Source of the DNA: Azospira sp. I13 | GTDB taxonomy: Bacteria > Pseudomonadota > Gammaproteobacteria > Burkholderiales > Rhodocyclaceae | Assembly: GCF_003112695.1 (NCBI RefSeq) | Contig: NZ_BFBP01000013.1 | Location: 172,180 to 236,179 of the forward strand | Direction: 5' to 3' | DNA: 64,000 bases | Shown: in pieces, positions 1-64,000 of the stretch | How positions within the stretch are numbered: the first letter of the stretch is position 1 | Layout of the letters: each line of letters opens with the position of its first letter | Notes under the pieces: model-generated | Database searches by the model: none | Seen by the model: only the letters and a program-made list of their open reading frames with translations | What the model was told of the DNA's origin: nothing | Translations under genes and position numbers: made by a program

Positions 1-1
1 T

Positions 2-358
2 CTCGCCGTTGCCCTGTTTGCCGCTTTCGGTACCGCCTTCGCCCAGGCTCCCGCTGCTGCCCCGGCCGCCGCACCTGCCGCTCCCGCTGCTGTGCCTGCC
101 GCCGCCGCGACCAAGGCGACGGTGGACGCCCCCAAGGCCGACGTGAAGGGCGAAGCCAAGCACGCTGAAAAGCACACCCATCACAAGGCTGAAAAGGCCG
201 AAAAGAAGGCCGAGAAAGCCGAAGTGAAGACTGAAAAGGCCGAGATGAAGAGCGAGGCCAAGGCCGAAGCCAAGCCCGAAGTGAAGAAGGAGGAAGCCAA
301 GAAGGTGGAAGCGCCCAAGGCTGAAGTGAAGCCGGCGGCGGACGCTGCCAAGAAGTAA
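2..358 (+). CDS. Secreted Lys/Ala/Glu-rich protein (5' partial)
   Basis: The beginning of the gene lies before the window. The first visible residues (LAVALFAAFGTAFA, then QAPAAAPAA) look like the end of a signal peptide with an AFA cleavage site, so export to the periplasm or beyond is likely. After an Ala/Pro linker the rest is almost only Lys, Ala, Glu, Val and His, built from degenerate repeats such as KAEKAEKK and EVKTEKAEMK. Such a chain would be highly charged and either disordered or a single long helix. No enzymatic motif is present and I do not recognise a family. It is followed at once by a strong hairpin. The GTG at 92 is in frame but is not the start, because the coding pattern and signal peptide continue upstream. 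Confidence 0.7.
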   Translation, partial: LAVALFAAFGTAFAQAPAAAPAAAPAAPAAVPAAAATKATVDAPKADVKGEAKHAEKHTHHKAEKAEKKAEKAEVKTEKAEMKSEAKAEAKPEVKKEEAKKVEAPKAEVKPAADAAKK

Positions 359-404
359 GCAGTCCATCAGCCGGGGCGTCCTAGGGATGGGGCGCTCCAA
401 AATA

Positions 405-440
405 GGAAGGGCGCCGGATATTCGTATCCGGCGCCCTTCT
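405..440. terminator. Bidirectional hairpin with TTCG loop
   Basis: A perfect 15-bp stem (406-420 with 425-439) closes on a TTCG tetraloop. It sits between convergent genes. On the minus strand the stem is followed by CTATTTT, so it is probably the end of the HDOD gene transcript; on the plus strand there is no clear U-tract. Confidence 0.75.
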
Positions 441-464
441 GCTATTGGGGGATGACCTTCGGGC

Positions 465-1637
465 TTATTCCATCTTTTCGGCGAAAGCCAGGGCTTCCAG
501 CTGGGCCTTGTTCACCTGGTCGGCGGAGAGCCCGAGCATGCCGGCCTGTTCGATCAGGGCGGTGCCGTCCGTCGCTTCGCAGGCCAGGGCGATAGCGTGG
601 AAGGGCGCATACATGCCGCCTCGGCCGAGCAGGGCATCGGTGATGGGTTCGGGCAGGTGCATGGCATCCAGCACCTGTTCCATGGGCACGCCCAGCATGT
701 GGTCGAGGAGGGAGAAGGCGCCGGTGATGAAGAGGTTGTCGTATTCGGACTTGTCCACCAGGCCGTGGCCCAGGGTTTCCATCAGCCGGGCCCGGGTCAA
801 GGCGGTGTGCATCAGGGCCGGCGCCATGGGGTCTTTGGAGGCGGTCACCAGCAGCAGGGAAAGCCACTTGTTGAGCTTGTCGTAGCCGAGGATGGTGACG
901 GCATGCTTGAAGGACTGGATCTCGCAAGAGAGACCGAAGCCCACTGAGTTGATGTAGCGCAGCAGCTTGTAGGAAAGGGCCACGTCCTGCTTCAGGGCAG
1001 CCTCGATCTTGCCGGTGTCCTCGTTGTTGCGCACCAGGTTGAGCACCCGCACGATGTGGGCATGGCTCGGGTTGAGGGCCTTGCCGGCGGGCGCCGTCAT
1101 ATTCTTGAAGAACCAGCCGGAGGCGGCGGAGACGCCCGCATCCATGCAGGCCTGGAATTCCTGGGGACTGTCGGCGTTGAAAGCGACGGGAATGCCGAAG
1201 GGCTGGGTCTTGGCCACCAGGGCCTTCATCTGGGCCGGGGTGTAGGCATCCACATCGAAGCCGATGAAGCGGAAATGTAGGCCGCTGGAGAGGGCCTGGG
1301 AAGCATCGTCGCCGAAGTCCAGACAGAGGGACGGATTGCGGTTCTTCAGTTCCGTCAGCAGGATGCCGTCGCCGGTGGTGAGGGCGAAGGGATGGACTTC
1401 CAGGGTGGCGTTGGCTGGTACGTCCCAGTTCAGCAGTTCCGGGGAAAGGGGCGCGCCGCTGCTGATGAAGACGGATTTTTCTCCCTGGGGCCAGACGTCG
1501 ACCAGGGTGCCCAGACCCTCGGCGGCGGCCGGCATGGGGTCGACGCCTTCGGGGAAGGCCAGGCGCAACCGGGTGGCGATGATCTTGCTCTGGCGGTTGA
1601 CCAGGGGCTGGCGGGTGAAGAAGACCTCGGCGGGCAT
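465..1637 (-). CDS. EAL-HDOD domain signalling protein (degenerate EAL)
   Basis: This 390-residue protein has the two-part layout of the YuxH/CdgJ family: an N-terminal EAL-like domain (about residues 1-190) and a C-terminal HDOD domain (about 195-380). The EAL half keeps the opening RQPLVNR and the fold motif FIGFDVDAY, but the glutamates needed for metal binding and c-di-GMP hydrolysis (the EAL and ExLxR motifs) are not seen, so I infer it is not a phosphodiesterase. HDOD domains resemble HD phosphohydrolases without the metal residues and usually work in signalling, motility or stress control. It lies 15 bp downstream of the ferredoxin-reductase gene on the same strand, probably cotranscribed. 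Confidence 0.8.
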   Translation of the reverse strand: MPAEVFFTRQPLVNRQSKIIATRLRLAFPEGVDPMPAAAEGLGTLVDVWPQGEKSVFISSGAPLSPELLNWDVPANATLEVHPFALTTGDGILLTELKNRNPSLCLDFGDDASQALSSGLHFRFIGFDVDAYTPAQMKALVAKTQPFGIPVAFNADSPQEFQACMDAGVSAASGWFFKNMTAPAGKALNPSHAHIVRVLNLVRNNEDTGKIEAALKQDVALSYKLLRYINSVGFGLSCEIQSFKHAVTILGYDKLNKWLSLLLVTASKDPMAPALMHTALTRARLMETLGHGLVDKSEYDNLFITGAFSLLDHMLGVPMEQVLDAMHLPEPITDALLGRGGMYAPFHAIALACEATDGTALIEQAGMLGLSADQVNKAQLEALAFAEKME

Positions 1638-1652
1638 GGTGCCTCCAGGGGT

Positions 1653-2666
1653 TCAGGAAGAGAAGGTGAAGGAGTCGGCGAAGAACTCGGCTTCCGGCAG
1701 GCCGCAGCGGCCGGTGAAGTCGCGCTTGGCCGCTTCCACCATGACAGGGGCGCCACAGACGTAAACCTGGTGGCCGGAGAGGTCGGGGAAATCCTGCATC
1801 ACCGCTTCGTGCACCAGGCCGGTACGGCCTGTCCAGCCGTCTTCGGCCGCTGGTTCGGAAAGCACCGGCACATAGCGGATGTGGCTGTGTTCGGCGGTCC
1901 AGCGGGTGGGCAGTTCGTCCATGTAGAGGCCGGCCTTGTAGCGGTTGCCCCAGTAGATGACCATGGGGCGCTTGCTCTGGGTATACAGGGCGTGTTCGAC
2001 GATGGCCTTGATGGGGGCGAAGCCGGTGCCGCCGGCCAGCAGGATCATGGGCTTGTCGGAGTCTTCGCGCAGGAAGAAGCTGCCGTGGGGGCCGTTGAGG
2101 CGCAGGATGTCCCGCTCCTTCATGCCGTTGAAGACGTGTTCGGTGAACAGACCGCCGGGTACCAGGCGCACGTGCAGCTGCAGGAAGGCGTCGTCGTGGG
2201 GCGCGTTGGCCAGGGAGAAGCTGCGCCGCTTGCCGTCCTTGAGCAGGATGTCCACGTACTGGCCGGTGAGGAACTGGAAGCGCTCGGTGGCGGGCAGGCG
2301 CAGGTGCAGCACCATCACGTCCGGCGCCGCCTTTTCCATCTTTTCGACGCGGGAGGGCAGGGTCTTCACCGGGATGTCGCTGGCGGAGCGCACTTCCCGG
2401 CATTCCAGGGTCAGGTCGCTTTGCGCCTTGGCGCAGCAGAAGAGGGTCAGGCCGGCGGCCTTGTCGGCGTCGGTGAGGGCGTGGGGCTGGGACTTGCCGT
2501 GATCCACCTCGCCGCACAGCACCTTGCCCTTGCAGGCCCCGCAGGCACCGTCACGACAGCCGTAGGGCATGGTCAGGCCCTGGCGCAGGGCGGCTTCCAG
2601 GATGGTTTCGTCGGTTTCGGCGGCAAACTGGTGCTTGCCGGGTTCGATGGTGACGGAAAAGCTCAT
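1653..2666 (-). CDS. [2Fe-2S] ferredoxin / FAD-NAD(P)H reductase
   Basis: A 337-residue electron-transfer flavoprotein with an N-terminal plant-type [2Fe-2S] ferredoxin domain (Cys37, Cys42 and Cys45 in CRDGACGAC, fourth Cys near 76) followed by an FAD-binding domain (RSFSLANAP) and a NAD(P)-binding domain (ILLAGGTGFAPIKAI, then VYVCGAPVMV). This order is that of the CDP-6-deoxy-glucoseen reductase / phenol hydroxylase reductase / NQO-F-like group. It passes electrons from NAD(P)H to an iron-sulfur or oxygenase partner. No partner oxygenase lies next to it, so the substrate is unknown. ATG at 2666 is preceded by GGGGAACC. It is first in a two-gene unit with the EAL-HDOD gene. Confidence 0.85.
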   Translation of the reverse strand: MSFSVTIEPGKHQFAAETDETILEAALRQGLTMPYGCRDGACGACKGKVLCGEVDHGKSQPHALTDADKAAGLTLFCCAKAQSDLTLECREVRSASDIPVKTLPSRVEKMEKAAPDVMVLHLRLPATERFQFLTGQYVDILLKDGKRRSFSLANAPHDDAFLQLHVRLVPGGLFTEHVFNGMKERDILRLNGPHGSFFLREDSDKPMILLAGGTGFAPIKAIVEHALYTQSKRPMVIYWGNRYKAGLYMDELPTRWTAEHSHIRYVPVLSEPAAEDGWTGRTGLVHEAVMQDFPDLSGHQVYVCGAPVMVEAAKRDFTGRCGLPEAEFFADSFTFSS

Positions 2667-2717
2667 GGTTCCCCTTTTTCAACCTCTATAAGGCACCGAA
2701 ACGGCTAAAATGCCGCG

Positions 2718-3635
2718 GTGCAAAGATTATTGATTGTCGGTTGTGGCGATGTGGCCTGGCGCGCCCTGCCGCAACTTCTCCGGCGCTATCGCGTTTTCGC
2801 CCTGCTGCGGGATGTGGATCAGTGCGTCCGCTGGCGGCAGGCCGGTGCGGTGCCGTTGATCGGCGACCTGGACCGGCCGGAAACCCTGGGGCGTCTGGCC
2901 GGCCTGGCGCAGCACATCCTGCATCTGGCGCCGCCGCCCGACCGAGGCCTGCGGGATTCCCGCACGCGGCACTTGGTGGCCGCTTTGGGCAGGGCGAGCG
3001 GTAAAAATTCACGGAAAAGTCTACCACGACTCCCGAGTGCCCTGACCTACATCAGTACGACAGGCGTGTATGGCGATCAAGGGGGGGCGCTGATCGATGA
3101 AACCGCTCGGCGGCGCCCGCTTAGCCCCCGCGGCCAGCGGCGGGCAGATGCCGAACAGTACCTGCGCGACTGGGCGCGGCGCAGCGGGGTGCGGGTGAGC
3201 ATCCTGCGGGCGCCGGGCATCTACGCCAGCGACCGCCTGCCCCTGGCCCGCTTGCAGGCCGGCACCCCGGCCCTGGTGGCGGAGGATGACGTGCAGACCA
3301 ACCATATCCACGCCGACGACCTGGCCGGCCTCTGTGCCGCGTCTCTGCTGCGGGGGCGGTCGAACCGCTGCTATAACGCCAGCGACGATTCCTGCCTGAA
3401 AATGGGCGAGTATTTTGACCAGGTGGCGGATGCCTTCGCCCTGCCCCGTCCGCCCCGGCTCTCCCGGGAGGAGGCTGGCCGGGTGCTGTCGCCGGTGCAG
3501 CTGTCCTTCATGAGCGAATCCCGGCGCCTGCTCAACCGGCGCATCAAGACCGAACTGCGCTATCGCCTGCGCTACCCCCGGGTGGATGATGGCATCGCCG
3601 CGGCCCTTCAGGAGCAACTCCATGCTGACGCTTAA
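2718..3635 (+). CDS. NAD-dependent epimerase/dehydratase-like protein (SDR)
   Basis: A 305-residue atypical extended SDR protein. The N-terminal Rossmann motif is LLIVGCGDVAWRAL (residues 4-17), a GxGxxA-type dinucleotide site, and the YISTTGVYGD segment places the catalytic Tyr region. Proteins of this type are often named YeeZ-like or SDR family a5; the substrate is not known. The start is a GTG at 2718; the nearby ATG at 2710 is out of frame and closes after seven codons. Its end overlaps the start of the next gene by 14 bp, implying translational coupling with the HemJ-like protein. Confidence 0.75.
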   Translation: MQRLLIVGCGDVAWRALPQLLRRYRVFALLRDVDQCVRWRQAGAVPLIGDLDRPETLGRLAGLAQHILHLAPPPDRGLRDSRTRHLVAALGRASGKNSRKSLPRLPSALTYISTTGVYGDQGGALIDETARRRPLSPRGQRRADAEQYLRDWARRSGVRVSILRAPGIYASDRLPLARLQAGTPALVAEDDVQTNHIHADDLAGLCAASLLRGRSNRCYNASDDSCLKMGEYFDQVADAFALPRPPRLSREEAGRVLSPVQLSFMSESRRLLNRRIKTELRYRLRYPRVDDGIAAALQEQLHADA

Positions 3636-4038
3636 AGCCCTGCATATCATTTTCGTGGCCAGCTGGTTCGCTGGCCTTTTCTACCTGCCGCGTATCTTCG
3701 TCAATCTGGCCATGGTGCCCGAGGGCAGCACGGCGGAGCGGGAGCGCCTGCTGTTGATGGCGCGCAAGCTGTACCGTTTCATGGCGCCCCTGGCCGTACT
3801 GGCCCTGGCCTGCGGTACCTGGCTGTGGCTGGGCTATGGTTTCGGTGGCGGCTGGCTGCATGCCAAGCTGACCCTGGTGCTGGTCCTGATCGGCTACCAC
3901 CTGTATTGCGGCCGCCTCTACCGGCAGTTCCTGGCAGGGGACAACCGGCGTAGCCACGTCTGGTTCCGCTGGTTCAACGAATTGCCGGTACTGATCCTCT
4001 TCGTCGTGGTCTTCCTGGTCGTCCTCAAACCCTTCTGA
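3622..4038 (+). CDS. hemJ: HemJ-like integral membrane protein
   Basis: 138 residues with four predicted membrane helices and the family signature LHIIFVASWFAGLFYLPRIF near the N-terminus, including the conserved His early in helix 1. This is the UPF0093/HemJ family, the oxygen-linked protoporphyrinogen IX oxidase of many bacteria that lack HemY and HemG. The ATG at 3622 is chosen over an in-frame start at 3586 because GGAG lies at 3611-3614 and the protein then begins MLTLKALHIIF, as is usual in the family. It overlaps the preceding SDR gene. The function as heme-pathway oxidase is by family only. Confidence 0.82.
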   Translation: MLTLKALHIIFVASWFAGLFYLPRIFVNLAMVPEGSTAERERLLLMARKLYRFMAPLAVLALACGTWLWLGYGFGGGWLHAKLTLVLVLIGYHLYCGRLYRQFLAGDNRRSHVWFRWFNELPVLILFVVVFLVVLKPF

Positions 4039-4058
4039 ATCTTCTGAAAGCCGCTTCC

Positions 4059-5249
4059 ATGTTCAAACTGTTCGCAACCTGTCCCCGGGGTCTGGAAGCC
4101 CTGCTGGCGGAAGACCTGGCCGCTGCCGGCGCCAGCGACATCCGCATCGTCGCCAGCGGCGTGGCCTGCAAGGGCGGCTGGGAAACCATCTACCGCACCA
4201 ATCTCAACTCCCGTATCGCCACCCGGCTGATGATGCAGCTCTCCTTCGGCAAGTATCAGAAGGAAGAAGATATCTACAAGCAGGCCCGGCGTATCGACTG
4301 GCCCCGCCACTTCGACGTGGCCCGCACCATCCGGGTGTACGTTACCGCCATCAAGTCGCCCCTGAAGAGCCTGGAATTCATCACCCTGCGCATCAAGGAC
4401 GCGGTCTGCGATGTCTTCCGCGATCACTGCGACGAACGCCCCAGCGTCGATACCCGGGAGCCGGATGTACGCATCCACGCCTTCCTCACCGCCGAAGATT
4501 GCACCTTGTATCTGGATACCACCGGTGCGCCCCTTTACCAGCGGGGCTATCGCCAGAAGACGGTGGATGCGCCGCTGAAGGAAAACCTGGCCGCCGGCAT
4601 TCTGCGCCTGGCCGGTTGGCAGCCCGGCACCGTGCTGCTGGACCCCATGTGCGGCAGCGGCACCTTCCTCCTCGAAGCGGCCCAGCAGGTCTATAACATT
4701 GCCCCTGGCGCCCGCCGCAGCTTTGCCTTCGAGAAGCTCAAGGGTTTTGATGCCCAGCAGTGGCAGCGCATGAAGAGCGCAGCCCAGCAGGCCGAGCGCA
4801 AGCCCAGCGGTGCCCCCACCCTGTTCGGCCGGGATGCCTCCCCCAGCGCCTACCGGGCGGCCCTGGCCAACCTGGACCGGGCCGGCCTGTTGCCGGCGGT
4901 GGACCTGGCCCAGGGCGACATCCTGGAAGCAGCCCCCCCGGCAACGCCGGGCCTGATGGTCTGCAATCCGCCCTATGGCGAACGCCTGGAAGAGCTGGAT
5001 GACCTGCTGCTCTTCTACCCCAAGCTGGGCGCCGCCCTGAAACAGAAGTACGCCGGCTGGACCTGTTATTTCCTCACCGCCGACCCGGCCATGCAGAAGG
5101 GCATCGGCCTCAAGCCGAGCAAGAAAACGCCCCTCTTCAACGGTGCCCTGGAGTGCCGCCTTTTCGAAATCAAGATGGTGGCCGGTTTCAACCGGCGGAA
5201 GAAGCCGGGTGAGGGTGACGGAGCGGCTGAAGAAGCCTCGGAGAAATAG
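4059..5249 (+). CDS. rlmL: THUMP-domain 23S rRNA guanine-N2 methyltransferase (RlmL-type)
   Basis: 396 residues: an N-terminal ferredoxin-like/THUMP RNA-binding region (about 1-160) beginning MFKLFATCPRGLEALL, then a Rossmann methyltransferase domain. The SAM-binding DPMCGSGTFLLEAA (about residue 197) and the N2-guanine motif NPPYGERL (302-309) are both present. This matches the RlmL half of E. coli RlmKL, which methylates G2445 of 23S rRNA; the RlmK half is absent, as is normal outside Gammaproteobacteria. Lies 20 bp after hemJ and is closed by a strong terminator. Confidence 0.85.
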   Translation: MFKLFATCPRGLEALLAEDLAAAGASDIRIVASGVACKGGWETIYRTNLNSRIATRLMMQLSFGKYQKEEDIYKQARRIDWPRHFDVARTIRVYVTAIKSPLKSLEFITLRIKDAVCDVFRDHCDERPSVDTREPDVRIHAFLTAEDCTLYLDTTGAPLYQRGYRQKTVDAPLKENLAAGILRLAGWQPGTVLLDPMCGSGTFLLEAAQQVYNIAPGARRSFAFEKLKGFDAQQWQRMKSAAQQAERKPSGAPTLFGRDASPSAYRAALANLDRAGLLPAVDLAQGDILEAAPPATPGLMVCNPPYGERLEELDDLLLFYPKLGAALKQKYAGWTCYFLTADPAMQKGIGLKPSKKTPLFNGALECRLFEIKMVAGFNRRKKPGEGDGAAEEASEK

Positions 5250-5262
5250 GCACGGGGCGGTA

Positions 5263-5310
5263 CAAAGAAAAACGGCGAGGAGTGCGATCACTCCCCGCCG
5301 TTTTTCTTTG
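5263..5310. terminator. Near-perfect bidirectional terminator
   Basis: A 15-bp perfect outer stem (5263-5277 with 5296-5310) continues into GGAGTG/CACTCC around a CGAT loop, with one A-C mismatch. The outer arm carries A-rich and T-rich ends, so a U-tract follows the stem on both strands. It separates the convergent rlmL and pilU genes. Confidence 0.9.
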
Positions 5311-5327
5311 GTTGGATTCCGTCAGGC

Positions 5328-6464
5328 TTAGACGATATCCAGGTGGCCGATGCCGGAGGCCAGGTCACGGTCCTTCGATTCCTTGCCGTGCAGCTTGATC
5401 TGCAGGCGCAGGTCGTTCACCGAGTCGGCGTTGCGCAGGGCGTCTTCGTAGCTGATCTTGCCGGCTTCGTAGAGGTCGAAGAGGGACTGGTCGAAGGTCT
5501 GCATACCCAGTTCCCGGGACTTCTTCATGATCTCCTTGATCTCGGCCACTTCGCCCTTGAAGATCAGGTCGGAGATGAGGGGCGAGTTGAGCATGATCTC
5601 GATGGCCGCTGCCCGTCCCTTGCCGTCCTTCAGGGGGATCAGGCGCTGGGAAACGATGCCGCGCAGGTTCAGGGAAAGGTCCATCAGCAGCTGCTGGCGC
5701 CGTTCTTCCGGGAAGAAGTTGATGATCCGGTCCAGGGCCTGGTTGGTGGAGTTGGCGTGCAGGGTACCCATGGCCAGGTGGCCGGTTTCGGCAAAGGCGA
5801 TGGCGTGCTCCATCGTTTCCTTGTCACGGATTTCACCGATCAGGATGACGTCCGGCGCCTGGCGCAGGGTGTTCTTCAGGGCCGCTTCCCAGGACTCCGT
5901 ATCCACCCCCACTTCCCGCTGGGTGACCACGCAGTTCTTGTGCTCATGCACGTATTCCACCGGGTCTTCGATGGTGATGATGTGGCCATAGGAGTTCTCG
6001 TTGCGGTAGCCGATCATGGCTGCCAGGGAGGTGGATTTCCCCGAGCCCGTGCCGCCCACGAACAGCACCAGGCCCCGCTTGGTCATGCCCACATCCTTGA
6101 GCACCGGCGGCAGGCCCAGGTCCTCGAACTTGGGAATGGTGGTGTTGATGGTGCGGCAGATGACGCCGATACGGCCTTGCTGCACGAAGGCGTTGGCGCG
6201 GAAACGACCGATGCCGGCAGGGGAGATGGCGAAGTTGCACTCCTTGCTGGATTCGAATTCCGCTGCCTGGCGGTCGTTCATGATGGCCCGGGCCAGCTCC
6301 GCCGTATGCTGGGCGGTGAGGGTCTGGTTGGACACCGGGGTCATCTTGCCATCCACCTTGATGGCGGGCGGGAAACCGGCGGTAATGAATAGGTCGGAGC
6401 CCTTTTTCTGCACCATCAGGCGCAGCAGGTCCTGCATGAATTTCAGTGACTGATCGCGTTCCAT
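5328..6464 (-). CDS. pilU: Twitching motility ATPase PilU
   Basis: A 378-residue PilT/GspE-family hexameric ATPase of the type IV pilus base. Walker A is GGTGSGKST, with the Asp box ITIEDPVEY, Walker B VILIGEIRD and the His box TGHLAMGTLHANS. The longer C-terminus ending in LASGIGHLDIV and the FPEERRQQLLMDLSLNLRG stretch are PilU-like rather than PilT-like. PilU assists PilT in pilus retraction, in the cytoplasm at the inner-membrane platform. It lies 21 bp downstream of pilT on the same strand. Confidence 0.93.
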   Translation of the reverse strand: MERDQSLKFMQDLLRLMVQKKGSDLFITAGFPPAIKVDGKMTPVSNQTLTAQHTAELARAIMNDRQAAEFESSKECNFAISPAGIGRFRANAFVQQGRIGVICRTINTTIPKFEDLGLPPVLKDVGMTKRGLVLFVGGTGSGKSTSLAAMIGYRNENSYGHIITIEDPVEYVHEHKNCVVTQREVGVDTESWEAALKNTLRQAPDVILIGEIRDKETMEHAIAFAETGHLAMGTLHANSTNQALDRIINFFPEERRQQLLMDLSLNLRGIVSQRLIPLKDGKGRAAAIEIMLNSPLISDLIFKGEVAEIKEIMKKSRELGMQTFDQSLFDLYEAGKISYEDALRNADSVNDLRLQIKLHGKESKDRDLASGIGHLDIV

Positions 6465-6485
6465 GATTCTTCTGTCTGGCGGCGC

Positions 6486-7529
6486 TTAACCGCCGAACAT
6501 GTCCTTGTTGACTGCCTTGGTACGGGCTTCGGCCGGGGAGATGAGATTGCGCCGCACCAGGTCTTGCAGGTTCTGGTCCAGGGTCTGCATGCCGAATTGC
6601 TGGCCGGTCTGGATGGCAGAGTACATCTGGGCGATCTTGGCTTCGCGGATCAGGTTACGGATGGCCGGGGTGCCGATCATGATCTCGTGGGCAGCGACGC
6701 GGCCGTTGCCGTCCTTGGTCTTCAGCAGGGTCTGGGAGATGACCGCCCGCAGGGATTCGGAGAGCATGGCCCGGATCATTTCCTTTTCCGCGGCCGGGAA
6801 CACGTCGATGATCCGGTCCACCGTCTTGGCAGCGGAGGAGGTGTGCAGGGTGCCGAACACCAGGTGGCCCGTTTCCGCCGCCGTCATGGCCAGGCGGATG
6901 GTTTCCAGGTCGCGCATTTCGCCCACCAGGATCACGTCCGGGTCTTCCCGCAGGGCGGAACGCAGGGCGTTGTTGAAGGACAGGGTGTGGGGGCCCACTT
7001 CCCGCTGGTTGATCAGACACTTCTTCGACTCATGCACGAATTCGATGGGGTCTTCGACGGTGAGGATGTGGCCGAAGTCGTTTTCGTTGATGTGGTTCAC
7101 CATGGCCGCTAGGGTGGTGGATTTACCCGAGCCGGTGGGGCCGGTGACCAGCACGATGCCCCGGGGCGTCTCCGAAATCTCCTTGAAGATTTTCGGTGCA
7201 TTCAGGTCTTCCAGGGTCAGCACCTTGGAGGGAATGGTCCGGAATACGGCGCCGGCGCCACGATGCTGAACGAAGGCGTTAACCCGGAAGCGCGCCAGGT
7301 TGGGCACTTCGAAGGAGAAGTCGCACTCCAGGTTTTCTTCGTAGGCTTTGCGCTGCCCGTCGTTCATGATGTCGTACACCATGGCGTGCACGTCCTTGTG
7401 CTCCATGGGGGGCAGGTTGATGCGGCGCACGTCGCCGTGAACCCGGATCATGGGGGGCAGGCCGGAGGAAAGGTGCAGGTCGGAGGCCTTGTTCTTGACG
7501 CCGAAGGCAAGCAGTTCGGTGATATCCAT
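6486..7529 (-). CDS. pilT: Type IV pilus retraction ATPase PilT
   Basis: 347 residues, the standard PilT length, starting MDITELLAFGVKNKASDLHLS. Walker A GPTGSGKSTT, Asp box LTVEDPIEF, Walker B VILVGEMRD, His box TGHLVFGTLHTSSA and the C-terminal AIRNLIREAKIAQM motif needed for retraction are all there. An in-frame upstream start at 7577 is rejected because AAGGA sits 8 nt before the ATG at 7529 and the family begins there. First gene of a pilT-pilU pair, divergent from yggS, the usual arrangement in Beta- and Gammaproteobacteria. Confidence 0.95.
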   Translation of the reverse strand: MDITELLAFGVKNKASDLHLSSGLPPMIRVHGDVRRINLPPMEHKDVHAMVYDIMNDGQRKAYEENLECDFSFEVPNLARFRVNAFVQHRGAGAVFRTIPSKVLTLEDLNAPKIFKEISETPRGIVLVTGPTGSGKSTTLAAMVNHINENDFGHILTVEDPIEFVHESKKCLINQREVGPHTLSFNNALRSALREDPDVILVGEMRDLETIRLAMTAAETGHLVFGTLHTSSAAKTVDRIIDVFPAAEKEMIRAMLSESLRAVISQTLLKTKDGNGRVAAHEIMIGTPAIRNLIREAKIAQMYSAIQTGQQFGMQTLDQNLQDLVRRNLISPAEARTKAVNKDMFGG

Positions 7530-7668
7530 CAACGGTCCTTGGAGTTCGGGGAATTTCGGAAAAGAGGGGGTGGGCAAAGCCTCGCGCCGGGCCGGCCGGG
7601 ATGGCCGGCAGTGCTATACTTTTGCGCCGGAAATGTTCATCAGCAGCACCCATCAGCAGCGCCCGATT

Positions 7669-8379
7669 ATGACGCCAATATTTGCCAACCTGCAAGCTGT
7701 GAAAGCCCGTATCGACGCGGCTGCCCGCACCGCCGGACGAGCCCCGGCCGCGGTGGCCCTGCTGGCCGTCTCCAAGACCTGGCCTGCCGGGTGCGTGGCC
7801 GAAGCGGCCGCTGCCGGCCAGCGGGCCTTCGGTGAGAATTACGTGCAGGAAGGCTGCGACAAGGTGGATGCCCTGGCCGCCCAGGGCCTGGCAGACCTGG
7901 AATGGCATTTCATCGGGCCCCTGCAGAGCAACAAGACCCGGCCCGTGGCCGAGCGCTTCCACTGGGTACATAGCGTGGATCGGCTGAAAATCGCCCAGCG
8001 CCTGTCCGAGCAGCGGCCGGCGGAGCTGCCGCCCCTGCAGGTCTGCGTCCAGGTCAATATTTCCGGCGAAGACAGCAAGAGCGGCTGTGCCCCGGCCGAG
8101 GTGGCCGAATTGTGCCGGGCCGTGGCCGCCCTGCCGCGGCTGACCCTGCGGGGCCTGATGGCCATTCCTGCGCCAGCGGAGGATGTGACGGCCCAGCGGG
8201 AGCCGTTCCGCCAGCTGCGCCAGCTGCTGGAGCAACTCCAGGCGGCCGGCCTGGCCCTGGATACCCTCTCCATGGGCATGTCCCACGATATTGAAGCGGC
8301 GGTTGCCGAAGGCGCCACCATCGTTCGTGTGGGCACCGCCATTTTCGGTGCCCGCGATTACGCAAAGGAACCAGCATGA
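7669..8379 (+). CDS. yggS: YggS-type PLP homeostasis protein
   Basis: 236 residues of the alanine-racemase-like fold type III PLP family. The PLP lysine lies in LLAVSKTW (Lys36), followed by FGENYVQE, WHFIGPLQSNK and the C-terminal SMGMSHDIEAAV and RVGTAIFG motifs that bind the phosphate. The protein has no known catalysis and controls vitamin B6 and amino-acid balance. I chose ATG 7669 (MTPIFANL), matching family length; ATG 7633 would add 12 residues. Its TGA overlaps the proC ATG (ATGA). Confidence 0.92.
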   Translation: MTPIFANLQAVKARIDAAARTAGRAPAAVALLAVSKTWPAGCVAEAAAAGQRAFGENYVQEGCDKVDALAAQGLADLEWHFIGPLQSNKTRPVAERFHWVHSVDRLKIAQRLSEQRPAELPPLQVCVQVNISGEDSKSGCAPAEVAELCRAVAALPRLTLRGLMAIPAPAEDVTAQREPFRQLRQLLEQLQAAGLALDTLSMGMSHDIEAAVAEGATIVRVGTAIFGARDYAKEPA

Positions 8380-9188
8380 AAATCACCTTTCTCGGCGGCG
8401 GCAACATGGCCAACGCCCTCATCGGCGGCCTGGTGGCCAAGGGCTTCGCCGCCGCCGACATCGCCGTGGTGGAACTCAACGCCGACAACCGCAGCAAGCT
8501 GGAGGCCGCCTACGGCGTGCGCACCTATGCCGGCCCGGATGCCGCGGCCTGGGCCTGCGACGTCATTGTCCTGGCGGTCAAGCCCCAGAGCATGAAGGAG
8601 GCGGTGGCGCCCCTTGCCGGCCAGTTGCAGCAGCAGCTGGTGGTGAGCATTGCCGCCGGCCTCAACCTCGCTTCCCTCTCCCGCTGGCTGGGCGGCCACC
8701 GCCGCCTGGTGCGCACCATGCCCAACACCCCGGCCCTGATCGGCGCCGGTGTCACCGGCCTGTATGCCCTGCCCGAAGTGGACGAAGCCGGCCGGGCCGC
8801 TGCCCAGCGCGTGCTGGAAGCCGTGGGCAGCGCCGTCTGGTTCGCCGACGAATCCCAGATGGATGCGGTGACCGCCGTTTCCGGCAGCGGCCCCGCCTAT
8901 GTCTTCCTCTTCATCGAGGCCTTGCAGCAGGCCGGCAAGGACCTGGGTTTCGACGATGAGCAGGCCCGCCGCCTGGCCATTGAAACCGTGCTTGGCGCCG
9001 CCCGGCTGGCGGCCCAGTCCCCCGATCCGGCCAGTGTGCTGCGGGAGCGGGTGACCTCCAAGGGCGGCACCACCGCCGCCGCCCTGGCCGTCATGGCCGA
9101 ACAGGGCGTCAAGGAAGGCATCGTCGCCGGCGTCAAGGCCGCCGAGGCCCGGGGCGTGGAACTCGGCCAGCAGCTCGGCGCCGACTGA
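8376..9188 (+). CDS. proC: Pyrroline-5-carboxylate reductase
   Basis: 270 residues. The N-terminal Rossmann motif is FLGGGNMANALIGG (residues 5-18), the substrate region contains TMPNTPALIGAG, and the C-terminal dimer domain has the diagnostic AVSGSGPAYVFLFIEA and VTSKGGTTAAAL. It performs the last step of proline synthesis, reducing P5C with NAD(P)H. Translationally coupled to yggS through the ATGA overlap and followed 15 bp later by yggT. Confidence 0.95.
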   Translation: MKITFLGGGNMANALIGGLVAKGFAAADIAVVELNADNRSKLEAAYGVRTYAGPDAAAWACDVIVLAVKPQSMKEAVAPLAGQLQQQLVVSIAAGLNLASLSRWLGGHRRLVRTMPNTPALIGAGVTGLYALPEVDEAGRAAAQRVLEAVGSAVWFADESQMDAVTAVSGSGPAYVFLFIEALQQAGKDLGFDDEQARRLAIETVLGAARLAAQSPDPASVLRERVTSKGGTTAAALAVMAEQGVKEGIVAGVKAAEARGVELGQQLGAD

Positions 9189-9203
9189 CGGCCAGGCCGG
9201 ACC

Positions 9204-9776
9204 ATGATCCTCGACATCTTCAATTTCCTGCTCGACGTGGTGGCCAGTTTCTTCGGCTACCTGCTGCTGCTGCGCTTCGCCCTGCAATGGCGGCGCATCT
9301 CCTTCCTCAATCCCCTGGGGCAGTTCGTCCTGCAGGCGACCAACTGGGCCGTCCTGCCCCTGCGCAAGGTGCTGCCTGCCGTGGGCGGCCTGGACATGGC
9401 CAGCCTGGTGCCGGCCTGGCTGATGCAGGTGCTGGTCAAGCTGGTGCTGCTCAGCCTCAAGGGCGGCGCTGCCCTGGGGGTAGGCGCCCTGCTGCCGGTC
9501 GCCCTGGTCATGGGCTTTTTCGAGCTTTTGCATATGGCCGTGATGGCCGTCATCGCCCTCTTGCTGGCCCAGGCCGTGCTCTCCTGGGTCAATCCCCACG
9601 CCCCCATGGCCGGCCCCATCCGGGCCCTGGTGGAGCCGCTGCTGCGGCCCTTGCGGCGCATCGTGCCGCCCATCGCCCATGTGGATCTTTCCCCGCTGGT
9701 GGCCATCGTTCTGGCTCAGGTGCTGATGATGCTCCTGACCTATGCCAAGGCCGCCCTCATGCCGTTGCTCTTCTGA
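9204..9776 (+). CDS. yggT: YggT family membrane protein
   Basis: 190 residues with two copies of the YGGT domain, each a pair of membrane helices; the second copy contains AVLSWVNPHAPMAGPIRALVEPLLRPLRRIVPP in segments. The family is linked by genetics to osmotic shock tolerance and by position to proC/yggS, but its biochemical role is unknown. The stop codon overlaps the next start as TGATG, so yggU is coupled to it. Confidence 0.88.
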   Translation: MILDIFNFLLDVVASFFGYLLLLRFALQWRRISFLNPLGQFVLQATNWAVLPLRKVLPAVGGLDMASLVPAWLMQVLVKLVLLSLKGGAALGVGALLPVALVMGFFELLHMAVMAVIALLLAQAVLSWVNPHAPMAGPIRALVEPLLRPLRRIVPPIAHVDLSPLVAIVLAQVLMMLLTYAKAALMPLLF

Positions 9777-10066
9777 TGTTTCACCAGCGCGGCGGTGATG
9801 GCCGCCTGCTGCTGACCCTGCACATCCAGCCCGGCGCCAAAAAGACGGAAGTCTGCGGCCTCCACGGCGATGCCCTGAAAATCCGCCTGGCAGCGCCGCC
9901 GGTGGATGGCAAGGCCAATGCCGCCCTGCTGGCCTTCGTCGCCGGCCTCCTTGAGGTCAGCAAGGCTGCGGTCAGCCTGAAGAGTGGCCAGACCTCCCGG
10001 CGCAAGGTGGTGGAAGTGCAGGACGCCCCGGCGGATGCCGTGCAGCGCCTGCTGCCGGATGCCTGA
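9776..10066 (+). CDS. yggU: DUF167/YggU family protein
   Basis: 96 residues with the DUF167 signatures LTLHIQPGAKKTEVCG and LKIRLAAPPVDGKANAALLAFVA, then SGQTSRRKVVEV. Small alpha/beta cytoplasmic protein of unknown function, conserved as the last gene of yggS-proC-yggT clusters. The ATG at 9776 shares its A with the yggT stop. The next 59 bases before the convergent rcoM hold a T8 run but no hairpin that I can see. Confidence 0.85.
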   Translation: MFHQRGGDGRLLLTLHIQPGAKKTEVCGLHGDALKIRLAAPPVDGKANAALLAFVAGLLEVSKAAVSLKSGQTSRRKVVEVQDAPADAVQRLLPDA

Positions 10067-10125
10067 GTACTACCGCCGGCCTCCTCCCCTTCCTCCCTTA
10101 TCCTCCTTCGTTTTTTTTCGCCATC

Positions 10126-10836
10126 CTAGCCGCCGAGCCGGGCGGCCACGGCCGGTGCCCGGCTGCGGCCAATGGGTAGGCGGGTGGCCGGGAAAGTGGC
10201 CATCACCACCCAGGGGCGGCCATCCTGGCGCTCCAGGCGCGCCGCGTGGGCTATGGCAATGAAGTGGCGGCGATGGATGCGGAGGAATTGCTGCGGCTCC
10301 AGGCGCCGCTCCAGTTGGGCCAGGCTGAGAGGGCAGAGAAAGGATTCACGGGCGGTGAATAGCCGGGCGTAATGTCCCTCGGCCTGTAGGTGCACCACTT
10401 CCGCCGGGTCCAGCAGGGCGGTGCCGCCTTGCAGCAGCACTGGCAGCTTGGCCAGGCGCCGCTCCGTTTCGACTGGCACCGGCGGCAGGGCATGCAGGCC
10501 CCGATAGTCGTAGAGCAGCAGGCAGAAGCCGGCCATGCCCGGGCCGCCGGCATCCTCCAGGCGGCTGATGCTGAGCAGCAGGGGCCGTTCCGGCGTGTTG
10601 ATGGTCATGGTGACGGGCACCGGCACGTCACCGCTGGCTGCTTCCTGGAGCAGCCAGGCGATCTTGCGCCGGCTCGGCTCCGGGTGCAGCTCCACCACGC
10701 TGCGCCCCTCTAGGGTCGGGTGGTCGCGTTGCAACAATCGGCGGGCAGCGGGATTGAGCTGGCGGATGCGCCCCTCCCGGTCCAGCATGACCACGCCGGG
10801 GTCCATTTTCTGCAGCAGGTATTCCGGGCTTTCCAT
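10126..10836 (-). CDS. rcoM: RcoM-like CO-sensing PAS-LytTR transcriptional regulator
   Basis: 236 residues: a PAS domain (about 8-115) and a C-terminal LytTR DNA-binding domain (about 130-230, with LDPAEVVHLQAEGHYARLF and FLRIHRRHFI). In Burkholderia xenovorans RcoM the PAS heme is held by His74 and Met104. Here the matching positions appear to be His51 (VVELHPEPSR) and Met77 (VPVTMTINTPER); both surroundings resemble RcoM strongly, from memory. A generic PAS-LytTR protein would not be expected to keep both. It is divergent from cowN, a CO-induced gene controlled by RcoM in Rhodospirillum rubrum, and three direct repeats lie just before its start. ATG at 10836. CO binding is inferred, not shown. 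Confidence 0.82.
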   Translation of the reverse strand: MESPEYLLQKMDPGVVMLDREGRIRQLNPAARRLLQRDHPTLEGRSVVELHPEPSRRKIAWLLQEAASGDVPVPVTMTINTPERPLLLSISRLEDAGGPGMAGFCLLLYDYRGLHALPPVPVETERRLAKLPVLLQGGTALLDPAEVVHLQAEGHYARLFTARESFLCPLSLAQLERRLEPQQFLRIHRRHFIAIAHAARLERQDGRPWVVMATFPATRLPIGRSRAPAVAARLGG

Positions 10837-10846
10837 GTCGGGTTTC

Positions 10847-10903
10847 TGTCGTTCGTGCAGGAATGGTGTCGTTCATGCAAGAAACCTGCCGTTGATGCAG
10901 CGG
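10847..10903 (+). promoter_or_regulatory. Three 17-bp direct repeats, 20-bp period (RcoM operator candidate)
   Basis: The repeats TGTCGTTCGTGCAGGAA (10847-10863), TGTCGTTCATGCAAGAA (10867-10883) and TGCCGTTGATGCAGCGG (10887-10903) recur every 20 bp, close to two helical turns. LytTR regulators bind phased direct repeats on one DNA face. The array ends just before the putative cowN -35 box and begins 11 bp upstream of the rcoM start codon, a fitting place for activating cowN and autoregulation. Confidence 0.75.
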
Positions 10904-10906
10904 CCC

Positions 10907-10936
10907 TTGTCCGCCGTTCACCGGCACCGCCAGAAT
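10907..10936 (+). promoter_or_regulatory. Putative cowN promoter
   Basis: TTGTCC (10907-10912) and CAGAAT (10931-10936) with an 18-bp spacer, directly downstream of the repeat array. The -10 box matches the sigma-70 consensus at four of six positions, so dependence on an activator is plausible. GGAGG at 10952-10956 then serves the cowN start. Confidence 0.45.
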
Positions 10937-10963
10937 GGGCCATCAATCATTGGAGGATGGGCC

Positions 10964-11266
10964 ATGTCCGAACAATCAGCCGCCACCGCGGACCGTTACG
11001 TTTCCTTCGAAGGCATCGACTGCTGGCACAACGCCTGTGCGGTGGTGGCCCGGGTGCTGCACCACTATGAGGGGCCGGAGCGCACCAACAAGTACTGGGA
11101 GTATTTTGTCGCCAAGATCCCGCCCGGCTACTACAGCGGCGAGCCGACGGAAGACCTGCTGTATCTGGTCTGCTCCAACACCTACTACATCGAGGAGCTG
11201 TTCGAGAAGTTTGACGATGGGGAGGGATTGGCCCTGTTGCAGAAGGCCGAACTGGAGTGTTGCTAG
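10964..11266 (+). CDS. cowN: CowN, nitrogenase-protecting protein under CO
   Basis: A 100-residue soluble protein with the CowN pattern DRYVSFEGIDCWHNACAVV, then a short helix-rich segment with ERTNKYWEYFVAKI and ending in LCSNTYYIEELFEKFDDGEGLALLQ. CowN lets nitrogenase keep working in the presence of carbon monoxide, a strong inhibitor of N2 reduction. ATG at 10964 is preceded by GGAGG (10952-10956, 7-nt spacing). The gene is alone, divergent from the rcoM-like regulator, with the repeat array in between. No nif gene is in the window, so nitrogen fixation must be encoded elsewhere. Confidence 0.88.
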   Translation: MSEQSAATADRYVSFEGIDCWHNACAVVARVLHHYEGPERTNKYWEYFVAKIPPGYYSGEPTEDLLYLVCSNTYYIEELFEKFDDGEGLALLQKAELECC

Positions 11267-11282
11267 ACAGCTGATGGGGAGG

Positions 11283-11316
11283 GCAGGCGGGACGGGCATC
11301 TGCCGCGCCCGCCTGC
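11283..11316. terminator. Hairpin between convergent cowN and pyrC'
   Basis: GCAGGCGGG (11283-11291) pairs perfectly with CCCGCCTGC (11308-11316) around a 16-nt loop. It lies between the stops of two convergent genes. There is no strong U-tract on either side, so the strength is uncertain. Confidence 0.5.
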
Positions 11317-11326
11317 TGTGTAAGGC

Positions 11327-12571
11327 CTAGAGTGGCCGGCCGCCGGCCACCACAGCCAGGACGCGGCCCTTCATGGTGCGCCCGGCCAGGGGGCTGTTGC
11401 GGCCCACGCTGCTGAAGGCTTCCGGGGTGATGGTCCAGCTGGCGGCGGGGTCGAAGACGCAGACATCGGCGACGGCACCCGGTGCCAGGTGACCCAGGTC
11501 ATCCCGGCCAATGATGGCGGCGGCGTTGCTGGTGACCCGGGCCAGGGCGGTATTGAGGGAGAGCCCTGCTTCTTCCGCCCAGGCCAATACCAGGGGCAGC
11601 AGCAAGGTCAGGCCCGGGTTGCCGGCATCGGCTTCGCCAAAGGGCAGCAGCTTGCCGTCTTCCGCCGTCGGCGTGTGGTCGGAGCAGACAGCGCCCACCG
11701 TGCCCTCGGCCAGGCCGAAGCGCAGGGCGGCACGGTCGCTGACGGCCCGCAGGGGCGGGTCGAAGCGGGCCAGGGCATTGAAGTAGCCGATATCCTCTTC
11801 CGACAGGTGCAGGTGGTGCACCGCCACGTCGCAGGTTACCCTGGCGCCCTTGGCCTGGGCATCCCGCACCATGGCGACACCCGCGGCAGAAGAGATTCGC
11901 ATCAGGTGCAGGCGCACGCCGGTAGCCTTGGCCAGCTCCACCAGGGTGGCGATGGCGACGGTTTCGGCCGCTACGGGAATGCCGGCCAGGCCCAGGCGGG
12001 CGGCCACTTCGCCGTCATGGGCGACGCCGTCCCGGGCCAGCTGGTAATCCTGGGGCCGCAGCCAGACGGTGAAATCATAGGTGGCGGCGTACTGCATGGC
12101 CCGGTAGAGGGATTGCAGGTCGGTGACCGGCCGGTCGGCCTGGGAGAAGGCGACGCAGCCTGCGCTGGCGAGGCCGGCCATGCTGGCGAGGCTTTGGCCT
12201 TCCAGGTTGCGGGTGAGGGCGCCCAGGGGCAGCACCCGGGCCAGGCCCAGGGCTTCGGCGCGCTGGATGAGGCGCTCCACCAGGCCCGGCTCGTCGAGTA
12301 CCGGCTTGGTGTCGGGGGGGCAGACCACCGTGGTGACGCCACCGGCGATGGCGGCAGCCAGTTCGCTTTCCAGGCTCGGCAGGCGCACAGACAGGTCGAT
12401 CAGGCCGGGGCAGACGACGGCACCGTCGGCCTCGATGGTCTTGTCGGCGGTAAAGCCCGCCGGGGCCTGGCCGACGGCGGCGATGCGCCCGTCGGCGATG
12501 AAGAGATCCAACTGGGCGTCGATGCCATTCTTGGGGTCGACGAGGCGGCCGTTCTTGATGCAGATGTTCAT
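11327..12571 (-). CDS. pyrC: Dihydroorotase-like protein, metal site degenerate (PyrC')
   Basis: 414 residues of the amidohydrolase/dihydroorotase family, starting MNICIKNGRLVDP. In active dihydroorotases strand 1 carries an HxH zinc pair; here the spot reads GLIDLSVRL, with Ser61 and Arg63 in place of the two His. SDHTP near residue 305 remains. In Pseudomonas such an inactive PyrC' forms the non-catalytic partner of aspartate carbamoyltransferase, and the gene order pyrB-pyrC' is the same here (5-bp gap). I infer a structural role, with the true dihydroorotase elsewhere. ATG 12571 fits; an open frame to 12952 runs over pyrB and is not used. Confidence 0.85.
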   Translation of the reverse strand: MNICIKNGRLVDPKNGIDAQLDLFIADGRIAAVGQAPAGFTADKTIEADGAVVCPGLIDLSVRLPSLESELAAAIAGGVTTVVCPPDTKPVLDEPGLVERLIQRAEALGLARVLPLGALTRNLEGQSLASMAGLASAGCVAFSQADRPVTDLQSLYRAMQYAATYDFTVWLRPQDYQLARDGVAHDGEVAARLGLAGIPVAAETVAIATLVELAKATGVRLHLMRISSAAGVAMVRDAQAKGARVTCDVAVHHLHLSEEDIGYFNALARFDPPLRAVSDRAALRFGLAEGTVGAVCSDHTPTAEDGKLLPFGEADAGNPGLTLLLPLVLAWAEEAGLSLNTALARVTSNAAAIIGRDDLGHLAPGAVADVCVFDPAASWTITPEAFSSVGRNSPLAGRTMKGRVLAVVAGGRPL

Positions 12572-12576
12572 GGTGT

Positions 12577-13560
12577 TCAGTTCCCCGCGAGGATGCCCAT
12601 CACCGCCATGCGCACGGCAATGCCGAAGGTGACCTGGTTGAGAATGACGGCCTGGGGGCCATCGGCCACGGAAGAGTCGATTTCCACGCCCCGGTTCATC
12701 GGGCCCGGGTGCATGACGATGGCGTCTGGCTTGGCCAGGGCCAGCTTTTCCGGCGTCAGGCCGTAGCGCTTGAAGTACTCGCCGACGGAAGGCAACAGGG
12801 CGCCGTTCATGCGCTCGTTCTGCAGGCGCAGCATGATCACCACGTCGCAATCCTTGAGGCCTTCGTTCATGTCGTGGAAGACCTTCACCCCCAGGTTTTC
12901 CAGGTAGCCGGGCAGCAGGGTCTTCGGCGCAATGGCGCGAATTTCGCCGCAACCCAGGGTCTTCAGGGCGTGCAGATCGGAGCGGGCCACTCGGGAATGG
13001 AGGATGTCGCCGACGATGGCCACGGTCAGCTGGGAGAAATCCTTCTTGTAGTGACGGATGGTGTACATGTCCAACAGCCCCTGGGTGGGGTGGGCATGGC
13101 GGCCGTCACCGGCGTTTACCACCCGGATGTCGTCCCGGCCGATGCGCTGCAGATGCTCGGCGATGAGGAAGGGAGCGCCGGAGGTGGCATGGCGCACCAC
13201 GAACATGTCAGCGTGCATGGCGCAGAGGTTGTCGATGGTGTCCAGCAGGGTTTCGCCCTTGGCGGTGGAGGAGCGGGAGACGTCCAGGTTGATGACGTCT
13301 GCCGACAACCGCTTGGCGGCGATCTCGAAGGTGGTGCGGGTACGGGTGGAGTTCTCGAAGAAGAGGTTGAAGACGCTCTTGCCGCGCAGCAGGGGCACCT
13401 TCTTCACATCCCGGTCGGAAACCTCGAGAAAGCTCTGGGCCGTGTCCAGGATGTGGGTGATCACCTCCAGGGGAAGCCCTTCGGTGGACAGCAGGTGCTG
13501 CAGCTTGCCGTTGGCGCCGAGCTGCGGGTTCATGTGGGCATTCACGGAAAGCTCAGCCAC
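12577..13560 (-). CDS. pyrB: Aspartate carbamoyltransferase catalytic chain
   Basis: 327 residues. Carbamoyl-phosphate binding motif [15 protein letters not shown], the carbamoyl-phosphate contact HATSGAPF, and the aspartate-domain [16 protein letters not shown] are all intact. It catalyses the first committed step of pyrimidine synthesis. The start is taken as GTG 13560, because GGGGAG lies 8 nt before it; ATG 13533 ([10 protein letters not shown]) is possible. It overlaps the pyrR stop by 8 bp and sits 5 bp before pyrC', supporting a coupled PyrB-PyrC' complex. Confidence 0.94.
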
Positions 13561-14074
13561 GGTCGTTTCTCCCCATTTTCCAGAACAGGCGGCCGGACTC
13601 CTCCCGGCCCAGGATCAATTCTTCACCTTCGCCCAGGTCCACTTCCCAGACGCAGTAGCCGGGCTCGATGGGCAGCTCCCGCTCGCCGCGGTCGGCCAGC
13701 ACCGCCAGCTCGACCCGGGCCGGGCGGCCATAGTCGAACAGCTCGTTGATGGCGGCCCGGGTGGTGCGGCCGGTGTACAGCACGTCATCCACCAGGATCA
13801 GGGGCCGGCCTTCCACTTCAAAGGGAATGTTGGAGGGGCGCACCTGGGGATGCAGCCCCTTCTCAGCGAAGTCGTCGCGGTAGAAGGAAACGTCGATCTG
13901 GCCGACAGCCTCGCTGATGCCGAGGATGTCCTTGAGTCGTTCGGCCACCCAGGCGCCGCCCGAGTAGATGCCCACCAGGGCGGTATCGGGCGTCAGATGG
14001 GGGCGCAGTTGCTCGGCCAGGGTGGCCAGCTGCTGCTCGGCGTCGGGCAGCGTATCGAATGTCAAATCAGGCAT
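13553..14074 (-). CDS. pyrR: PyrR family uracil phosphoribosyltransferase / regulator
   Basis: 173 residues of the type I phosphoribosyltransferase family with the PRPP loop [17 protein letters not shown] and the flexible-loop region [11 protein letters not shown]. In Bacillus PyrR is an RNA-binding attenuator; in Proteobacteria its regulatory role is less certain, but it is commonly placed before pyrB-pyrC' as here. I see no PyrR-type antiterminator hairpin ahead of the operon. Overlaps ruvX by 8 bp and pyrB by 8 bp. Confidence 0.92.
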
Positions 14075-14555
14075 GGGTAGAAGATTCCGGGCGAGGCTCG
14101 GGAGGGGTGTCGAAATAGGATTGCAGGATCAGCTGGGCCGCCACGGCATCCAGGTGGGCTTTGGCGGATTTGGCATTGTGGCCGGTTTCCCGCAGGCGCT
14201 CCTGCGCATCCAGGGAGGTCAGGCGTTCATCGGCGAAGGCCACCGGCAGGCCGAAACGGCCCTTCAGCTGGTTGGCGAAGCGGGTGCAGCGGGCGGTCAT
14301 GCCGTGGGGGTTGCCGTCCAGGCTCAGGGGCAAGCCCACCAGCAGCAGGGCCGGTTGCCACTCGGCAATCAGGGCGGCGATGGCGGCGAAGCGCTCAGCG
14401 TTGGCCTGGGCGTGGATCACCGTCAGGGGGTGGGATTGGCGGAGCAGGGCTTCGCCGACGGCAACGCCGATGCGCTTTTCGCCGAAATCGAAGGCCAGGA
14501 CCGTGCCGATCGGAGCGGAAGGAGTGCCGACGGCCGCCTCAGGCATGCCCGGCAT
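14067..14555 (-). CDS. ruvX: RuvX/YqgF, Holliday junction resolvase-like nuclease
   Basis: 162 residues with an RNase H-like fold. Motif [18 protein letters not shown] carries the first catalytic Asp; [13 protein letters not shown] and [12 protein letters not shown] carry later conserved acidic positions. The family acts on 16S rRNA 5' end maturation and/or Holliday junctions. Start at 14555 overlaps yqgE by 17 bp; a second Met three codons in (14546) is possible. The pairing yqgE-ruvX is the standard proteobacterial order. Confidence 0.92.
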
Positions 14556-15099
14556 CCTCGGCCAGGTGGGCGAAGTCGATGCCCAGGGCGAGCATGGCGG
14601 CAGCCAGGCGCTCTTCCGGCGGCAGGGAGAAAACGATGCTGGGGTCGGCCCGCACCGTCAGCCAGCCGTTCTGGGCCAGCTCGTTTTCCAGCTGGCCGGC
14701 GCCCCAGCCGGCGTAGCCCAGGGTCACCAGCACATCGTGGGGTTCGCCGCTGTGACCCATGGCTTCGAGAATATCCCGGGAGCTGGTCAGGCCGACATCG
14801 GCGTTCACCGGCAGGCTGGACTGCCACTGGCCTACCGGCCGATGCAGGACAAAGCCCCGGTCGGTCTGCACCGGGCCGCCGAAGTAAACCGGCAGGTCGC
14901 CCAGGGTCGGCGTTTGCAGGGGGATGTCCACCTTCTCGAAGAGTTCCGCCAGGGGCATGTCCAGGGGCTTGTTGACGACGATGCCCAAGGCGCCCTGTTC
15001 ATTGTGTTCGCAGACGTAGACCAGGGCCTTGGAGAAGTACGGGTCGTCCATCGCCGGCATGGCGATGAGGAAGTGGTCGGTGAGATTGACGCTGTCCAT
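14539..15099 (-). CDS. yqgE: YqgE/AlgH family protein
   Basis: 186 residues of UPF0301: begins [18 protein letters not shown] and contains [34 protein letters not shown] and [16 protein letters not shown], all family hallmarks. The molecular function is unresolved; the name AlgH comes from an alginate-regulation phenotype in Pseudomonas. First gene of the yqgE-ruvX-pyrR-pyrB-pyrC' run, whose genes all overlap or nearly touch. Confidence 0.92.
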
Positions 15100-15144
15100 G
15101 GCGCGATTTTACCCCGGAACCGGCCGGGCCATGGGCGCCGGGCG

Positions 15145-16785
15145 TCAGCTTTTGCCCCGGGCCAGGGGCTCGGCCTCCAGGACGCCTTCGCCGATACGGA
15201 TGAGCAGGCCGTAACCCAGGTCACCCCGGGTGGCGTAATGCAGGTTGCCGCAGCGTACCTCCAGGCCTTCGAAGACTGCCTGCTCGGCCACCACCTTGGC
15301 GCTTTCGGCCAGGCGTAGTTGTTCCCGCAGCAGGGTGCCTTCTTCCTCCAGGCGCAGCAGGGTGCGGCGCAGGGATTCACTGGTGATGCGGCCTCGCTTG
15401 AGGGTTTCCGGCGGTACCCGGTCCGGCAGGCGTACGGCCAGGTCGAGCAGCTTGGCCACCTGGGCCATCTGCTCCTCGATCTGCTGCCGGTGCTGTTCGT
15501 GGCGGTGCTGCTGGGCCCGTAGCTTGGGATTGAGGCCCACTTCGATGTGGGTGGCGATGTGGGCGGCGGACCCGATGACCTTGGCTTTCACCAGCAGGGT
15601 GGCCTGGCATTTGCCGCCGATGATGTGGCCCCGCTGCTTGTGGCCGACGACGATCTGGTTGATGGCGGTGAGGGTGCTCTGCATGGCCACGTCGTCGATG
15701 AAGATGCTGTCGCCAGCCTCCACCGTGGCCTGTTGCACGTAGGTGGCGGTGAAGCTGCCGCCGCACTGGATGTAGGAGGGGATTTCGTTGCCGTGGGCGT
15801 CCTTGCGCCCCCGGGCGCCGATGGCGCCGCCCTTGATGACGATGTTGCCGCCGGCGATGAGTACCGCCGCCTCCACCGTGCCGCCGATCTCGATGTCGCC
15901 GCTGGCCTTGATGGTCATGCCGGCCTGCACGTCCCCCTTCACCGTCACGGCACCGTCGAAGGCGATGTTGCCGGTGTTGATGGTCACTTCCTCCACCGCG
16001 TAGGTGGGTTCGACGATGATGCCGTCCCGGGTGCGCACCGGCTGGCCGGTGATGGCTGCCGCCAGGGTGTTGGGGTCATCGGGTGCTGGCGCAACGCCAG
16101 TGAGGTTGGGGGAGAACATGGCCTCCTTGCCGGCGATGGCGGGAATGACTGCGCCGTTGACCGTTTCCCCCGCTGTGCCCGGGGTGGCGGGGATGCGCCG
16201 CATCACCGCTTCACCCGCCTGGACGGTGAGAATTTCGCCCAGGTTGCGGTAGTCCATCAGCCCCTTTTCGTTGAGCTGGGGCACCCGGTTGCTGCTTTCC
16301 GGCACCAGGGTCTCGATGCGGCCGTCTTCGCCGTGCACCGGCAAGGCGCCTTCCGCCACGAGCAGGTTGCTGGCCTGGCCGAGGGCGACGGCTCCAGCGA
16401 TGGCATTGTCGCGAATACCCGCCACCACGCCCTGTTGGGCGAGGGCGCGGCGAATGGCAGCATCGTCAATGGGTTTGCCGCCCTGGGGCGGCGCAACGGT
16501 GAGGAAGGCGGCCATCTTGTCTGGTGCCACGGAGACTTCCGCCACCGCGTCCACCGCTTCGGCCACCGCCAGGGCAGCCACCGGCCGGGCGGCCTTGAGA
16601 TTGTCGGCCAGCACGCCGAGGGCAGCGGCATTGCGGCGCAGTTCACCGTAGCCCAGTTCCGCCAGATGGGTTTCCAGCCAGTCCACATCCACCGTGGGCG
16701 GCACCGCGCCGCTTTCCGGTGCGTAGCTTGCCACCAGGGAACGACTGTCCTGGTCGAAGGTGAAGCTGAGTCCTTGTACGTCCAC
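15145..16785 (-). CDS. FapA/DUF342 family polymer-like protein
   Basis: 546 residues. The N-terminal part has KH-like features, the middle (about 200-400) is a right-handed beta-helix of the FapA/DUF342 type with repeated GDV, GDIEIGGTV, IKGGAIGARG turns, and the C-terminus (about 440-510) is a charged coiled coil. FapA-type proteins affect flagellar/polar polymerisation and cell-surface signalling, but the exact role is not settled. GTG 16785 is chosen because GGGAGG lies 9 nt upstream; an open frame continues to 16953 without a ribosome site. It is monocistronic and divergent from phrB. No flagellar gene is close. Confidence 0.78.
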   Translation of the reverse strand: MDVQGLSFTFDQDSRSLVASYAPESGAVPPTVDVDWLETHLAELGYGELRRNAAALGVLADNLKAARPVAALAVAEAVDAVAEVSVAPDKMAAFLTVAPPQGGKPIDDAAIRRALAQQGVVAGIRDNAIAGAVALGQASNLLVAEGALPVHGEDGRIETLVPESSNRVPQLNEKGLMDYRNLGEILTVQAGEAVMRRIPATPGTAGETVNGAVIPAIAGKEAMFSPNLTGVAPAPDDPNTLAAAITGQPVRTRDGIIVEPTYAVEEVTINTGNIAFDGAVTVKGDVQAGMTIKASGDIEIGGTVEAAVLIAGGNIVIKGGAIGARGRKDAHGNEIPSYIQCGGSFTATYVQQATVEAGDSIFIDDVAMQSTLTAINQIVVGHKQRGHIIGGKCQATLLVKAKVIGSAAHIATHIEVGLNPKLRAQQHRHEQHRQQIEEQMAQVAKLLDLAVRLPDRVPPETLKRGRITSESLRRTLLRLEEEGTLLREQLRLAESAKVVAEQAVFEGLEVRCGNLHYATRGDLGYGLLIRIGEGVLEAEPLARGKS

Positions 16786-16954
16786 TATCCCGAACCTCCC
16801 TTTGGGCGGGAGTGTCTGCCGCACTCCTCGCCGTCGACCGGAGCCGTTAATATCGCGGTGGTCTGATGCCACATTTCCATGACTGCTCCGGCCGGCGACC
16901 GATCGGGGTCTTGGCCCCATACCTGGTCGCACCTGAAAAAAAGCACCGCCCATT

Positions 16955-18412
16955 ATGCTCGAAACTGCCCTTGTCTGGTTCCGCCGTGATCTGCGGGATT
17001 ACGATCATGCCGCCCTCTATTACGCCCTCAAGTCAGCCCGTCGGGTGTGGTGCGCCTTCGTCTTCGATACGGACATCCTCGACGCCCTGCCCGACCGGGC
17101 CGACCGGCGGGTGGAGTTCATCCGCGAATCCCTGGTGGAACTGCATGCCGCCTTGGCGGCCAAGGGTGGCGGCCTCATCGTCCGCCACGGCCCGGCGGCC
17201 CGGGAGATTCCTGCTCTGGTGCGGGAGCTGGGGGTACAAGCCGTCTTTGCCAACCGGGATTACGAGCCCGGTGCCAAGGCCCGGGATGCCGCCGTGGCCG
17301 CCGATCTGGCCGGGGATGGCCGGGAGCTGCGGCTGTTCAAGGACCAGGCCATCTTTGACGGGGCCGAGGTGCTGACCAAAGGCGGCACCCCCTATACCGT
17401 CTTCACCCCCTACAAGAACGCCTGGCTGGCGCGGCTGACGGATTTCTACGTGCGCCCCTATCCCGTCGATGCCTACATCCAACACCTGGCGCCGCCGCCG
17501 GGGGGCGGCGGGGTGCCGACCCTGGCGGAGATCGGCTTTCAGCCCACCGATCTGGCCGCCATCGGCATGGTGCCCGGCATGGCCGGGGCAGCGACCCGCT
17601 GGCAGGATTTCCAGGAACGGATGGCCCGCTACGGGGAGCAGCGGGATTTTCCGGCGGTGAAGGGTGTTTCCTACCTTTCCGTCTATCTGCGCTTCGGCTG
17701 CCTTTCCATCCGCCAGCTGGCCGCTGCCGCCTGGCGGGAAGGCAATGCAGGCGCCAATACCTGGCTCTCGGAGCTGATCTGGCGGGATTTCTATTTCATG
17801 GTGCTGGATCACTTCCCCCAGCTGCCGGCCGGCAGCTTCAAGCCCGACTTCGACCGGGTGCAATGGGATGACGCCCCCGCCCTGCTGGATGCCTGGCGGG
17901 AGGGCCGCACCGGTTACCCCCTGGTGGATGCGGCCATGCGCCAGTTGCGTAACACCGGGTGGATGCACAACCGGCTGCGCATGGTGGTGGCCTCCTTTCT
18001 GACCAAGGATCTGGGCATCGACTGGCGTGCCGGGGAAGCGCACTTTGCCGACCTGTTGCTGGATTTCGACCTCTCCGCCAACAACGGCGGCTGGCAGTGG
18101 GCCGCCTCCACCGGCTGCGACGCCCAGCCCTGGTTCCGCATCTTCAACCCCATTACCCAGTCGGAGAAATTCGACCCCCAGGGCCGCTTCATCCGCCGCT
18201 ATGTGCCGGAACTGGCCAAGGTGCCGGACAAGTTCATCCATGCCCCCTGGCGCATGGCGCCCCTGGAGCAGCAGGCAGCGCGCGTGGTTATTGGCCGGGA
18301 CTACCCGGCACCGGTCGTGGATCACGACCAGGCGCGACGCCGTACCCTGGGCCGCTTTGAGGTGGTGAAGGGTAAGGGGGGCGATGGCGGCAAGGACGCT
18401 GCATTGGATTAA
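16955..18412 (+). CDS. phrB: Deoxyribodipyrimidine photolyase (class I CPD)
   Basis: 485 residues. The N-terminal antenna domain starts LVWFRRDLRDYDHAAL, and the C-terminal FAD domain contains TWLSELIWRDFYFMVL, GYPLVDAAMRQLRNTGWMHNR, NNGGWQWAASTGCDAQPWFRIFNP and SEKFDPQGRFIRRYVPEL, the conserved flavin- and DNA-binding core. The Trp residues of the electron-transfer chain appear kept. It repairs UV cyclobutane dimers using light. The stop codon lies inside the palindrome-rich promoter of the next gene. Confidence 0.95.
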   Translation: MLETALVWFRRDLRDYDHAALYYALKSARRVWCAFVFDTDILDALPDRADRRVEFIRESLVELHAALAAKGGGLIVRHGPAAREIPALVRELGVQAVFANRDYEPGAKARDAAVAADLAGDGRELRLFKDQAIFDGAEVLTKGGTPYTVFTPYKNAWLARLTDFYVRPYPVDAYIQHLAPPPGGGGVPTLAEIGFQPTDLAAIGMVPGMAGAATRWQDFQERMARYGEQRDFPAVKGVSYLSVYLRFGCLSIRQLAAAAWREGNAGANTWLSELIWRDFYFMVLDHFPQLPAGSFKPDFDRVQWDDAPALLDAWREGRTGYPLVDAAMRQLRNTGWMHNRLRMVVASFLTKDLGIDWRAGEAHFADLLLDFDLSANNGGWQWAASTGCDAQPWFRIFNPITQSEKFDPQGRFIRRYVPELAKVPDKFIHAPWRMAPLEQQAARVVIGRDYPAPVVDHDQARRRTLGRFEVVKGKGGDGGKDAALD

Positions 18413-18452
18413 CTGCAACACAATTGCAGTTGCAATCGGGTTGTGTTGTAAT
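18411..18452 (+). promoter_or_regulatory. Palindrome-rich promoter of the zinc island (candidate Zur operator)
   Basis: CAACACAA (18416-18423) and TTGTGTTG (18441-18448) form an inverted repeat, and TGCAA-N5-TTGCA (18414-18428) and TTGCA-GT-TGCAA (18424-18435) overlap it. A promoter TTGCAG (18424-18429), 17-bp spacer, TGTAAT (18447-18452) lies inside the palindromes, so a bound repressor would block RNA polymerase. It stands directly before the Fur-family gene; autoregulation by that protein is the simplest reading. Confidence 0.55.
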
Positions 18453-18501
18453 CCGCCTCCCTGTTCCTCGCTCCCCGGCTTCTTCTGCCCCAACTGTCGC
18501 C

Positions 18502-18939
18502 ATGCCTACTGCTACCGATCCCGCCCTGCTGGCTTCTGCCGCCATCCGCGCTGCCGGCGCCCGGGTGACGCCAGCCCGGGTGCAGGTGCTGGCCCTGCTG
18601 CGGGGCGCCGCGGGGCCTCTGACCCACCTGGAGGTGGAAAAGGCTCTCGGCCCCCTGGCCGGTGATCGGGTCACCCTTTACCGGGCCCTGGACTGGCTGG
18701 TTTCCGCCGGGCTGGCGGTCAAAGCCACCGACGCGGCCCGGGTCTACCGCTATTCCGCCACCGGCCCCGCCGCCGAACACCAGGCCCACGCCCATTTTCG
18801 CTGCGAAGGTTGCGGCCGCATCTTCTGCCTGGATGTGCCGCCCCCCGTGGCGCCCAACTTGCCCGCCGGTTTCCGCCTGGGCCGCATGGAGGTGGATCTG
18901 CACGGCCAGTGCCCCGCCTGTGCGGCCACGCCTGCTTGA
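18502..18939 (+). CDS. zur: Fur-family transcriptional repressor, probable Zur
   Basis: 145 residues: a winged-helix DNA-binding half ([38 protein letters not shown]) and a metal/dimer half with [19 protein letters not shown] and a final HGQCPACAA, giving two CxxC pairs for the structural zinc. Downstream genes are CobW GTPases and a zinc-type ABC transporter, so a zinc-sensing Zur role is more likely than iron-sensing Fur. ATG 18502 is used; an open frame to 18424 would run into the operator. Confidence 0.83.
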
Positions 18940-18947
18940 AAGCTGTC

Positions 18948-19943
18948 ATGCTCAACACCGATCCCCGTATCCCCGTCACCCTGCTCACCGGTTTCCTCGG
19001 CAGTGGCAAGACCACCCTGCTCAACCGCATCCTCAAGGAAGCCCACGGCCAGCGTATCGCCGTCATCGAAAACGAATTCGGCGAAGTGGGGGTGGATAAC
19101 GACCTGCTGGTGGAAAGCGAAGAGCAGATCGTGGAAATGAACAACGGCTGCATCTGCTGCACCGTGCGTGGCGACCTCACCCGCATCCTCGGTGAGCTGG
19201 TGGAAAAGCGCGCCAACGGCACCCTGCATTTCGACCGGGTGCTGATCGAGACCACCGGCCTGGCCGATCCGGGCCCGGTGGCCCAGACCTTCCTGGTGGA
19301 GCCAGAGGTGGCCCAGGCCTACCGCCTGGACGCCATACTCACCCTGGTGGATGCCAAGCACGCCATGGCGCAGCTGGATCAGCACGAGATCGCCCAGGAG
19401 CAGGTGGGCTTTGCCGACCGCCTGCTGCTGACCAAGACCGATCTGGTCAGCGAGGCCGAGAAGGCCGCCCTGCTGGCCCGCCTCATGGACATCAACGGCC
19501 GCGCCGCCATCTACGAGGCGCACCAGGGTGAGGGCGTGGACCTGGCGGCCCTGCTGGACGTCAACAGTTTCTCCCTGGAGGCCGTGCTGGAGCGGGAGCC
19601 GGACTTCCTCGCTACCGGCCACCACCATCACCACAACAACGCCATCAGCAGCTTTGCCTTCACCACCCACGGCGAGTTCGACGCCGGCCGCCTGGACGAA
19701 TTCTTCGGTGCCCTGGTGCAGGTGTACGGCGAGGACATGCTGCGCTACAAGGGCCTGTTGGCAGTGGCCGGCCAATCCCGCCAGATCATCCTGCAGGGGG
19801 TGCATCAGCTGGTGGCCACCAACGTGGGCCGCCCCTGGGCTGACAACGAGGCACGGGAATCCCGCATCGTCTTCATCGGCCGCAATCTGCCCCGGGAAAT
19901 TTTCGAGAAGGGCCTGCGCCAGTGCATCTCCAAGCCCTGGTAA
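18948..19943 (+). CDS. CobW/COG0523 family GTPase (zinc metallochaperone candidate)
   Basis: 331 residues. Walker A GFLGSGKT (15-22), the family metal motif GCICC (Cys68, Cys70, Cys71), Walker B ETTGLAD and the base motif TKTD. A five-His run sits at 225-229 between the GTPase and the CobW C-terminal domain, typical of zinc-handling members. Zur-controlled COG0523 proteins (ZigA, ZNG1 relatives) deliver scarce zinc to client enzymes; the client is unknown here. Begins 8 bp after zur. Confidence 0.88.
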
Positions 19944-19958
19944 GCACGCCTTAGGACC

Positions 19959-21091
<1,133 letters not shown>

Positions 21092-21092
<1 letters not shown>

Positions 21093-21397
21093 TGCGCCGC
21101 CGCTCCCTTGTCGCGCGCTCCCCGCTGGCCCGCTGGCTGGCCCTGCTGCCCCTGTTGCTGGCGGCGGTCTGGCTGCTGCATCTGGCCGGCCACCTGCAGA
21201 CCGGCGACGAGGCCGGGCCGGCGGCTGAATCCTGCCTGGTCTGCCTGCATCTGGCGGGCCAGGGCGCGCCCCTGCCTGCCACGCTCCCGCCCCTGGCCGT
21301 GGTGGCGGCAGACTTCATTCTTGCCATCGCTGGAACGCCCGTCCAGCGCTATTCTCCTACACCCCTGCCGCGCCAGGGCGCCCCGCCTCGCGTTTGA
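21092..21397 (+). CDS. Small membrane protein with CxxCxH motif (DUF2946-like)
   Basis: 101 residues. One N-terminal hydrophobic segment (about 13-32, LALLPLLLAAVWLLHLAGHL) is followed by a short domain with SCLVCLHLAGQG, a Cys-x2-Cys-x-His metal-binding-like motif, and a second weakly hydrophobic stretch with VVAADFILAIA. The layout is like the DUF2946 proteins often found beside metal-uptake receptors, though I cannot confirm the family. The start overlaps the preceding stop (TGATG), so it belongs to the zinc operon. Confidence 0.65.
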
Positions 21398-21437
21398 ACG
21401 CCCCCTGTTGAAAGTCCGCGTCCCTCTTGCCTCTCCG

Positions 21438-21472
21438 GGCAGGTGGGCGCTCCTTTCCGCTTTCCACCTGCC
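21438..21472 (+). promoter_or_regulatory. Leader hairpin before the porin gene
   Basis: GGCAGGTGG (21438-21446) pairs perfectly with CCACCTGCC (21464-21472) around a 17-nt loop, ending 27 bases before the porin start. No U-tract follows. It could tune expression of the barrel relative to upstream genes, or be a processing or stability element. Confidence 0.4.
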
Positions 21473-21499
21473 GTTCACCCGTTATTCCGCGAGGTAAGC

Positions 21500-23008
21500 A
21501 TGACCCGTCTTTCCCTTCACCGGCTGACGCCCCTGGCCGCCGCCCTGGCTCTGGCCGCGGCGCTGGCTCTGGCCGCGGCGCTGCCAGCGGCCCACGCCGC
21601 CCCCGCTTCTGCCGGTACCGATCCCGAGCTGGCCCGGGAACTGAAACAGATGCGCGAGCAGCTGCAGAAAATGCAGAGCGCCTACGAGCAGCGCATCGCC
21701 GCCCTGGAAGGCCGCCTGGCCCAGGCGGAAACCCAGGCCGGCCAGGCCGAGAAGGTGGCTGCCAGCGCCACCGCCCAGGCCAGCGAGGCCCGCCAGACAG
21801 CCGCCCAGCTGCAACAGGCCAGCCTGCGTCCGCCCGGCCAGGCTAGCAGCTTCAACCCGGAAGTCTCCCTCATCCTGCAAGGCCAGATGGCTCGCCTGAA
21901 GGACATCAACGAGCGCAGCATCACCGGCTTCTGGGGCCCTGGCGGCCACGACCACGGCGGCCAAAGTGCCGACAAGCGCGGCTTCTCCCTGGATCACACC
22001 GAGCTGGTGTTCTCCGCCAACATCGATCCCCGCTTCCGCGGCGTGGCCCGCCTGGCCATCATCGACGGCGAGGTGGAGGTGGAGGAGGCCAGTGTGCAGA
22101 CCCTGGGCCTGGATCATGGCCTGGTGGTGAAGGGTGGCCGCTTCCTTTCCGACATCGGCTACAGCAACGTGCAGCATCCCCACGAGTGGGATTTCGCCGA
22201 CGCCTCCCTGATGCAGAAGGTACTGTGGGGCGGCCACGGTTACCGCCAGGATGGCCTGCAGGTGCGCTGGGTGGCGCCTACCGACCTGTTCTTCCAGCTC
22301 GGTGCTGAAGCCGGCCGGGGCGATGCCTTCCCCGGCACTGACCGCAACAAGAACGGCAGCGGTTCCGGCGCCCTCTTCGCCAACCTGGGAGGCGACGTGG
22401 GTAGCTCCCACAGCTGGCGCACCGGACTGTCCTACCTCAACACCCGGGCCAGCAACCGCCAGAGCCACTTCGAGGATGCCGCCGGCCTGGGCGAGGTGCT
22501 GGGCCAGTTCACCGGCCGCAGCCGCACCTGGATCGCTGACTTCGTCTGGAAATGGGCGCCGGAGGGCAACCCCAAGGTGCGCAACTTCAAGTTCCAGAGC
22601 GAACTCTTCCGCCGTACCGAAGACGGTGGCCTGAGCTGCGCCGATGGCGTTACTGCCGCCTGCGCCAACAGCGACAGCAGCGCCTACCGTTCGCGCCAGA
22701 GCGGCGGCTACGCCCAGGCGGTGTACCAGTTCATGCCCCAGTGGCGGGTCGGCTACCGCTACGACTGGCTTTCCAGCGGCCAGATCAGCGTCGATCCGGG
22801 CGCCTATGCCAATTTCGATGCGGGCAATGCTGCCTTCTCCGCCTACCGGCCGAAGAAGCACAGCTTGATGGTGGATTGGTCGTCCTCCGAATATGCGCGC
22901 CTGCGCCTGCAATTCGCCCGGGACCAGTCCATGCAAGGGGTCACCGATAACCAGGTGATTCTGCAGTACATCATGTCGCTAGGCACCCACGGCGCCCACA
23001 AATTCTAG
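21500..23008 (+). CDS. Outer-membrane porin-like beta-barrel, zinc island
   Basis: 502 residues. A signal peptide with an AHA-A type cut near residue 33 is followed by a coiled-coil stretch (about 42-110, LARELKQMREQLQKMQSAYEQ), as in trimeric or periplasm-anchored porins, and then about 380 residues of alternating barrel strands ending in NQVILQYIMSLGTHGAHKF, a typical aromatic C-terminal end. GGHDHGG near residue 155 and several HxH-like spots may touch metal. It is placed between CobW genes and the zinc ABC transporter, so I infer passage of zinc or a zinc complex across the outer membrane; it is not a TonB-dependent receptor. ATG 21500 follows GAGG. Confidence 0.75.
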   Translation: MTRLSLHRLTPLAAALALAAALALAAALPAAHAAPASAGTDPELARELKQMREQLQKMQSAYEQRIAALEGRLAQAETQAGQAEKVAASATAQASEARQTAAQLQQASLRPPGQASSFNPEVSLILQGQMARLKDINERSITGFWGPGGHDHGGQSADKRGFSLDHTELVFSANIDPRFRGVARLAIIDGEVEVEEASVQTLGLDHGLVVKGGRFLSDIGYSNVQHPHEWDFADASLMQKVLWGGHGYRQDGLQVRWVAPTDLFFQLGAEAGRGDAFPGTDRNKNGSGSGALFANLGGDVGSSHSWRTGLSYLNTRASNRQSHFEDAAGLGEVLGQFTGRSRTWIADFVWKWAPEGNPKVRNFKFQSELFRRTEDGGLSCADGVTAACANSDSSAYRSRQSGGYAQAVYQFMPQWRVGYRYDWLSSGQISVDPGAYANFDAGNAAFSAYRPKKHSLMVDWSSSEYARLRLQFARDQSMQGVTDNQVILQYIMSLGTHGAHKF

Positions 23009-23111
23009 AAAACCGGCTGCGCTTGGCGATGCGGCGTTGCTCGGGGCCTTGTGTGCCGGATGCACACGGCGGCCCCTCGCGCCTTGCCTCGCCGGCGCTC
23101 GCTCGGTTTTC
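23008..23111. repeat. Structured intergenic repeat, copy A
   Basis: A 104-base imperfect hairpin. Outer stem GAAAACCG (23008-23015) with CGGTTTTC (23104-23111); middle stem GGGGCC (23043-23048) with GGCCCC (23071-23076); inner stem GTGTGC (23051-23056) with GCACAC (23062-23067) and a CGGAT loop. The core is shared, in the same register, with the copy at 60307-60411, where the stems keep pairing through compensatory changes. It starts at the G of the porin stop codon TAG. Confidence 0.8.
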
Positions 23112-23127
23112 AGGTGATCTGATTTTT

Positions 23128-23154
23128 GCCGGGAATGGGCGAGGCCCTTCCGGC
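23128..23154 (+). promoter_or_regulatory. Hairpin in the leader of the zinc-binding protein gene
   Basis: GCCGG-AA-GGGC and its complement GCCCTTCCGGC form an 11-bp stem with two bulged bases and a GAG loop, preceded by TTTTT. It ends 4 bases before the Shine-Dalgarno box (GAAAGGA, 23159-23165). A role in translation or mRNA stability is possible; the T-run is on the wrong side for a plus-strand terminator. Confidence 0.35.
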
Positions 23155-23171
23155 GTCTGAAAGGAATGTCC

Positions 23172-24065
23172 ATGCAACGACTGCTACTTCTACTGCTCCT
23201 CGCCGCCGCCCTGCCGGCCCAGGCGGCGCTCAACATCCTGGCGACGGTGCCCGAGTGGGGCGCGCTGGCCAAGGAGATCGGCGGGGATCGGGTGACGGTG
23301 TTCACCGCCACCACCGGCCTGCAGGACCCCCACCGCATTGAGGCCAAGCCTTCCCTGATTGCCCGGGCGCGGCGGGCGGATCTGATCATCGCCACCGGCG
23401 TCGAGCTGGAGGTGGGCTGGCTGCCCCTGTTGCAGCGGGAATCCGGCAACAGCCGCATTCAGACCGGCCAGCCGGGCTATTTCGAGGCGGCGGCCCAGGT
23501 GGCGATGCGGGATATTCCGGCGGTGCTGGATCGGGCCCATGGCGACGTACATGCCGGCGGCAATCCCCACATCCAGACCGATCCGCGCAACTTCCTGAAA
23601 ATCGGCGAGGCCTTGGCGGCCCGCCTCGCCCAGCTGGACCCGGCCCAGGCCGGCGCCTACCAGGCCGCCTACCGCAGCTTTGCCGAGCGTTGGCAGGCGG
23701 CCCTGACGCGCTGGCAAAACCGGGCAGCGCCCCTCAAGGGGGTGGCGGTGCTGGTGCAGCACGATGCCTTCCCCTATCTCAATGCCTGGCTGGGGCTGAA
23801 GCAGGTCGGCGTGCTGGAGCCCAAGCCGGGCCAGGAACCCTCCAGCGCCTACCTGAGCGAGATGCTGGCGCGGCAGAAAGCGGTACCGGCCCGCATGGTC
23901 CTGCGGCCTGCCTATCAGTATGATGCCCCCTCCCGCTGGATGGCCGAGCGGGCCGGCATTCCCGCCGTCACCCTGGCCTTCACGGTGGGCGGTACCGCCG
24001 AAGCCGCTGATCTGTTCAGCCTCTTCGACGATACGGTGGAGCGGCTGCTGGCCGCCCTCAAATAA
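23172..24065 (+). CDS. znuA: Zinc/manganese ABC transporter substrate-binding protein (ZnuA-like)
   Basis: 297 residues. Signal peptide MQRLLLLLLLAAALPAQA, then a cluster A-I metal-binding protein: LNILATVPEWGALAKEIGGD, the first metal His in DPHRIEAKPS, a second in GGNPHIQTDPRN, and a C-lobe Asp in AYQYDAPSRW. The His-rich loop of classic ZnuA is missing, so zinc versus manganese cannot be settled from sequence, but the neighbours favour zinc. The Shine-Dalgarno GAAAGGA ends at 23165, directly against an in-frame ATG at 23166 and 6 nt before ATG 23172, which decides the start at 23172. Confidence 0.83.
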   Translation: MQRLLLLLLLAAALPAQAALNILATVPEWGALAKEIGGDRVTVFTATTGLQDPHRIEAKPSLIARARRADLIIATGVELEVGWLPLLQRESGNSRIQTGQPGYFEAAAQVAMRDIPAVLDRAHGDVHAGGNPHIQTDPRNFLKIGEALAARLAQLDPAQAGAYQAAYRSFAERWQAALTRWQNRAAPLKGVAVLVQHDAFPYLNAWLGLKQVGVLEPKPGQEPSSAYLSEMLARQKAVPARMVLRPAYQYDAPSRWMAERAGIPAVTLAFTVGGTAEAADLFSLFDDTVERLLAALK

Positions 24066-24091
24066 GGGATGAACGGCGTGAGGACTTCCCC

Positions 24092-24667
24092 ATGATGCTG
24101 CTGCAAGCGACCGGCCTGGTGGCCGGCTATGGCCGCCCGGTGGTGGGGCCGGTGGATATTGCCCTGCACCGGGGGGAGGTCCTGGGCCTGGCCGGCCCCA
24201 ACGGCGCCGGCAAGAGTACCCTGCTGGCCGCCCTGGCCGGCAGCGTACGCTGCTTTGCCGGCAGCATCCTGCGGGCGCCGGGCGTCGCCCTTTCCTGGCA
24301 GACCCAGCGCCAGCCGGCGGTGGCGGGCATTCCCCTCAACGGCCGGGAACTGCTGGCCCTCACCGGCGCCGCCCCGGCCGGGCTACCGCCCTGGCTGGCC
24401 AGCCGGCTGGAAGAGCGCTTGGACCGCCTCTCCGGCGGCCAGCTGCAGTTCCTCCATCTGTGGGCCTGCCTGCAGGCGCCGGCGGAGGTGATCCTGCTGG
24501 ATGAACCCACCAATAACCTGGACCCGGACGGCGTGGCGGCCCTGGCGGCGGCCATCGCCCAGCGGGCGGCGGCCGGGGCCGGCATCCTGCTGGTCAGCCA
24601 CGACGAGCGTTTCGTCACCGCCACCTGCCAGCGCCAGGTGCTGCTGAAGGGAGCGGCCGAGTCATGA
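24092..24667 (+). CDS. znuC: Metal ABC transporter ATPase (ZnuC-like)
   Basis: 191 residues, short for an ABC ATPase but complete: Walker A GPNGAGKST (about 32-40), signature LSGGQLQFLHLW, Walker B VILLDEPTNNLDPDG and the switch His in LLVSHDERF. Powers import through the permease encoded next. Follows the binding-protein gene by 26 bp and overlaps the permease start by 4 bp (ATGA). Confidence 0.85.
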   Translation: MMLLQATGLVAGYGRPVVGPVDIALHRGEVLGLAGPNGAGKSTLLAALAGSVRCFAGSILRAPGVALSWQTQRQPAVAGIPLNGRELLALTGAAPAGLPPWLASRLEERLDRLSGGQLQFLHLWACLQAPAEVILLDEPTNNLDPDGVAALAAAIAQRAAAGAGILLVSHDERFVTATCQRQVLLKGAAES

Positions 24668-25482
24668 ATGTGGAACTGCTGTTTGACCCCCTCTTTCTCT
24701 GGCCCTGCCTGACGGGGATGGTCTTTGCCCTGCTGCTGCCCCTCTGCGGCGCCTATCTGCGCCTGCGCGGCGAATGGCTGGCCGCCCTGTCCTACGCCCA
24801 GATGGCGGCGGCTGGCGGCCTGGGGGCCATGGCCCTGGGCTGGCCCCTGGCCCTGGGCGGCCCGGCAGCGGCCTTTCTTGCGGCGGGGGTGAAGAACGTC
24901 TTCGAGGAAGCCGCGGAATCGGTGCGCGGCGCCGCCTACGCCATGCTGCTGCTGGCGGGCTGGGGCGTCGCCGTGCTGCTGGCGGCCAACCTGCCCCTGG
25001 CCGAACGGCTGGGCCACGCCCTTTCCGACGGCCAGCTGTATTTCACCGACCAGGGCCACTTCTTCGCCGCCCTCGGCGCCCTGGCCGTGGCCTTGCCAGC
25101 CCTGGCAGGGCTTTCCCGGCCCCTGCTGCTGTCCCATTTTTATCCGGATTTCTACCGTGCCCGGGGGCGCTCCGCCCGCCGCCTGCATCTGGCCTTCGAT
25201 TTGCTGGTGGCCGGCGTGCTGGCCCTGGCCACCACCGGCATCGGCGTCATGGCGGCCTTTGCCCTGGTCTTCATCCCGCCCCTGGCGGCCGCTCCCTGGG
25301 CCGGCAGCTGGCGTCGCGCCCTGGTGCTGGGTGGCGGACTGGGCGTCTTCGCCCATCTGCTGGCCTTTGCCCTGGCCCTGGTCCTGGATCAGCCCTACGG
25401 GCCGGTCCTGGCCCTGCTGCTGGTTGCCCTGGGGGCGGGCAGCGCCCTGTTGGCCCAGGGCCACTCCCGGATTGCGAAATGA
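24664..25482 (+). CDS. znuB: Metal ABC transporter permease (ZnuB-like)
   Basis: 272 residues with about eight hydrophobic helices of the ABC-3 family: the early CGAYLRLRGEWLAALSYAQMAAAGG segment and the late TTGIGVMAAFALVFIPPLAAAPWAGSW match the family. Forms the inner-membrane channel with the ZnuC-like ATPase. Last gene of the island; the downstream gene has its own gap of 88 bp and is unrelated. Confidence 0.83.
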   Translation: MNVELLFDPLFLWPCLTGMVFALLLPLCGAYLRLRGEWLAALSYAQMAAAGGLGAMALGWPLALGGPAAAFLAAGVKNVFEEAAESVRGAAYAMLLLAGWGVAVLLAANLPLAERLGHALSDGQLYFTDQGHFFAALGALAVALPALAGLSRPLLLSHFYPDFYRARGRSARRLHLAFDLLVAGVLALATTGIGVMAAFALVFIPPLAAAPWAGSWRRALVLGGGLGVFAHLLAFALALVLDQPYGPVLALLLVALGAGSALLAQGHSRIAK

Positions 25483-25570
25483 CGGAGGAGTGTGATAAAA
25501 GTCTTCGGCTAGTCGTGATGTTTCATCCCGGCTTTCTCTGCCCAGAACTGCCCAGAATCGAAAGCAGGCC

Positions 25571-26788
25571 ATGATTTTCTCGCTGTTCAAAAAAAATCGC
25601 GAAGACAACAAGGTGCCCGAGGTGCGCATGGTCAAGGTGCCCGCCCAGGCACCCGCGACCCCGCCCGCTGCGGAAGGTGCGCCGCCGCCTGAGGTGGCGC
25701 CGGCTCCTGTCGCCAAGGAAGCGAACGATCCCATGTCCCTGGATTTCACCGATCTCTCCCTGGGGGATCTGGAATCCGGCGGCATCGAGCTGGACCACGA
25801 GGCCGACCCCCTGGAAGCGGTGGTGGAACAGGCCGCTGTGCTCTACGCCAATGGCCAGGAAGGGGTGGCCCAGGCCACCCTGGAAGACGCCGTAGGCCGC
25901 TATCGTGCCGGCCCGACGGCCGAACGCCTGTGGATGATGCTCTTCGATTTCTACCAGTTGCAGGGCAACAAGCAGGCTTTTGAAAACCTGGAACTGGAAT
26001 TTGCCCGCATTTTCGAGCGTTCGCCGCCGGCCTGGAGCGAAACCAAGAAGGCCGAGGCGGTGAGCGGCGGCGGCATTCCCACCGCTACCTTCAAGGGCGC
26101 CATGGAAGGCAGCAACCATGCGGCTTTCGGCATTCTGGCCGATGCCCTGGAAAAGAACCCCAAGCAGCGCCTGGACCTCTCCAAGGTGCAGCAGCTGGAC
26201 GACGCGGGGGCCGAGCGCTTCCTCAAAATTCTGCAGCAATCCGCCAAGCGCAAGCAGTTGCTGGAACTGGCCGGGGTGGACGCCCTGGAAAAGCTGCTGG
26301 CCGAGGCTGCCGTCACCGGCACTGCGGCCCATCCCCAATGCTGGTTGCTGCAACTGGAACTGCTGCAGCGGGCCGGCCTGCAGGAACAGTTCGAGGAGCG
26401 GGCGGTGGATTACGCCGTCACCTTCGAAATGTCCCCGCCCTCCTGGGACCCTGCCCGCATTCAGGAAAAGGTCGTGGTGGAAGAGTCCTGTCCGGCCTGT
26501 ACCGACGGCGAAGGGGCGGCGGAAGCCTATTGCCTCAGCGGCGAACTGAAGAATGCCCGCTTTGCCGACCTCAAAGCCTTCGCCGAAGGGCGGGACCCGG
26601 TGGTGCTGGACTTCACCAGCGTGGTGCGCATCGACTTCGTCAGCGCTGGCGCCCTGGTCAATCTCCTCACCCCCTGCAAAACCGCCGGCAAGGCAGTCAT
26701 CATTCGCAACGCCAACCGCCTGGTCTTCGAACTGCTGGCCGTGGTCGGCGTCAATGCCGTGGCCCGCATCGAGCCGGCCCGCAAGTGA
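25571..26788 (+). CDS. STAS-domain protein
   Basis: 405 residues, acidic. A Pro/Ala linker follows the N-terminal MIFSLFKKN, then repeated helical, TPR-like segments (about 85-240) and a C-terminal STAS domain (about 320-400) with DPVVLDFTSVVRIDFVSAGALVNLLTPC. STAS domains bind nucleotides or partner proteins in anti-anti-sigma and transport regulation; the phospho-acceptor Ser could be the Ser in DFVSAG. No kinase or sigma factor is beside it. Located between the zinc transporter and hslV, closed by a terminator. Confidence 0.75.
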   Translation: MIFSLFKKNREDNKVPEVRMVKVPAQAPATPPAAEGAPPPEVAPAPVAKEANDPMSLDFTDLSLGDLESGGIELDHEADPLEAVVEQAAVLYANGQEGVAQATLEDAVGRYRAGPTAERLWMMLFDFYQLQGNKQAFENLELEFARIFERSPPAWSETKKAEAVSGGGIPTATFKGAMEGSNHAAFGILADALEKNPKQRLDLSKVQQLDDAGAERFLKILQQSAKRKQLLELAGVDALEKLLAEAAVTGTAAHPQCWLLQLELLQRAGLQEQFEERAVDYAVTFEMSPPSWDPARIQEKVVVEESCPACTDGEGAAEAYCLSGELKNARFADLKAFAEGRDPVVLDFTSVVRIDFVSAGALVNLLTPCKTAGKAVIIRNANRLVFELLAVVGVNAVARIEPARK

Positions 26789-26793
26789 ATACG

Positions 26794-26826
26794 CCCGCCG
26801 CCGTCCGGCGGCGGGTCTTGTCTCTT
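26794..26826 (+). terminator. Terminator after the STAS gene
   Basis: CCCGCCGCCG (26794-26803) pairs with CGGCGGCGGG (26806-26815), followed by the T-rich TCTTGTCTCTTT. Separates the STAS gene from hslVU. Confidence 0.75.
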
Positions 26827-26845
26827 TCCCCATAGAAGAAACGCC

Positions 26846-27382
26846 ATGGAACAGTATCACGGCACCACCATCCTCTCGGTGCGCCGCGGCACCTCCGTCG
26901 CCATGGGCGGCGACGGCCAGGTGACCCTGGGCAACATCGTCGTCAAGGCCACGGCGCGCAAGGTGCGCCGCCTCTATAACGACCGTATCCTGGCCGGCTT
27001 TGCCGGCGGCACCGCCGATGCTTTTACGCTCTTCGAACGCTTCGAGGCCAAGCTGGAAAAGCACCAGGGCAACCTGGTCCGCTCCGCCGTGGAGTTGGCC
27101 AAGGACTGGCGCAGTGATCGCGCCCTGCGCCGCCTGGAAGCCATGCTTTCGGTGGCCGACCGGGAATCTTCCTTGATCATCACCGGCAACGGCGACGTGC
27201 TGGAACCCGAACACGGCATCGTCGCCATCGGCTCCGGCGGTTCCTACGCCCAGTCCGCGGCCCGCGCCCTGATCGAGAACACCGAACTGTCGCCCCTGGA
27301 CGTGGTGCGCAAGTCCCTGGAAATCGCCGGCGACCTGTGTATCTACACCAACCGCAATTTCACCCTTGAGACGCTGGAGTAA
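26846..27382 (+). CDS. hslV: ATP-dependent protease peptidase subunit HslV
   Basis: 178 residues of the proteasome-like Ntn-hydrolase fold. The N-terminal catalytic Thr is Thr7 after removal of MEQYHG ([15 protein letters not shown]); Lys in GNIVVKA and [13 protein letters not shown] complete the active site pattern. HslV dodecamers work with HslU to degrade misfolded and regulatory proteins in the cytoplasm. hslU follows after 5 bp. Confidence 0.97.
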
Positions 27383-27387
27383 GCGCC

Positions 27388-28725
27388 ATGACGCAAATGA
27401 CGCCCCAGGAAATCGTCCACGAACTGGACAAGCACATCGTCGGCCAGGCCGCCGCCAAGAAGGCCGTAGCCATCGCCCTGCGCAACCGCTGGCGCCGTTC
27501 CCAGGTGGACGAGCCCCTGCGCCACGAGATCACCCCCAAGAATATCCTCATGATCGGCCCCACCGGCGTCGGCAAGACCGAGATCGCGCGCCGCCTGGCC
27601 CGCCTGGCCAATGCGCCCTTCATCAAGGTGGAAGCGACCAAATTCACCGAAGTGGGCTACGTCGGCCGGGATGTGGAGACGATCATCCGCGATCTGGTGG
27701 AAACCGCCATCAAAGGCCACCGTGAACAGGCCATGAAGCGGGTGCGTAGCCGTGCCGAGGATGCCGCCGAGGAGCGAATTCTCGATGCCCTGCTGCCTCC
27801 GCCCCGGGGTGCCGGTTTCTACAACGAGAACCAGGGCAGTGCCGAGGATTCCGCCACCCGCCAGAAATTTCGCAAGAAGCTGCGGGAAGGCGAGCTGGAC
27901 GACAAGGAAATCGACATCGAGGTAGCGGCCCCGGCCATGCAGGCCGAGATTTTTGCGCCCCCCGGCATGGAAGACCTGACCAACCAGATTCAGGGCATGT
28001 TCCAGAGCATGGGCAGCGCCCGCAAAAAGCCCCGCAAACTGAAGATTCCCGAAGCCCTCAAGCTGCTCACCGACGAGGAAGCCGCCAAGCTGGTGAACGA
28101 CGAGGAAGTGAAGCTCGAGGCCCTGAAGAACGTGGAGCAGAACGGCATCGTCTTCCTCGATGAAATCGACAAGATTGCCTCCCGCTCCGAGGCCCAGGGG
28201 GCCGATGTTTCCCGCCAGGGCGTGCAGCGGGATCTGCTGCCCCTGGTGGAGGGCACCACGGTGACGACCAAGCACGGCATGGTGAAGACTGACCACATCC
28301 TCTTCATTGCCAGCGGCGCCTTCCATCTCGCCAAGCCCTCGGACCTGATCCCCGAGCTGCAGGGCCGCCTGCCCATCCGGGTGGAGCTGGACTCCCTCTC
28401 CGTCGCTGACTTCGAGCAGATCCTGACCCAGACCGATGCCTGCCTGACGCGCCAGTACCAGGCTCTGCTGTCCACTGACGGCCTGACCCTGGAATTCACC
28501 CCCGACGGTATCCGCCGTCTGGCCGAAATCGCCTTCTCGGTGAATGAGAAGACCGAGAATATCGGCGCCCGCCGCCTGTACACGGTGATGGAAAAGCTGC
28601 TGGAGGAAATCTCCTTCACCGCCGGCAAGACCGGTTCCGAGCAGCTGACCGTGGATGGTGCCTACGTCGATGCCCGCCTGGGCGAGCTGTCGCGCAACGA
28701 GGACCTCTCCCGCTACGTGCTGTAA
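27388..28725 (+). CDS. hslU: HslU, ATPase subunit of the HslVU protease
   Basis: 445 residues of the Clp/AAA+ family. Opens with [17 protein letters not shown], Walker [10 protein letters not shown], the I-domain (about 110-240), Walker [12 protein letters not shown], sensor motif [16 protein letters not shown] and a C-terminal LSRYVL that docks into HslV. It unfolds substrates and gates HslV. No sigma-32 promoter was convincing in the short gap upstream of hslV. Confidence 0.97.
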
Positions 28726-28735
28726 GCCCCGGTAA

Positions 28736-28795
28736 CGGGGAGGCCAACGCCTCCCCGCAGGGCTCGTCCCCATGGCCGCCGGGCTCCCGGCGGCC
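28736..28795 (+). terminator. Tandem hairpins after hslU
   Basis: CGGGGAGGC (28736-28744) pairs with GCCTCCCCG (28749-28757), and GGCCGCCGGG (28774-28783) with CCCGGCGGCC (28786-28795). Neither is followed by a U-tract, so they may protect the 3' end or weakly terminate hslVU. Confidence 0.45.
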
Positions 28796-28835
28796 TGAAG
28801 CTGTCTGCCCAACCGCCCCTGCTTGAGGAGCCGAC

Positions 28836-29711
28836 ATGCTGCTGCGCATCGTCGCCATCGTCTTTCCCCTCTTCGCCATCGTCTTCTTCGGCTGGCTCTA
28901 CGGCCGCAAGAAGCAGCCGGACATGGCTTTCGCCAACCAGCTCAACATGGATGTCTTCGTGCCGGCCCTGGTCTTCGCGGCTATGGCCGACAAGTCCTTC
29001 GACCTGGCGGCCAACTGGGGGCTGGCGCTTGGGGCGGTGGTGGGCGTGGCTGGTTCCGGTCTCGCCGGCTGGGGTCTGGCCCGCCTGCTGGGGGTGGCGC
29101 CGAAGACCCTGGTGCCGCCCATGATGTTCAACAACTGCGGCAACCTGGGCCTGCCCCTGACGGTGCTGGCTTTCGGCGATGCCGCCCTGGGGCCGGCGGT
29201 GGTGCTGTTCATGATCTCCAACCTGGCCCATTTTTCCTTCGGCGCCTGGCTGCTGGACCACCATACCCGCCTCTCTAACCTGTGGCGCATCCCCGTGGTG
29301 CTGGCCAGTCTCGCCGGCCTGGTAGTCAGCCTGCTGCACATGCCGCTCTGGCCACCGCTGAAAATGGCGATCCGCATGTTGGGGGATGTTTCCATTCCCC
29401 TGCTGCTCTTTTCCCTGGGCGTGCGTCTGGCTGGCGCTCGCCTGGCGGCCGTGAAAGTGGGGCTGTGGGGTGCCGTGGCGCGCCCGCTGGTGGGTCTGTT
29501 GCTGGCTTACGGTACGGCCCTGGTGCTGGGCCTGGAAGGGCAGCAGAAGGCGCTGCTGGTGATTTTTGGGGCCCTGCCGCCGGCGGTGCTCAACTATGTA
29601 TTCGCCGAACGCTATCGGCAGGAGCCGGACCAGGTGGCCTCCATCGTCATGATCGGCAACCTGGCAGCCCTGGTGTTCCTGCCCCTGGCCTTGGCCCTGG
29701 TGCTGCCCTAG
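28836..29711 (+). CDS. AEC-family auxin-efflux-like transporter
   Basis: 291 residues with about ten membrane helices. NCGNLGLPLTVLAFGD and LLLFSLGVRLAGARL match the membrane-transport AEC family (malonate or auxin-like efflux carriers). Substrate unknown; members export or import small organic acids. Convergent with ftsX and not evidently in an operon. Confidence 0.82.
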   Translation: MLLRIVAIVFPLFAIVFFGWLYGRKKQPDMAFANQLNMDVFVPALVFAAMADKSFDLAANWGLALGAVVGVAGSGLAGWGLARLLGVAPKTLVPPMMFNNCGNLGLPLTVLAFGDAALGPAVVLFMISNLAHFSFGAWLLDHHTRLSNLWRIPVVLASLAGLVVSLLHMPLWPPLKMAIRMLGDVSIPLLLFSLGVRLAGARLAAVKVGLWGAVARPLVGLLLAYGTALVLGLEGQQKALLVIFGALPPAVLNYVFAERYRQEPDQVASIVMIGNLAALVFLPLALALVLP

Positions 29712-29714
29712 GGG

Positions 29715-29741
29715 CCGGGGTAGTCCCGGGAGTCTCCCCGG
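29715..29741. terminator. Weak hairpin between convergent genes
   Basis: CCGGGG (29715-29720) with CCCCGG (29736-29741) encloses a further CCCGGG palindrome. It sits between the AEC carrier and ftsX stops; no U-tract. Confidence 0.35.
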
Positions 29742-29744
29742 GGC

Positions 29745-30650
29745 TTACTTGGGTTCGATCTGCCGCAGGTAGAGGCCGACGGAAAGCTGGGCGCCGAGCC
29801 AGCCGAGCAGGGCGCCGATACCGAGAAGCAGGGCCGACTGGCCCAGCCCCAGGCCGTGCAGGCGGAAGCTGGCGGCATAGAGCGTGGCCAGGTGGCTCAC
29901 CGGCTCGGCCAGCAGGGCGACGCCGCCGTTCACCAGGAGCACTGCCAGGGCGCCGCCCAGCATGCCCTGGAGGGCGCCGAAGTAGTAGTAGGGCCGGCGG
30001 ATGAAACCGTCGGTGGCACCGATCAGTTTGGCCACCTCGATTTCGTCGGCCTGGGCCAGGATCTGCAGACGGATGGTGTTGAAGGTGACAGCCACCAGGG
30101 CCGCGGCGAAGGCGGCTGCCAGCAGCAGCACGGCCAGTCGGCCGAGGCGCAGGAAGGCGTCGAAGCGCTTGATCCAGGCCGAATCCAGCTGCACGTGGGC
30201 TACCTTGGGCCAGGCCGAGAGGGTCTTGGCCAGGCTTTCCAGGGCCTCGGGGCCGGCATTGCGCGGCTCGAGAATGAAGGCGTCGGGCAGGGGGTTGCGC
30301 GGCAGGCTATCCACCAGTTCGGCCATGCCGGCGGTTTCCTGCAGGCGCTTCAGGGCCTCTTCCCGGGCAACGAACTGCACCTTGCCGGAGACTTCCTGGC
30401 GCAGGCGGGATTCCAGCTCCGTCGCGTCCTTGCGGCTGGCTTCGGGGCTGAGGAAGACGCTGATCTGCTGGGTGCTGGCTACACCGGCTGCCGCCTGGCG
30501 CAGGTTGTCCAGGAGCACGGCGCCGGCAGCCGGCAGGGTCAGGGCGATGCCGATGACCAGCAGGGAGAGCAGAGTGTTGAGGGGGGAAGCCAGCAGGCGC
30601 TGCCAGGCGCCCTTGATGGCCACGGAATGCTGGGTCAGCCAGACGTTCAT
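29745..30650 (-). CDS. ftsX: Cell division protein FtsX
   Basis: 301 residues: one N-terminal membrane helix (about 20-42, LNTLLSLLVIGIALTLPAAGAVL), a periplasmic domain (about 45-165) with FLSPEA and LPRNPLPDAFIL, then three helices in the C-terminal half (RLAVLLLAAAFAAALVAVTFNTI and others). FtsX forms an ABC-type complex with FtsE that controls cell-wall hydrolases at the divisome. ATG 30650 overlaps the ftsE stop (ATGA); an in-frame extension to 30737 lies inside ftsE and is not used. Confidence 0.93.
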   Translation of the reverse strand: MNVWLTQHSVAIKGAWQRLLASPLNTLLSLLVIGIALTLPAAGAVLLDNLRQAAAGVASTQQISVFLSPEASRKDATELESRLRQEVSGKVQFVAREEALKRLQETAGMAELVDSLPRNPLPDAFILEPRNAGPEALESLAKTLSAWPKVAHVQLDSAWIKRFDAFLRLGRLAVLLLAAAFAAALVAVTFNTIRLQILAQADEIEVAKLIGATDGFIRRPYYYFGALQGMLGGALAVLLVNGGVALLAEPVSHLATLYAASFRLHGLGLGQSALLLGIGALLGWLGAQLSVGLYLRQIEPK

Positions 30651-31330
30651 GCCTTGCCCTCCGGCAGTGCCTCGCCCGGAGCGCGGACCTGGCCTTGTTC
30701 CACCCACAGTACCCGGGGATTGAGTTGGCGCACCCATTGGGTGTCGTGGGTGGCGAGGATGACGGTGACGCCCACCTGATGGAAGGCCTTGAAGAGTTCC
30801 ATGATGTCGGCGGCCGAATCCGTATCCAGATTGGCGGTGGGTTCATCTGCCAGCAGGATGGCCGGGCGGTTCACCACCGCCCGGGCGATGGCCAGGCGCT
30901 GCTGCTCACCGCCGGAAAGGGCGATGGGGTTGGCCTTCTCCCGCTCCAGCAGGCCCACCTTGTCGAGGGCGGCGCGGGCCCGCTTCTGGGCTTCCTTGGG
31001 GGGCAGGCCGACGATGGCCAGGGGCAGCAGCACGTTGTCCAGCACGGTGCGGTCGAAGAGCAGCTTCTGGTCCTGGAAGACCAGGCCGAAATTGCGCCGC
31101 ACATAGGGGATGGCGCTCTTGCGCAGGGCCGCCAGGTTCTGGCCGTTTACCACCACGCTGCCCGAGGTGGGCCGCTCGATGGCGGCGGCCAGCTTGCACA
31201 AGGTGGTCTTACCGGCGCCGGAGTGGCCAGTGATGAACACCAGCTCACCTGCTTCGACGTCGAAACTCACGCCCCGCAGGGCTTCATAGCCGGTGGGGTA
31301 GCGCTTGTGTACCGCGGAGAAGGAAATCAT
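30647..31330 (-). CDS. ftsE: Cell division ATP-binding protein FtsE
   Basis: 227 residues, an ABC ATPase starting MISFSAVHKRYPTGYEAL. Walker A GHSGAGKTT, Q-loop FQDQKLLFD, signature LSGGEQQRLAIARA, Walker B ILLADEPTANLD, switch His in LATHDTQWV. It drives conformational change in FtsX for peptidoglycan hydrolase activation. ATG 31330 was chosen; the open frame to 31510 runs into ftsY. Order ftsY-ftsE-ftsX is classical. Confidence 0.95.
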   Translation of the reverse strand: MISFSAVHKRYPTGYEALRGVSFDVEAGELVFITGHSGAGKTTLCKLAAAIERPTSGSVVVNGQNLAALRKSAIPYVRRNFGLVFQDQKLLFDRTVLDNVLLPLAIVGLPPKEAQKRARAALDKVGLLEREKANPIALSGGEQQRLAIARAVVNRPAILLADEPTANLDTDSAADIMELFKAFHQVGVTVILATHDTQWVRQLNPRVLWVEQGQVRAPGEALPEGKA

Positions 31331-31367
31331 GACGGTCCTGGCGGATGGGGCGGCTGGATGGGGCGAC

Positions 31368-32393
31368 TTACTCGCCGAAAAGGGCGTCCACAAAGTCCCG
31401 GGCGACGAAGGGGCGCAGATCATCAATGCCTTCGCCGACACCGATGAAACGCACGGGCTTGGGGCATTGGCGGGCGATGCCGGCGATGACGCCACCCTTG
31501 GCGGTGCCATCCAGCTTGGTCAGCACCAGGCCGGTGACGTTGATGGACTTGTCGAAGGATTTGACCTGAGCCAGGGCGTTCTGGCCCACGTTGGCGTCCA
31601 GCACCAGCAGCACCTCGTGGGGGCCGGTGGGATCGGCCTTCTGGATGACCCGGCGTACCTTGGCGATTTCTTCCATGAGGTGCAGCTGGGTGGGCAGGCG
31701 GCCGGCGGTGTCGGCCAGCACCACGTCGATACCCCGGGCCTTGGCGGCAGCGATGGCGTCGAAGACCACGGCGGCGGGGTCACCGGATTCCTGGGCGATC
31801 ACCGTCACGTTGTTGCGCTCGCCCCAGGTCATCAGCTGTTCCCGGGCGGCGGCGCGGAAGGTGTCGCCGGCGGCCAGCAGCACGCTCTTGCCCTGGCCCT
31901 GGAAGTACTTGGCCAGCTTGCCGATGGAGGTGGTCTTGCCGGCGCCGTTGACGCCGGCAATCATGATGACGAAGGGCTTGTGGCCATCCACCTGCAGGGG
32001 CTGTTCCAGGGGTTGCAGCATGGCGGCCATGGCTTCGGCCAGGGCATTCTGGATGGCCTCGGCGCCTTCCAGCTTCTCCTGCTTGGCGCGGCGCTTCAGT
32101 TCATCGAGCAGGTGCAGGGTGGCGTCCATGCCCACGTCGCTGGTCAGCAGCAGGGTTTCCAGCTCTTCCAGCAGCTCGTCGTCCACCTTGCCCCGGGCAA
32201 AGACGGATTTGAGCTTGCCGCCCAGCTGGGCTCGGGTGCGGGAGAGGCCGGCGAAGAGGCGTTCACGCCAGGAGAGTGCCTTCTCGGGCGACTCCTGGGG
32301 CGTGTCGATGGGCTCCGGCACCGGGGCCACGGCGGCCGCGGTGGGGGAAACGTTGTCGGCATCCTTGCCGGATCTTTTCAAGAAACCAAACAT
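31368..32393 (-). CDS. ftsY: Signal recognition particle receptor FtsY
   Basis: 341 residues: a short N-terminal FLKRSGKD and variable Pro/Glu-rich part, then the NG domain. G1 is [15 protein letters not shown], later [19 protein letters not shown] and the closing [14 protein letters not shown]. It docks ribosome-SRP complexes at the membrane. First gene of the ftsYEX operon; 38 bp before ftsE. The 201-base gap to the divergent M16 gene must hold both promoters. Confidence 0.95.
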
Positions 32394-32594
32394 GCAGGGT
32401 CCAGTCCTAAGTGGTGCCCCCGGCTGACAGGGGGGCGGCGGCTGGGTAATATGCGCCGCAGCAAAAGACGAATTTTAGCCCAAGCGCCCCTGGGGGCGCT
32501 GCTCAATTGCGCCAAACCTCGTCCCCGGTTCCTGTCACGGGTCCCGTTTCCGCGCCGCCACGGCGCCCTTGTATAAAGTTCTCGAAAGCGAGCC

Positions 32595-33965
32595 ATGTTC
32601 CCCCGAAAACTGCGTGCCCTGCCCCTGTTGCTCCTGGGCCTGCTGTCCGCCTCGGCAGCCCTGGCCAATCCCTTTGAAACTACCCTGAAGAACGGCCTCA
32701 AGGTCATCGTCAAGGAAGACCGGAGGGCCCCCACGGCCGTGCATATGGTCTGGTACAAGGTGGGCAGCATGGATGAGGTGGATGGCACCTCCGGCCTGGC
32801 TCACGCCCTGGAACACATGATGTTCAAGGGCACGCCGAAAGTTGGCCCCGGTGAGTTCAACAGGCGGGTGGCCGCCGCTGGTGGCCGGGACAATGCCTTC
32901 ACCAACTACGATTACACCGCCTACTTCCAGCAGATTCCCAAGCAGAAGCTGCCGGAGATGATGGCGCTGGAGGCGGACCGCATGGGCCACCTGACCCTGG
33001 ACCCGAAGGAATTCGCCAAGGAAATCCGGGTGATCATGGAAGAGCGGCGCATGCGCACCGACGACAATCCCCAGTCCCTGCTTTTCGAGGCCCTGAATGC
33101 CGCCGCCTACCAGGCCCACCCCTATCGCCGCCCGGTGATCGGCTGGATGGCCGACCTGGAGCAGATGACGGCCACCGACCTGCGGGACTGGTATCGCCGC
33201 TGGTACGTGCCCAACAACGCCACCCTGGTGGTGGTGGGTGACGTGGATCACCAGGCCGTTTTCCGGGAGGCGGAGAAAACCTACGGCAAGCTCAAGTTCC
33301 GGGCCATCGAGGCCCGCAAGCCCATCGCCGAGGCGCCCCAGAAGGGCATTCGCCGCATTACCGTGAAGGGGCCGGCGGAGCTGCCCCAGGTGCTGCTGGC
33401 CTGGAAAGCCCCGGTACTGCGCGATGTGAACAAGGATAGCGACCCCTACGCCCTGGAAATGCTGGGAGCAGTGCTGGATGGCCACGATGCGGCCCGGCTG
33501 ACCCGCAGTCTGGTCAAGGAGCAGCGCCTGGCCCAGGGGGTCGGTTCCGCCTACGACACCACCAGCCGCGGCCCGTCCCTGTTCTATCTGATGGCCACGC
33601 CTGCCGAGGGCCATACCCCGGCGGAGTTGGAGGCGGCCCTCAAGGCCGAGGTGGCGCGCATTGCCGCCGAAGGCGTCAGCGACGAAGAGTTGCAGCGGGC
33701 TAGGGCCCAGCTGGTGGCCAGCCAGGTCTACAAGCGGGATTCCATGTTTGCCCAGGCCATGGAGATCGGCCAGATGGAAATCGTCGGCCTCTCCTATCGC
33801 GCCGTGGATACCATGATCGACAAGCTGAAGGCCGTTACCGCTGCTGACGTGCAGCGGGTGGCCCGCCAGTATTTCAACGACGACAGCCTGACCGTGGGCC
33901 TGCTGGAACCTCAGCCCCTGGATGAGGCCCCCCGCCGCCGCGCCGCTGCCGGCGCCCGCCATTAA
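32595..33965 (+). CDS. M16 family zinc metalloprotease (catalytic subunit)
   Basis: 456 residues. Signal peptide ending ASAALA (about residue 24) exports it to the periplasm. The inverted zinc motif HxxEH is intact as HALEH (70-74), with the distal Glu in VIMEERR (149/150). The C-terminal half repeats the fold with the pitrilysin R/Y region (AQGVGSAYDTTSRG). The next gene encodes a partner without the zinc motif, so the working enzyme is likely a heterodimer. Found in many Betaproteobacteria next to rsmD; the natural substrate is unknown. Confidence 0.9.
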   Translation: MFPRKLRALPLLLLGLLSASAALANPFETTLKNGLKVIVKEDRRAPTAVHMVWYKVGSMDEVDGTSGLAHALEHMMFKGTPKVGPGEFNRRVAAAGGRDNAFTNYDYTAYFQQIPKQKLPEMMALEADRMGHLTLDPKEFAKEIRVIMEERRMRTDDNPQSLLFEALNAAAYQAHPYRRPVIGWMADLEQMTATDLRDWYRRWYVPNNATLVVVGDVDHQAVFREAEKTYGKLKFRAIEARKPIAEAPQKGIRRITVKGPAELPQVLLAWKAPVLRDVNKDSDPYALEMLGAVLDGHDAARLTRSLVKEQRLAQGVGSAYDTTSRGPSLFYLMATPAEGHTPAELEAALKAEVARIAAEGVSDEELQRARAQLVASQVYKRDSMFAQAMEIGQMEIVGLSYRAVDTMIDKLKAVTAADVQRVARQYFNDDSLTVGLLEPQPLDEAPRRRAAAGARH

Positions 33966-33981
33966 TGCGAGGTTGAACACC

Positions 33982-35270
33982 ATGCGACTGCGCCATCTGC
34001 TTTGTTTTGCCGCCGCCCTGCTGGGCACTTCCGCCCAGGCCGGCGTCACTATCGATCATTGGGTCTCCCCCTCCGGAGCCCGGGTCTATTTCGTTGAAAC
34101 CCATGCCCTGCCGATGCTGGACGTGCAAGTGGACTTCGCCGCCGGCAGTGCCCGGGACCCCGAGGGCAAGTCCGGCCTGGCCAGCTTCACCCACGGCCTG
34201 CTCGACGGTGGTGCCGGTGATCTGGACGAAACGGCCATCGCCAACCGCCTGGCCGATCTCGGCGCCAACCTGGGCGGTGGTGCCGACCAGGACCGGGCCA
34301 GTCTGAGCCTGCGCACCCTGTCCGCTCCCGCTACCCGGGACGGCGCCCTGGAAATCCTGCGTCTGGTTCTGCAGCAGCCCCGTTTCCCCGAAGACGTGTT
34401 GCAGCGGGAGCGTGGCCGCGCCGTGGTCGGCCTGCGGGAAGCCCTGACCAAGCCGGAAGTCCTGGCCAGCCGGGCCTTCTGGCAGAACCTCTATCCCAAC
34501 CACCCCTATGGCCGGCTGTCTTCGCCGGAGTCTCTGGAAAGCCTCAGCCGGGCCGATGTCACGGCCTTCTGGCAAGCCCACTACAACGCCGCCAAGGCCA
34601 GCGTCACCCTGGTGGGGGATCTGAGCAAAGCGGAAGCTGCCGCCATTGCTGAGCGCCTCACCGCCGGCCTGCCGGCCGGTGGCCCGGCTACGCCCCTGCC
34701 TGCGGCGGCCCTGCCCGATGCCCGCACGGTGACGGTAGCCCACCCGGCCAGCCAGTCCCACCTGCTGCTGGGGTTGCCGGCCATTCCGCGCGGCCATCCG
34801 GACTTCTTTGCCCTGCAGGTCGGCAACTACGTGCTCGGCGGCGGCGGTTTCGTCTCCCGCCTGCTCAAGGAAGTGCGGGATGCCCGGGGCTATGCCTACA
34901 GTACCTATAGCTACTTTGCGCCCATGCTGGCCCAGGGGCCTTTCCAGATCGGTCTGCAGACCAAGCGCGCTCAGGCTGGGGATGCCCTGAAGGTGGTCAA
35001 TGAGGTGCTGGCCGACTTTCTCGCCAAGGGCGTGACTCCGGCGGAGTTGCAGGCAGCCAAGGCCAATATTGTCGGCGGCTTCCCCCTGCGCCTGGACAGC
35101 AACCGCAAGCTGCTGGACAACGTGGCGGTGATCGGCTTCTTCGGCCTGCCCCTGGATTACCTGGATACCTATGCCGACAAGGTGGAGAAGGTGACGGCCG
35201 CCGATATCAAGGCGGCGTTTGTCCGCCACGTGCAGCCGGCCCATCTGGTGACCGTCAAGGTGGCCGCCGA

Positions 35271-35274
<4 letters not shown>
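33982..35274 (+). CDS. M16 family protein, non-catalytic partner
   Basis: 430 residues with signal peptide MRLRHLLCFAAALLGTSAQA. It has the same two-domain M16 fold as its neighbour, but the zinc site position reads GLASFTHGLLDGG in place of HxxEH, so it cannot bind zinc the usual way. The R/Y substrate loop (DARGYAYSTYSYFAP) is kept. This active/inactive pairing is known for mitochondrial processing peptidase and several bacterial M16 pairs. ATG 33982 follows GAGG; its stop overlaps the rsmD GTG start. Confidence 0.88.
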
Positions 35275-36366
<1,092 letters not shown>

Positions 36367-36370
36367 ATGA

Positions 36371-36640
<270 letters not shown>

Positions 36641-36690
36641 GCCCGCTTCCGGGCTGCGCCGATCCCTCCGGATTGCGGCAGCCTGTCAGC

Positions 36691-36725
36691 AAAAAAGCCA
36701 CGGCATTGCCGTGGCTTTTTGTTTT
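36691..36725 (+). terminator. Terminator after ferredoxin gene
   Basis: AAAAAGCCACGGC (36692-36704) pairs with GCCGTGGCTTTTT (36708-36720), loop ATT, followed by GTTTT. A-tract and T-tract make it usable on both strands; the opposite gene ends at 36755. Confidence 0.9.
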
Positions 36726-36754
36726 CTGGGAGCGGGTACTGACCCGCCCGGGTC

Positions 36755-38710
36755 TCAGGCTGCTGCCTGCAGCTTGTCTTCGGTCTGGTGGAGCAGGTCT
36801 TGCAGCTTGTTGCTCAGGCCTTGCAGAGCGTCGATCTGGGCCCGCAGGGCGCTTTCCATGTGCTTGAGTTCGCTGATGCGGTCTTCCAGGGTGTCGGTGG
36901 CCTGGTGGATGCGTTTGATGCTTTCCAGGCGGCGCTTCAGCTGGATCTGGTGCTCCCGTACCTGGGTCTCCATGGGAGCCATGACGGCCTTGAGCCAGAT
37001 TTCCACATCCCGGTTGGCGTGTTCGAAGGCGCGGCGTACCTGCACGGCGACTTCCTCGAAGAACTTCTGGGTGACGTTGCCCTTCTGGTGCACCAGGAGC
37101 TGGAACATGGTGTTGAGGTGGGTATTGCACCACTGCTCCAGCCGGTCGAGTTCCTTTTCGTAGCGCATCAGGTTGAACTGGGTGGGGGCACCCAGCTTGA
37201 GGCCATGCTCGACACTGAATTTCTTGTAGATGGCTTCCATCATCTCCAGGATTTCGCTGATTTCCTTGCCGGACTTGCGCACGTTCTCCTTGGAAACGGA
37301 GAAGAAGTGGTTCATGGAATCAGACAGGCTGCGGGAGAAGGTGGCCGCCTGCATGGCTTCCCGGGTGTCGTGGGTGAGGCTGCGCAGGGCATCCAGGCCC
37401 AGGTGGGCGAAGAGGTTGTTGGTCAGGGTGGAGAAGACGCTGCGCACTGCGTAGTAGCGCTGCAGGCCGGATTCGAACTCTTCCTTCTCGGTCTTGATCT
37501 TGGCCATCATGTATTCCACGACGCCCTTGTTCTTGCCCTTCAGTTCGGTGAGTTCGGTCAGCTGCTCTTTCAGGCCCACCATGCGGGAATCCAGCAAACC
37601 CCGGATGCGGAGGTGAAGGTCGCCGAATTCGCTTTCCGTGTTGTCGCGGACGATGTCCTGCTTGGCCGGGATCAGCTCCTCGGAGAGGGCCCGCTCCAGT
37701 TCGGGTAGGCGGGAACGGGCCAGCAGGGCCTCGTCGCCATTGATCTTGGCCACCAGGGCCTTCTGGGCAGAAACCGGGAAAACCTGGTTCACCGGCAATT
37801 CGAGAATGCTGGCACAGCTATTGGCCTGGCGGGAAATCTCGGCATTGATTTCCTCTTCGGTCTTGAGCTCGTCCCACTGGGCGTCAATCTTGTTCATCAC
37901 CGCCAGGCGACCCCGCTTGCGGTTGCCGCCGGCACCGATGTTGTCTTTCCAGATAGCCAGGTCGGACTGGGTAACGCCCGTATCCGCCGCCAGGATGAAC
38001 AGCACCGCGTGGGCGTTGGGCAGCAGGGAGAGGGTCAGTTCCGGTTCGGCACCGATGGCGTTGAGGCCCGGGGTATCCAGGATCACCAGGCCCTGTTGCA
38101 GGAGGGGGTGCGGGAAATTGATGACGGCGTGGCGCCAGCGGGGGATTTCCACCAGTCCGTCTTCGCCCACCCGGTAGGTGGCGGCGTCGTCTTCACCGAC
38201 AGGAAAGCCGAGCTTTTCCGCCGTCTCCCGGTCCACCCGGGTGACTTCGCTGACGTGACGCAGGGTTTCCTGCATGGCTTCCGGAGAATCCACATTGAGC
38301 GGCACCGTTTCCCATTCATTGGGGAAGCGCTTGTATTCGGAAATGCCGGCATTGCTGGCGCGGGTATGGATGGGCAGCAGCTCGATGCCTGGTTCCTTTT
38401 CCGCATCGAACATCAACTCCGTCGGGCACATGGTGGTGCGTCCGGCGGAGGAGGGCAGCATGCGGTTGCCGTAGTCGGCGAAGAAAATGGCGTTGATCAG
38501 CTCCGATTTGCCCCGGGAAAACTCGGCCACGAAAGCCACGTTGAGGCGATCTTCCCGCAGGCGATCAAGGAGTTGGGTGAGACGCAACTCACTCTGGGCG
38601 TCTCCCAGTTCATTGTCGGCCAGCCAGGTGCGGAAATGCTCGATGTTCTCCGACAGGCTCGTCCGCCATTGACTGTAGGCGGCGAAATTCTGGGCAAGGG
38701 TATTCGGCAT
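36755..38710 (-). CDS. Bacterial dynamin-like GTPase
   Basis: 651 residues. G1 AEFSRGKSELIN (62-73), G3 DTPGLNAIG (212-220), G4 NKID (273-276), then long helical middle and stalk regions (about 330-640). The protein has the size and order of bacterial dynamin-like proteins, which bind membranes for remodelling, lipid stabilisation or vesicle events. There is no clear membrane-insertion paddle by eye, and no second dynamin beside it, while many bacteria encode them in pairs. Monocistronic. Its exact role is unknown. Confidence 0.82.
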   Translation of the reverse strand: MPNTLAQNFAAYSQWRTSLSENIEHFRTWLADNELGDAQSELRLTQLLDRLREDRLNVAFVAEFSRGKSELINAIFFADYGNRMLPSSAGRTTMCPTELMFDAEKEPGIELLPIHTRASNAGISEYKRFPNEWETVPLNVDSPEAMQETLRHVSEVTRVDRETAEKLGFPVGEDDAATYRVGEDGLVEIPRWRHAVINFPHPLLQQGLVILDTPGLNAIGAEPELTLSLLPNAHAVLFILAADTGVTQSDLAIWKDNIGAGGNRKRGRLAVMNKIDAQWDELKTEEEINAEISRQANSCASILELPVNQVFPVSAQKALVAKINGDEALLARSRLPELERALSEELIPAKQDIVRDNTESEFGDLHLRIRGLLDSRMVGLKEQLTELTELKGKNKGVVEYMMAKIKTEKEEFESGLQRYYAVRSVFSTLTNNLFAHLGLDALRSLTHDTREAMQAATFSRSLSDSMNHFFSVSKENVRKSGKEISEILEMMEAIYKKFSVEHGLKLGAPTQFNLMRYEKELDRLEQWCNTHLNTMFQLLVHQKGNVTQKFFEEVAVQVRRAFEHANRDVEIWLKAVMAPMETQVREHQIQLKRRLESIKRIHQATDTLEDRISELKHMESALRAQIDALQGLSNKLQDLLHQTEDKLQAAA

Positions 38711-38844
38711 GGCAGCACCGGCGACAAAAATGGAAGCCTACTCTACCCCACAATGCTAAATGGAATCAACGCGCTGGCGAGGCTTGTGCCAGCACTGGTT
38801 TAGTTCAGGCGACGGACGGTAGGCGCAAGTCGTGCGGCGCGGCT

Positions 38845-39672
38845 TCAGCGTTGGCAGTGGGGGCAGTAGAAAGTGCTGCGCCCGCCCTGAACAATTCGCC
38901 GCACGGGGCGGCTGCAAATCGTGCAGGGCTCCCCTTCCCGGCCATAGACGGCGACGATGAGCTGGAAGCTGCCGGCACCCCCGTCGCTATGGACGTAATC
39001 CCGCACGCTGCTGCCGCCAGCAGCGATGGCCTCGCTCAGGACTTCCCGTACCGTGGTCGCGAGGCGCTCGCAGCGCGGGCGGCTCAGGCGGCCGGCTGCG
39101 GTGAGGGGAGAGATGCGGGCCCGGAAGAGGCTTTCCGCCGCATAAATATTGCCGACGCCGACAATGGTGTGGGCATCCATCAGGAACTGCTTGATCGGGC
39201 TCTGGCGTTTGCGGGTGGCGGCGTAAAGCCAGGCGCCGTCGAATTCCGGAGTCAGGGGTTCGATCCCCATCACTGCCAGGAGCGGATGCTGCAGCACGTC
39301 GGGGCCATCCACCCAGACCAGGGTGCCGAAGCGGCGGGGGTCCCGGTAACGTAGGGTACGCCCGGCAAAGAGCAGGTCCACATGGTCGTGGGGGCCGGGC
39401 GGAGTATCGGGAGCGACGAAGCGCAGGCTGCCGGACATGCCCAGGTGCAGGATGATCCAGCCACCGCCTCGGCTGCTTTCGAAGTCGAAGAGCAGATACT
39501 TTCCCCGCCGCTCCACCCGTTCCAGTCGGCGGCCCACGGGGCGTTCGGCCAGGGCCGGCAGCAGGGGATGGCGCAGTCGCGGGGCGCGCAGAATGACCTT
39601 TTCCAGGGTCTGGCCGGGCAGGTAGGGCAACAGGCCCAGACGGCTGACTTCGACTTCGGGGAGCTCGGGCAT
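38845..39672 (-). CDS. mutM: Formamidopyrimidine-DNA glycosylase
   Basis: 275 residues. The start MPELPEVE carries the catalytic Pro and Glu; ATG 39672 is fixed by this, though an open frame reaches 39690. The helix-two-turn-helix lies near GVGNIYAAESLFRA, and the C-terminal zinc finger is C-x2-C, then C-x2-C (CTICSRPV, YCPHCQR). Removes 8-oxoguanine and FaPy lesions with beta/delta lyase activity. Divergent from the TPR gene; the 134-base gap before the dynamin gene holds nothing I can identify. Confidence 0.95.
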   Translation of the reverse strand: MPELPEVEVSRLGLLPYLPGQTLEKVILRAPRLRHPLLPALAERPVGRRLERVERRGKYLLFDFESSRGGGWIILHLGMSGSLRFVAPDTPPGPHDHVDLLFAGRTLRYRDPRRFGTLVWVDGPDVLQHPLLAVMGIEPLTPEFDGAWLYAATRKRQSPIKQFLMDAHTIVGVGNIYAAESLFRARISPLTAAGRLSRPRCERLATTVREVLSEAIAAGGSSVRDYVHSDGGAGSFQLIVAVYGREGEPCTICSRPVRRIVQGGRSTFYCPHCQR

Positions 39673-39842
39673 GGCGGGCAGCGGGGTCAATGATGGGTGA
39701 ATGAAGGATGAGTGAAGGGTAAAAAGCGGCGATACGCCGGGCCTTCGGCTTGTGGCGGTCAGGAAAACTGCCTAACATGCGGCACTGAATCTTAAGCGAA
39801 AGCCGCTCACTGCGGTCGCCTTTGCCGGTGCCCGGAACCGCC

Positions 39843-41585
39843 ATGAAAATCCTGCCCCTTGCTGTCCTGCTTGGCGCGTTTGCCGCCAATGCCGCCCTCG
39901 CTGCCGAGCCCGTTGCGCCTGTTGCGGTCAAGCCCCGTACTGTTCCGGCCAAGGCCGAGCGCACCCAGTCCATGCCGGTGCTGCCCCTGACAGCGGCGGA
40001 ACTGCCCGCCGGCCAGGTGGCGTATCAGGTTTTGCTGGCCGAGATCGGGCTGCGTCGCGGCTACGGCGAACTGGCCCTTTCCGTCTACGCCGAACTGGCC
40101 ATGCGCAGCCGGGATCCCCAGGTGTTGGCCCGGGCCGTGGAGGTGGCGGGCTTTACCCGGCGCCTAGATGTGGCCTACGAGCTGGCCCAGCTCTGGGTGG
40201 AGACCGAGCCCGAATCCACCGAAGCTCGCCAGACCCTGGTTGGGGTCATGGTGATGCTGAACCGCATCGATGAATTGCAGCCCCATCTGGTCCGCCTGCT
40301 GGAGCAGGACAAGGACAACCTGGCCGATAATCTGGTGCGCCTGAACCGCATGTTTGTCCGCCAGCAGGACAAGGCGGCGGTGTTCCGCCTGATCGAGCGG
40401 GTGACCGCACCCTACGGCCAGGTAGCCGAAGCCCACTACGCCCTGGCCCAGGCAGCACTGGCCAATGGTGACCGGGCCCAGGCCCTGAGCAGCGTGCGCC
40501 GGGCCCAGGAGCTGCGGCCGGAATGGGAATCGCCGGTGCTGCTGGAGGCCCAGATCACTGCGAGTGAGGCCCCAGCCCAGGTGGTGAGCCTGCTGGAGCG
40601 CTATCTGCGGCGCTACCCGGCAGCCAAGGATGTTCGTCTGCATCTGGCCCGGGCCTACGTGGGCGACAAGCGCTACGCGGATGCCAGTGCCGAGTTCCGC
40701 CGCCTGCTGCGGGATTTCCCGAATAATGTCGAAGTGGTCTACCCGGTGGCCATCCTGGCCTTGCAGCAGAATGACCTGGATACCGCCGAGGCCCAGCTGA
40801 AGCACCTCCTGGAGCTGGATTTCGGTGACCGGGGCGTGGTCAATTACTACCTGGGGCAGGTCATGGAGGCCCGCCATCAAGATCGTGCCGCCATCGACTA
40901 CTACGCCCAGGTCGGCCTCGGGGATTCCTTCGTCAGCGCCCGTAACCGGCAGGCAGTCCTGCTGACCCGGGAGGGGCGGCTGGGGGACGCCCGCTTGGTG
41001 CTGCAGCAAGCCGCTGCCATCCATCCGTCCCAGCGGGTGGCCTTTGGCCAGGTGGAAGCCCAGCTGCTGCGCGATGCCAAGCAGTTCCCGGCTGCCCTGG
41101 AGCTCCTGGAACAGCTCCTGAAGAAGCACCCCGGCAATCCTGATTTGCTCTACGACTCCGCCCTGGTGGCAGATCGCCTGGACAAAGTGGAGCTGGTGGA
41201 GGAGCGCCTGCGCCAGGTCATCGCCCAGCAGCCGGACAATGCCCATGCCTACAATGCCCTGGGTTATACCTTCGCCGAGCGCAACCTGCGCCTGGAGGAA
41301 GCGCGAGAACTGGTGGCCCGGGCCCTGGCCCTGTCGCCGGGCGACGCCTTCATCATCGACAGCATGGGCTGGGTGCTCTACCGCCAGGGCGACCTGAGCG
41401 GTGCCCTGAGCCAGTTGCAAAAAGCCTACGCAATACGGCAAGACCCGGAAATTGCCGCCCACCTGGGCGAGGTGCTGTGGGTGCTGGGCCGCCAGGACGA
41501 GGCCCGGCGTGTCCTGCGCGAGGCGGTGCGGCTGAATCCCGATAATGAGGCCCTGGCCGCCGCTGCCAAGAAATTCCTGCCCTGA
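39843..41585 (+). CDS. Periplasmic TPR-repeat protein
   Basis: 580 residues with a signal peptide (MKILPLAVLLGAFAANAALA, cut near 20) and about ten tetratricopeptide repeats covering residues 55-575, including RGYGELALSVYAELAMRS and AYNALGYTFAERNLRLEEA. TPR arrays bind partner proteins. It lies directly before lolB, an order kept in many Betaproteobacteria, which suggests a link to the outer membrane or lipoproteins, but no function is established. ATG 39843 is preferred over the in-frame start at 39822 because the signal peptide then begins properly. Confidence 0.8.
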   Translation: MKILPLAVLLGAFAANAALAAEPVAPVAVKPRTVPAKAERTQSMPVLPLTAAELPAGQVAYQVLLAEIGLRRGYGELALSVYAELAMRSRDPQVLARAVEVAGFTRRLDVAYELAQLWVETEPESTEARQTLVGVMVMLNRIDELQPHLVRLLEQDKDNLADNLVRLNRMFVRQQDKAAVFRLIERVTAPYGQVAEAHYALAQAALANGDRAQALSSVRRAQELRPEWESPVLLEAQITASEAPAQVVSLLERYLRRYPAAKDVRLHLARAYVGDKRYADASAEFRRLLRDFPNNVEVVYPVAILALQQNDLDTAEAQLKHLLELDFGDRGVVNYYLGQVMEARHQDRAAIDYYAQVGLGDSFVSARNRQAVLLTREGRLGDARLVLQQAAAIHPSQRVAFGQVEAQLLRDAKQFPAALELLEQLLKKHPGNPDLLYDSALVADRLDKVELVEERLRQVIAQQPDNAHAYNALGYTFAERNLRLEEARELVARALALSPGDAFIIDSMGWVLYRQGDLSGALSQLQKAYAIRQDPEIAAHLGEVLWVLGRQDEARRVLREAVRLNPDNEALAAAAKKFLP

Positions 41586-41590
41586 ACGCC

Positions 41591-42181
41591 GTGTTGTACG
41601 TCTTGTCGAAGCGCCGGGGCTGGCGGAGCCTGCTCGCCGCCCTATTCCTGTTCATGCTGGCCGGCTGTGCCACCCCTCCGCCCCTCCACTCACCGAGCCT
41701 TCCCCGGGAGTCGGTGCGGTCCTTCCAGATGGAAGGGCGGTTTTCCCTGCGCCATGCCGACGGCAGCTATTCGGGGAAAATGGCCTGGAACCACAGTCCT
41801 CAGGGCGACGACATCTTCCTCATGAATCCCTTCGGCCAGGGCGCGGCGGAAATCCAGAGCCGTCCGGGAATGGCGCGCCTCGTCACCGCGGAGCAGAAGA
41901 CCTACGAGGCGGAGAGTGCCGACCAATTGGTGGCTGATGTGCTCGGCTACCCCCTGCCGGTTGCTGCCCTGGCCGACTGGTTGCTGGGCCGTCCGTCGCC
42001 GGGAGGCGAGGGCCGCCATGATGCCCAGGGCCGCCTGCTGGAACTCCGTGCCGAAAGCTGGCGTATTGAATACGACTATGGTGACAGCCTGGATGCCCGG
42101 GCCCTGCCCCAGCGGCTGACCATACATCGGGGCGAGGAGCTGGATTTGAAACTGCGCATCGATACCTGGAGTACGCCATGA
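41591..42181 (+). CDS. lolB: Outer-membrane lipoprotein receptor LolB
   Basis: 196 residues. Lipoprotein signal ending in the lipobox LAGC (about Cys25), then a half-barrel domain with FQMEGRFSLRHADGSYSGKMAW and a late RLTIHRGEELDLKLRIDTW. LolB receives lipoproteins from LolA and inserts them into the outer membrane. The start appears to be GTG 41591. TGA overlaps the ispE ATG (ATGA), so translation is coupled. Confidence 0.9.
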   Translation: MLYVLSKRRGWRSLLAALFLFMLAGCATPPPLHSPSLPRESVRSFQMEGRFSLRHADGSYSGKMAWNHSPQGDDIFLMNPFGQGAAEIQSRPGMARLVTAEQKTYEAESADQLVADVLGYPLPVAALADWLLGRPSPGGEGRHDAQGRLLELRAESWRIEYDYGDSLDARALPQRLTIHRGEELDLKLRIDTWSTP

Positions 42182-43038
42182 GCGCCCCACAGGCAGACTG
42201 GGGCTGGTCCAGCGCCTATCCGGCTCCGGCTAAGCTCAATCTTTTTCTCCACGTGGTAGGCCGGCGGACTGATGGCTACCATCTGTTGCAGACAGCTTTC
42301 CGTTTCGTCGATTACGGCGACACCCTGCATTTTTCCCCTCGGACGGACGGGCAGGTACGACTGCTCACCCCCTTGCCTGGCGTACCCGAGGCCGCCGATT
42401 TAACGGTGCGGGCTGCCCGCTCCTTGCAAGAAGCAAGTGCTTGCCATCAGGGGGTGGATATCCGCCTGGAGAAGCGGTTGCCCATGGGGGGCGGTCTGGG
42501 GGGGGGGAGCTCCGATGCCGCCACCGTGCTGCTGGCCCTCAATCATTTATGGGGGCTGGGCCTTTCCCGGTCGCGCCTCCAGGAGCTGGGTCTGGCCTTG
42601 GGGGCCGATGTGCCTATCTTTATTTTCGGCCATGCCGCATTTGCCGAAGGCGTCGGCGAGTCCCTGGGCCGGATCGAAGTGCCTCCGGCCTGGTATCTGG
42701 TACTGGAGCCGCCGGTGGCCGTGCCGACGCTGGATATCTTCCGTGCCCCGGAACTGAAGCGGGATACGCCGGCCATCTCTGCCGCCGCGTGGCGGCCCGG
42801 CATGGGGGGTAACGATCTGGAAGCCGTGGCCTGCGCCCGCTATCCTGCGGTGGCCGAGCACCTCACCTGGCTCGGCCGCTTCGGCCAGGCCCGCATGAGC
42901 GGCTCTGGCGCCTGCGTGTTTGTCGAGTTCGCCGAGCGCATTGCCGCCGAAGCCGCCCTGGCTCAGTTGCCCGAAGGCTTTCGGGGCTGGGTGGCGGCGG
43001 GATTGGCTGAGCACCCCCTGCAGTCACTGGCGGGTTGA
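42178..43038 (+). CDS. ispE: 4-diphosphocytidyl-2-C-methyl-D-erythritol kinase
   Basis: 286 residues, a GHMP kinase. PAPAKLNLFLHVVGRRTDGYH is the N-terminal catalytic region, PMGGGLGGGSSDAATVL the ATP loop and RMSGSGACVFVEF the third motif. It phosphorylates CDP-ME in the MEP isoprenoid pathway. lolB-ispE-tRNA-Gln-prs-rplY-pth is a conserved proteobacterial series. Confidence 0.95.
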   Translation: MSAPQADWGWSSAYPAPAKLNLFLHVVGRRTDGYHLLQTAFRFVDYGDTLHFSPRTDGQVRLLTPLPGVPEAADLTVRAARSLQEASACHQGVDIRLEKRLPMGGGLGGGSSDAATVLLALNHLWGLGLSRSRLQELGLALGADVPIFIFGHAAFAEGVGESLGRIEVPPAWYLVLEPPVAVPTLDIFRAPELKRDTPAISAAAWRPGMGGNDLEAVACARYPAVAEHLTWLGRFGQARMSGSGACVFVEFAERIAAEAALAQLPEGFRGWVAAGLAEHPLQSLAG

Positions 43039-43069
43039 AGCCGGCGGGAGGAAAATTTTTCGCCAAAAT

Positions 43070-43098
43070 TTGCCCCTCCCGAAAATTTTGTGTATTAT
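43070..43098 (+). promoter_or_regulatory. Promoter for tRNA-Gln/prs
   Basis: TTGCCC (43070-43075), 17-bp spacer, TATTAT (43093-43098). Both boxes match the sigma-70 consensus well and the region is unusually A+T-rich. It should drive the tRNA and probably prs. Confidence 0.65.
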
Positions 43099-43203
43099 CC
43101 GCGCCTCGCTAGTCACACGGCGGCAGCAAGGCCGGAGGCAAGCATCGATTTCCAGTCGTTGTCTGGGTATTGAGTTTCACCCAGGTAGCGCCAGAGCAGT
43201 TAC

Positions 43204-43280
43204 TGGGGAGTCGCCAAGTTGGTTAAGGCACCGGATTTTGATTCCGGCATGCGAAGGTTCGAATCCTTCCTCCCCAGCCA
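43204..43280 (+). tRNA. tRNA-Gln (TTG)
   Basis: A 77-nt cloverleaf with CCA encoded. Acceptor arms TGGGGAG (43204-43210) and CTCCCCA (43270-43276); anticodon stem CCGGA/TCCGG encloses loop TTTTGAT, so the anticodon is TTG (Gln, CAA codons); the T arm has GGTTCGAATCC. It lies between ispE and prs, as in many Proteobacteria. Confidence 0.97.
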
Positions 43281-43292
43281 TATTTCGAGAAA

Positions 43293-43316
43293 ACGGGCAG
43301 GTATCCACCTGCCCGT
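43293..43316 (+). terminator. Hairpin between tRNA-Gln and prs
   Basis: ACGGGCAGGT (43293-43302) pairs with ACCTGCCCGT (43307-43316) around ATCC. CTTGCATT follows, a poor U-tract, so it is more likely a 3'-processing or partial termination signal than a full stop. Confidence 0.5.
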
Positions 43317-43338
43317 CTTGCATTCTGGGGGCGCCTCT

Positions 43339-44292
43339 ATGGCTTTCAACAGCCTGATGGTCTTTACCGGCAACGCTAATCCCAAGCTGGCTGCCGACGT
43401 CGTTTCCCGCCTGGGGCGTCGTCCCCTGGGCCGCGCCAATGTAGGCCGCTTCTCCGACGGTGAAGTGAGCGTCGAGATCGAAGAGCACGTGCGGGGCCAC
43501 GACGTCTTCATCCTGCAATCCACCTGCGCCCCTTCCAACGATACCCTGATGGAACTGCTGGTGATGGTGGATGCCCTCAAGCGCGCCTCCGCCGGCCGTA
43601 TCACCGCTGCCATTCCCTATTTCGGCTATGCCCGCCAGGATCGTCGCTCCCGCTCTTCCCGGGTGCCTATTGCCGCCAAGCTGGTGGCCGATCTGCTGAC
43701 CGCCGCCGGGGTGGACCGGGTCCTCACCATGGACCTGCACGCCGAACAGATCCAGGGCTTCTTCGATATCCCCGTAGATAACGTCTACGCCCTGCCCATC
43801 CTGCTCGATGACATCCAGAAGCAGAACCACGAAAACCTGCTGGTGGTCTCCCCCGACCACGGCGGCGTGGTCCGCGCCCGTTCCCTGGCCAAGCGCCTGG
43901 AGTGCGATCTGGCCATCATCGACAAGCGCCGCCCTAAGGCCAACGTTTCCGAAGTGATGAACATCATCGGCGAAGTGGACGGCCGTACCTGCGTCATCAT
44001 GGACGACATCGTCGATACCGCCGGCACCCTGTGCAAGGCCGCCACTGCCCTCAAGGCCAACGGCGCCCAGAAGGTGGTGGCCTACTGTACCCACCCCGTA
44101 CTCTCCGGCATTGCCGTGGAACGGGTGAATTCTTCCGACCTGGACGAACTGGTGGTCACCGACACCATCCCCCTGCGGGATGACGCCATGTCCTGCAGCC
44201 GCATCCGCCAGCTTTCCGTGGCCGACCTGCTGGCCGAAACCATTCGCCGCATCAGCAACGAGGATTCCGTATCCTCCTTGTTCATCGAATAA
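43339..44292 (+). CDS. prs: Ribose-phosphate pyrophosphokinase
   Basis: 317 residues. [40 protein letters not shown]-like loop ([14 protein letters not shown]), metal site [11 protein letters not shown] and PRPP loop [13 protein letters not shown]. Makes PRPP from ribose-5-phosphate and ATP for nucleotide, His and Trp synthesis. ATG 43339 begins MAFNSLMVF; an open frame upstream passes through the tRNA and is not real. Confidence 0.96.
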
Positions 44293-44346
44293 GTTTTTCT
44301 CAACCCCCTGGCTGGTCGCGGTCAGGGTTTTAACTTTGGAGTCATC

Positions 44347-44949
44347 ATGATCTTTGAATTCAACGCCGAACAGCGCACCCTGCAGGGCACCGGAGCGAGC
44401 CGCCGCCTGCGTCGTGCCGGCAAGGTCCCGGGCATCGTTTACGGTGGTACCGCTGCCCCCATCTCCATCGAGGTGGACCACAACGCCATTTACCTGGCCC
44501 TGCGCAAGGAAGCCTTCCACTCTTCCCTGATCAACCTGAACATCAACGGCCAGAAAGAATCCGTTCTGCTGCGTGATTACCAGGCTCACCCCTACAAGGC
44601 CATCGTGCTGCACGTGGACTTCCAGCGCGTTGATCCCAACCAGAAGCTGCACACCAAGGTGCCCCTGCACTTCGTGAACGCCGACATCGCTCCTGGCGTC
44701 AAGCTGGGTGGCGGCATCGTCTCCCACGTGCTGAACGAAGTGGAAGTGACCTGCCTGGCCGCCGATCTGCCCGAGTTCATCGAAGTGGATCTGAAGGATC
44801 TGGCTGCCGGCCACTCCGTGCATGCCGCCGACCTGAAGCTGCCGAAGGGCGTGACCCTGGTGCAGCACGGCCAGGACAACCCCGTTCTGGCCACCATCAT
44901 GGCCGTGCGCGGTGCTGCCAGCGCCGAAGGCGAAGGCGCCGCTGCCTGA
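44347..44949 (+). CDS. rplY: 50S ribosomal protein L25/general stress protein Ctc
   Basis: 200 residues, the long CTC form: N-terminal L25 domain (about 1-90) with [19 protein letters not shown] that binds 5S rRNA, and a C-terminal TL5/Ctc beta domain (about 95-185). Ala/Glu tail EGEGAAA. 54 bp after prs and ended by a clear terminator. Confidence 0.96.
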
Positions 44950-44974
44950 GTCTCAGTTCGCTGAGCTCAAATAA

Positions 44975-45014
44975 CCGCCGCCCGGGCTTCGGCCCCTGCG
45001 GCGGTTTTCTTTTT
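44975..45014 (+). terminator. Terminator after rplY
   Basis: CCGCCGC (44975-44981) pairs with GCGGCGG (44998-45004), with CGGGC/GCCCC-like pairs inside, then TTTTCTTTTT. The T-run ends right before the pth Shine-Dalgarno. Confidence 0.85.
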
Positions 45015-45030
45015 GGGAGTCCGCATCCAC

Positions 45031-45609
45031 ATGACCATCCCCCGCCTCATCGTCGGCCTGGGCAACCCCGGGGCTGAGTATGAAGATACCCGCCATAACG
45101 CCGGCTTCTGGTTTGTCGACCGCCTGGCCCGGGATTTGAAGGTGAGCCTGGCGCCCCAGAGCAAATTTCTCGGCCTGGCCGCCCGGGCCGGCGAGGTATG
45201 GCTGTTGCAGCCCACCACCTTCATGAATCGTTCTGGCCACGCCGTGGCAGCTCTGGCCCGCTTCTACAAGATCGCGCCGGAAGAAATCCTGGTGGTGCAC
45301 GACGAGCTGGACCTGCTGCCCGGCGCCATTCGCCTCAAGCAAGGGGGGGGCAATGGTGGCCACAATGGCCTGAAGGACATCCAGGCCCAGCTGGGTACTC
45401 CCAATTTCTGGCGCCTGCGCCTGGGCATTGGCCACCCCCGCAGCCTCAAGCTACAACAGGAGGTGGTGGATTTCGTCCTGCACCGGCCCCGGGCTGAAGA
45501 ACAGCAGGAAATCGATGCTGCCATCCACCGCTGCCTGCTGGCCTGGCCTCGCCTGGCTACCGGGGATTTCGCCGCTGCGCAACAGCAGCTGCACGGCAAG
45601 GTGGTTTGA
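45031..45609 (+). CDS. pth: Peptidyl-tRNA hydrolase
   Basis: 192 residues. [21 protein letters not shown] holds the catalytic His (in TRHN); [29 protein letters not shown] and RLGIGHP complete the family signatures. Recycles stalled peptidyl-tRNA. ATG 45031 follows TGGGAG; an apparent start at 45013 lies inside the preceding terminator T-run. Confidence 0.95.
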
Positions 45610-45794
45610 AGGTCCGCGCCAGGCGGGCATCTCCAGGGGGTTCCCAATACTCCTGGCGGGGGAGCCAGCCGGCCTGCCGCACACGCCACCATAGCCCGGG
45701 CTGAGGGCTTTCGTTCGCAGCCTGGCTTGCCATGGGTCAAGTCGGCCGGCATATTGCCGTTAATGACCCATGCCTTTCCCGCCGATTCCCTTCC

Positions 45795-46808
45795 GTGAAA
45801 ATTACATCCCATAACTGGGCTACCCTCACCCCTGTTTCCAGCAAGCGCACCGAGCAGCAGGGAGCGGCGCAGGGGGTGCAGGAGCGTGCCAAGGCCCTGG
45901 CCCAGTCCATCCTGACGCCCAAGGAGGATGAACAGAGCAAGCGGCAATCCGAGCGTTCCCAGCAGATGCGGGATTTGCTGCAACAGCTGCGCTCCATGCC
46001 GTCAGCACAGGAAACCCGAAAGAGGGCCGCCGCCGAGAAAGCGGACATGCTGAAAAAGCGCCTGGAAATGCTCAAGTCCATGCTGATTGGCGCGACGCCG
46101 GAGCAGGCCAAGGCCCTGGCCCGTCAGGTCCGCGGTATCGCCAAGGAACTGGCCTCCCTGGCCGGCAATCTCGGTGGCAATAGCAATGCCGCGGCGGGCA
46201 ATCCGTCGGTCAGCAACAGCACCAATATCAGCAATGCCGCCAGCAGCGCCGACGCCGCCCAAGGGGCGACGGATGCCGTCGGGCAGGGGACTGCCGCAGC
46301 CCAGGCCACCGCCGCCGCGGCGCAAGCCGACACGGGCGACGCCGCTGCTGGCGAAGACGCCGCCACTGCAGAGGAATCCGCCGCAGCGACCAGCGGTGCG
46401 GCCGCCGAGGCCGAAGCGGAGGCTGCCGCCGTAGCTTCCACCGACCCGGAGGCGAAAGGCGAAGAACGGAAAACTGGCGATAGCCAGGGCAGTTCCGAGC
46501 CCGCCAAGAGAAACGGTGCCTCCGATGCCGACAAGGCATTGCGCAAGGCGCTGGAGGAGGCACGCAAGGTGCTCAAGGTGGTCGCAGCCCTGCTCAAGCA
46601 GAAGCTCGGGCATCAGGACAAGGACATGCGTAGCATCCAGGAAAGCATGGACAAGCTGGATAAGCTGATGGGGCAGGGCGGCGATATTGTTGCCAGCGTT
46701 GCCAGTGCCACCCAGGCCTATACCGACGTGGGCAGCCTCGCGGGGGCGGGCGATACTGCCGGGGCCGTTGCGGCCGTTGCCGGTGCAGCGGTGGATACTC
46801 AGGCCTGA
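45795..46808 (+). CDS. Ala-rich hypothetical protein with coiled coils
   Basis: About 337 residues; not recognised. The N-terminal third (about 20-110) is charged helix with KKRLEMLKSMLIGATPEQAKALARQV-type segments, the centre (about 115-225) is an Ala/Asn/Ser/Glu low-complexity linker, and the C-terminal part (about 240-300) is again helical (LRKALEEARKVLKVVAALLKQ). No signal peptide. I used GTG 45795 (MKITSHNW); an ATG at 45732 is in frame but its 21 added residues look non-coding, and neither has a clear ribosome site. The segment APTP is not repeated. It overlaps the convergent AraC gene by 10 bp. Confidence 0.6.
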   Translation: MKITSHNWATLTPVSSKRTEQQGAAQGVQERAKALAQSILTPKEDEQSKRQSERSQQMRDLLQQLRSMPSAQETRKRAAAEKADMLKKRLEMLKSMLIGATPEQAKALARQVRGIAKELASLAGNLGGNSNAAAGNPSVSNSTNISNAASSADAAQGATDAVGQGTAAAQATAAAAQADTGDAAAGEDAATAEESAAATSGAAAEAEAEAAAVASTDPEAKGEERKTGDSQGSSEPAKRNGASDADKALRKALEEARKVLKVVAALLKQKLGHQDKDMRSIQESMDKLDKLMGQGGDIVASVASATQAYTDVGSLAGAGDTAGAVAAVAGAAVDTQA

Positions 46809-47890
46809 GGCGTTACTCGGGGTGCCCCGGGTTGCTCCTTCTGGGCCCGCAGGCGTTTGCGATACTGGCTGGGCGAGGTGCCGGTCCAGGAAACGAAGGC
46901 ACGGAAAAATGCGGAAGGATCGGCAAAGCCCAGATCGGCGGCAATCTGGCCCAGGGGCTGGCTGGTCTTGGTCAGGCGCGACAGGGCCAGATCCCGCCGC
47001 AGGGCATCCTTGATAGTGCGAAAGCCGGAGCCTTCTTCCTCCAGCCGGCGGTGCAGGGTGCGGGGAGACAGGTTGAGTCGCTGGGCCACGGCTTCCAGGT
47101 CCGGTAGTTCCGGCAGGGCGTCCCGCAGGGTATCCCTGACCCGCTGCACCATTTCCCGGTCCCGCCGATAGAGGGTGGTGATCTTGCCGGGAGCACCATC
47201 GAGAAAACGCAGCAGGGCGGCTTCGTCCCGCCGCACCGGTAGTTCCAGGAGGTTGGCGGCAAAGCTGGCTTCCAGCACGGGGGCGTCAAAGCGGCTGCTG
47301 GCGGTATAGATCAGGTCGTAGTCCGCCGCGTGGGCCGGGCGGGGATAGGGAAAATCCACGCCATCCAGCGCCACGCCGCGGCCGGCCAGCCAGCAGGCCA
47401 GGCCGTGCAGCAGGCGCAGCAGCCACTCGAAGGCAAAGACGCGGCCGGCCCCCAGGGGGGTGGCCTCCCTGATTTCCAGTAGCGCCGTGCCTTGCCGGTG
47501 AATGACCCGCACCTCCAGCTCCGGCAGCACCAGACGCAGGAAGCGGCAGCAGCGGTCCAGGGCCTGGGCCAGGGTGGGGGCGGTGATGGCGGCGCGGCAG
47601 AGAAACTCCAGGGTGCCGGCGCGCAAGGGGGCGGCGAAAAGGCCGAAGGCCTCGTCGTCCAGGGCGGCCACCACTTCGTTGTAGAGCGCGGCGTAGCGAT
47701 CCAGGGGAATGCGTGCCTTTTCGTCCTCCAGGCAGGCTGGCGCCAGGCCCACGGCGGTCAGCCAGGGTGTCGGGTCCTGGCCTCGGCCCATGGCCGGAGC
47801 CAGCATTCCCCGTACGAAGGCGATGGCGACGCTGGCACGGGGGCGCGCGTTCTCGCCGCTTTCGGCCTGGAGATCAAGGGAATGTGACAT
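46799..47890 (-). CDS. AraC-family regulator with arabinose-binding-like domain
   Basis: 363 residues: an N-terminal domain of the 'Arabinose_bd' type (about 25-215) with [22 protein letters not shown], and a C-terminal double helix-turn-helix (about 255-350) with [19 protein letters not shown] and [30 protein letters not shown]. It probably senses an acid or acyl compound. ATG 47890 follows AGGAAG; the frame to 47974 is not needed. Divergent from icmF with 152 bases between that hold a direct repeat, so icmF control is likely. Confidence 0.87.
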
Positions 47891-47908
47891 ATTTGTCTTC
47901 CTGCGATG

Positions 47909-47946
47909 TTTGGCGGATTTTGCACGATTGGCGGCAGTTTGTGCAC
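47909..47946 (+). promoter_or_regulatory. Tandem direct repeats (AraC-type operator candidate)
   Basis: TTGGCGG recurs at 47910 and 47928 and TTGCAC/TGTGCAC at 47919 and 47940, giving two copies of a TTGGCGG-then-TTTGCAC element about 18-21 bp apart. AraC/XylS proteins bind such one-face direct repeats. It stands between the AraC gene and icmF. Confidence 0.5.
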
Positions 47947-48042
47947 TGGGAGGGCCTTTCGCCTGGGCGTACACTCGACCGGATCAATGGCTGGAGGATA
48001 TTCCGGCCTCTTCCCCCACCGGTTGCCTTGAGGAGCCTGGCC

Positions 48043-51000
48043 ATGACCGACCTTTCCATCGCCAAGAAAATCGTCCCTTACAAGCCCAAGAACAAGGTGC
48101 GCTTCATCACCGCGGCTTCCCTCTTCGACGGCCATGATGCTTCCATCAACATCATGCGGCGCATCCTGCAGTCCACCGGCTCCGAGGTGATCCACCTGGG
48201 ACACAACCGTTCCGTGGGGGACATCGTCAATGCGGCCCTGCAGGAAGATGTGCAGGGCATCGCCATCACCTCCTACCAGGGCGGCCACGTCGAGTTCTTC
48301 AAGTACATGATCGACCTGCTGAAGGAAAACGGTGGCGAGAACATCAAGGTCTTCGGCGGCGGCGGCGGCGTCATCGTGCCCTCCGAGATCAAGGAACTGC
48401 ACGACTACGGCGTCACCCGCATCTATTCCCCGGAAGACGGCCAGCACCTGGGTCTGCAGGGCATGATCAACGACGTGGTGGAACAGTCCGACTACAACCT
48501 CACCACCCTGGCCCCCCAGAAGCCCGAGGAAGTCCTGGCTGACCTGCAATCCGGCAACCGCCGCGCCCTGGCCCGTATTGTTTCCGCCCTGGAAAATGGC
48601 GCTTACCCCGAAGGTCTGCGCAAGCAGATCATCGAAGCCGCCGCCCAGGTGGCCACCACCCCGACCCTGGGCATCACCGGTACCGGCGGCGCCGGCAAGT
48701 CCTCCCTCACCGACGAGCTGGTGCGCCGCTTCCGTCTGGACCAGGAAGACAGCCTCAAGCTGGCCATCATCTCCATCGACCCCTCCCGCAAGCGCACCGG
48801 TGGCGCCCTGCTGGGTGACCGCATCCGCATGAATGCCATCGAGCATCCGAATATTTTCATGCGTTCCCTGGCCACCCGGGATACCGGCTCCGAAGTGTCC
48901 GCTGCCCTGCCCGAGGTTATCGCCGCCTGTAAGCTCTCCGGCTTCGACCTGGTGATCGTCGAGACTTCCGGTATTGGCCAGGGCGACGCCGCCATTGTTC
49001 CCCTGGTGGATGCCTCCCTCTATGTCATGACCCCCGAGTTCGGCGCTGCTTCCCAGCTCGAGAAGATCGACATGCTGGACTTCGCCGACTTCGTCGCCAT
49101 CAACAAGTTCGACCGCAAGGGCGCCGAAGATGCCCTGCGCGACGTGCGCAAGCAGTATCAGCGCAACCGGGAACTGTTCACCCAGTCCCCCGACGACATG
49201 CCCGTCTTCGGCACCATGGCTGCCCGTTTCAACGACGATGGCGTCACTGCCCTGTACCAGGCCATCCTGCCCAAGCTGATCGAATTTGGCCTCAAGAGCA
49301 AGGTCGGCAGGTTGCCCGTGGTGACGGTCAAGGAATCCTCCCGCGGCCGTGCCATCGTGCCGGTGGAGCGCACCCGCTATCTGGCCGAGATTGCCGAAGC
49401 CCTGCGCGGATACCACAAGCACATCGACGAGCAGGTGAAGATCGCCCGGGAGCGTCAGTCCCTGCGCATCTCCAAGGACCTCTTCAATAGCTATGACGAT
49501 GCCGCCAAGGCCGCCCTGCCCAAGTTCGACGAACTGATCGCCTGCAAGGAAAGCGAGCTGGACGCCAAGGCCAAGAAGCTGCTCGACATGTGGCCCGATA
49601 CCGTCAAGGCCTACTCCGGTGATGAGTACGTGGTGAAAATCCGCGACAAGGAAATCCGCACCAAGCTGGTCTCCGAATCTCTCTCCGGCACCAAGATCAA
49701 GAAGGTGGTGCTGCCCAAGTGCACTGACGACGGCGAGACCCTGCGCTTCCTGATGAAGGAAAACGTCCCCGGCTCCTTCCCCTACACCGCCGGCGTCTTC
49801 GCCTTCAAGCGCGAGGGCGAGGACCCCACCCGCATGTTCGCCGGCGAAGGCGATGCCTTCCGCACCAACCGCCGCTTCAAGAAGGTTTCCGAAGGCATGC
49901 CGGCCCACCGTCTGTCCACCGCCTTCGACTCCGTCACCCTGTACGGTTGCGACCCGGACGTGCGTCCCGACATCTACGGCAAGATCGGCAACTCCGGCGT
50001 TTCCATCGCCACCCTGGACGACATGAAGGTGCTGTACTCGGGCTTTGACCTGGTCTGCCCCACCACCTCCGTCTCCATGACCATCAACGGTCCGGCGCCG
50101 ATCATCCTGGCCTGTTTCTTCAACACCGCCATCGACCAGCAGCTGGAGAAGTTCCGCGCCGACAACGGCCGCGAGCCCACCGAAGACGAAGCCGAGAAGA
50201 TCCGCGAGTGGGTCCTGTCCTCCGTGCGCGGCACGGTGCAGGCCGACATCCTCAAGGAAGACCAGGGCCAGAACACCTGCATCTTCTCCACCGAGTTCGC
50301 GCTGAAGATGATGGGCGACATCCAGGAGTTCTTCGTGCACAACCAAGTGCAGAACTTCTACTCGGTCTCCATCTCCGGCTACCACATTGCCGAAGCGGGT
50401 GCGAACCCCATCTCCCAGCTGGCCTTCACCCTGGCCAACGGCTTCACCTACGTGGAGTCCTACCTGGCCCGGGGCATGCACATCGACGATTTCGCCCCCA
50501 ACCTGTCCTTCTTCTTCTCCAACGGCATGGATCCGGAATATTCCGTGATCGGCCGGGTGGCCCGCCGCATCTGGGCCGTGGCCATGAAGAACAAGTACGG
50601 CGCCAACGAGCGCAGCCAGAAGCTGAAGTACCACATCCAAACTTCCGGCCGCTCCCTGCACGCCCAGGAGATGGACTTCAACGACATCCGCACCACGCTG
50701 CAGGCCCTCATCGCCATCTACGACAACTGCAACTCCCTGCACACCAACGCCTACGACGAGGCCATCACCACGCCGACGGAAGAGTCGGTGCGCCGCGCCA
50801 TGGCCATTCAGCTGGTCATCAACCGGGAATGGGGCGTGGCCAAGAACGAGAACCCCAACCAGGGCGCCTTCATCATCGACGAGCTGACCGACCTGGTGGA
50901 AGAGGCTGTGCTCAAGGAGTTCGAGGCCATCGCTTCCCGCGGCGGCGTCCTAGGTGCCATGGAGACCGGCTACCAGCGCGGCAAGATCCAGGAAGAGTCG

Positions 51001-51324
51001 CTCTACTACGAGCACAAGAAGCACGACGGCTCCTACCCCATCATCGGCGTGAACACCTTCTTGAATCCCAAGGGCAGCGCCCAGGTGGAGATCGAGCTGG
51101 CCCGTTCCACCGAAGAGGAAAAGCAGTCTCAGATCGCCCGCCTGAAGGATTTCCACCTGCGTAATGCGGACAAGGCCCCGGCCATGCTGGCCAAGCTGAA
51201 GCAGACGGTGATCGAGAACGGCAACGTCTTCGCCGTGCTGGTGGAGGCAGTGAAGGTCTGCTCCCTGGGCCAGATCACCACGGCGCTCTACGACGTGGGC
51301 GGCCAGTACCGTCGCAGCATGTAA
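48043..51324 (+). CDS. icmF: Fused isobutyryl-CoA mutase IcmF
   Basis: 1093 residues in three parts: B12-binding domain (about 15-150) with the cobalt-ligand motif DGHDAS (His31) and GGGGGVI; a G-protein chaperone domain (about 200-420) with GTGGAGKS (213-220), ETSGIGQGD and NKFD; and the mutase barrel (about 560-1080) with [38 protein letters not shown] and a final [18 protein letters not shown]. It interconverts isobutyryl-CoA and n-butyryl-CoA with adenosylcobalamin; some relatives accept pivalyl-CoA, which cannot be settled here. ATG 48043 follows TTGAGGAG; the open frame to 47713 overlaps the divergent AraC gene and is not used. No cobalamin riboswitch was seen ahead of it. Confidence 0.93.
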
Positions 51325-51472
51325 ATACCGGGTTCAGCGCGAGGGGCGATGGTTTTCCCGGCCCCAGCGCTGATTCCGGCAGTCAGGAATAAACCAAAGG
51401 AGAAGGAGACAGCAACGGACGCTCCGCCAGAGAGTGCCCGCTCCTAATAAGAACCTCTGCTGTGTTTGCGAA

Positions 51473-51499
51473 CCGGGCCTTGTGCCCGGTTTTTTTTGT
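51473..51499 (+). terminator. Terminator of icmF
   Basis: AACCGGGC (51473-51480) pairs with GCCCGGTT (51486-51493), loop CTTGT, followed by a T8 run. About 150 bases separate it from the icmF stop, and that stretch holds no gene that I can support. Confidence 0.85.
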
Positions 51500-51521
51500 T
51501 CACGAGGGGCGGTCAGAATAA

Positions 51522-51549
51522 AAAAAGCCCCAGTCAGAGCCGGGGCTGG
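51522..51549 (-). terminator. Terminator of the nitroreductase gene
   Basis: Read on the minus strand, AGCCCC (51549-51544) and GGGGCT (51533-51528) form the stem and TTTTTTT follows. It closes the reverse-strand gene that ends at 51569. Confidence 0.8.
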
Positions 51550-51568
51550 ATGCCGCGTTGGCGGCCGA

Positions 51569-52261
51569 TCAAGCGATGAACTTGACCCAGTCTTCCAGGG
51601 GCGCGCGTTCGGTGCGCAGCTGGTTTTCCGGCTTGCTTTCGTCGGCGTAGCCCAGGGCCATGCCGCACACCACCATCTCGTTTTCCGGCAGGTTCAGTTG
51701 CTCCTCGATGATGCGGTGGAACTGGGTGAAGGCGGCTTGGGGGCAGGTGTCCAGGCCACGGGCCCGGGCGGCCAGCATGACGGTCTGCACGAACATGCCG
51801 TAATCGAACCAGCTGCCCTGCTGCATGATGCGGTCGATGGTGAAAATGAGGCCGACGGGGGCGTCGAAGAACTTGTAGTTGCGGCCATGCTGCTCTTGCA
51901 TACGGGCGCCATCACCCTTCTGGATACCAAGTAGGCTGTAGAGATCCAGACCCACCTTGCGGCGGCGCTCGATGTAGGGAGAAATCCATTTGGCCGGGTA
52001 ATAGGGGTATTCCTCGGTGTGGGTCTGGGCTTCTTCCGGGTCGTTGAAGGCCGCCAGGATCTTGTTGGAGAGGGCTTCCTTGGCCTCGCCGGTCAGCACG
52101 TAGACCTTCCAGGGTTGCACGTTGGTGCCGGAGGGGGCCCGGGCGGCAACCTGCAGCAGGTCCTTGAGTGCCTCCTGGGGCACCGGGGTGGGCAGGAAGG
52201 CCCGCACGGAACGGCGGGATTGGATGACGTCGTCGACGATACGTTGGGTGTCGTTGCTCAT
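51569..52261 (-). CDS. Nitroreductase-family FMN oxidoreductase
   Basis: 230 residues. VIQSRRSVRAFLPTPVP carries the FMN-phosphate Arg/Ser set, ARAPSGTNVQPWKVYVL the substrate-side motif and VCGMALGYADESKPEN the closing FMN motif. Reduces quinones, nitro compounds or flavins with NAD(P)H; the physiological substrate is unknown. ATG 52261 (MSNDTQR) is used, not the in-frame start at 52348 inside the Crp-like gene. 34 bp downstream of that regulator, likely cotranscribed. Confidence 0.88.
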   Translation of the reverse strand: MSNDTQRIVDDVIQSRRSVRAFLPTPVPQEALKDLLQVAARAPSGTNVQPWKVYVLTGEAKEALSNKILAAFNDPEEAQTHTEEYPYYPAKWISPYIERRRKVGLDLYSLLGIQKGDGARMQEQHGRNYKFFDAPVGLIFTIDRIMQQGSWFDYGMFVQTVMLAARARGLDTCPQAAFTQFHRIIEEQLNLPENEMVVCGMALGYADESKPENQLRTERAPLEDWVKFIA

Positions 52262-52295
52262 GGAGCGTCCTTGTGGTGAGGAGGTGATAAAGCGG

Positions 52296-52970
52296 CTAGG
52301 CGCCGAAGCGGCGCAAGCCTTCCAGATCGATGACCGTGATACCGCCATATTCCACCCGCAGCAATCCTTCTTCCTCCAGCAGCTTGAGGGCCTGGTTGGC
52401 CCGCTGGCGGGAGACGCCGGCCAGGTAGCCGATTTCCTCCTGGGAAATTTGCAGCTGGGGGCCGATGCCGGGGTAGAGCACGGGGTTGAAGAGGGAGGCG
52501 ACGCAGCGGGCGATGCGGGCGTCCGTTTCCAGCAGCCGGTCCATTTCCACCCGGCCGATGAACTGGCCCAGGCGTTCGTTGAGCTGGTGCAGGAGGAAGC
52601 GGTTGAAGGGAATGCTGTTGTCGAGCAGCCACTGGAAGGTGGTGCGGCTTATGCAGGCCACCAGGGAGTCCCGCAGGGCCACCACATCGTAGCGGCGGGG
52701 CTCGTTCTTCAGCATGGAACCTTCGCCAAACCAGCCGCCGGTGGGCACGCCGGTGAAGGTGGCCGTCTTGCCGGAGACCCCGTGGCTGGCGATTTTGACC
52801 AGGCCATCGATGACGCCCAGCCAGTAATCCACGGGCTCACCTTTGTAGCAGATGAATCCCCCTGCAGAAATGCGGCGCACAAAAGTACCGGCCTCAATTC
52901 TGGCGAATTCCTCGCCAGACAGTTCCCTGCCCCAGGTGGTGCTGTGCAACAACTCGGAGAGCGTCTGCAT
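52296..52970 (-). CDS. Crp/Fnr-family transcription regulator
   Basis: 224 residues: a cyclic-nucleotide-type beta-roll (about 20-130; ISAGGFICYKGEP, GWFGEGSML) and a C-terminal winged helix (about 150-220; ISQEEIGYLAGVSRQRANQALKLLEEEG). It lacks the four N-terminal Fnr cysteines, and the cAMP-binding signature of Crp is not intact, so the ligand is unknown. Divergent from the acyl-CoA ligase operon, with an AATTGTC-N8-GACAATT palindrome in between: it may regulate that operon. Confidence 0.85.
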   Translation of the reverse strand: MQTLSELLHSTTWGRELSGEEFARIEAGTFVRRISAGGFICYKGEPVDYWLGVIDGLVKIASHGVSGKTATFTGVPTGGWFGEGSMLKNEPRRYDVVALRDSLVACISRTTFQWLLDNSIPFNRFLLHQLNERLGQFIGRVEMDRLLETDARIARCVASLFNPVLYPGIGPQLQISQEEIGYLAGVSRQRANQALKLLEEEGLLRVEYGGITVIDLEGLRRFGA

Positions 52971-52980
52971 TTATTTAGCC

Positions 52981-53002
52981 AATTGTCAGGTCGACGACAA
53001 TT
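52981..53002. promoter_or_regulatory. Perfect-arm palindrome AATTGTC-N8-GACAATT
   Basis: Arms 52981-52987 and 52996-53002 with an 8-base centre. It sits 11 bases upstream of the Crp-like gene start and 222 bases before the acyl-CoA ligase. Two-fold symmetry and placement fit a dimeric Crp/Fnr-type regulator, probably autoregulated, although the half-site differs from the TGTGA of E. coli CRP. Confidence 0.5.
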
Positions 53003-53223
53003 ATAGCCATGCCACGTCGCTAAATTGGGTGCAAATGCCATCCGGCGACCCTCCTTGATGAGGTGTTCGACCAGGGTGGAGGAGACAAGCCGGCGCAGGG
53101 TTACCGGGAAGACCGGAACCCCGCGCCAACACCGAAGCAGTACCCGGCTTCCGTCCGCACGGATGGCGCCGGACAAAACCGCGAGACGCTGGTCGACGCG
53201 GGGATAACAATGGAGGAGATGTT

Positions 53224-55203
53224 ATGCCGGAAGTGGCTTCTTCCCAGGCGGCGCACACCCGTAATCTCACGGGTGAGACCTTTCCGCGCCTGCTCTTTCA
53301 CCATGCCAAGGTACGGGGACACCGCCCCGCCATGCGCGAGAAGTATCTCGGCATCTGGCAGACCTGGAGCTGGGCCGAGGTGGCCGAGAATGTTCGTGCC
53401 CTGGCCTGCGGCCTGGCCGAGCTGGGCTTCAAGCGTGGCGACAACCTGGCCATCATCGGTGACAACCGTCCCCGCCTGTACATGACCATGGCGGCCGTGC
53501 AATGCCTCGGTGGCGTGCCGGTGCCCCTGTACCAGGATGCGGTGGCCAACGAAATGCTCTTCGTCCTCCAGGATGCCGGCATCCGCTTTGCCATCGTCGA
53601 GGATCAGGAGCAGGTGGACAAGCTCCTGGAGGTGCGTGAACAGCTACCCCAGCTGGACCACATCATCTACGACGATGCCCGGGGCATGCGCCATTACAAC
53701 CAGCCCTTCATCCATGACATTGAAGCCGTCATGGCCATGGGCCGTATCCATCACCAGAACCATCCGGATTTCCTGGATGCCGAGATTGCGCTGGGCCAGA
53801 CCACCGATACCGGCGTCATGCTCTACACCTCGGGCACCACCGGCAAGCCCAAGGGCGTCTGCCTGGCCCACGAGGCCTTCATCTCCGCGGCCAAGGGAGG
53901 CTGCCAGTTCGACAACCTGGGGGAGGGCGAAGACATCCTCTCCTATCTGCCCATGGCCTGGGTGGGCGACCATCTGTTCTCCTTCGCCCAGTCCCTGGTG
54001 GCCGGCTTCACCATCAACTGTCCCGAGTCCGGTGACACGGTGATGACCGACCTGCGGGAAATCGGCCCCACCTATTATTTCGCCCCGCCCCGGGTATTCG
54101 AGAACCTGCTCACCCAGGTGACCATCCGCATGGAAGACGCCGGTGCCATCAAGCGCAAGCTGTTTGCCTGGGCCATGGATGTGGCCAAGCGCTGCGGTGC
54201 CGACATCCTGGATGGCAAGCCGGTTTCCGGCAGTGATCGTCTGGCCTATTCCCTGGCGAATCTGTTGATTATCGGGCCGCTGAAAAACGTGTTGGGCATG
54301 AGCCGTATCCGCGTTGCCTACACCGCCGGCGCCGCCATCGGCCCCGACCTCTTCCGCTTCTACCGCTCCATCGGCGTGAACCTCAAGCAGCTCTACGGCC
54401 AGACCGAAACCTGCGCCTATGTCTGCCTGCAACCCGATGGCCAGATCAAGCTGGATTCGGTGGGCAAACCGGCACCGGGTGTGGAAGTGAAGATCGCCGA
54501 CAACGGCGAGATTCTGGTCAAGGGACCCATGCTGCTCAAGGAGTATTACCAGCGACCCGATGCCACGGCCGAGGCCCTCAATGCCGAAGGCTATTTCATG
54601 ACCGGGGATGCCGGCTTCTTCGATGACGACGGCCACCTGAAGATCATCGACCGGGCCAAGGATGTGGGCAAGATGGCCAACGGCGCCATGTTTGCCCCCA
54701 ACTACATCGAGAACAAGCTCAAGTTCTTCCAATACGTGAAGGAAGCCGTGGCCTTCGGCAACGGCCGTGAGCAGGTCTGCGCCTTCATCAACATCGACAT
54801 CGGTGCCGTGGGCAACTGGGCCGAGCGCCGTGGTATTGCCTACTCGGGTTACACCGACCTGGCAGCCAAGTCCGAGGTCTATGAGCTGATCCAGGAGTGC
54901 GTCGAGCAGGTCAATGTCCAACTGGTGGAGGACGGCATGCTGGCGGATTCCCAGATCCACCGCTTCCTCATCCTGCACAAGGAACTGGACCCGGACGACG
55001 ATGAGCTGACCCGCACCCGCAAGGTGCGCCGCAACTTCGTCTCGGAAAAGTACGCGGTGCTGATCGATGCCTTCTACGCGGGCAAGACTTCGCAGTTCAT
55101 CGAGACCCAGGTGAAGTTTGAAGATGGCCGTGTCGGCAAGGTGGCGGCGGATCTGGTGATCCGCGATGCCAAGACCCTGCCCGTCGTGCGCCAGGCCGCC
55201 TAA
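53224..55203 (+). CDS. AMP-dependent acyl-CoA synthetase (long-chain type)
   Basis: 659 residues of the ANL family. AMP-binding P-loop YTSGTTGKPKG (201-211), the QTETCAYVC acceptor-side motif, and FMTGDAGFFDDDGHLKIIDRAKDVGKMANG with the hinge. The long N-terminus and DELTRTRKVRRNFVSEKY near the C-terminus match long-chain/FadD15-like ligases. It activates a fatty or aromatic acid to its CoA thioester. First gene of an operon with an ABC importer and a second ligase, so it may charge the imported acid. GGAGGAG-type ribosome site (GGAGGAG, 53213) precedes ATG 53224. Confidence 0.88.
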   Translation: MPEVASSQAAHTRNLTGETFPRLLFHHAKVRGHRPAMREKYLGIWQTWSWAEVAENVRALACGLAELGFKRGDNLAIIGDNRPRLYMTMAAVQCLGGVPVPLYQDAVANEMLFVLQDAGIRFAIVEDQEQVDKLLEVREQLPQLDHIIYDDARGMRHYNQPFIHDIEAVMAMGRIHHQNHPDFLDAEIALGQTTDTGVMLYTSGTTGKPKGVCLAHEAFISAAKGGCQFDNLGEGEDILSYLPMAWVGDHLFSFAQSLVAGFTINCPESGDTVMTDLREIGPTYYFAPPRVFENLLTQVTIRMEDAGAIKRKLFAWAMDVAKRCGADILDGKPVSGSDRLAYSLANLLIIGPLKNVLGMSRIRVAYTAGAAIGPDLFRFYRSIGVNLKQLYGQTETCAYVCLQPDGQIKLDSVGKPAPGVEVKIADNGEILVKGPMLLKEYYQRPDATAEALNAEGYFMTGDAGFFDDDGHLKIIDRAKDVGKMANGAMFAPNYIENKLKFFQYVKEAVAFGNGREQVCAFINIDIGAVGNWAERRGIAYSGYTDLAAKSEVYELIQECVEQVNVQLVEDGMLADSQIHRFLILHKELDPDDDELTRTRKVRRNFVSEKYAVLIDAFYAGKTSQFIETQVKFEDGRVGKVAADLVIRDAKTLPVVRQAA

Positions 55204-55221
55204 TCCCGAACGGAGCGTTTC

Positions 55222-56022
55222 ATGAGCGAACAAAACCATAACGGGCGCCGGGTCGGTGAGGTCGTGCTCGACCTGCAGAACATCTCCCTGCGCTTTGGCG
55301 GGGTCAAGGCCCTGACCGACATTTCCTTCAATGTGAAGGAACACGAGATCCGCGCCATCATCGGCCCCAACGGCGCCGGCAAGAGCTCCATGCTCAACGT
55401 CATCAACGGGGTGTACCACCCCCAGGAAGGCCGCATCGTCTTCCGCGGCGAAGAGCGCAAGAAGATGGAGCCCCACATGGCGGCCACCCAGGGCATTGCC
55501 CGCACCTTCCAGAACATCGCCCTGTTCAAGGGCATGAGCGTGCTCGACAACATCATGACCGGCCGCATCACCAAGATGAAGTGCGGCTTCCTGGAACAGG
55601 CGCTCTACCTGGGCCGGGCCCAGAAGGAAGAGCTGGCCCACCGGGAGAAGGTGGAGGAGGTCATCGATTTCCTGGAAATCCAGCACATCCGCAAGACGCC
55701 GGTGGGGCGCCTGCCCTATGGCCTGCAGAAGCGGGTGGAACTTGGCCGGGCCCTGGCCGCCGAGCCATCCCTGCTGCTGCTGGATGAGCCCATGGCGGGC
55801 ATGAACGTGGAAGAGAAGCAGGACATGTGCCGTTTCATCCTCGATGTGAACGACCAGTTCGGCACCACCATCGTCCTCATCGAGCACGACATGGGCGTGG
55901 TGATGGACATCTCCGACCGGGTGGTGGTCCTGGATTACGGCAAGAAGATCGGCGATGGCACGCCGGATGATGTGCGCAACAACCAGGAGGTGATTTCTGC
56001 CTATCTGGGCGTGGCCCACTAA
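55222..56022 (+). CDS. livG: Branched-chain-type ABC transporter ATPase LivG
   Basis: 266 residues. Walker A GPNGAGKSS, Q-loop FQNIALFKGM, signature LPYGLQKRVELGRAL, Walker B LLLLDEPMAGMN and switch LIEHDMGVVMDIS. The gap between Walker A and the signature, with FRGEERKKMEPH, is LivG-like. Energises the LivH/LivM permease. 18 bp after the ligase gene. Confidence 0.92.
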   Translation: MSEQNHNGRRVGEVVLDLQNISLRFGGVKALTDISFNVKEHEIRAIIGPNGAGKSSMLNVINGVYHPQEGRIVFRGEERKKMEPHMAATQGIARTFQNIALFKGMSVLDNIMTGRITKMKCGFLEQALYLGRAQKEELAHREKVEEVIDFLEIQHIRKTPVGRLPYGLQKRVELGRALAAEPSLLLLDEPMAGMNVEEKQDMCRFILDVNDQFGTTIVLIEHDMGVVMDISDRVVVLDYGKKIGDGTPDDVRNNQEVISAYLGVAH

Positions 56023-56036
56023 AGGAGGAACAAGCG

Positions 56037-56930
56037 ATGCAATTCTTTTTTGAAGTGCTGATCGGCGGCCTGCTCTCGGGGGTGATGTACTCCTTCGTGG
56101 CCCTGGGCTTCGTGCTGATCTACAAGGCCTCCGGCGTGTTCAACTTCGCCCAGGGCGCCATGGTGTTCTTTGCCGCCCTGACCTTCGTCGGCATCCAGGA
56201 AATGGGGGCGCCTTTCTGGCTCGCCCTGATCCTGGCCTTCGGCGCCATGGTGTTGCTGGGCATGGCGACCGAAAGGATCGTGCTGCGGCCCCTGGTGAAC
56301 CAGCCCCACATTACCCTGTTCATGGCCACCATCGGCCTCACATTCTTCGTCGAAGGTCTGGCCCAGGGCATCTGGGGCTCCACCGTGCGCGGCCTCGACC
56401 TGGGCATCCAGGACGAGCCCATCGAGTGGCTGATGGACAAGGCCGGCATCCTGGTCTCTTCCTTCGACCTCTTCGCTGCCGGTGTTGCCGCTGCGCTGGT
56501 TACCCTGCTGGCCCTGTTCTTCCAATACACCCGGGTGGGCCGCGCCCTGCGGGCGGTGGCGGATGACCACCAGGCCGCGCTCTCCATCGGTATCCCGCTG
56601 CAGAACATCTGGCGCATCGTCTGGGCTGTGGCCGGCTTTGTCGCTCTGGTGGCGGGGCTGCTTTGGGGCGCCCGCAACGGCGTGCAGTTTGCCCTGACCT
56701 TCACTGCCCTGAAGGCCCTGCCGGTACTCATTCTCGGCGGCTTCACCTCGGTGCCCGGCGCCATTGTTGGCGGCCTCATCATCGGCTCCACCGAGAAGCT
56801 GGCGGAAGTGTATCTGGGGGGCTACGTGGGCGGTGGCATCGACTCCTGGTTCCCCTATGTGATGGCCCTCGCCTTCCTGCTGGTCCGGCCTGAAGGCCTG
56901 TTCGGCGAGAAGCACATCGACCGGGTTTAA
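56037..56930 (+). CDS. livH: Branched-chain-type ABC transporter permease LivH
   Basis: 297 residues with about eight membrane helices. GVMYSFVALGFVLIYKASGVFNFAQGA is the family start, ALKALPVLILGGFTSVPGAIVGGLIIG the late cytoplasmic loop. Forms the inner-membrane channel with LivM. 14 bp after livG, GGAGG (56022-56028) ahead of ATG 56037. Confidence 0.93.
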   Translation: MQFFFEVLIGGLLSGVMYSFVALGFVLIYKASGVFNFAQGAMVFFAALTFVGIQEMGAPFWLALILAFGAMVLLGMATERIVLRPLVNQPHITLFMATIGLTFFVEGLAQGIWGSTVRGLDLGIQDEPIEWLMDKAGILVSSFDLFAAGVAAALVTLLALFFQYTRVGRALRAVADDHQAALSIGIPLQNIWRIVWAVAGFVALVAGLLWGARNGVQFALTFTALKALPVLILGGFTSVPGAIVGGLIIGSTEKLAEVYLGGYVGGGIDSWFPYVMALAFLLVRPEGLFGEKHIDRV

Positions 56931-56955
56931 CCGGATTCAAGGAGAGGACAAAACC

Positions 56956-58023
56956 ATGCTTTACCGTGAAGCCGGACAATTCAAGACCAGCTACGCTGCC
57001 GACCAGCAGATCTTCCCCATTCGTCAGGATCGCATCGCCATCGGCCTGATCCTGGCCGTGGCGGCCCTGGTGGTGCCCTTTGTCGCCAGCGAGTACTGGA
57101 TCAAGGCGATCCTGATTCCCTTCCTCATCTTCTCCCTGGCGGCATTGGGGCTGAATATCCTGACCGGCTATGCCGGCCAGCTTTCCCTGGGCTCTGCCGC
57201 CTTCATGGCGGTGGGGGCCTTCGCTGCCTACAACTTCATGGGGCGCATCGAGGGCATGCCGGTGCTGCTGGCCTTCATCGGCGGCGGTCTGTCGGCAGCA
57301 GCCGTGGGCATTCTCTTCGGCCTGCCGTCCTTGCGCATCAAGGGCTTCTACTTGGCGGTGGCGACCCTGGCGGCTCAGTTCTTCATCGTCTGGGCCCTCA
57401 CCAAGTTCGGCTGGTTCTCCATGGATTCGTCGTCCGGGGTGATTACCGCCCAGGACATCGTGATCCTCGGTTTCCGCTTCGACACGCCGGTCTCCGTCTA
57501 TCTGCTGGTCCTTACCATCGTGGTGGTGATGGCCCTGCTGGCGAAGAACATGGTGCGTAGCTCCGTTGGCCGGGCCTGGATGGCGGTGCGGGACATGGAC
57601 GTGGCCGCCGAGGTGATCGGTATCCGCATCATGCACACCAAGCTTCTGGCCTTTGCCATCAGCTCCTTCTACTGCGGTGTCGCCGGTGCGCTCTACGCCT
57701 ATGCCTACCTGGGCACGGTGGAGCCGGAGGGCTTCAATCTGGATCTGTCCTTCAAGATCCTCTTCATGATCATCATCGGCGGCGTCGGCTCCATCATGGG
57801 CTCCTTCCTCGGCTCCGCCTTCATCGTCCTGCTGCCCATCCTGCTGGATGTGCTGATCCAGGATTTTCTCACCGGCCTTCTGCCCCCCAGCATCAGCTCC
57901 AACCTGCAGCTGATGGTTTTCGGCGGGCTCATCATCTTCTTCCTCATCGTCGAGCCCCATGGCCTGGCGAGACTATGGCAGATCGGCAAGGAAAAGCTGC
58001 GCCTGTGGCCTTTCCCCCACTAA
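56956..58023 (+). CDS. livM: Branched-chain-type ABC transporter permease LivM
   Basis: 355 residues, about nine helices. AALGLNILTGYAGQLSLGSAAFMAVGAF is the typical LivM entry, IGGVGSIMGSFLGSAFIVLLP the loop that contacts the ATPases, and VFGGLIIFFLIVEPHGLARLW the end. Pairs with LivH. 25 bp after it. Confidence 0.93.
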   Translation: MLYREAGQFKTSYAADQQIFPIRQDRIAIGLILAVAALVVPFVASEYWIKAILIPFLIFSLAALGLNILTGYAGQLSLGSAAFMAVGAFAAYNFMGRIEGMPVLLAFIGGGLSAAAVGILFGLPSLRIKGFYLAVATLAAQFFIVWALTKFGWFSMDSSSGVITAQDIVILGFRFDTPVSVYLLVLTIVVVMALLAKNMVRSSVGRAWMAVRDMDVAAEVIGIRIMHTKLLAFAISSFYCGVAGALYAYAYLGTVEPEGFNLDLSFKILFMIIIGGVGSIMGSFLGSAFIVLLPILLDVLIQDFLTGLLPPSISSNLQLMVFGGLIIFFLIVEPHGLARLWQIGKEKLRLWPFPH

Positions 58024-58078
58024 CCCAGGTATTGGAAGTCATTGCAGCACCCATATAAACAGTAGAGGAGACAAGACA

Positions 58079-59407
58079 ATGAAAGTTAAAACTATCGCCC
58101 TGTTGGTCGCCGCAGCCGCCTCCGCCGGCGTGTCTGGTTCTGTCCTGGCCCAGGCCAAGGAGCAGTTCATCGGCCTGCCCTCCTACCGGGTCGGCCCCTA
58201 TGCGGCCGGTGGTTCTGGCATCTACGGTGGCTGGATCGACTACATGACCCTGGTGAACGAGCGGGACGGCGGCATCAACGGCGTCAAGCTGACCTGGGAA
58301 GAATGTGAGACCGAATACAACAATGCCCGGGGTGTTGAGTGCTACGAGCGTCTGAAGAAAAAGGGCGCCACTGGCAATACCACCTTCCAGCCCCTGTCCA
58401 CCGGCATCACCTACTCCGTGCTGGACAAGGTGGCCCAGGACAAGATTCCCATGGTGACCATTGGCTACGGCCGCACCGATGCGGCGGATGGCCGGGTCTT
58501 CCCCTGGGTCTTCCCGATGATCACTACCTACTGGTCCCAGGCCACCGGCATGGTCAAGTACATCGGCCAGAAGGAAGGCGGCCTGGACAAGCTGAAGGGC
58601 AAGAAGATCGTCTATCTCTACCACGACTCCGCCTTCGGCAAGGAAGGCATCCCCGTGCTGGAGAAGCAGGCCGCCAAGCATGGCTTCAACCTGAAGACCA
58701 TCCCCGTGGCCCACCCGGGCAACGAGCAGCAGTCCCAGTGGCTGACCATCCGCCAGGAGAAGCCTGACTGGGTGATCCTGTGGGGCTGGGGCGTGATGAA
58801 CCCGACCGCTCTCAAGGCCGCCGCCAAGACCGGCTTCCCGCGCGAGAAGATGGTGGGTGTGTGGTGGTCCGGCGCTGAGGAAGACACCGTGCCCGCCGGC
58901 GATGCCGCCAAGGGCTTTACCGCAGCCGGCTTCAACGTGGCCGGTACCAACTACCCGGTGGTCAAGGCCATCCAGGACAACGTCTACAAGAAGAACAAGG
59001 GCAACATGGAAGACAAGTCCCGGGTCGGGTCCATCTACTACAACCGGGGGGTGGTGCACGGCATCATCACCGTCGAGGCCATCCGCGTCGCCCAGGAAAA
59101 GTTCGGCAAGGGCAAGCCCCTCACCGCCGAGCAGGCCCGCTGGGGCTTCGAGCATCTGCACATTGATGCCAAGCGCCTGAAGGAACTGGGTGCCGAAGGC
59201 TTCATGCCCGATCTGGCCATCACCTGCGCCGACCACGAAGGTTCCGGCAAGGTGAAGTTCCAGCAGTGGGATGGCAAGGCCTGGAAGGTGGTTTCCGACT
59301 GGGTGGATGCGGACAAGGAAATGGTCCGCCCCATGATCGAGGAATCTGCCGGCAAGTACGCCAAGGAAAAGGGCCTGACCCTGCGCGACTGCGCCAAGGA
59401 AGGTTGA
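58079..59407 (+). CDS. ABC transporter substrate-binding protein (Liv/Amide type)
   Basis: 442 residues. Signal peptide MKVKTIALLVAAAASAGVSGSVLAQA, then a type I periplasmic binding protein: GGSGIYGGWIDYMTLVNERDGGINGVKLTW, and KKIVYLYHDSAFGKEGIPVLEKQA at the lobe hinge. In size and motifs it is closer to the binding proteins that capture aromatic or organic acids in Betaproteobacteria than to E. coli LivK, so I leave the substrate open. GAGGAG at 58065-58070 fixes ATG 58079. Placed between livM and livF. Confidence 0.9.
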   Translation: MKVKTIALLVAAAASAGVSGSVLAQAKEQFIGLPSYRVGPYAAGGSGIYGGWIDYMTLVNERDGGINGVKLTWEECETEYNNARGVECYERLKKKGATGNTTFQPLSTGITYSVLDKVAQDKIPMVTIGYGRTDAADGRVFPWVFPMITTYWSQATGMVKYIGQKEGGLDKLKGKKIVYLYHDSAFGKEGIPVLEKQAAKHGFNLKTIPVAHPGNEQQSQWLTIRQEKPDWVILWGWGVMNPTALKAAAKTGFPREKMVGVWWSGAEEDTVPAGDAAKGFTAAGFNVAGTNYPVVKAIQDNVYKKNKGNMEDKSRVGSIYYNRGVVHGIITVEAIRVAQEKFGKGKPLTAEQARWGFEHLHIDAKRLKELGAEGFMPDLAITCADHEGSGKVKFQQWDGKAWKVVSDWVDADKEMVRPMIEESAGKYAKEKGLTLRDCAKEG

Positions 59408-59420
59408 GCCTGAGCTGACC

Positions 59421-59446
59421 GGGGATGGGGCCGGCGCCCCATCCCC
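59421..59446 (+). terminator. Perfect 11-bp hairpin after the binding-protein gene
   Basis: GGGGATGGGGC (59421-59431) pairs perfectly with GCCCCATCCCC (59436-59446), loop CGGC. No U-tract follows and livF begins 22 bases later. Such hairpins stabilise or partly end the transcript so the abundant binding protein is made in excess over the ATPase. Confidence 0.6.
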
Positions 59447-59467
59447 TTCCCCCAGAGAAGGGAAAGA

Positions 59468-60310
59468 ATGCCAATGAACACGACGACCCAAGCCAGCCCG
59501 GCGGCCACCGACAACTACCTCAGCATCAACAATATCGAGGTCATCTACGACCACGTGATCCTGGTGCTCAAAGGGGTGTCCCTGACCGTTCCCAAGGGCA
59601 AGATCGTGGCCCTGCTGGGCGCCAACGGCGCCGGCAAGAGCACCACCCTGAAAGCCATTTCCAACCTGCTGCATGCCGAGCGGGGCGACGTCACCAAGGG
59701 CAACGTGGAATTCAAGGGTGCCCGGGTTGACCAGCTGACCCCCAACGAACTCGTCAAGCGGGGTGTCATCCAGGTGATGGAAGGCCGCCACTGCTTCGCC
59801 CACCTCTCCATTGAAGAAAACCTGCTCACCGGTGCCTACACCCGGGGAATTTCCCGCAGCGAGCTGAAGCAGAACCTGGAGATGGTCTACCACTACTTCC
59901 CCCGCCTGAAGACGCGCCGGGCCTCCCAGGCCGGCTATACCTCCGGCGGCGAGCAGCAGATGTGCGCCATCGGCCGGGCCCTCATGGCCAAGCCGGAAAT
60001 GATCCTGCTGGATGAGCCCTCCATGGGCCTGGCGCCCCAGATCGTCGAGGAAATTTTCGAGATCGTGAAGGACCTGAACAGCAAGGAAAACGTCAGCTTC
60101 CTCCTGGCCGAGCAGAACACCATGGTGGCCCTGCGCTACGCCGACCTGGGCTACATCCTGGAGAACGGCCGGGTAGTGATGGAAGGCGACGCCAAGGAGC
60201 TGGCTTCGAACGAGGACGTGAAGGAGTTCTACCTGGGGCTGTCGTCGGCGGGGCGCAAGAGCTTCAAGGATGTAAAGCACTACCGCCGCCGCAAACGCTG
60301 GCTCTCGTAG
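59468..60310 (+). CDS. livF: Branched-chain-type ABC transporter ATPase LivF
   Basis: 280 residues. Walker A GANGAGKSTTLKAI, Q-loop QVMEGRHCFAHLSIEENL, signature SGGEQQMCAIGRAL, Walker B MILLDEPSMGLAP and switch LAEQNTMVAL. The Arg-rich tail KHYRRRKRW is usual for this group. ATG 59468 follows GAAGGGAAAG; ATG 59474 is also possible. Its TAG stop is the first part of the structured repeat B. Confidence 0.92.
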   Translation: MPMNTTTQASPAATDNYLSINNIEVIYDHVILVLKGVSLTVPKGKIVALLGANGAGKSTTLKAISNLLHAERGDVTKGNVEFKGARVDQLTPNELVKRGVIQVMEGRHCFAHLSIEENLLTGAYTRGISRSELKQNLEMVYHYFPRLKTRRASQAGYTSGGEQQMCAIGRALMAKPEMILLDEPSMGLAPQIVEEIFEIVKDLNSKENVSFLLAEQNTMVALRYADLGYILENGRVVMEGDAKELASNEDVKEFYLGLSSAGRKSFKDVKHYRRRKRWLS

Positions 60311-60411
60311 GCAAAAGGGCACGCCGCCAGGCGGCGTTGTTCGCCGGCTTGTGGGCAGGAGCCCACGGCGCCGGCTCCCGCCTTGCCTGACGGCGCTACT
60401 TTTTTGCCTAC
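60307..60411. repeat. Structured intergenic repeat, copy B
   Basis: A 105-base hairpin collinear with copy A at 23008-23111. Outer stem GTAGGCAAAA (60307-60316) with TTTTGCCTAC (60402-60411); middle stem GCCGGC (60343-60348) with GCCGGC (60370-60375); inner stem GTGGGC (60351-60356) with GCCCAC (60361-60366) and an AGGA loop. Shares GGCGTTG, CTTGTG, CACGGCG and GCCTTGCCT with copy A. It includes the livF stop codon and separates livF from the PaaK-like ligase. Confidence 0.8.
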
Positions 60412-60471
60412 GGTACGTGGTAGTTGCAGGAACAAAAACAGAACTGATGAGCGTCGATTGAGGAACGCCCG

Positions 60472-61704
60472 ATGAAATACTACGACTCGCTGGAAACCCG
60501 AGACCCCGAGGAACGGGAGCGCTCATTGCTGGATCGTCTGCCGCGCCAGGTAGGCCATGCCAAGCTGCATTCGCCCTACTTTGCCAAGCTGCTGGCGGAG
60601 ATCAACCCCAATGACGTGCATAACCGGGAAGCCCTGGCGGCCCTGCCGGTGACGCGCAAGAGCGACCTGATCCATCTGCAGCGGGAACAGGCGCCCTTTG
60701 GCGGCATCAATGCCACGCCCCTGTCGGGCCTCAGCCGGGTCTATGCCTCCCCCGGGCCCATCTACGATCCGGAAGGCCGGGGCCAGGACTGGTGGCGTTT
60801 CGCCCGGGCTCTACATGCGGCGGGCTTCCGTTCCGGCGAGTTGATCCACAACACCTTTTCCTATCACTTCACGCCGGCCGGCTTCATGCTTGAGGGTGCT
60901 GCCCACAAGCTGGGCTGCCCGGTCTTTCCCGCCGGCATCGGTCAGACGGAAATGCAGGTGCAGGCCATTGCCGACCTGAGGCCGGCGGCCTATGTGGGCA
61001 CGCCCTCCTTTCTCAAGATCATTCTCGAGAAGGCGGATGAGCAACAGGCCGACGTTTCTTCCCTGTCCAAGGCCCTGGTTTCCGGCGAGGCCTTGCCGCC
61101 CTCCCTGCGCCAGGCCCTCAACGCCCGGGGCATCACCGTCCGCCAGTGCTACGCCACGGCCGACCTCGGCATGATTGCCTACGAAACCGAAGCCCAGGAA
61201 GGCCTGACCCTGGACGAGGACGTGCTGCTGGAGATCGTTCGCCCCGGCACCGGCGACCCGGTGGCGCCCGGGGAAGTGGGGGAGGTGCTGGTCACCACCT
61301 TCAACCTGGATTACCCCCTGATCCGCTTTGCCACCGGTGACCTTTCCGCCGTGCTGCCGGGCATTTCTCCCTGCGGTCGCAGCAATGTGCGTATCAAGGG
61401 CTGGCTGGGGCGGGCCGACCAGACCACCAAGGTCAAGGGCATGTTCGTCCATCCGCACCAGATCGCCCAGGTGCTCAAGCGCCACCCGGAAATCGCGCGG
61501 GCCCGCCTGGTGGTGGACAACGCCACCGGCCAGGACCGCATGACCCTGCACTGCGAAAGCGCCCGTAGCGACGATGTGTTGGGCGATGCCGTGATCGCCA
61601 GCATCCGCGACGTCACCAAGCTGCGGGGTGAAGTCCGTTTCGTCAGTCCCGGGGATCTGCCCAACGACGGCAAGGTCATCGACGACATCCGCAAGTACGA
61701 GTAA
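60472..61704 (+). CDS. Phenylacetate-CoA ligase-like adenylate-forming enzyme
   Basis: 410 residues of the PaaK-like ANL branch. The C-terminal acceptor and hinge motifs are present (RQCYATADLGMIAYE, IRFATGDLSAVL, KGMFVHPHQIAQVL), but the P-loop, usually S-S-G-T-T-G-x-P, reads ASPGPIYDPEGRG (92-104), lacking the Ser/Thr/Gly run. The enzyme may therefore handle ATP in an unusual way or be a distinct ligase family. Located at the end of the Liv operon after repeat B. The substrate is probably an aromatic or short organic acid. Confidence 0.78.
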   Translation: MKYYDSLETRDPEERERSLLDRLPRQVGHAKLHSPYFAKLLAEINPNDVHNREALAALPVTRKSDLIHLQREQAPFGGINATPLSGLSRVYASPGPIYDPEGRGQDWWRFARALHAAGFRSGELIHNTFSYHFTPAGFMLEGAAHKLGCPVFPAGIGQTEMQVQAIADLRPAAYVGTPSFLKIILEKADEQQADVSSLSKALVSGEALPPSLRQALNARGITVRQCYATADLGMIAYETEAQEGLTLDEDVLLEIVRPGTGDPVAPGEVGEVLVTTFNLDYPLIRFATGDLSAVLPGISPCGRSNVRIKGWLGRADQTTKVKGMFVHPHQIAQVLKRHPEIARARLVVDNATGQDRMTLHCESARSDDVLGDAVIASIRDVTKLRGEVRFVSPGDLPNDGKVIDDIRKYE

Positions 61705-61736
61705 CTCGAGCCACCTCATTACCTCTGCCTGTTGTG

Positions 61737-61764
61737 GGGGCGCCTTCGGGCGCCCCATTTTTTT
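61737..61764 (+). terminator. Terminator of the Liv/ligase operon
   Basis: GGGGCGCC (61737-61744) with GGCGCCCC (61749-61756), TTCG loop, then A and a T7 run. The remaining about 165 bases before the chemoreceptor hold no gene; I see no convincing sigma-28 or sigma-54 promoter. Confidence 0.9.
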
Positions 61765-61929
61765 CCCCATACCTTGGCGCGTACAGACTGGCTAGGGGGG
61801 TATCCAGGCTGGCGATGGGGGCAGGAATTTGAGAACATGGCAGGGTGTTGTCAGTAATAGCCCGTACTTTGCTGACTGCGGTCCCTAAAATAGATCAAAC
61901 CCGGCAGCAAGGCCGGGAGAGGAATCCTC

Positions 61930-63537
61930 ATGACCATTGCCAAACGCCTCGTTCTGCTCATCCTGGTGGCGCTGATCGGCCTCATCGCGGTGGGTGTTTT
62001 CGGCCTGCACCAGATGGGCGCGATCAATGCCAACCTGGCCTATGCCCATGAAAACTCCATCCCCAGCATCCGCAAGGTGGCCAATATGGAGGCTGGTTTC
62101 CTCAAGCTGCGCACCCAGATGCTGATCTTCCTGCTCAGTACCGATGAGCAGCGGCCGGCAGTGGAAAAGCGCATCAATGGTGCCAAGGACGATCTGCAAC
62201 GCTACCTGCAGGATTACGAGCGCCTCATCAGCGATGACAAGGACCGCCAGTACCTGGACAACAGCAAGGCCCTGGTGAAGGAATACATCTCCCTGCTCGA
62301 TCCGGCCATCGCCGCCACCCGTGACGGCCAGACCGAAAAGGCCCGGGCTGGTATCGGCCAGGCCGGTGAGATTTCCAAGAAGCTGGCCGACAACATCGAG
62401 GCCCATGCCAAATACAACGAGCAACTGGCGGAAGAGGAAGTGCGCAAGGCCAGCGAGGCCTACAGCAGCGGGAAGATCGGCTCCATTGTAGTGATTGCGC
62501 TGGCCGCCCTGTTCACGGCTGGCCTGGGATTCATGGTGTATCAGCACGTGAGCGGTTCCCTGGGCGGCATGGTGAGCATGTTCACCCGTATCGAGCGGGA
62601 ACTGGATTTCACCGGCCGCCTACCGGTGCGGGGCACGGATGAGGTGGCCCAGGCCGCCAGTGCCTTCAACCGCCTGCTGGAGCGCCTGCAAGCCAGCTTC
62701 CGGGAAATTTCCAACCACACCCAGGCCGTCAATACGGCAGCCAACCGGGTGGCCACGGCTTCCCACGAGATGTCCATCGCCTCCGGCCACCAGAGCGAGG
62801 CCGCCTCCAGTATGGCGGCCACGGTGGAGGAAATGACCGTCAGCATCACCCACGTGGCGGATCGGGCCAGCGAGGCCAACATCCTTTCCGTGGCTTCCGG
62901 CGACCTGGCTCACAAGGGCGAGGAAATCATCGGTGAGACCGTCCATGGCATCAACGGCATCGCCGAAACCGTGCGCAATGCCTCCGAACAGATCGCCCGC
63001 CTGGAGCAGCAGAGTGAGCGTATCAACAACGTGGTGGCAGTGATCAAGGAAGTGGCCGACCAGACCAACCTGCTGGCTCTCAACGCCGCCATCGAAGCGG
63101 CCCGGGCCGGCGAGCAGGGCCGGGGCTTCGCCGTGGTGGCCGACGAGGTGCGCAAGCTGGCCGAGCGCACCACCCAGTCCACCCAGGAAATCGCCACCAC
63201 CATCCTGGAAATGCAGGCCGGTGCCCAGGCTGCGGTGCAGGGCATCCATGCTGTGGTGGAAAAGGTGGATACGGGGGTCTCCCGGGCTGAGCAGGCCAAC
63301 CAGGCCATCCAGGAAATCGGCGGCGGTTCCCGTCGCACGGTGGATATGGTGGGTGACATTTCCGATGCCATCCGCGAACAGAGCATGGCCAGCACCGCCA
63401 TTGCCCAGCAAGTGGAGAAGATCGCCCAGATGTCCGAGGAGAATAGTGCCGCGGCCCAGTCCACCTCCGATACCGCAGGTGAACTGGCCCATCTGGCTCA
63501 GGAAATGCAGCAGGTGGTGGCCCAGTACCGGCTCTAA
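61930..63537 (+). CDS. Methyl-accepting chemotaxis protein
   Basis: 535 residues. Membrane helix 1 (about 7-27), periplasmic four-helix-bundle sensor (about 30-180) of the 4HB type, membrane helix 2 (about 183-205), HAMP (about 206-258), then the cytoplasmic coiled-coil signalling domain with the hairpin tip [35 protein letters not shown]. No CheB/CheR tether pentapeptide at the C-terminus. The ligand is unknown. Monocistronic, with ribosome site GGGAGAGGA before ATG 61930. Confidence 0.93.
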
Positions 63538-63563
63538 GCCGGAAGTTCTTGCCCCGGAAACAG

Positions 63564-63591
63564 GAAAAGCGCCCGTGGGCGCTTTTCTTTT
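63564..63591. terminator. Terminator between chemoreceptor and hemerythrin
   Basis: GAAAAGCGCCC (63564-63574) with GGGCGCTTTTC (63577-63587), then TTT. Convergent genes on both sides; the stem is flanked by A and T runs and can work in both directions. Confidence 0.8.
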
Positions 63592-63642
63592 GCATGCCCG
63601 GCAAGCGCGAGAGACCGTGGGCGGCGCAAGGTGGGGGCGGCC

Positions 63643-64000
63643 TCAGCCCTGCTGCCGGCCTTCACAGAAGGCGCCGAAACGGCGGTCGGCGGCCTGGATG
63701 TGGTTGATCAGCCAATTGGCGAGGAAGCGGGAGAGATCCAGGCTGGCCGAAGGCTCGCCCACCTCGACGCGGATTTCCATGTCGCTGACCTGATGCAGCA
63801 GTTCCTGGTGCAGATCCTGGTGGGTCGCCAGTTCCGGGTAGCCGGCGGCGGCCATGAGAGATTCCTCGCTGGCGAAATGGGTACGGGTGTATTCCAGTAG
63901 CTCGCTCACTGCCCGCCGTGCTTCTGCCTGGGCATCGTCGCCACCCTGCTCCAGGGAATGCTGGATGCGGCCGACGATATCGAAAAGTTGCTGGTGTTCC
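63643..64000 (-). CDS. Bacteriohemerythrin (5' partial)
   Basis: The visible 118 residues run from EHQQLFDIVGRI to the C-terminus. The di-iron ligand pattern is clear: EHQQL, HFASEESLM (H-x3-E), HQDLHQELL (H-x3-H) and NHIQAADRRFG (H-x4-D). The family binds O2 between two irons and serves oxygen sensing or supply in microaerophilic bacteria. The gene starts beyond the window; an internal GTG at 63909 is not the start because homology continues upstream of it. Placed beside a chemoreceptor, which could fit aerotaxis. Confidence 0.88.
   Translation of the reverse strand, partial: EHQQLFDIVGRIQHSLEQGGDDAQAEARRAVSELLEYTRTHFASEESLMAAAGYPELATHQDLHQELLHQVSDMEIRVEVGEPSASLDLSRFLANWLINHIQAADRRFGAFCEGRQQG

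Follow-up and report, generated by a model that had tools for sequence, protein, structure and literature searches.

Correia elements (CREE, or nemis) affect gene expression in Neisseria and have been described as unique to that genus. They are 104-108 or 153-157 bp long, often lie at TA and are substrates of RNase III, and the available part of the same account assigns the 26-bp Correia repeat only to Neisseria (PMC2649163). A 2016 paper, in its accessible portion, likewise calls the elements unique to Neisseria (PMC5039591), and as of 2007 no transposase match was known, going by an excerpt of a further source (PMC2229807). Repeats of Thiomargarita are given in part of another paper as similar in structure and divergent in sequence (PMC4853749). 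Literature searches for Correia elements outside Neisseria and for the letters of the hairpin core, with most subscription papers outside their coverage, recognised none. The same core is now found in other families and in records of other phyla.

The window analysed here, a stretch of 64,000 nucleotides from Azospira sp. I13, carries two such cores, and the two copies are best read as what they probably are, Correia-type non-autonomous transposons with ends of their own, both old, single-core members of their family. Both lie on the minus strand, taken as the strand of the core CAAGGCG...GCAACGCCG. Copy A (23006-23111, the hairpin itself being 23008-23111 and 104 nt long, with its core at 23026-23092) stands between a porin-like and a znuA-type gene, while copy B (60307-60411, 105 nt, core at 60326-60391) follows livF; both were identified from their fold and from matches to the two covariance models R1 and R2 described below, and copy B also from the occupied site in relatives. 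The two hairpins have a common core and differ in their arms, each still self-complementary. Over the whole element they are 70% identical, and in a comparison of 15 elements most pairs showed 57-75% identity. Folded as plus-strand RNA, copy A reaches -66.6 kcal/mol (z -5.4) and copy B -71.8 kcal/mol (z -6.9), the minus-strand folds have z-scores of -6.1 and -9.4 respectively, and in each of these four cases none of 200 shuffled sequences folded as well as the real copy.

The stems by which the original prediction told the copies apart (middle GGGGCC/GGCCCC versus GCCGGC/GCCGGC, inner GTGTGC/GCACAC versus GTGGGC/GCCCAC, and the outer arms) are all present at the positions it gave them. The middle stem of the window copies is Watson-Crick, in place of the tandem G.A pairs of other cores. 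The arms are GAAAACCG in copy A and TAGGCAAAA in copy B, and no insertion sequence was matched to either. Each copy had also been said to begin at the TAG stop codon of its upstream gene, which is true of the window (TAG at 23006-23008 and 60308-60310) but not in general: relatives have TGA or TAA besides TAG at the orthologous livF site, so the TAG is no part of the element. Searches of the window and seven element-bearing loci gave no Rfam match to the elements above gathering score. The sole Rfam match within the window is a tRNA gene at 43204-43277.

A hairpin core common to Azospira and Neisseria

A counterpart is a 106-bp element of a Neisseria-type genome (L452, at 4669-4774, genome G901), which holds CAAGGCG...GCAACGCCG and has the terminal repeat TATAGTGGATTAA, with GCCGTCTGAA nearby. 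By its terminal repeat and the neisserial uptake-type sequence beside it, it is a Correia element. It is the only element in the stretches fetched from genomes G818, G901 and G608, a loose pattern having hit G818 at 78 places and G901 at 23, and cores with the same inner stretch, AGACAGTAC..GTACGGC, occur in G018, G619 and G660. The model R2, whose 33 source cores come from other bacteria and include no Neisseria or window sequence, gave only three matches below E 0.1 in 222 kb, a search set that took in 15 of the 18 stretches from those three genomes: copy A (54.7 bits, E 1.9e-12), copy B (44.7 bits, E 1.2e-9) and L452 (E 1.8e-4). The model R1, built from copies A and B, misses the Neisseria element.

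Measured against the described elements, the window copies have the characteristic core and hairpin, R2 matching them and L452 alike; at 104 and 105 nt they fall in the 104-108-bp class, and they are likewise imperfect palindromes in intergenic positions. TA bounds copy B on both sides, at 60308-60309 and 60409-60410, which may be a target duplication; copy A has TA on its left end only. Unlike Correia elements, neither copy has the 26-bp terminal repeat at its ends, the arms of both being unlike TATAGTGGATTAA; arms vary by lineage, and the middle stem has another sequence. Because the Correia terminal repeat is absent, we name the copies Correia-type and not Correia elements. The Neisseria Correia element appears to be a branch of this widespread family, for which reason the repeats are not a wholly undescribed family; no Rfam model matched them.

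The pairing of the core was assessed in an alignment of 33 cores chosen by eye for diversity from 117 stretches. In this alignment pairing is possible in 90.6% of the proposed structure's cells (67.7% after shuffling), and the covariation score is 0.532 against 0.136, falling to 0.06-0.11 when partners are slid by 1-3 columns. Columns 7-15 and 61-72, bulges included, were set by the search pattern and carry no evidential weight; the signal comes from free columns, in which the five outer pairs, the pairs 17-60 and 20-57 and the inner stem vary on both sides, and free column 6 is G in 33 of 33. Between varying pairs lie two tandem G.A pairs, 18-59 in 25 and 19-58 in 26 of the 33 cores. The CAAGGCG strand is the better-folding one in 24 of the 33, and such covarying, G.A-containing helices suggest which strand folds. 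We propose, tentatively, that Correia is one branch of a pan-bacterial superfamily defined by its hairpin core and not by its ends, the core consisting of an AA bulge, a CAA bulge and, on the CAAGGCG strand, an internal helix of Watson-Crick pairs alternating with tandem G.A pairs. With the core kept across phyla and the terminal repeats swapped, a shared putative factor needed for spread would recognise the core in folded single-stranded form, as DNA or RNA.

Distribution, borders and terminal repeats

Within its own genome (3.79 Mb in 26 contigs) two patterns and one covariance model found copies A and B only; the covariance search scored 64 of 85 first-look candidates under strict filters, so that a diverged third copy is possible. 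The two copies found lie 37 kb apart, which may be chance. Among 61 related genomes, R1 gave 23 matches at E <=0.01 in 16 (0-3 per genome), two of them the copies of the own genome, and 20 of the 23 contain both a CAAGG-like and a CAACG-like piece; the core read from these matches on the minus strand is CAAGGCG ... hairpin ... GCAACGCCG. An orthologous copy of A occurs in the same genus (L039). The pattern CAAGGCGCG-N22-52-GCAACGCCG was found in 68 of 369 genomes of the class (at most 25 places per genome) and in 57 of 199 of the family (at most 21), counts that include some coding chance matches; its backward control was found in 8 and 12 respectively, with no more than two places per genome. 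A looser core pattern, found in 233 of 399 genomes, takes in many coding chance matches and is of no use as a count. The original prediction of a dispersed repeat family, to be checked by a search for further copies in relatives, is therefore borne out by many such copies in which pairing is largely preserved.

A stricter core pattern run against 84,980 species returned at least 117 stretches. Isolates among the stretches listed are all Pseudomonadota (Ottowia, Variovorax, Massilia, Propionivibrio, Methylocaldum, Pseudomonas and others), while the record labels of the matches listed span about nine phyla, those outside Pseudomonadota being metagenome bins only; breadth beyond Pseudomonadota thus rests on many bins and no isolates. 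Bin labels among these matches include Acidobacteriota, Omnitrophota, Elusimicrobiota, Planctomycetota, Verrucomicrobiota, Myxococcota, Nitrospinota and Longimicrobiales. One Bifidobacterium, one Klebsiella and one Desulfobulbus bin label are doubtful, the last having arms like those of Burkholderiaceae bins. The core as query gave no match at E 0.01 among plasmids and phages. Copy B as query gave 18 plasmid records with an E limit of 10, of which a single one, a Polaromonas plasmid, is a clear match (E 9e-7 over 62% of the query), and the strict core pattern occurs in 5 stretches of the viral collection.

High-copy relatives provide a comparative handle on Correia elements, revealing borders and terminal repeats. 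In four of them (G409, G274, G144 and G486) the elements are compact, with sharp borders and unrelated flanks, and measure about 270 bp in the first three and mostly 165 bp in G486. Nine copies in G409 have common ends and are 85-99% identical to the first over some 270 bp. With R2, a pair of inverted cores is found in each of the nine G409 elements read, in both of those in G274 and in two of nine in G144, with one core in the G486 elements; elements of about 270 bp with room for two inverted cores are those of L099-L107 (G409) and L108-L118. Terminal repeats fall into three types, G409 and G274 being alike and G144 and G486 having their own. In the end analysis, which took 11 of 15 G486 loci, TA stands at both ends of 19 of 31 elements (8/9 in G409, 2/2 in G274, 4/9 in G144 and 5/11 in G486), often inside CTAG, with CTAG proper at 16 left and 23 right ends, out of 27 each; four of the 31 elements have no paired end, and the partner chosen for L099 is a neighbouring repeat. 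The G409 terminal repeat has 106 and 108 matches at no more than three mismatches (214 in total), against none for the control. A compound pattern of terminal repeat and core had no match, though some of the genomes searched hold elements, and was badly built.

These elements resemble IS630 or Tc1/mariner MITEs such as RUP in having terminal repeats at TA/CTAG in high-copy relatives, no noted coding sequence and lengths of about 105-300 bp; IS630 itself is reported to prefer TA in CTAG, going by the title of a work that PMC2170065 cites. Unlike such MITEs, they could be assigned no parent insertion sequence in the genomes tested, and their core is common though terminal repeats differ. A DDE_3 (IS630) transposase match is absent from the own genome and from G409 and was found in only 3 of 10 relatives tested, and neither in the own genome nor in G409 was an IS630 element with the same ends seen. 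An autonomous parent was sought in G409 without success, seven stretches with unpaired repeats running by eye into ordinary-looking genes (30 of the 214 repeat matches were read). The G409 assembly breaks at many of the terminal repeats, and a parent could be concealed at these contig ends.

Turnover and pairing at the livF site

LivF was matched in 89 of 150 genomes of the family, of which 87 loci were read and 86 counted, L354 being cut by a contig end. An intact element stands directly after the livF stop in 21 of the 86, the own genome included; 65 have no intact element there, about five of these showing remnants by eye (L363, L382, L386, L424 and L435). Three genomes (G032, G445 and G532) have a second element in tandem. 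The arms of tandem elements downstream of livF (L357, L359 and L360) differ, and in L435 (G461) a further short palindromic insert appears by eye to interrupt the inner hairpin.

G000 and G002, two species of the same genus, are 93% identical in livF and only 61% in their livF-site elements, with 3 differences in the 60 nt that start some 18 nt past the element; G002 and G445, of another genus, are 90% identical in their elements and 84% in livF. The contrast within the genus, together with the likeness between genera, indicates that an element is exchanged as a whole. The G000/G002 contrast is explained by replacement, or by an old tandem pair from which each species lost a different member, and not by gradual compensation. 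The argument of the original prediction from covariation to selection on folded RNA or DNA is only partly sustained: pairing is largely preserved, but copies A and B belong to a diverse family with different arms and are not two states of one element linked by point compensations, and the element at the livF site differs as a unit between the two species. Covariation between two palindromic repeats need not imply a functional RNA.

Eight same-site comparisons, in which two genomes are used twice, give 329 aligned pairs, with 14 compensated, 5 kept by G-U and 29 broken. Double changes number 18, against about 3 expected if the sides were independent, while of the single changes 25 broke the pair and the same 5 kept it by G-U. 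The orthologue of copy A in G002, 82% identical, has one compensated and seven broken pairs. As compensations stand beside broken pairs, pairing is renewed but not strictly kept, and both selection and template switching fit these data.

A real possibility, though one we hold with some doubt, is that the covariation is mutational, template switching during replication making each palindrome arm a template for its partner and so renewing pairing without function. Such switching is reported, in the accessible part of the source, to create and maintain hairpins and to give multi-base compensations (PMC8794818), and the excess of compensated double changes over G-U intermediates (14 versus 5) is of the kind it would produce. 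Simple arm copying should however erase the tandem G.A mismatches, which persist in 25-26 of 33 cores while adjoining pairs vary; the AA and CAA bulges are also kept in 20 of 23 R1 matches, though the two copies behind R1 already carry them and the 33-core alignment has them fixed by its pattern.

We consider it rather unlikely that the copies are domesticated hairpins in the livF and porin-like transcripts, setting mRNA ends or stability and held by selection on pairing. Arms at the livF site do pair better, on average, with their own partners: the 5' arms form duplexes of mean -32.7 kcal/mol with their own 3' arms versus -23.3 with others, for 10 of the 21 arms the own partner is the best one, and none of 100,000 permutations did as well, with relatedness uncorrected. 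The 18 double changes, 14 of them compensated, also speak for it, and the presence of elements at the livF site in different genera could point to function and not to mere insertion. Against it stand the 25 single changes that break a pair, with only 5 kept by G-U, the 65 of 86 genomes that lack an intact element at the site, and the orientation of elements elsewhere, 19 sense and 20 antisense by a crude ORF caller, which shows no strand bias. That count drew on 131 elements (55 inside called ORFs, 72 classified and 4 without flank), leaving out those near locus ends and the coding chance matches L199, L201, L202 and L212; copies within one genome are not independent.

The proposal that a RAYT/TIRYT tyrosine transposase moves the copies as DNA hairpins of the REP kind is very improbable. 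GTAG/CGTC REP and RAYT/TIRYT elements are likewise short palindromes, often after stop codons and many per genome, but are 20-40 bp long in the part of the account available (PMC3733652), against about 105 bp here, and the window family shows no tag and no link to a tyrosine transposase. The copies are intergenic palindromes beside stop codons, copy B begins with GTAG, and Y1 (IS200-like) matches occur in 11 of 15 genomes tested; there is nevertheless none in the own genome or in G002, and of the 49 Y1 matches that 11 other genomes have, 30 loci were read, in which R2 finds no core within about 1.5 kb and a regular expression gave one coding chance match only. The high-copy elements, moreover, end in TA/CTAG. 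Ordinary intrinsic terminators alike by chance, suggested by the GC-rich stem just after a stop codon, are hardly credible, since a scan of copy A found no terminator-like site around it and both copies match the 33-sequence model with E 1.2e-9 or lower.

Proposed mode of spread and neighbouring genes

On the reading we prefer, Correia-type transposons with their own ends, the family would be a widespread one of small non-autonomous transposons that have the internal hairpin of the Neisseria Correia element. We infer that a transposase of the Tc1/mariner-IS630 type would act on the terminal repeats and insert the elements at TA; lineages would differ in those repeats, so that the core stays while the arms change. 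The window copies would no longer be moving, each sitting between a stop codon and the next gene. Transcribed copies would form a hairpin of about 100 nt that is likely cut by RNase III, by analogy with what is reported for Correia RNAs.

Upstream of copy A the porin-like gene (21500-23008, plus strand, start codon picked by eye) has a weak Sugarporin_N match below the cut-off, and downstream a zinc ABC transporter substrate-binding protein of the ZnuA family is encoded at 23166-24065 on the plus strand (PF01297, E 1.5e-42). Copy B is preceded by a LivF-like ABC transporter ATPase (59468-60310, plus strand; PF00005, the best NCBIfam model being LivF, below its cut-off) and followed by an AMP-binding, PaaK-like CoA ligase (60472-61704, plus strand; PF00501, the best NCBIfam models being those of PaaK, below cut-off). 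By the same analogy the most likely local effect is that of an RNase III-sensitive hairpin between two messages, whose cutting would separate the livF message from that of the CoA ligase, and the porin-like message from that of znuA. Copy A is enclosed by an apparent metal gene cluster (19959-25482) comprising a CobW-like GTPase (by eye), the porin-like gene, the ZnuA-family protein, an ABC ATPase and a membrane protein (by eye).
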